Below, one piece after another: positions 1 through 20,027 of a stretch of 20,027 nt of DNA. Origin of the DNA: a virus. Numbering within the stretch: the first letter of the stretch is position 1; each line of letters opens with the position of its first letter. The stretch lies in IMG/VR virus record IMGVR_UViG_3300021962_000848, positions 1 to 20,027 of that record, one strand, 5' to 3'. The position numbers and the translations under genes were made by a program. The notes under the pieces are model-generated. The model searched no databases, was not told the DNA's origin, and was given only the letters and a program-made list of their open reading frames with translations.

Positions 1-1649
<1,649 letters not shown>

Positions 1650-1659
1650 GAGGTGGCGC

Positions 1660-2046
1660 GTGACCCCTGAAGAAATAATAAATAAATGCAAAGACATGGG
1701 AGTGTATCTAACCGTAGCTGATGGAAAAATAAAACCCATAGGTAAAATAACAAAAGAATTTTTAGAGCTGTCTAAACAATTTGCTCCTTTTAAAGATTCT
1801 TTGAAAGAGTATTTGACAGCAGCCCTACAGGTCTTTAAAGCCAAGACTGTCGATCAAAGTTTGAAAATAAAAAGGTTGCAGAACAATTGCAAATACTTGG
1901 GAAAAGAGCTAGAAAGACCAGCCGGATGTAACTGCAACGGTAAAGTAGTTTACGCCTGCGCTGTTTTTGGTAAGTGCAAAAGAGTTGGTCTGCCTATGGC
2001 TGATGTGACTGCCATATGCACAGAGTGCGATAGGTACGAAGTGTAA
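1660..2046 (+). CDS. Small protein: TubC-like N-terminus, Cys-rich C-terminus
   Basis: This 128-residue protein starts at GTG 1660, with a GAGAGGTG SD-like sequence just upstream and only 10 bases after the fibre stop. Residues 1-52 (PEEIINKCKDMGVYLTVADG, then KIKPIGK and a helical KDSLKEYL) resemble the TubC N-terminal docking fold: a helix, a small beta hairpin around D-G-K, then a helix. The C-terminal part has a C-x-C-N-G-K motif, two isolated Cys-containing positions, and a final C-x2-C pair, which suggests metal binding. The gene lies between the fibre and the glycosyltransferase, so it may bridge or assist the enzyme. The TubC similarity is judged by eye. Function is unknown. Confidence 0.75.
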   Translation: MTPEEIINKCKDMGVYLTVADGKIKPIGKITKEFLELSKQFAPFKDSLKEYLTAALQVFKAKTVDQSLKIKRLQNNCKYLGKELERPAGCNCNGKVVYACAVFGKCKRVGLPMADVTAICTECDRYEV

Positions 2047-2055
2047 AGGGCAGGC

Positions 2056-4065
2056 ATGGAAAAGCTTTTGCTTAGGCACCAAAGAGCTCCTGGTGACATA
2101 ATTGTAATGACGGCTGTGGTAAGAGACTTGGCTCTTACTTACCCTGGTCGTTTTCATCTGTCAGTAGACACTTCTTTTAAAGAACTGTGGCACAATAATC
2201 CTTACGTCAAACCTATGCCTGACAAAAAAGGCGCTAGAATAGTAAACCTAACCTACGGCAGTTACATAAAAAAAGCAGGCACAGAAAAAATACATTTCAT
2301 AAGTTCTTTCCATAAAGACTTAAAAGTTCAGACAGGAATAGACGTTCCTCTTCTTTACCCTTATCCAGATTTACATCTGTCAGAAGAAGAAAAAGCACCT
2401 GTTTCAAAAGACAGGTACTGGATTGTTTTGGCTGGAGGAAAGAATGACTTTACCACAAAACACTGGATTTACTCGCGGTACCAAGAAGTTGTGAATATTT
2501 TGTCCGAGTTCGGAATACGAGTTATTCAGCTAGGAGGCAAAGGCAACAGACCGAGCCACTATCACCCCAAGCTTTACAACGTTCTAGACCTTGTTGGAAA
2601 GACTTCTCTTAGGCAAATGCTTAGGCTTATAAGCCAAGCAGACGGAATAATATGCACCATAACAGCCGCCATGCACATAGCGGCAGCTTTTAACAAGCCT
2701 TGCGTGGTAACTGGGGCAGGCAGGGAAGAGTGGTGGTGGGAAGCCTACACGAATAAAAATGAAGCCATGGCTGAGTTTAAAAACAAACTCACCGTAGATC
2801 ACAGGTATTTGCACACAATAGGAAAGTTTGACTGCTGCTACACAAAAGGCTGTTGGAAAAACAAAGTACAAAAGTCAGAAGGCGACAAAAGTTTTTGCAA
2901 GTATCCAGTCACATCTGAAAACGAACAGGTCGTGCCAGCTTGCATGGAGATGATAACAGTAGATAAAGTTGTGAGTTCGGTGCTTAGTTATTACATGGAC
3001 GGCACTTTGCCGTTACTGGAGGGTATGGTGCTTCCTGACGTCACAAAGCCAGTTTTGTTTGATAAGAACGGAGAGAAGTTCTATCTGACAGTTGTAAGCG
3101 ACAAGTCGGAAGTAGTCGACATACGGTCTGACGTTGTCAGCGTGATTCCAAAGTCAAACGAAAACAAAGAAGAAATAAAACTTAGTGATGATTTTTATCA
3201 GGATGCTAAGATCCACCCAGTTAACGTTAAAACTAATCAAAAATTTTCCACTAATGAATTTAATTCAAATTTAAATCAAAATTTTGAAGATAAATCAACA
3301 AAAGTGATAGGCACAAGACTCATAGACTCTCCTCACATAGAAGGAAAGATAACTCTATGTGTTCTTTTGTATGGTCCATATTTTGACATGCACAACAGAT
3401 GTCTCAGGGCAATTCAAAACACCACAGATAAACACGACATAGACCTAAGGGTTTACTGCAACAACGCTGATCAAAGAACAGAGTCTCTTTGCAAAGCCAT
3501 GTTTAATGATGGTGTTATCTCTGTAATATATTCTTCTAACGTTAATAAGTTCAAATACCCATGTATGCGCGAAATGTTTCATGACGAGAAGTTTCCAATA
3601 ACAACAAAGTGGGTCGTGTGGTTTGACGACGATACCATGTGCGACGTTGATCCGTTGTGGCTGGACAAGATGTGCTCAGCCATTAACTCTGGCTGCATAG
3701 CCGATCCTAATTTTGGAATGCTAGGACCTATCTATCATTTCGCCATGCAGCCCAAGCACGCGGAGTGGGTAAAGAAAGCTGACTGGTACAAAGGAAAGTA
3801 TTTCAGAGACAAGCTGGGTAAACCCACAGTTAATGGCAACAAGGTTGTTTTTACCACTGGGAGCTGCTGGGCTATCAAGTCAGAAGCCATAAAGAAGGCA
3901 AATGTGCCAGACGTAAGGCTAACTCATAATGGTGGTGATATTTGCATAGGCGAACAATTGTGGCAAAATGACTATACGCTAAAGAATTGGAACGGAGACA
4001 AGAAAATAATCTGCTGGTCCAGTACGGCCAGAAGAGGGGCCAGCCAAAGCATATTCAACATATGA
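2056..4065 (+). CDS. Bifunctional glycosyltransferase: GT9-like N-terminus fused to GT-A C-terminus
   Basis: This is a 669-residue fusion. Residues 1-310 resemble ADP-heptose:LPS heptosyltransferases (GT9, GT-B fold): RHQRAPGDIIVMTAVVRDL at the N-terminus, WIVLAGGKNDFTTKHW near 122-137, and a nucleotide-sugar binding region ICTITAAMHIAAAFNKP (199-215). A Cys cluster (C260, C261, C266, C281, C296) follows and may bind a metal. Residues 330-430 are a polar linker. Residues 431-669 look like a GT-A transferase, with a D524-D525-D526 metal-binding motif and a possible catalytic H-N-G-G-D (624-628). GT9 enzymes add sugars to lipopolysaccharide, but in a phage next to a Thr-rich fibre the target could be virion protein or host surface glycan. 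The target is inferred. The start ATG is 10 bases after the previous gene, with a weak purine-rich SD. Confidence 0.85.
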   Translation: MEKLLLRHQRAPGDIIVMTAVVRDLALTYPGRFHLSVDTSFKELWHNNPYVKPMPDKKGARIVNLTYGSYIKKAGTEKIHFISSFHKDLKVQTGIDVPLLYPYPDLHLSEEEKAPVSKDRYWIVLAGGKNDFTTKHWIYSRYQEVVNILSEFGIRVIQLGGKGNRPSHYHPKLYNVLDLVGKTSLRQMLRLISQADGIICTITAAMHIAAAFNKPCVVTGAGREEWWWEAYTNKNEAMAEFKNKLTVDHRYLHTIGKFDCCYTKGCWKNKVQKSEGDKSFCKYPVTSENEQVVPACMEMITVDKVVSSVLSYYMDGTLPLLEGMVLPDVTKPVLFDKNGEKFYLTVVSDKSEVVDIRSDVVSVIPKSNENKEEIKLSDDFYQDAKIHPVNVKTNQKFSTNEFNSNLNQNFEDKSTKVIGTRLIDSPHIEGKITLCVLLYGPYFDMHNRCLRAIQNTTDKHDIDLRVYCNNADQRTESLCKAMFNDGVISVIYSSNVNKFKYPCMREMFHDEKFPITTKWVVWFDDDTMCDVDPLWLDKMCSAINSGCIADPNFGMLGPIYHFAMQPKHAEWVKKADWYKGKYFRDKLGKPTVNGNKVVFTTGSCWAIKSEAIKKANVPDVRLTHNGGDICIGEQLWQNDYTLKNWNGDKKIICWSSTARRGASQSIFNI

Positions 4066-4075
4066 GGGTAAACCT

Positions 4076-4576
4076 GTGGTCAGCAGCTCATCATCTGAAG
4101 GTATTCCTGACTTTCCATACGTTTCTTCTAGTTCGTCTATTGGCGAACCAACGTACGGTAGAGGCATATACTTAAAGAGATACACTCAAACATCAGTTAA
4201 TAATAGTTTTATATCTGGGTTTAGGTTTAAGGTTGTAGCCTACGGAGGCAACGACATGCCTAACACGATATTCAGGTATCAAAGAGAAGCTTTGAACGCC
4301 AGAGACGGAACATATAGGCTTGTTTTCGATGGCGTGTGCTCTCCTCCAGACATAGAGGAGTTTGCTGAGATCGAACCAACAGTAGGGGTTTACCCAGAGT
4401 TTTGCAGATTGGATTACGTTGATTTAGTTTTCAGGTCTCAAGCTGTGGCAGAAGAAGCCTGGAGATTGCTGGTTGAAGAAGTAGCCAGCCTTATTGAAAC
4501 TTTGAACAAAATGGATATAGTCAAGCCAGAAGAATCGCTTAAGCTAGGCAACCCTCCAACTGCGACTGAACCGTGA
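4076..4576 (+). CDS. Hypothetical protein with Ser-rich N-terminus
   Basis: This 166-residue protein starts at GTG 4076. A GAGGG SD overlaps the TGA of the glycosyltransferase, which suggests translational coupling. The N-terminus carries two short Ser runs separated by EGIPDFPYV and followed by an I-G-E-P motif, so it looks like a duplicated flexible linker. The rest (about 30-130) alternates strand-like stretches such as GFRFKVVAYGG and TYRLVFDGV. It ends in an acidic amphipathic helix (VAEEAWRLLVEEVASLIETL). No family is recognised. The Ser linker and the location suggest a minor virion or fibre-associated protein, but this is inference. Confidence 0.7.
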   Translation: MVSSSSSEGIPDFPYVSSSSSIGEPTYGRGIYLKRYTQTSVNNSFISGFRFKVVAYGGNDMPNTIFRYQREALNARDGTYRLVFDGVCSPPDIEEFAEIEPTVGVYPEFCRLDYVDLVFRSQAVAEEAWRLLVEEVASLIETLNKMDIVKPEESLKLGNPPTATEP

Positions 4577-4585
4577 GGATAAGCT

Positions 4586-4888
4586 ATGTCAGCAAAGTTG
4601 GTAGTAATTGAAGACACCACGATCACGGCTCTTTTGACAAACCCAAAACTGCTGTCTGAGATTCCAGCGCTCAAAGCTGCGGCCAGCGTTAAGAATGCAG
4701 GCAGTCCTACCTGTAAACCTTGCGCAAGAAGCGCGGCTGCAAAAGCTTACAACTACTCACATGTGAAAAAAGTAATATCAAATCTTAGGGGAGAACCTCT
4801 GGCCAAAATAAAAAAAGAACTAGGAGCTGAGCGTATAAGGATAATAGTTAGAAGTGACTCTGGAAAACTTGTTCAGATAACAATCTAA
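4586..4888 (+). CDS. Hypothetical protein, 100 residues, with C-x2-C motif
   Basis: The start ATG at 4586 has a GAGGATA SD-like sequence and lies 9 bases after the previous stop. An N-terminal helical half is followed by T-C-K-P-C-A-R-S (residues 42-49), where the single C-x2-C could bind a metal as a dimer or form a disulfide. Then come a basic helix (YSHVKKVISNL) and a C-terminal alpha-beta part ending in RIRIIVRSDSGKLVQITI. No known family is recognised. It is the last gene before a long non-coding stretch. Confidence 0.7.
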   Translation: MSAKLVVIEDTTITALLTNPKLLSEIPALKAAASVKNAGSPTCKPCARSAAAKAYNYSHVKKVISNLRGEPLAKIKKELGAERIRIIVRSDSGKLVQITI

Positions 4889-5226
4889 TGCAGTAAATCC
4901 AGCACACAAACAAGTCATAATACAATGCAAGCCATTTATGTGTTTGACGCAGGTTTAAACAAAAAATAGTTTGTTTAATCCACGTAAAAAACACGTCATA
5001 ATAGATTGCATGCAACATATCTGTTGCACACCGACCAAGCGGTTGAATCCAGCCCTCACAAACTGGATTTGATTTATGCAATCGTATCACCGCGTCTGGG
5101 AACTCAACCCTCAGACTGTACGATTGTATAAATCTAGCAGCGTAAAACTGGTACCCGATTAAGATATAGTTTTACGAGTGGGTAAAAACCCCACCACCGC
5201 TTCCGTCCAGGCCCAGCCTGGTTACT
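4889..5226 (+). ncRNA. Candidate structured RNA region (stem-loop array) before a terminator
   Basis: No gene is visible here. Read as RNA, the region holds consecutive perfect or near-perfect hairpins: 4955-4963 with 4970-4978 (9 bp); 5011-5017 with 5022-5028 (7 bp, 4-nt loop); 5046-5052 with 5063-5069 (7 bp); 5071-5086 with 5119-5134 (16 bp including one G-U), which encloses a smaller hairpin at 5094-5116; and 5141-5149 with 5168-5176 (9 bp). A strong intrinsic terminator follows at 5227. This could be a phage small RNA, a long 3' UTR, or a 5' leader of the 47-codon gene. No clear promoter was seen. The helices were found by reading complementary arms, without an energy calculation. Confidence 0.45.
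4896..5015 (+). repeat. Imperfect direct repeat, 39 nt, spaced 81 nt
   Basis: Bases 4896-4934 and 4977-5015 align without gaps with 29 of 39 positions identical. The best-matched part is GTCATAATA followed by TGCA (4914 and 4995). A third AATCCAG occurs at 5046 in different surroundings. The repeats lie inside the structured non-coding stretch and could be protein-binding sites or remains of a duplicated RNA element. Confidence 0.45.
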
Positions 5227-5275
5227 AGCCTACCCAGGATTCGTTTTGAACCTGGGTAGGCTTTGTGTTTTTTTT
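5227..5275 (+). terminator. Strong intrinsic terminator
   Basis: A perfect 12-bp stem (5227-5238 with 5251-5262, AGCCTACCCAGG and its complement) with a 12-nt loop is followed by a T-rich tract with nine consecutive T. It ends only about 20 bases before the start codon of the next gene, whose SD is at 5284-5290. Confidence 0.85.
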
Positions 5276-5295
5276 CGCCATGGGAAGGAGCAAGG

Positions 5296-5439
5296 ATGAG
5301 CAAGTCCGTAACAGCTACTGCCACAGAAACGTACCTGAAAGGATTGGGTATAAGTGAGCGTCCTCTGGTGATTGTTACCAACGTGTCTTCTGGAGAACTC
5401 TTAAAGATAAGGGTTTACAGGAAGACAATTACAAAGTGA
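5296..5439 (+). CDS. Small hypothetical protein, 47 residues
   Basis: ATG 5296 is preceded by GGAAGGAG with a 5-base gap, a near-ideal SD. The product starts MSKSVTATATETYLKGLGIS and ends LLKIRVYRKTITK. The middle, RPLVIVTNVSSGELLKIRVY, looks like two beta strands around an S-G turn. No family is recognised. The gene lies right after an intrinsic terminator, so its expression must depend on read-through or an unseen promoter. The strong SD makes it a likely real gene despite its size. Confidence 0.6.
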   Translation: MSKSVTATATETYLKGLGISERPLVIVTNVSSGELLKIRVYRKTITK

Positions 5440-5440
5440 C

Positions 5441-5480
5441 CAGGCCGTAAGGCCGTTCCCCGCACCACATGGTTGCGGGG
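5441..5480 (+). other. Two GC-rich hairpins after the 47-residue gene
   Basis: GGCC-GTAA-GGCC (5443-5454) forms a 4-bp stem with a GNRA-type tetraloop. Next, CCCCGCA (5458-5464) pairs with TGCGGGG (5474-5480), and CCA/TGG inside can extend the helix around one bulged base. There is no T-tract, so this may be a factor-dependent terminator, a processing site or a 3' stabiliser rather than a classical terminator. Confidence 0.5.
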
Positions 5481-5515
5481 ACAATTGACTTTTATCTTAG
5501 CTATTGGAAATTTGC

Positions 5516-5564
5516 CCTTTCGGGGTTAATATGGTTGAAGCGCCAAGTTAGCGCCCGAAAGGAG
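5516..5564 (+). promoter_or_regulatory. Possible SD-sequestering leader structure
   Basis: CCTTTCGGG (5516-5524) is the exact complement of CCCGAAAGG (5554-5562), which includes most of the GAAAGGAG SD for the gene at 5570. Between them GCGC (5540-5543) can pair with GCGC (5551-5554) as a competing or nested small stem. If the 9-bp helix forms, it would hide the ribosome site, so an on/off translational switch is plausible. No known riboswitch class is recognised. Confidence 0.5.
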
Positions 5565-5569
5565 CTTAT

Positions 5570-5842
5570 ATGCGAGTAGTTGAGGCTGCGTCAGAAAGAA
5601 CAGGAGCCAAGGCAACTGTTGTTGTCGAAGGTTCTAACGTGGAAGTGGTAAGGTCTTTTGAAGCTAGGAATCTGGCTTTAGAGCACGCCAAGAAAATGGG
5701 AATGTCTATTCCTGGGTTCTGCGGAAGTGCTTGGACAGTTTGGGTAGACGACTCAGGCAAAGAACTTAATGGTGACGATTTCAAAGCAGCGTCAACCAAA
5801 GTGTGCCGAGCCAGCTATCCTATTCAAGAGGCTGCACTATAG
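5570..5842 (+). CDS. Hypothetical protein, 90 residues
   Basis: ATG 5570 follows a GAAAGGAG SD with a 5-base gap. The product begins MRVVEAASERTGAKATVVVEG. It shows a beta-hairpin-like start (ATVVVEGSNVEVVRSF), a helix (ARNLALEHAKKMGM), then CGSAWTVWVDDSGKELNGDDF, where strand and turn again seem likely. The layout suggests a small alpha-beta fold. No family is recognised. Its stop overlaps the next start by one base (TAGTG), so the two are probably translationally coupled. Confidence 0.7.
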   Translation: MRVVEAASERTGAKATVVVEGSNVEVVRSFEARNLALEHAKKMGMSIPGFCGSAWTVWVDDSGKELNGDDFKAASTKVCRASYPIQEAAL

Positions 5843-6552
5843 TGGCTGAAGTTCGCCGTAACATATCTGAGCGAGCTGCGGCGAGACAAAGAGTCTGGCG
5901 AGACGATAATAGTTTCGCCACGACTCTTTTGATTTTGTTTATAGACAAGTATGGAACAGAAGCCATGACCTGGGACCCTATGACTATACAGTCAGAGGTG
6001 GAACAGGACTTTGCTGTAAAACTGTCCAGACCTATATTTGACAGGTTGATGGCTGGTATATCAGTTTTGTCCACAGATGCTTTCTTCAAGTCTTTGCCGG
6101 ATTTTATAAACCTTAGCAATGTTTTGTGTGGTGACACGTTCGACCCAACGGTATTTGATCCAGCAGACGCTGGCGAGTGCGCGTGGGCTATGACTGAGGC
6201 ACTAATGCTCAGTCCACCGGACGATGACGATGAAGAGCCGTTTGCTCCAGAGATCGTTGATTACTTGGCTGAAGTCATAAAGTCAGAGGGCATACTTACA
6301 CCTCCTGACATTCTGCGCCTAGGACTTAAAGATGACGCAGCCAAGTTGATGGAATCAGTTAGGTATGACTATTCCGACGATCCTGAGATGTTCAACGCGA
6401 TCTTCGACATGGAAAAGTCGAAAACAGACGACATAAATCTAATGGTCAAGGAAAGACTGTCTGCTTTAGTTAAACAGATAGAAAGCCTGCCGTTGGATAA
6501 TGGTGACTCGTCGGAAGCTGTACGCAAGCTTCTAGCATCTCTTCCGAAGTAA
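5842..6552 (+). CDS. Hypothetical acidic protein, possible phage structural or assembly protein
   Basis: The GTG at 5842 in the TAGTG overlap is preferred over the GTG at 5803, because an AGAGG sequence lies 10 bases before it and coupling is natural. This gives 236 residues. The sequence is acidic and mostly helical. It includes W-D-P-M-T-I-Q-S-E-V-E, FDRLMAGISVLSTDAFF, ECAWAMTEALML, a PPDDDDEEPF acidic linker and a conserved-looking GILTPPDILRLG. The pattern reminds me of uncharacterised proteins in other large phages, but I cannot name a family. It precedes the AAA+ ATPase by about 60 bases. Confidence 0.7.
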   Translation: MAEVRRNISERAAARQRVWRDDNSFATTLLILFIDKYGTEAMTWDPMTIQSEVEQDFAVKLSRPIFDRLMAGISVLSTDAFFKSLPDFINLSNVLCGDTFDPTVFDPADAGECAWAMTEALMLSPPDDDDEEPFAPEIVDYLAEVIKSEGILTPPDILRLGLKDDAAKLMESVRYDYSDDPEMFNAIFDMEKSKTDDINLMVKERLSALVKQIESLPLDNGDSSEAVRKLLASLPK

Positions 6553-6581
6553 TTCTTCTTACCGTTAAGACAATTTCTAGA

Positions 6582-6598
6582 TCAGACCAAGTGTCTGA
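6582..6598 (+). other. Small hairpin just before the AAA+ gene SD
   Basis: TCAGAC (6582-6587) pairs with GTCTGA (6593-6598) around a 5-nt loop. The SD-like GAGAAGGG follows at once. There is no T-tract, so it may affect translation start or mRNA stability rather than termination. Confidence 0.35.
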
Positions 6599-6613
6599 GA
6601 AGGGTAGTTTCGT

Positions 6614-8248
6614 ATGGAAACCATTCGTCAAGTTGAAGACCGTATTCACCGTTACATCAGCAGCGGCGTTCAAGCTATTCAAATTGTAGTCGGCTCGCAG
6701 TCTAGAGCGGCTTTTGAGATGTTGAAACGAATTGCTAACAGGATGGGTATCGGTATTGCAGCGTGGAATCCCGCAGAAGGCTATGGTCCTCCTGTTAACG
6801 GCGTCAATCCTGTGCAAGGTTTGACTATTGCCGTTAATAGTAATTTGTTTGGAAATGATCAGAGGGAGGGCGTTATCGTAATGAGTGATTTACATTACGA
6901 TTTAAACGCTATTCCAGCGTTGGTTACTCTATTAAAGAAGTATATTTCTGAGGGCTGCTTTAATCGAAAGATTGAGCTAGAAGACGGTACTACGCAAAGT
7001 ATCCGTCGCCCTTTGTTTATTCTCACCACTGGCAGCAGCATGAATCCAGATGTTTTGCCTTACTTGAAGGTGATCACAATGCCTCTTCCTTCACAAGAAG
7101 AGTTGTCAATTGAGTTCGATCACATTCAAGAAAGCATCGACAACGAGGAGAAGAAAGAATGCTCTCCTGAGCTTCGACACTCGGTCATCGGTGCCATGTC
7201 TGGTTTGACTTGTGGTGAGGCGGCTGACGCCTTGGGTCTTGCCTTGATTACTCACGGCAGGTTCACACCCGAGATGTTGGATACCATCGAGTTTGAGAAG
7301 AGCCAGCTTCTCAAGAAAAGTAATGTCCTTACGTATATGCCGAAGTCAGCCATCATGAGTCTGCCAGACCTTGGTGGTTTCTCTGAGCTGAAGACTTGGC
7401 TGGACCAGCGGTCTATTGCTTACACACCAGAAGCAGAATCTCTGCGATTGCCGTTCCCCAAGGGTATGGTTCTCGTTGGGGTTCCTGGCACTGGCAAGAG
7501 CATGTGCGCCAAGATGATTGCGAAGCGCTTAAATCAGCCTTTGCTTCACATGGACCTGTCTTCTGTCTTCAACTCCCTGGTTGGCGAGAGCGAGAGAAAT
7601 ACTCGCGAAGCTATCCAGGTGGCTGATGCGTTTGGTGGATGCGTCCTGTTGATCGACGAGGCCGACAAGGCTCTCGGCGGTGTGGGCGAGTCTTCTGGCG
7701 ACAGCGGTGTCACTCGTCGCATTTTCGGTCAAATCCTAACATGGTTGGCCGAGAAGAAAACGAAGACATTCGTGGTACTCACCATGAATCGTGTCACGGG
7801 TATGCCTCCCGAGCTGCTGCGACGTGGCCGTTTCGATGAGGTGTTCTTTGTAGACACTCCTGACGCAACTGAGCGCAGGGAAATCTTCGAGATTCACATG
7901 CGTAACAACCATGTCGATCCAACAGGCTTCAATGAAGGAGACTGGTCAAAGATCGTAGACGCGAGCGAAGAGTTTGTGGGCGCTGAGATCGAGCAGTCAG
8001 TAGTGGCTTCTCGTTTTGCCGCCTACGCTCAGAACAAGCAAAGCGGAGCTATCTTCGACACAGACACTTTGCTGAGCACCATCAAGTCTATTGTGCCGGT
8101 TACTCGGATGGACCCCGAGAACATTAGTGCAATCCGTCAATTCGGCAGGGAGCGCGCTCGCAACGTTAGCGGGCAGACTCAAAGGATCATCAAGCAGCAA
8201 GTTCGGTCCATGGACCTTACTTTCAGCGATCCCAACCTGGCCAGATAG
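6614..8248 (+). CDS. Ycf46-like AAA+ ATPase
   Basis: This 544-residue protein has an N-terminal domain (about 1-240) and a classical AAA module. The N-domain includes a strand-helix region ending in FILTTGSSMNPDVLPYL and a GLTCGEAADALGLAL segment, as in Ycf46 proteins. The ATPase part shows L-G-G-F-S-E-L-K-T-W-L (253-263), Walker A GVPGTGKS (289-296), Walker B CVLLIDEAD (343-351), sensor-1 MN (391-392), arginine fingers in LLRRGRFDE (401-409) and a GAEI sensor-2-like motif (456-459). All catalytic residues look intact. Ycf46 is found in cyanobacteria and plastids, where its molecular target is poorly known. ATPases of this group usually form ring hexamers that remodel proteins. Arg codons are mostly CGN and Ile codons ATT/ATC, unlike the AGA/AGG- and ATA-rich neighbours, which suggests high expression or different ancestry. 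Confidence 0.9.
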   Translation: METIRQVEDRIHRYISSGVQAIQIVVGSQSRAAFEMLKRIANRMGIGIAAWNPAEGYGPPVNGVNPVQGLTIAVNSNLFGNDQREGVIVMSDLHYDLNAIPALVTLLKKYISEGCFNRKIELEDGTTQSIRRPLFILTTGSSMNPDVLPYLKVITMPLPSQEELSIEFDHIQESIDNEEKKECSPELRHSVIGAMSGLTCGEAADALGLALITHGRFTPEMLDTIEFEKSQLLKKSNVLTYMPKSAIMSLPDLGGFSELKTWLDQRSIAYTPEAESLRLPFPKGMVLVGVPGTGKSMCAKMIAKRLNQPLLHMDLSSVFNSLVGESERNTREAIQVADAFGGCVLLIDEADKALGGVGESSGDSGVTRRIFGQILTWLAEKKTKTFVVLTMNRVTGMPPELLRRGRFDEVFFVDTPDATERREIFEIHMRNNHVDPTGFNEGDWSKIVDASEEFVGAEIEQSVVASRFAAYAQNKQSGAIFDTDTLLSTIKSIVPVTRMDPENISAIRQFGRERARNVSGQTQRIIKQQVRSMDLTFSDPNLAR

Positions 8249-8267
8249 TCTTAGTTTTTTCTTTCGT

Positions 8268-8299
8268 GGGAACCGGCATTAACGTGCCGGTTCCCTTTT
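8268..8299 (+). terminator. Intrinsic terminator after the AAA+ gene
   Basis: GGGAACCGGCA (8268-8278) pairs perfectly with TGCCGGTTCCC (8285-8295) around a 6-nt loop, followed by TTTT and a T-rich stretch. It lies between the ATPase and the next gene, whose start is only 22 bases further. It may therefore be a partial terminator that lowers expression of the downstream genes relative to the ATPase. Confidence 0.8.
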
Positions 8300-8321
8300 C
8301 GTTTACACACCAGAGGTTCAA

Positions 8322-9485
8322 ATGTCAGAAGAAGTTGTTTTGGAACAGTCAGAAGTAAAAACTCCAGAAGTCAGAGTTCCTGACCTGGACGTGAGTGAGT
8401 TGGCTAGAACAGATTCTGATGTGCTTTTGAAGAGCATCGCCAGAAACTGTGTGGCTATCAAGGTGTCTGGTTCGGCAATCAGCACAGAGCGCACTATCAA
8501 CAACGCTTCTGTGACTGTAGGTGGTCAGGACGTTCCTGACGAGCTTCTTGCCGGTGCCAAGTTCAAAATTGTCCCGTCAAAGATCAGCAATCCTTTGTCG
8601 AGGATAATGGCTGCAGCCAGGTTGGCTCCAGCTTCTTATGGCACCCCTTTCGTGGGCGGTGCCTATCTTGTTCCTTTGAGCCGGCAGAAAGACGGCAGAA
8701 GCACAGCGCAGATTGTTTTTGATCGTATAAACGAGCTTCGAGCTGCGTATGCCAGTAAAGCGGCTGCGCTTAAGGACGAGTGGGAAAGTCACGTGGAAAA
8801 CGTGAGGACTAACTTCCCAGAAACCTACGAAAGAGTTAAGAACTGGTTTGTGGACGGAGACACCTTCGTGTCACGCCACAGGATCAGCACTATGCTTTTT
8901 CCGCTGGGTGCGGGTCTTCCTGTTGATTTCGACAGCCGTTTGGATGTTGGTTTCAGGAATCTGATCAACAGCCCGACTCTGTCTGAGAGCGACAGGGAGG
9001 TTATAGCAAGGGTTAAGCCTCACATCCAGGAGCTGATTGAAAGGTCAGCTTACAACGTTGGGTCGGTGCTTGAAGGCGCTGGTTCTGACACCTGGGTGGT
9101 TGAAGCTCAACAAGCCACGTCTGCAGCAATCGCTGAGGCTGTTAAGACGATGGTGCAGGAGCCAATCACAGAGTTTGCCAGCGCTTTGGCAAACGTTGAG
9201 GGAATCCTCTCAAGAGGCGGCGTCATTAGGACGGCTACTCTTGAGAATCTAAGGAAAGCCTACGATAAGCTTAACGGCTTTTCGTTCATGGCTCCCACTG
9301 AGCTGAGAGACAGACTCAGCGCTGTGGGTACCATCATTGATGCTGTTGACATGCGTGATGTCAACAAGAACGAGTCTGCTTCTAGGTCTTTGGCACAACA
9401 CTTTGCTGAAGTTCGAGAAGCTGTTACTTCCGAAGAAACGCACTCTGCGGTCTACGGAAGGTTCCGTCGTGGTTTGTCACTATAA
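8322..9485 (+). CDS. DUF3150-like protein, putative partner of the AAA+ ATPase
   Basis: This 387-residue protein starts at ATG 8322 with an AGAGG SD. The N-terminal 30 residues are acidic and probably disordered. The centre (about 35-195) has a layout like DUF3150: a helical opening, a KIVPSKISNPLSRIMAAARLA stretch, a GTPFVGGAYLVP loop (107-118), then long amphipathic helices with DEWESHVENVRTNFPETYERVKNWF. The C-terminal 200 residues are mainly helical and rich in Ala, Glu and Val. DUF3150 genes in phages are commonly found beside AAA+ (MoxR-type) genes, which supports the match, but the similarity was judged by eye. An ATPase adaptor or substrate role is inferred. Confidence 0.65.
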   Translation: MSEEVVLEQSEVKTPEVRVPDLDVSELARTDSDVLLKSIARNCVAIKVSGSAISTERTINNASVTVGGQDVPDELLAGAKFKIVPSKISNPLSRIMAAARLAPASYGTPFVGGAYLVPLSRQKDGRSTAQIVFDRINELRAAYASKAAALKDEWESHVENVRTNFPETYERVKNWFVDGDTFVSRHRISTMLFPLGAGLPVDFDSRLDVGFRNLINSPTLSESDREVIARVKPHIQELIERSAYNVGSVLEGAGSDTWVVEAQQATSAAIAEAVKTMVQEPITEFASALANVEGILSRGGVIRTATLENLRKAYDKLNGFSFMAPTELRDRLSAVGTIIDAVDMRDVNKNESASRSLAQHFAEVREAVTSEETHSAVYGRFRRGLSL

Positions 9486-9500
9486 AAAGGAGAGCTTGAA

Positions 9501-9857
9501 ATGTCTCATCGTACCGAAGTTAAGACTCAATTCCTCGACAAAGAAATCGTCAAGAAGACTTGCGAGGAGCTTGGGCATGAGTTTGTTGATCAAAAAAATG
9601 TCAGGATGTTTGATGGTTCTACCGAGTCTGAGTACGCTGTTAAGCTAAAAGGCTGGAGTCAGCCTGTGTGCGTCAAACAAGACGGCTCTGCCTTGGTTGA
9701 CAACTACGAAGGTCGCTGGGGGGACATGGCGACTTTTAACCAGTTCTGCCAACGTTATGCTGAGAACGTAACCATGTCTCACGCTGAACGGAACGGTTAT
9801 CGCGTTCTGCACCGCGAAGAAGTAAACGGAACCATTCAGCTTCGACTGGGACGGTAA
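9501..9857 (+). CDS. Ycf35-like protein, DUF1257 family
   Basis: The 118-residue length matches DUF1257 (Ycf35) proteins. Diagnostic features are the MSH start followed by a T-x-F-L-D segment, a central strand region (EYAVKLKG, PVCVKQDG), the ALVDNYEGRWG motif, FNQFCQRYAENVTMSHAERNGYRV, and an end with a G-T-I-Q-L-R-L strand. ATG 9501 has an AAAGGAGAG SD (9485-9493). The family occurs in cyanobacteria, plastids and other bacteria, and its function is unknown. Codon use is again CGT/ATC-rich like the ATPase. Its place between the ATPase and a DUF2997 gene supports a shared function. Confidence 0.85.
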   Translation: MSHRTEVKTQFLDKEIVKKTCEELGHEFVDQKNVRMFDGSTESEYAVKLKGWSQPVCVKQDGSALVDNYEGRWGDMATFNQFCQRYAENVTMSHAERNGYRVLHREEVNGTIQLRLGR

Positions 9858-9858
9858 T

Positions 9859-10245
9859 ATGCTAGCGACGGCCACTGTGCATAAGGACTCTTTGGAAAAT
9901 GTAGCCAGGAGTTGTTCTCTTGTGTACAGGTCTAATAGAATATGGCCGCTCGTCGACAATTACCCGAAGGGGGTAGGTAGAGGGGTGCTGGTATCAACCA
10001 ACCCTCTCCTACCCCCTTCTCCGTTTACTGTCGGTGTTTTTGAGCGCGCATCTTCCGTTTATGACCTGGTTTGGTTGGATGAAAAAGATTCTTGCTTATA
10101 CGCCTGGATTGGTAAGAACGGAAAGTATTTGAAGACAGCTGTGGTTTTAGAGGAAGTATCGCGACTACAGAGCCGATATGGTTATGAGTATTCTGTTTCG
10201 GTAGACGCTGATGAAACTGTCACAATTCTAATTAGGAGTGAATGA
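9859..10245 (+). CDS. Unknown protein of the AAA+/DUF1257/DUF2997 cluster
   Basis: This 128-residue protein starts one base after the DUF1257 stop, with only a weak SD (GGGACGG), so coupling is likely. The C-terminal half (VYDLVWLDEKDSCLYAWIG, then a helix with VVLEEVSRLQSRYGYE, then SVSVDADETVTILIRSE) has the strand-helix-strand ending seen in DUF1257, and it may be a diverged paralogue of the preceding gene. That is a weak by-eye match. The middle (about 36-53) is encoded by a long inverted repeat, which makes this stretch look unlike normal protein sequence (YPKGVGRGVLVSTNPLLPP). Confidence 0.65.
   Translation: MLATATVHKDSLENVARSCSLVYRSNRIWPLVDNYPKGVGRGVLVSTNPLLPPSPFTVGVFERASSVYDLVWLDEKDSCLYAWIGKNGKYLKTAVVLEEVSRLQSRYGYEYSVSVDADETVTILIRSE
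9966..10019 (+). other. Intragenic long hairpin
   Basis: GAAGGGGGTAGG (9966-9977) pairs perfectly with CCTACCCCCTTC (10008-10019). AGAGGG and ACCCTCT lie inside and can extend the helix with bulges. It lies in the coding region of the gene at 9859. No T-tract follows. It could slow ribosomes, stabilise mRNA or mark an inserted sequence. Confidence 0.6.
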
Positions 10246-10430
10246 TGGCTGCTAACATTGTTGTTACTATTTCCCCGACTGGGGATACTTCTGTTGAAGT
10301 AGAAGGTGGCTCTGGCAAAAGCTGCACGAACATTAGTTCATTCTTGGAACAGGCTCTGGGCTCTTCCAAGGGCACTGAGTACAAACAAGAGTTTTACCAA
10401 CAGGATCAGCGGATTAGCCAAAGCAACTAG
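10245..10430 (+). CDS. DUF2997 family protein
   Basis: This 61-residue protein starts at the second ATG of ATGATG. An AGGAG SD (10234-10238) is 6 bases before 10245 but only 3 before 10242. The sequence shows the DUF2997 pattern: IVVTISPTGDTSVEVEGGSG (two strands and a G-x-S-G turn), K-S-C-T-N-I, an F-L-E-Q-A-L-G helix, then an E-Y-K-Q-E-F-Y end. The cysteine in G-K-S-C is at the usual place. In cyanobacteria DUF2997 genes lie next to DUF1257 genes. Function is unknown. The overlap with the preceding stop suggests coupling. Confidence 0.85.
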   Translation: MAANIVVTISPTGDTSVEVEGGSGKSCTNISSFLEQALGSSKGTEYKQEFYQQDQRISQSN

Positions 10431-10439
10431 GAGGGTCAG

Positions 10440-10727
10440 ATGCTCGTCGAGGTGTCTCCAAACGGTGAGCTGACGTTTTTGTACGACGATAACTTGCGTG
10501 GTCTTATGGACTCAGGGCAAGCTAAAGTCACAAGAGCGTCAGACGTGGAGCCTGACGAAAATGGACAATGGACCGCCGATCTTAAAAGGGTCGGCGGTCC
10601 TGTTCTAGGACCGTTCAGGCTGAGAGAAGAAGCTCTCACGGCTGAGAAAGAATGGCTTGAAGCCAACCATTTTGGCAAAGACTACGCCAAGGCGTATACT
10701 GAGTCAAAAGGAGGCGACAATGCTTGA
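10440..10727 (+). CDS. Conserved small hypothetical protein, 95 residues
   Basis: ATG 10440 follows TAGGAGGGT, a very strong SD that overlaps the preceding stop. The sequence reads as a small family I have seen in phages and bacteria: NGELTFLYDDNLRGLMDSG, then VTRASDVEPDENGQWTADL, then GGPVLGPFRLREEAL and a W-L helix. It probably forms a beta sheet with a helical tail. The function is unknown and I cannot give a family name. It continues the run of genes after DUF2997 and overlaps the acetyltransferase start by 8 bases. Confidence 0.75.
   Translation: MLVEVSPNGELTFLYDDNLRGLMDSGQAKVTRASDVEPDENGQWTADLKRVGGPVLGPFRLREEALTAEKEWLEANHFGKDYAKAYTESKGGDNA
10570..10600 (+). other. Intragenic perfect 10-bp hairpin
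   Basis: GGACCGCCGA (10570-10579) pairs with TCGGCGGTCC (10591-10600) around an 11-nt loop. It lies within the gene at 10440, encoding the conserved W-T-A-D-L to G-G-P-V segment, so part of the match may simply reflect amino acid choice. Confidence 0.5.
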
Positions 10728-11178
10728 ACTCAGACAGTTGGTGACTGATGATATATCGTTCATAGGACATACCCTGCAGCAAACTATGGGGTGGGGTCCG
10801 AAAAAAATAATAAAGGCTGTCAAGTTTATGTGCGTCAACAAACCAGTGGGTTTGGTTTTGACAAGCGGAAACGAGCCTGTTGGCTTTATGCTTTACAAAG
10901 AAGACAAGAAGACAGGAGCCAACGTTATAAAACTTATAGTGGTAATTCCAGCGCACAGGCGAAAAGGAGGAGCCTTGGCGATGCTGGAGTGCCCTATAAA
11001 GGAGTATTTGAAGCAGGGAGTAACTATTCCTTTTGAGGCCAGGATTAGTGAGGACAATCTACCTGCGCAGATGCTGTTCAGGAAAGCTGGTTTCAAATTC
11101 AGAGGGTATTCAGATGAAAAGCTCATCTTCAGATATAGTTTCGTCGATGAGGCTGTTAGGAAAAAGCAGCAACTTTGA
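10720..11178 (+). CDS. GNAT-family N-acetyltransferase
   Basis: ATG 10720 has an AAAGGAGG SD with a 6-base gap. It is preferred over the upstream in-frame start at 10657, which would overlap the previous gene much more. The 152-residue product has the GNAT layout: an N-terminal LELRQLVTDDISFIG, a central strand EPVGFMLYKED, motif A with IKLIVVIPAHRRKGGA (70-85), where R80-R-K-G-G-A binds acetyl-CoA, and a motif-B-like NLPAQMLFRKAGFKF. GNAT enzymes transfer an acetyl group to an amine. The substrate cannot be deduced. A phage may use it to alter host proteins, aminoglycosides or tRNA, but none of these is shown here. Confidence 0.85.
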   Translation: MLELRQLVTDDISFIGHTLQQTMGWGPKKIIKAVKFMCVNKPVGLVLTSGNEPVGFMLYKEDKKTGANVIKLIVVIPAHRRKGGALAMLECPIKEYLKQGVTIPFEARISEDNLPAQMLFRKAGFKFRGYSDEKLIFRYSFVDEAVRKKQQL

Positions 11179-11395
11179 AGGCAAGTATAATCTGGCAGTT
11201 GATTTTAATTCTCTAGAAGACCAGAAAACTCTTATTGAGGGCATGATTCCATTCATGTCCCTCAGAAATAGGTTTTTACTACGTGGTCTGGTTAGTCTCT
11301 TGTCTGAGATCAAAAGGCAAGAACTAACCTGTGATACTAGAGCTGTTACTGTTGATGTAGTTCTGCCAACTTCAGCAGAGTCTGCTTTGTCATAG
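11114..11395 (+). CDS. Hypothetical protein, 93 residues
   Basis: ATG 11114 is chosen because AGAGGG lies just upstream (11101-11106). The reading frame is open further upstream, but the earlier ATG has no SD. The gene overlaps the 3' end of the acetyltransferase by 65 bases. The product starts MKSSSSDIVSSMRLLGKSS and continues with an amphipathic stretch DQKTLIEGMIPFMSLRNRFLL. No family is recognised. Its 3' end overlaps the end of the convergent minus-strand gene by 50 bases, which makes its last codons doubly constrained. Confidence 0.55.
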   Translation: MKSSSSDIVSSMRLLGKSSNFEGKYNLAVDFNSLEDQKTLIEGMIPFMSLRNRFLLRGLVSLLSEIKRQELTCDTRAVTVDVVLPTSAESALS

Positions 11396-12509
11396 AAGCT
11401 TGCTTGCTGAAAGGCTGAACATTAACGCTGCTGGCTAGTGACTCGAAGAGCTTCGCATCTCCTCTTGGTAAGGTGCGAAGCTCTTCTGCCAGCTTCTCTG
11501 TGTCTAGGATGACACCACCGGCTGAAACTCTGTCAACAAAGTCAGAACCCATAACTTCAGCCAGGCTGTCTGGCCTTATAGCAGACAAGTCTGATTTCTT
11601 GTATATGCTGCCTGTCGTAAGTTGTACGTTGTCGTTTACAAACGCGCTGGCTTGCTTGACCGTGAAAGAGAATAGGTCTTCAGGCTTGCCAAGCGATTCC
11701 ATTTTTTGCAGCTTGTACTCTCTGTCTACTTTGTCGATGAGCGTGGCTATTTTTTTCATGCCAGTCATTGAGTGAGTAAAGCTGGGATTGTTTACGCAAG
11801 CCTCAGCCGCCTTGGCCAAAGTCTGCTGAACGTTGAGGTCTTTGCCAAGTCGCCTAAGCGCAACGGCTCTCTTAAACAAAAGAGAAGCGGCGTTCTTGGC
11901 GCTGCCCAAAGCGGCTCCAGCTTGCTTGTACAAATAAGTACGATCTTCTTCAGTAAGATTTTCAGTAAGACCAGTCTTGAGGATTCTGCTGGCCATCTTG
12001 ACTCTGTCTTCGTAAACAAACTCATCGCGGTATTTTTGTAGATACGCGCAAGCTTCTTTTACTTCGTTTGCATTTCTTATTGGAAGGTGTCTTTCCTTTG
12101 CGCCGTTATCGTAAACAAAGACGTAGGCAAAACTGTCATCTGGCAATTTGTTAATATCAATAGAATGGGCAGAAGAGTGTTTTTCAATTAGACTGTCTAC
12201 ATGCCTTTTGATGCCGAAGTACTCGGCAGCCTTTACAAGTCGCTCCTGTACAACGGAAGCCCTCTTACCTAGCCCTTCCTTGTTCTCAAGAAAGTACATG
12301 GTAGAGACGTAAGTGGCTGGAGCCGTATGGCAAGGAAAAGACAAAGTAACAGGATCAGCGAAAGCGTTTGGACTTTTTTCTTCAGATGTGTAGTTTATAA
12401 CATCAGAAGAAGCTTTCTTGACAAAGTCTGGGGCGTCGTAGAGTTTGATCAGTCTGTGAAGAGTCTGCCCGTTAACATCACCATGTTGGTCTAAACAGGT
12501 ATTGCTCAT
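11346..12509 (-). CDS. Hypothetical phage protein, 387 residues
   Basis: The minus-strand ATG at 12509 is preferred over one at 12545, since GAAGAGGT lies 10 bases upstream of it. The product is helical and Lys/Ala-rich. Notable segments are NAFADPVTLSFPCHTAPATYVSTMYF (early part), then H-L-P-I-R-N-A-N-E-V-K-E-A followed by a helix with Y-L-Q-K-Y, and a C-terminus of KQASMTKQTLLKLAELHQQ. The F-A-D-P, P-C-H-T and L-P-I-R patterns recall uncharacterised proteins of other large phages, perhaps virion-associated. No confident family. It is transcribed against its neighbours and overlaps both adjacent genes. Confidence 0.7.
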   Translation of the reverse strand: MSNTCLDQHGDVNGQTLHRLIKLYDAPDFVKKASSDVINYTSEEKSPNAFADPVTLSFPCHTAPATYVSTMYFLENKEGLGKRASVVQERLVKAAEYFGIKRHVDSLIEKHSSAHSIDINKLPDDSFAYVFVYDNGAKERHLPIRNANEVKEACAYLQKYRDEFVYEDRVKMASRILKTGLTENLTEEDRTYLYKQAGAALGSAKNAASLLFKRAVALRRLGKDLNVQQTLAKAAEACVNNPSFTHSMTGMKKIATLIDKVDREYKLQKMESLGKPEDLFSFTVKQASAFVNDNVQLTTGSIYKKSDLSAIRPDSLAEVMGSDFVDRVSAGGVILDTEKLAEELRTLPRGDAKLFESLASSVNVQPFSKQASMTKQTLLKLAELHQQ

Positions 12510-15168
12510 GATTACAGCGACCTCTTCAATTCTTGAGTACATCAACTTTGATTTGTTGATGAAAGAACTTGGTTTTGAACCTACAAGCTATCTTCCGGCA
12601 TTGTTTAATTGTCCGCTATGTCATTCTAAAAAAAGAATGACAATATATCCAGACCCATTTTACAAGGGACAGTGGTGGTTCTGCAAGGATTGTGGCAAAT
12701 GTGGAGACATGCTGAACCTAGCTGCTGAGCTGTGGGGCACGGATGAAAACATAGCGGCCAAAAACATGAAGGTAAAAGGCATCATAGCTGATTACTTTTA
12801 TTTTGAAGAAGCTTTGAAGCTGTACATGTTCAAATGCCTGGCCCTGCGCAAGGTACATAACGATTTCTGGGCCAGCGCGACAAACAACTCTCTGATATTT
12901 GAGTCAGGAGACCTAAGGGACGCTCTTAGGCTGCTGAACATACCTGTGCCTAAGACTCCAGAAGAATGGAAGAACGGCATGGGTAAACTCATAGGTTTAG
13001 CCAACAAGAAAGAAATAGAAAAAGCCATAGTTGTGCCTAAGCCTGAAGGGGAAAGAAAGCTAACAAGGATAACAGGTTCGTCCAGACCGTTTGTTGGCAA
13101 AAACTGGGGGAAAATGATTGTAATACCTTATTTCGATCTACCAGGAAGGATCAGACGGTTTGAGTTCATAAACTACGACGACGGCAAGCTGCAGTTTGCA
13201 AACAAGACTTTGTACCACGGAAGACTGCTTAGCAAGGTTCCTACCTTTGCCTTCTTTGACCAGATAGTAAAGGACGGCGTTGAAGAGGACTTGGTGGTTG
13301 TAGAAAACATTGAGATAGCCTTGTCTCTACATGCCAGGCACCTTAAGGAAAACAAGCCGATACTGCCTTTGTGCGTTGTAGCTGATATAAACACGTTAGC
13401 TACGCATATAGATTTATATCCTTACAGGTTTACGCTTTGGAACGCTAAGCTCAACGGCGACATATTTAAAGGCATAAAAAGCTCAAACATACCTGTGTAT
13501 CAGACAAACCAAAACGGAGAGTGGTCTAAGTTTGAACTACAAAAGTATCAACCAAAAGCTTGGATAGAAAAGGTAAGGGAAGGAAGGAAAAAGCCTCTTG
13601 AGGTAATGGAGGAGTGGCTGCCAACAGTAAGTCTAATAGAAAGACAAGCAGCTGCTGGTAGCTTGGACTTCGACACAGAAGACAGTTACGCCATAAAGTC
13701 AGAGCTGTACCCGACTCTAAGCGAGACGCTTAAGAGCTTGTCCTATCACACAGGCAAGACCATACGGCTTAGCAACGACCAGGTTTACGAGAAGGATGAC
13801 GGCTGGTACAGCAAAAGAACAGGAAGCAGAATATCTCCAGTAAAGATAAGAATCTCGAAAATAATCTCTGGAGAAGACAAAACAATACACATAGGTGAGC
13901 TGTCCTACGCTGGAAAGGTTTATCCGTTCAAAGACGAGATAGGCCAGATCGATGCCGACATGGGAGAGTTCATCAGAAAAATATTGATAAAAGACAACAA
14001 GATATGCATCTCAATACACAACAGGTACATGGACAAACTCAAGTCTTTGGCCATGATGTTCAATCCACCAGAGATAATCAAACAAAGCTTTAACGTTGGT
14101 TGGGACCAGTCTGAAAAAGCTTTCAGGTTCTGCAACTTCATGGTTGGTAGGAAAGGAGAGGTGTTCGAGGCTACGGCCATGAGCACGTCGGAAGAGTTTC
14201 CCACAGCAACCATAAAGTATGAACCTGTAAACCTGGTGGACATAAACAAGCTTACAAACAACACAACGACAAATAGATCGTTCTGGGCCCTAACGGCAGC
14301 CATGACATCAGCTGTCATGACTACAGCCACTGGAATAGTTCCCAAGCGATTTGCCTATTACGGAGAAACTGGTTCAGCCACAGATGTTGTTTGTGAATGG
14401 TTTGGCATACCTCCAACAAGTCACAAGGACATAAACGCGGAAAAGACTTACTGGCCAATAGTAGTGCCTAAGAAGAAAAGAAGCTGGCTGGCTAGTGATT
14501 TTGATTCATGGTTTGTCCTCAAGAAAAAACCACAATGCTTCATAGAGACTGACAAGCTTGAAGCATACATAATGCACCTGTTCGCTCCAGCGACTACTGT
14601 GCTGAAGATAGACTTGGACAGTCACCTTGGAGAAATTGAAGAGTCTGCCAAAAAAATTCTTCCAAATTTCCTGGCGTACGTTTTAAAAACAGAAGACATA
14701 TCATTCGACCACGAAGAAGGTATGGCCTTAGGTTTACTAAACAAAGCTGCCGACTGGGTTGAAAGCTTTGGAGTGTCGTCTGATGTTGTCAAAGAAGCCA
14801 AGAAATGTTTCAAGGCTACTGTTTCAAAAGTCAGCAACGGATGCCTGACTGCTTTCACTGAGCTGTGCCAGTACGGTATAGCCCACAGGTTTTTGATTGA
14901 AGGGTCGACCGTAGATTCTGACGTAATGCTGACGACCAAGACAGCCAAGATAGACAAGGAAAGATTTTACGAAATACTTAAGAGAGAAGGGTTTAGGTTG
15001 GCTGACGGTTTGGACATACAAAGGTATCTGGACGACACCGCAAACCCTGGCAGCAAACTGAACTACTCAGAAGCAGAAAGCTCTGACAAGTTCATAGTTG
15101 ACAGAGCTTGGTGGGAAGCTACCATGCGTGATAGTCGTGACGTTAAGACTTTGAAGATAGCGAGGTAA
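12508..15168 (+). CDS. Primase-like replication protein with zinc ribbon and degenerate P-loop
   Basis: This 886-residue protein starts at ATG 12508, with ACAGGT 7 bases before it. Residues 35-62 form a CHC2/DnaG-like zinc ribbon: C35-P-L-C38 and C59-K-D-C62, with WWFCKDCGKCGDMLNL typical of primase fingers. A Toprim-like segment (DLVVVENIEIALSLHA, with acidic E266) follows, but I do not see a clear D-x-D motif. The C-terminal half resembles a helicase/DUF927-type layout, FWALTAAMTSAVMTTATG then FAYYGETGSATD. Here the expected Walker A glycine-lysine is missing (G619-E-T-G-S-A-T), so ATP hydrolysis is doubtful. The role is probably priming and loading in phage DNA replication. The two-domain assignment beyond the zinc ribbon is tentative. 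Confidence 0.75.
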   Translation: MITATSSILEYINFDLLMKELGFEPTSYLPALFNCPLCHSKKRMTIYPDPFYKGQWWFCKDCGKCGDMLNLAAELWGTDENIAAKNMKVKGIIADYFYFEEALKLYMFKCLALRKVHNDFWASATNNSLIFESGDLRDALRLLNIPVPKTPEEWKNGMGKLIGLANKKEIEKAIVVPKPEGERKLTRITGSSRPFVGKNWGKMIVIPYFDLPGRIRRFEFINYDDGKLQFANKTLYHGRLLSKVPTFAFFDQIVKDGVEEDLVVVENIEIALSLHARHLKENKPILPLCVVADINTLATHIDLYPYRFTLWNAKLNGDIFKGIKSSNIPVYQTNQNGEWSKFELQKYQPKAWIEKVREGRKKPLEVMEEWLPTVSLIERQAAAGSLDFDTEDSYAIKSELYPTLSETLKSLSYHTGKTIRLSNDQVYEKDDGWYSKRTGSRISPVKIRISKIISGEDKTIHIGELSYAGKVYPFKDEIGQIDADMGEFIRKILIKDNKICISIHNRYMDKLKSLAMMFNPPEIIKQSFNVGWDQSEKAFRFCNFMVGRKGEVFEATAMSTSEEFPTATIKYEPVNLVDINKLTNNTTTNRSFWALTAAMTSAVMTTATGIVPKRFAYYGETGSATDVVCEWFGIPPTSHKDINAEKTYWPIVVPKKKRSWLASDFDSWFVLKKKPQCFIETDKLEAYIMHLFAPATTVLKIDLDSHLGEIEESAKKILPNFLAYVLKTEDISFDHEEGMALGLLNKAADWVESFGVSSDVVKEAKKCFKATVSKVSNGCLTAFTELCQYGIAHRFLIEGSTVDSDVMLTTKTAKIDKERFYEILKREGFRLADGLDIQRYLDDTANPGSKLNYSEAESSDKFIVDRAWWEATMRDSRDVKTLKIAR

Positions 15169-15169
15169 C

Positions 15170-15439
15170 ATGTCCAGGACACCAGATAATCCAGCTCATT
15201 ACGACGGTAACAAAGGCGTAAGCTGCATAGAAGCCATAAGCAACGCGTTTACCGAAGATGAGTTCAGAGGTTTTCTGTGGGGCAACGTCATGAAATACAT
15301 GTGGCGTTGGCCTAAAAAAGGAGGACTTGTCGACCTCACTAAGGCCAAGTGGTTGATAGAGCGTCTGATTGAAATAGAAGAAAAGAAAAAGACTACCACG
15401 AAGCCTCAGGATTCAAAGCCTTCTCGATCTCGTCGGTAA
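15170..15439 (+). CDS. DUF3310 family phage protein
   Basis: ATG 15170 lies one base after the primase stop, with GCGAGG upstream. The 89-residue product shows DUF3310 features: N-P-A-H-Y-D, then S-C-I-E-A-I, a F-R-G-F-L-W-G-N-V-M-K-Y-M-W-R-W-P-K-K-G segment, and D-L-T-K-A-K-W-L-I-E-R-L. These proteins are common in phages and are sometimes annotated as nucleotide-kinase-like or SaV-like, but their activity is not settled. The basic tail (K-K-K-T, S-R-S-R-R) is extra and is encoded in the 47 bases that overlap the convergent terminase gene. Confidence 0.85.
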   Translation: MSRTPDNPAHYDGNKGVSCIEAISNAFTEDEFRGFLWGNVMKYMWRWPKKGGLVDLTKAKWLIERLIEIEEKKKTTTKPQDSKPSRSRR

Positions 15440-17219
15440 TAACAAATTTGCTTGGCACGTTGAAAACAGGCCAACTGTTTGTTGTATACCAAAGACCACA
15501 AGCCCCGATGTTCACAGCCTGAGCGAAGTCATCGCTTAGGTGTGGGTTCCTTGTGATCGTGTACATGTCTGAGCCGACTCTTGTTTCAGTCTTCTGCTCT
15601 GTCAAAGCCAAGAAGTCGTGTATCAAACCTGGGTCGTCAGTAGACTTGTAGTCATACTTGAAGAATCGTATTCTCTTCATGCGTATTGCCGCGCACGTGG
15701 TCAGCAATGAACGAGTCTTGTCGACTCTGTAGTAAGTTCTTGGATTGTTTGCGGTTGGTTTGACAACAGACATTATCTTAGATGCAGCAGCTCTGACGTA
15801 CTGGATTGGAATTATCCTGTCGTACGGAACGCCAGCCTGACACAGAAATGTCTCACGCAAAGCTCCAGCGCCTGTATAGTCATGAGCTACGAAAGAACAG
15901 TTAAAGGTGCTGAAGTAACCCAAGCACTGTTGCGCCTCAGCCAAGTGATCGTGTGGAGTCATCAGCCTTCTACCCCACAACACGTCTATCACTCCGGTAG
16001 GCGTGATGCCCAACACTGTCGCGACAGTCAAGCTGACGCCCTCTTCACCACCACCACCCCAGTCTATTGCCAAAACCCTGTACCTGTATTTGTTTAGATT
16101 GTTTGCGCAAGTAGCCGGCTCTCTTGGAGCGTTGGGATGTTGAAGAACACAGGCTTGTTGAAGTTCTTCCATCGACACTAGCTGAACACCTGTTCCGCAG
16201 CTTTCTCCCAACACTTCGTTCATGTACTTCTCAGGCGTGTAATTGCCGTAGCCTTCACGCTTTGCCAAAAGCTCAGCCCATTTTGCTGGCTCTGAGTAGT
16301 GGATGTGCATGATTGGCTGAGGAACGTGAAAACCTGCAAACTGGAAACGTCGTTCTGGATACCTGTGTATCCAACGACCTTGTTTAGGGTGTATTGTCTT
16401 TGAGCACTTGGCGCATACTGTTCCTGGGTTGTCTTCTGACATGTCTTCTTTCATGGGACCGATCATGTTTTCAAGATCATGCTTAACTGAAGCTATGTTA
16501 AGTTTGCCGCAAGCCTTGCACGGTATGCACCACTCTGCTTGAGATGACATCAACCAGAGACCTTCAATGGTGTTATCTGGCGTCTTCGGCGTCCCAGAGT
16601 ATTGACTGATTGCCCAAGGAGACGCGGACATTGTTTCCTTGATGATAGGTATAAGATCACGATCCATGTCTTGAACTTCGTCGATCACAACCTTGTCGCT
16701 TCTGATACCTCTGACGCGGTCTGCGTCCAAAGAAGCAAAACTAAATTGCATCATGCTGTAATTACGGAAACTACGCTGCAATACGCTGTTTTCCGTATTC
16801 GTGCCCGTCCATAGGGCACGCACAGGAGACTGTTCAACGAACGGTCTCACGTAGTTGTTTGACAGACGGCGCACCTGTTCAAACAACGGTGTTATGTAAA
16901 GTGTGCGAAAATAGGGTATGGAGGTGCAAGTGATTACGCCGTGAGCTGAGCCTACAGTCGACTTGCCAACCTGACGCCCTGTTTTCAACACCATGGATTT
17001 AGGCATCCTGGTGTAGAACAAGGTTTCAAATTGGAAGTGATTAGCCAGACTGTAGGGCTTGCCATCCAAGGTAAGCACCAATGGCAACAATGGCGAGAAG
17101 TTAGGAAGCCTGCCGTCTTGAACTATCTTCAAGAAAAGGTTGAGCTTGTCTATGTCTGGTAAAGACGCAATCTTGTCGCCAACAAAACTGTGCAGCTTTT
17201 CATTCGCGGAGGCTATCAT
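15393..17219 (-). CDS. Phage terminase large subunit (TerL)
   Basis: This 608-residue protein has all main TerL parts. The ATPase: Walker A G81-R-Q-V-G-K-S-T88, Walker B V-V-I-D180-E181, and the coupling motif S-G-T-P (208-211). A zinc-ribbon insertion follows (C231, C234, C237, C269, C272). The nuclease has acidic residues D386 in LAIDWGGGG, D447 in HDYTGAG and D563/D564 in LSDDFAQA, as expected for an RNase H-like fold. The enzyme cuts concatemeric phage DNA and pumps it into the prohead. No small terminase is seen next to it. Start ATG 17219 has no good SD, and it lies back-to-back with the start of a plus-strand small gene. The length is normal for the family. Confidence 0.95.
   Translation of the reverse strand: MIASANEKLHSFVGDKIASLPDIDKLNLFLKIVQDGRLPNFSPLLPLVLTLDGKPYSLANHFQFETLFYTRMPKSMVLKTGRQVGKSTVGSAHGVITCTSIPYFRTLYITPLFEQVRRLSNNYVRPFVEQSPVRALWTGTNTENSVLQRSFRNYSMMQFSFASLDADRVRGIRSDKVVIDEVQDMDRDLIPIIKETMSASPWAISQYSGTPKTPDNTIEGLWLMSSQAEWCIPCKACGKLNIASVKHDLENMIGPMKEDMSEDNPGTVCAKCSKTIHPKQGRWIHRYPERRFQFAGFHVPQPIMHIHYSEPAKWAELLAKREGYGNYTPEKYMNEVLGESCGTGVQLVSMEELQQACVLQHPNAPREPATCANNLNKYRYRVLAIDWGGGGEEGVSLTVATVLGITPTGVIDVLWGRRLMTPHDHLAEAQQCLGYFSTFNCSFVAHDYTGAGALRETFLCQAGVPYDRIIPIQYVRAAASKIMSVVKPTANNPRTYYRVDKTRSLLTTCAAIRMKRIRFFKYDYKSTDDPGLIHDFLALTEQKTETRVGSDMYTITRNPHLSDDFAQAVNIGACGLWYTTNSWPVFNVPSKFVITDEIEKALNPEASW
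17208..17212 (+). promoter_or_regulatory. SD for the small membrane gene, inside the terminase 5' end
   Basis: GGAGG sits 9 bases before ATG 17222. It lies antisense to codons 3-4 of the terminase gene and decides the start of the small gene. Confidence 0.6.
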
Positions 17220-17221
17220 AG

Positions 17222-17341
17222 ATGGACAACCAAGAGGAAACGTTGCAAAACTTGCACAAGAAAGTAAACAAAGCAGTATCTGACTATTGGCATGTTATAT
17301 TGATAATAGTCTGCGCGATGTTCTTTCTTTTCGCAAGGTAG
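17222..17341 (+). CDS. Small single-pass membrane protein, 39 residues
   Basis: The product begins MDNQEETLQNLHKKV, a soluble, charged amphipathic segment, and continues SDYWHVILIIVCAMFFLFAR, a clear transmembrane helix (about 23-38). GGAGG 9 bases before the ATG supports expression. The start is three bases from the terminase start on the other strand. It opens the row of small genes that follows. Possible roles include a holin-like or lysis-regulator protein, but no signature distinguishes these. Confidence 0.6.
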   Translation: MDNQEETLQNLHKKVNKAVSDYWHVILIIVCAMFFLFAR

Positions 17342-17361
17342 CATTATACAGGGGTTTATCG

Positions 17362-17571
17362 ATGAACATAAGCCGCTCGCCTAGAAAATACCTGGAAAGA
17401 AGAGGTATTCTTGGGACATACAGAAAACCCATGAGTACGGTTAGTTTAAACAGCCTTAGGCTTAGAGACTATCCCTTGGAATCTCCTTTCCCCATCACAG
17501 AACTGAGGCAATACACTCAGGGAGACCCTGTGCCTGACAGAGGTATTTCGAAGGAGTGGCCAGACGTGTGA
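17362..17571 (+). CDS. Hypothetical basic protein, 69 residues
   Basis: ATG 17362 follows an AGGGG SD. An upstream in-frame TTG (17287) would overlap the membrane gene and has no SD. The product starts MNISRSPRKYLERRGILGTY, is rich in Arg, Tyr and Pro, and ends P-D-R-G-I-S-K-E-W-P-D-V. No domain is recognised. The next gene starts 8 bases after its stop. Confidence 0.6.
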   Translation: MNISRSPRKYLERRGILGTYRKPMSTVSLNSLRLRDYPLESPFPITELRQYTQGDPVPDRGISKEWPDV

Positions 17572-17579
17572 GGTTATAT

Positions 17580-17744
17580 ATGGTTGGTGACTTCTTCGGT
17601 CTAGGTTTCGCGATTGTTATGTCTGGTCTTGTTATATGCTTGGTAACGGTCAATCCGTTACCGCTTCTGGGCATGGCTGCCGGTCTGTACGCTTTGTCGT
17701 TTGCAGGCAGCCAGGTTGAGAAAAGCACGCGCAGACGCAGATAA
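17580..17744 (+). CDS. Small membrane protein, two predicted transmembrane helices
   Basis: The ATG at 17580 has a TGAGG SD that overlaps the previous stop. The 54-residue product has two hydrophobic segments, DFFGLGFAIVMSGLVICLVT and PLPLLGMAAGLYALSFAG, joined by a short turn, then a basic tail ending R-R-R-R. A two-helix layout with a charged C-terminal tail is common among class II holins, so a lysis role is possible. No endolysin or spanin was seen nearby, so this remains a guess. Confidence 0.65.
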   Translation: MVGDFFGLGFAIVMSGLVICLVTVNPLPLLGMAAGLYALSFAGSQVEKSTRRRR

Positions 17745-17763
17745 GAAGTCATTTTGTTGTCAC

Positions 17764-17824
17764 ACCTGTTACATAAACAAGGCATCTGTAAAAAGTTGCC
17801 GACGTTATGTAACAGGTTTTTTTT
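17764..17824 (+). terminator. Intrinsic terminator or attenuator
   Basis: ACCTGTTACATAA (17764-17776) pairs perfectly with TTATGTAACAGGT (17805-17817), a 13-bp stem with a 28-nt loop that can hold a minor GGCA/TGCC stem, followed by eight T. It ends 17 bases before ATG 17841, whose SD AAGGAG starts at 17828. The stem is AT-rich compared with usual terminators. Confidence 0.7.
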
Positions 17825-17840
17825 GTTAAGGAGAACTGGA

Positions 17841-18194
17841 ATGTTGACAGACATCAAGAACGCGATCATCAACTGGCGGGTTTACCACAGCGACTACTTC
17901 GACCAGCCTAATGTCACCGCTGTCATGTACATAGGTAAGTTTTGTTTTGCTGCCGTCGCTTACAAGGACAGGTACGCTAAAGACAAATACGCAGCCGTGG
18001 TGTACGAATCAGTACTTTCAAGGAACGACAAGACAGAAGAGTCCAAGAAAGTTATTTGCGACAGCGCTTTTGAGGCTATGTCGCAAGCCGAGAAACTAAT
18101 GCGCGAGTTTGCTGAGAAACAAATTATGGACAGAGAGCCTGAACTTCTTGGTGTAGACAAAGAAAACAAAAAGGAACTTGCTGATGTTGCTTGA
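17841..18194 (+). CDS. Hypothetical protein, 117 residues
   Basis: The chosen ATG has AAGGAG 7 bases before it. An upstream in-frame TTG at 17754 would include the terminator stem as coding sequence. The product shows NVTAVMYIGKFCFAAVAYKD (strand-like), a Lys/Glu-rich loop, then long helices with CDSAFEAMSQAEKLMREFAEK. It ends with a very charged tail. No family is recognised. The stop overlaps the next gene by 11 bases. Confidence 0.7.
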   Translation: MLTDIKNAIINWRVYHSDYFDQPNVTAVMYIGKFCFAAVAYKDRYAKDKYAAVVYESVLSRNDKTEESKKVICDSAFEAMSQAEKLMREFAEKQIMDREPELLGVDKENKKELADVA

Positions 18195-18384
18195 ACCTTG
18201 GACTAAGAAGTTCGATGCTTGTCTTAAAAAAAGAACGGGTAACAGCATATCTGATCTTGGCCTGGATGATCGTGAGGTACAGGCTTACTACAGTTCTGGT
18301 CAAAAGCCGGATGAAGCGGCGAAGGAGTACATTGAAAGAAGAGACCTCGACGACATCACCGACCCAGCAACGTTCGGGTGGTGA
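18184..18384 (+). CDS. Hypothetical small phage protein, 66 residues
   Basis: ATG 18184 has an AAGGAA SD-like sequence. The product shows W-T-K-K-F-D, then SISDLGLDDREVQAYYSSG, P-D-E-A-A-K-E-Y-I-E and D-L-D-D-I-T-D-P. This pattern of a DLGLDD turn, a YYxxG segment and a short EAAKEY helix recurs in small phage proteins of unknown function. I cannot give a firm family name. It overlaps the preceding gene. Confidence 0.65.
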   Translation: MLLEPWTKKFDACLKKRTGNSISDLGLDDREVQAYYSSGQKPDEAAKEYIERRDLDDITDPATFGW

Positions 18385-18400
18385 TAAAGCAAGGTACAAG

Positions 18401-18616
18401 GTGTTCACGCAACTGGACACTGATTTAATATATGTCAGTCACGTTTTAGAAAACGCTATACCTGACGCAGCCATACGCGAGAAGTTTATTTCTTCAGGCG
18501 TTGGCAAAAGCTACTTTGTTATAGAATTTGACAAGAAGTTTGAAGACAAATTTGAATTGCTTCTTGGTTTTTCAAGTTCTGTGATTTCGTGGCACTTGAG
18601 TAGAAAGGAAGACTAA
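18401..18616 (+). CDS. Hypothetical protein, about 71 residues, start uncertain
   Basis: The stop at 18616 is firm but the start is not. GTG 18401 has a weak AAGG upstream. TTG 18332 is preceded by a better AAGGAG with a 4-base gap and would give a 94-residue product with a Ser/Thr-rich start overlapping the previous gene. The core, SHVLENAIPDAAIREKFISS then KSYFVIEFDKKFEDKFELLL, looks like a helix followed by a strand and ends W-H-L-S-R-K-E-D. No family is recognised. Confidence 0.5.
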   Translation: MFTQLDTDLIYVSHVLENAIPDAAIREKFISSGVGKSYFVIEFDKKFEDKFELLLGFSSSVISWHLSRKED

Positions 18617-18617
18617 A

Positions 18618-18995
18618 GTGAATCAGCTCATGGCTTTTGTGTCTTGTGTCCTGGCATCCAAAGCTGTTTTGGACGTTTGGTTCAACGGTTCTATATTTTC
18701 ATGGCACAGAGCCTGGGCTGAGCTCCTTAGAGACGAAGGGGCTTGGAAAGTATCCAGGCTGCTTGGAGAACTGCTAACATGCAGGTTTTGTCTGAGTTAC
18801 CACACGTCTCTGTGGTTTACTCTTTGCTGCATACCCATTCTACCATGGTGGGCTTTGGCACCATGGTGGTTTGCGGTAAGAACAGCGGCTAGATTTGTCG
18901 ACATATTTGAGGAGAAGCTAGATGGAGATTCCAGCACCGCTAGAGGCAACGATGGAGTCGTTTCAGGAGACAGCGAAACAAGTCTTTTTGACTGA
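18618..18995 (+). CDS. Membrane protein resembling DUF1360
   Basis: GTG 18618 starts one base after the previous stop, with AAAGGA upstream. The 125-residue product has an N-terminal hydrophobic stretch (LMAFVSCVLASKAVLDVW), an amphipathic middle with LLGELLTCRFCLSYHTSLW, and a second hydrophobic span SLWFTLCCIPILPWWALAPW, then an acidic tail. The L-L-x-C-x-F-C-L-S-Y-H motif resembles the C-x2-C signature of DUF1360-type membrane proteins. This is a by-eye similarity. It could be involved in the membrane step of lysis or host takeover, but nothing here shows this. Confidence 0.65.
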   Translation: MNQLMAFVSCVLASKAVLDVWFNGSIFSWHRAWAELLRDEGAWKVSRLLGELLTCRFCLSYHTSLWFTLCCIPILPWWALAPWWFAVRTAARFVDIFEEKLDGDSSTARGNDGVVSGDSETSLFD

Positions 18996-19245
18996 CGCCT
19001 ATCTTGAAAACGTGGCAGTTGTTTTTAATTGGAAAATTGGAAACACTGACCTTCCTTTTGGCCTTATGCTCGGCAGAGACGGTGGCGTTAAAACTCCATC
19101 TGAACTGATCGGCATAACCCAACAAACCTGCAAAATGCTTATGCACCAAGCCTTGAACCTTCAAGGGATGCTTGAAGCTGTTGATCAATTGGCTGGAGAA
19201 CTGGCTGAAAAGATAAAGAAAGTGAAGGAGCAAGACAATGTTTAA
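18922..19245 (+). CDS. Hypothetical protein, 107 residues
   Basis: ATG 18922 has GAGGAGA a few bases upstream and overlaps the preceding gene by 74 bases. ATG 18952 is a shorter alternative. The product has a central strand part (NVAVVFNWKIGN, LPFGLMLGRDGG) and a C-terminal helix (LNLQGMLEAVDQLAGELAEK) with heptad-like spacing that suggests a coiled coil. No family is recognised. Its stop overlaps the next start by 8 bases. Confidence 0.65.
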   Translation: MEIPAPLEATMESFQETAKQVFLTDAYLENVAVVFNWKIGNTDLPFGLMLGRDGGVKTPSELIGITQQTCKMLMHQALNLQGMLEAVDQLAGELAEKIKKVKEQDNV

Positions 19246-20027
19246 CGTTACGGATAATCTCGGAGAAGCGCTCATAAAAGTAGATGCTATGGACTTGACT
19301 AACTTAAATTCAGAACGCGTAAAGACCTTGGGGTATTTCACGGCTAAAGACGCAAGTATATCCAACAAAAACACAGTTACCTCAATCTTGGTGTACGCTA
19401 ACGACCCTAAAAAATTGATCTTCTTCAATGACTTTGAGAAGAAGATAAAAAAGAAAATGGACATGAAGGAAGATATAGTAGGTGTGATTGTTTGTTGCAA
19501 TTTTGCAAGTACTGGAGACGTGGTTGTATTTACAAAGTCAAAAGGATTTGATGTAACGCCAGAGCTTGAAAATTCAAACGAAGCCACATCAACAGTAAGG
19601 CTGTCTGTGTGTGTTGTTAGGTACAATCAAGTCAAAGGAACTTTGAGAAAAACTGATCAAAGCGCCCTTTTGCCTAACAAATACCTTGGAACTTACGCTA
19701 ATTACAAATTTCCATTTTCAGTGGACAAGCTGTCGTTGATAGCCCTAGACGAAAGGATAAACGGTAGTTTTATAGACAAGACAGGAGAAGACATACTAAA
19801 AGCGATAAGCAACGTAAAAATAAAGCCTCTTGGGCTTGTCTGCACCAATCCGCATATGGGAATGTTGGACGACAACCACCCAAATGTGACGGCTGATTTC
19901 GCAAGTCCTGGACAGCATGACTTTGATCACTCTAGGTTTGACACGTCGGATAAAGAAATTTATCAAATGTTTGAGATGGAGGGCTCAAAAGGAAACGCTA
20001 TCATTCTTATGTGGAATAGGTTGTCTT
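19238..20027 (+). CDS. Hypothetical protein, 3'-partial
   Basis: ATG 19238 has AAGGAG 7 bases upstream, and the frame stays open for 263 codons to the window end. The product starts MFNVTDNLGEALIKVDAM and is mixed alpha-beta with a Lys-rich patch (FEKKIKKKMDMKED). Later parts include YLGTYANYKFPFSVDKL and a His/Asp-rich stretch (PGQHDFDHSRFD). No family is recognised. A minus-strand frame of 228 codons over the same bases is judged to be a shadow. Confidence 0.7.
   Translation, partial: MFNVTDNLGEALIKVDAMDLTNLNSERVKTLGYFTAKDASISNKNTVTSILVYANDPKKLIFFNDFEKKIKKKMDMKEDIVGVIVCCNFASTGDVVVFTKSKGFDVTPELENSNEATSTVRLSVCVVRYNQVKGTLRKTDQSALLPNKYLGTYANYKFPFSVDKLSLIALDERINGSFIDKTGEDILKAISNVKIKPLGLVCTNPHMGMLDDNHPNVTADFASPGQHDFDHSRFDTSDKEIYQMFEMEGSKGNAIILMWNRLS

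Follow-up and report, generated by a model that had tools for sequence, protein, structure and literature searches.

A viral contig of 20,027 nucleotides (IMG/VR record IMGVR_UViG_3300021962_000848; its whole length is called the window here) carries five ORFs on the plus strand between positions 6614 and 10430, all of which (5/5) we confirmed at the coordinates given below. By profile comparison, the locus encodes a Ycf46-type AAA+ ATPase, a DUF3150 protein, a DUF1257 (Ycf35-type) protein, an orphan protein and a DUF2997 protein; on this reading of the sequence, it is a phage's own divergent copy of a small putative protein-remodelling machine, an ATP motor with small partners. Ycf46-type machines are recurrent, and we found them in bacteria, plasmids, phages and one archaeal virus.

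6614–8248, + strand: ORF1, Ycf46-type AAA+ ATPase, 544 aa (Pfam AAA, E = 3.4e-27)
7478–7501, + strand: Walker A, GVPGTGKS, residues 289–296, from the translation (G292, G294 and K295 each in 171/171 homologues)
7646–7669, + strand: Walker B, LLIDEADK, residues 345–352, from the translation (D348 in 170/171 and E349 in 171/171 homologues)
7787–7831, + strand: sensor 1 N392 and arginine-finger region R403, R406 (each in 171/171 homologues)
8268–8295, + strand: terminator-like hairpin between the ATPase and DUF3150 genes (12 bp stem, 4 nt loop, T-rich tail)
8322–9485, + strand: ORF2, DUF3150 protein (PF11348), 387 aa (Pfam E = 1.6e-10)
9501–9857, + strand: ORF3, DUF1257 protein (Ycf35-type, PF06868), 118 aa (Pfam E = 4e-4; independent profiles 2e-11 and 2e-23)
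9859–10245, + strand: ORF4, orphan, 128 aa (1-nt gap before, ATGA overlap after)
10242–10430, + strand: ORF5, DUF2997 protein (PF11211), 62 aa (Pfam E = 1.3e-13)

ORF2 to ORF5 are tightly packed, with successive junctions of a 15-nt gap, a 1-nt gap and an ATGA overlap. An earlier note on this DNA had proposed one tight operon; the terminator-like hairpin 3′ of ORF1 weakens the case for a single operon. The hairpin has a GC-rich stem with TTTTCGTTT directly after it (−23.9 kcal/mol, z = −3.95), and its position between ORF1 and ORF2 means that ORF1 may be transcribed apart from ORF2–ORF5; the ATPase gene and the other four genes are thus possibly not on one transcript. An Rfam search of the window gave no match.

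Family assignments of the five proteins

Profile searches bore out the resemblance of four of the five genes to Ycf46, DUF3150, DUF1257 and DUF2997 that the earlier note had read from the letters, including the placements in DUF1257 and DUF2997. ORF1 matches PHROG 8638 over residues 81–532 (E = 9e-108) and comprises a degenerate N-terminal AAA-like domain (about residues 38–213) and a C-terminal AAA domain (residues 285–414) predicted to be active. Profile–profile comparison aligned the two domains over 153 columns (probability 92.5, E = 5e-7), the aligned N-terminal part lacking a Walker A motif. The Walker A, Walker B and arginine fingers, described earlier as intact, are indeed so, as is sensor 1, and hardly any of the 171 homologues departs from these residues. 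The protein is a member of the PF00004 family; in Pfam its AAA_5 match is only 3e-5 and there is no CbbQ_C match, and the CbbQ/CobS-type signature of an AAA_5/CbbQ_C ATPase together with a VWA protein was absent, the scan of window ORFs having given no VWA match. By sequence, ORF1 groups with cyanobacterial operon copies, but its branch in the tree is long. A scan of viral contigs with the ORF1 sequence alone gave no match, and an alignment query was required.

ORF2 scored 41.2 bits against Pfam DUF3150 (cut-off 24.9), the best stretch covering positions 3–129 of the 257-position profile, and matched a profile of eight viral relatives from which the window was excluded at 9e-12. Its AlphaFold model has a mean pLDDT of 70 with a confident core at residues 40–195; a fold search with DUF3150 returned no convincing match, four-helix hits from the fold searches (Z up to 11.0) being within the range of common arrangements, and tblastn of the window protein in phages gave no match. 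Elsewhere, DUF3150 is flanked by an AAA gene on one side and a VWA gene on the other, which in locus L189 are CbbQ_C-type and CobT-like; this agrees with the earlier remark that the family occurs beside AAA+ genes. In our loci it was otherwise seen with CbbQ/CobT-type activases.

ORF3 scored 21.0 bits against Pfam DUF1257, just under the gathering cut-off of 22.2. A seed profile built from other phages and plasmids only recovered it at E = 2e-11, however, and an iterated DUF1257 profile that excluded the window throughout matched residues 1–116, a full-length match, at E = 2e-23; these window-free profiles make the marginal call firm. Tblastn of this protein in phages found no match. ORF5 was assigned directly, at 51.0 bits against Pfam DUF2997 (cut-off 24.1) with positions 1–47 of 47 covered, and at E = 1.5e-11 against an independent seed profile; it keeps the family's GxxC motif as G25 and C28, which are found in 65/67 and 61/67 family members, respectively.

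We could not assign ORF4 to any family in Pfam, PHROGs, NCBIfam or PADLOC, and it had no relative among the loci fetched. A suggestion made by eye, that it is a second DUF1257 copy, was rejected: it scored 0.7 bits, with an hhalign score below the best of 60 shuffles.

Recurrence of the gene set in viruses and cells

Searches for the gene set recovered it in unrelated phages. Rhizobium phages RHph_I4 and L338C, Aeromonas phage HJ05, Agrobacterium phage JP1 and Rhodobacter phage RcMenchie carry the ATPase, a protein of about 210–240 aa, DUF1257 and DUF2997 in one order, with one additional small gene in the JP1 module and, in several of the five, replication genes downstream. They differ from the window in that the protein at the place of DUF3150 is not recognisably related to it, and their ATPases are only 26–30% identical to ORF1; homology of the roughly 210-aa protein to DUF3150 was considered and rejected for want of a credible alignment. 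ATPase, DUF3150, DUF1257 and DUF2997 occur together in nine further IMG/VR loci (L026, L042, L047, L048, L027, L065, L085, L088 and L186), in contrast to the window without ORF4. The first four of these have the gene order of the window and ATPases nearest to ORF1 in the tree, although with a support of only 80; their DUF1257 and DUF2997 proteins are divergent and the calls lean on iterated profiles, seed profiles alone giving E = 0.31 and 2.9, respectively, for L026.

To quantify this association we chose phage, plasmid and IMG/VR loci solely for their ATPase; of these 102 loci, 35 had both DUF1257 and DUF2997, 4 had one and 63 had neither (Fisher 1e-22). DUF3150 was present in 9 of the 102, always with both. 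In the reverse direction, all phage records found through DUF2997 (10/10) were among the 126 of 50,697 records with the ATPase. Among DUF2997-found loci of one bacterial phylum, the ATPase (27/30) and DUF1257 (30/30) lay within about 1.5 kb, so that the families do adjoin each other in the cellular loci examined, as the earlier note had it; of the 379 genomes from one phylum, 82 contain DUF2997. Among the viral ATPases without DUF1257 and DUF2997, 39 rows make up a clade of their own in the tree. The families c3 and c5, found beside related ATPases at 26 and 14 loci, were tried as divergent DUF1257/DUF2997 and rejected (hhalign probability <3%).

DUF1257 and DUF2997 are also found naturally fused. 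One fusion (L194) passes both Pfam cut-offs, a second (L195) has the same scores with profiles built here, and further ones are L031, L024, L108 and, weakly, L192. A model of a fusion protein, not of a window protein, has a pLDDT of 86 and a pTM of 0.82, and in it the DUF1257 helix and two strands adjoin the two strands and helix of DUF2997; the DUF2997 part is covered by only two sequences, and the composite sheet rests on one model. A fold search with the fusion gave no convincing match, the best, a KA1-like arrangement (Z 7.6), being within the range of chance arrangements.

Sequence comparison thus indicates that the combination is not due to chance. That an AAA gene simply lies beside unrelated small genes by coincidence would fit the orphan status of ORF4 and the hairpin that interrupts the cluster, but the two-way co-occurrence of ATPase, DUF1257 and DUF2997, their conserved order and the natural fusions make this extremely unlikely.

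Cyanobacterial chromosomes have the same kind of ATPase with a DUF1257 gene (about 116–117 aa; Pfam 1.5e-23) directly downstream of it (L110, L129 and others); in contrast to the window, no DUF2997 or DUF3150 was found beside it, and ORF1 is only about 32–40% identical to these ATPases over the matched part. In Synechocystis, Ycf46 is Slr0374, and the operon slr0373–slr0374(ycf46)–slr0376 responds to iron, sulfur and oxidative stress (PMC7496141). A second Synechocystis cluster, cluster g, has DUF2997–ycf35 adjoining the ferredoxin gene fed7 (PMC4284462), like the window in the adjacency of DUF1257 and DUF2997 and unlike it in having a ferredoxin in place of the ATPase. Ycf46 inactivation lowers the activity of the carbonic anhydrase EcaB in Synechocystis, as cited from Jiang et al. 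2015 in PMC7496141, and a phage copy could by analogy redirect host metabolism such as CO2 use. We regard such an auxiliary metabolic module as very unlikely: no metabolic genes were recognised adjoining the window copy, and since carriers include Rhizobium, Rhodobacter, Aeromonas and Agrobacterium phages and an Acidianus virus, a photosynthetic role cannot be general.

A putative ATP-driven remodelling complex

Because its members are fused in several lineages and co-occur almost perfectly, the module likely forms a physical, ATP-driven complex. We think it fairly probable that the locus encodes a virus-borne protein-remodelling complex in which the DUF1257–DUF2997 pair and DUF3150 deliver a client to the motor. 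The Ycf46-type ATPase would form a two-tier ring, in which the upper, AAA-like tier is inactive and the lower one hydrolyses ATP; DUF1257 and DUF2997 would work jointly as a small adaptor or client module, with a single alpha-beta sheet predicted to form from their two halves, and the DUF3150 protein could be a further AAA partner at the place of the different, roughly 210-aa protein of other phages. At the expense of ATP, the motor would then remodel or activate a protein of the phage or of its host. This would happen during infection, and probably early or midway through it, because several relatives sit beside replication genes; for the same reason, virion assembly is the least favoured of the three roles that the earlier note had put forward. 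In favour of a remodelling complex, chaperone genes also neighbour the module, namely Hsp70 and GrpE in L017 and an adjoining Hsp70-domain protein in L183. Against it, the hairpin could mean that the ATPase gene is not co-expressed with the rest, and 63 of the 102 related viral ATPases come without DUF1257 and DUF2997.

The AAA proteins of CbbQ/CbbO, NorQ/NorD, CobS/CobT and Mg-chelatase drive the activation of metal or cofactor centres with ATP, and the module might likewise act on the metal or Fe-S centre of a client, which it would insert, take out or reset, instead of being a general remodeller. Several observations point this way: 28 of 80 cellular loci have a radical-SAM (Fer4_12) gene close to the module, 26 of these 28 with DUF2997 (Fisher 8e-11); the DUF2997 Cys is nearly invariant; the Allochromatium plasmid pALVIN02 has DUF3150 with a CbbQ/MoxR-type AAA gene, of another AAA class than ORF1, and with a CobT-like VWA gene in place of DUF1257/DUF2997; and the fed7 adjacency and the iron, sulfur and oxidative-stress response in Synechocystis fit as well. 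However, the complete genomes of the module carriers RHph_I4, HJ05 and archaeal virus ATSV have no Fer4_12 gene, the window ORFs scanned included no recognisable VWA or Fe-S protein, and a few DUF2997 proteins lack the Cys. We consider such a cofactor activase unlikely.

A role in defence or counter-defence, with the complex disabling a host defence protein or excluding rival elements, would suit the patchy distribution across phages, plasmids and one archaeal virus; in PADLOC, the ATPase is matched by the IetA model (3e-23), and a Pseudanabaena plasmid copy has the candidate defence gene HEC-02 between its DUF1257 and DUF2997 genes. The IetA match is limited to the generic AAA domain, however; an IetAS system was not recognised, with no IetS-like subtilase gene among the window ORFs scanned, and the DUF3150, DUF1257, ORF4 and DUF2997 proteins had no PADLOC match. 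In cellular genomes the triad forms an operon-like cluster, and cyanobacteria have the ycf46–DUF1257 pair; both are more in keeping with a housekeeping or stress role, and we judge a defence role quite unlikely.

To our knowledge, the module's families are known only as DUFs or as plastid and cyanobacterial ycf genes, and the role of the latter has so far been sought in photosynthesis. As the triad is also clustered in non-cyanobacterial bacteria, in phages, on plasmids and in an archaeal virus, the putative remodelling complex would seem to have a general function outside photosynthesis. The earlier note knew of no phage function for the combination, and our search of the open-access literature found none, nor any paper on this gene set in a phage or biochemistry for any module member. 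Tentatively, and with less confidence than in the complex itself, we suggest that a Ycf46 ATPase and a composite DUF1257–DUF2997 adaptor have been taken up repeatedly by bacterial and archaeal viruses, and that their combination here with DUF3150 may be a hybrid viral activase. Phages carrying the module are small, genetically tractable settings for finding clients, which makes the function of Ycf46 and Ycf35 a testable question.

The gene set in the window and its phage

The positions that the earlier note gave for five ORFs were all borne out; they are listed here with the other features of this phage fragment, a 20,027-base IMG/VR record.

3-1649, collagen-like tail fibre protein with collagen triple-helix repeats
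6614-8248, ORF1, Ycf46-type AAA+ ATPase
8268-8295, hairpin of 12 bp with a T-rich tail, in the gap between ORF1 and ORF2
8322-9485, ORF2, DUF3150
9501-9857, ORF3, DUF1257 (Ycf35-type)
9859-10245, ORF4, orphan
10242-10430, ORF5, DUF2997
12502-15168, primase-like protein
minus strand, DUF3310 gene and terminase large subunit gene

The same note had read 6614-10430 as one phage operon; ORF2-ORF5 are indeed closely packed, but the hairpin separates ORF1 from ORF2, so that the evidence does not extend to a single operon of all five genes.

The ATPase, DUF3150 and DUF2997 passed their Pfam cut-offs. DUF1257 fell slightly under its own (21.0 versus 22.2 bits); we therefore constructed independent profiles from phage and plasmid genes, excluding the window, and these recovered DUF1257 at 2e-11 and DUF2997 at 1.5e-11, reaching 2e-23 and 9e-17, respectively, on iteration. 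For ORF4, no family was found in Pfam, PHROGs, NCBIfam or PADLOC and no relative among the loci collected, leaving it an orphan. Within it lies a long, very stable hairpin (9966-10019; -38.7 kcal/mol, z -5.1) with perfect 12-bp arms, GAAGGGGGTAGG/CCTACCCCCTTC, no downstream T-tract and no match in Rfam; in view of this hairpin, the 5' part of ORF4 may not be purely coding.

The closest terminases in the phage collection compared are only ~31% identical, placing the window phage far from described phages. Adjoining the tail genes, a 669-aa protein (2056-4065) has a family-9 glycosyltransferase match (4e-16) and a weak family-2 match (0.0035), and a GNAT acetyltransferase gene (10657-11178) lies shortly downstream of the module.

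Co-occurrence in viruses, plasmids and cells

Loci were gathered by the ATPase alone, giving 22 phage or plasmid records, 80 IMG/VR loci and 80 cellular loci. Of the 102 mobile loci, 35 had both DUF1257 and DUF2997, 4 had just one of them and 63 had neither (Fisher 1e-22, a certainty that is overstated, as related loci are not independent); DUF3150 occurred in nine, each time with both. The reverse search, by DUF2997, is independent of how the ATPase-chosen set was picked: all ten phage records that a DUF2997 protein retrieved carried the ATPase, which is present in only 126 of 50,697 phage records. DUF2997 was found in 82 of 379 genomes in the phylum of cellular locus L178, and its 30 best loci there had DUF1257 in 30 and the ATPase in 27, within ~1.5 kb. 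Only 8 of 398 Bacillota genomes had a DUF2997 match, accompanied, in the short stretches examined, by DUF1257 (7/8), the ATPase (2/8) or a radical-SAM gene (1/8). Co-occurrence in both search directions speaks against chance neighbours in the case of the ATPase, DUF1257 and DUF2997.

The triad extends to an archaeal virus, Acidianus tailed spindle virus (L010:4285-6515), where ATPase, DUF1257 and DUF2997 genes follow in order, tightly spaced. Seed profiles recognised the two small genes (DUF1257 1e-5, DUF2997 7e-7), the former going unrecognised by Pfam; both are annotated as hypothetical.

When 98 ATPases were placed in a tree, that of the window grouped with L026, L042, L047, L048 and L093, a suggestive placement as nearest relatives (support 80, long window branch). 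The first four order ATPase, DUF3150, DUF1257 and DUF2997 as in the window, their DUF1257 and DUF2997 being divergent and called through iterated profiles. ATPases of another type form a distinct well-supported clade, many of them without DUF1257 and DUF2997 and followed by an unrelated ~280-aa protein. This arrangement, often with a ~114-aa protein too, was seen in L006, L039, L067, L083, L090 and ~20 more loci; no family was recognised for either protein, and they are a second, separate ATPase partner set. Ten viral contigs (L029, L033, L034, L041, L044, L050, L061, L074, L080 and L096) hold the ATPase in a fixed replication neighbourhood, beside a DnaB-type helicase and a DnaC/IstB-like ATPase and without DUF1257 or DUF2997. 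On an Enterobacter IncY plasmid (L021:1296-10252), a related AAA gene adjoins VWA, CARF, PP2C phosphatase and kinase genes.

Each family is already known, and for some plasmids and phages the triad can be read from their public annotation; we found no paper in the open-access literature describing it in a phage or assigning it a function. The module is of a known but uncharacterised kind; the form that includes DUF3150 seems to be a variant not described before.

ATPase architecture and the DUF1257-DUF2997 pair

The C-terminal AAA domain has complete catalytic residues, and virtually all of 171 homologues keep them. Towards the N-terminus, residues 38-213 match the AAA domain in profile-profile comparison (probability 92.5, E 5e-7) and have no Walker A stretch. 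A degenerate domain joined to an active one points to a two-tier ring in which a single tier works, the ring as such being presumed from AAA+ proteins generally.

We propose a DUF1257-DUF2997 complex because the two occur naturally as single-protein fusions. The Bacillota fusion L194 exceeds both Pfam cut-offs and L195 scores equally with our own profiles; profiles recognise both parts of L031. In L024 and L108 the DUF2997 that comes after DUF1257 is weaker but can still be recognised; L192 is weak in its DUF1257 part. In a model of the L024 fusion (pLDDT 86, pTM 0.82), one helix and two strands from DUF1257 lie together with two strands and a helix from DUF2997, and structural matches, none of them strong, cover the junction (85-161) as a single unit. 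This prediction, made on a related protein rather than the window pair, suggests that DUF1257 and DUF2997 complete one domain.

Neighbourhoods and candidate roles

In cyanobacterial chromosomes the DUF1257 gene directly follows the ATPase gene, an arrangement resembling the published slr0373-slr0374-slr0376 stress operon of Synechocystis, in which slr0374 is Ycf46 (PMC7496141). DUF2997-ycf35-fed7 is a separate published cluster (PMC4284462), and red algal plastids show habitat-linked loss of both ycf35 and ycf46 (PMC5940233). In bacteria other than cyanobacteria, the module is often adjoined by a radical-SAM gene (28 of the 80 cellular loci), with DUF2997 present in 26 of the 28. L140, L150, L155, L159, L174 and other cellular loci share the order helix-hairpin-helix, radical-SAM, ATPase, k8, DUF2997, where k8, a protein of 150-420 aa whose cluster contains a DUF1257 match, occupies the DUF1257 position of other loci. 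Hsp70 or GrpE genes adjoin some copies; on a Pseudanabaena plasmid (L017:2693-6500), GrpE and Hsp70 genes lie upstream of the module and a HEC-02 candidate defence gene lies between DUF1257 and DUF2997. Outside the module, DUF3150 is flanked by an AAA gene and a VWA gene, which on the Allochromatium plasmid pALVIN02 are CbbQ_C-type and CobT-like, respectively.

Taken together, the cyanobacterial DUF1257, radical-SAM, Hsp70/GrpE and DUF3150 neighbours fit a machine, activase or remodeller, whose partners can be exchanged. Among the rival readings, a metal-centre activase comes first on account of the module's links to Fe-S proteins, although the Fer4_12-matching radical-SAM gene is absent from complete phage genomes with the module. 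Support for a defence role does not go past a generic AAA match. Several relatives have replication genes, for instance one for a DnaB-like helicase, downstream of the module; this speaks for a role in the early or middle phase rather than in virion assembly.
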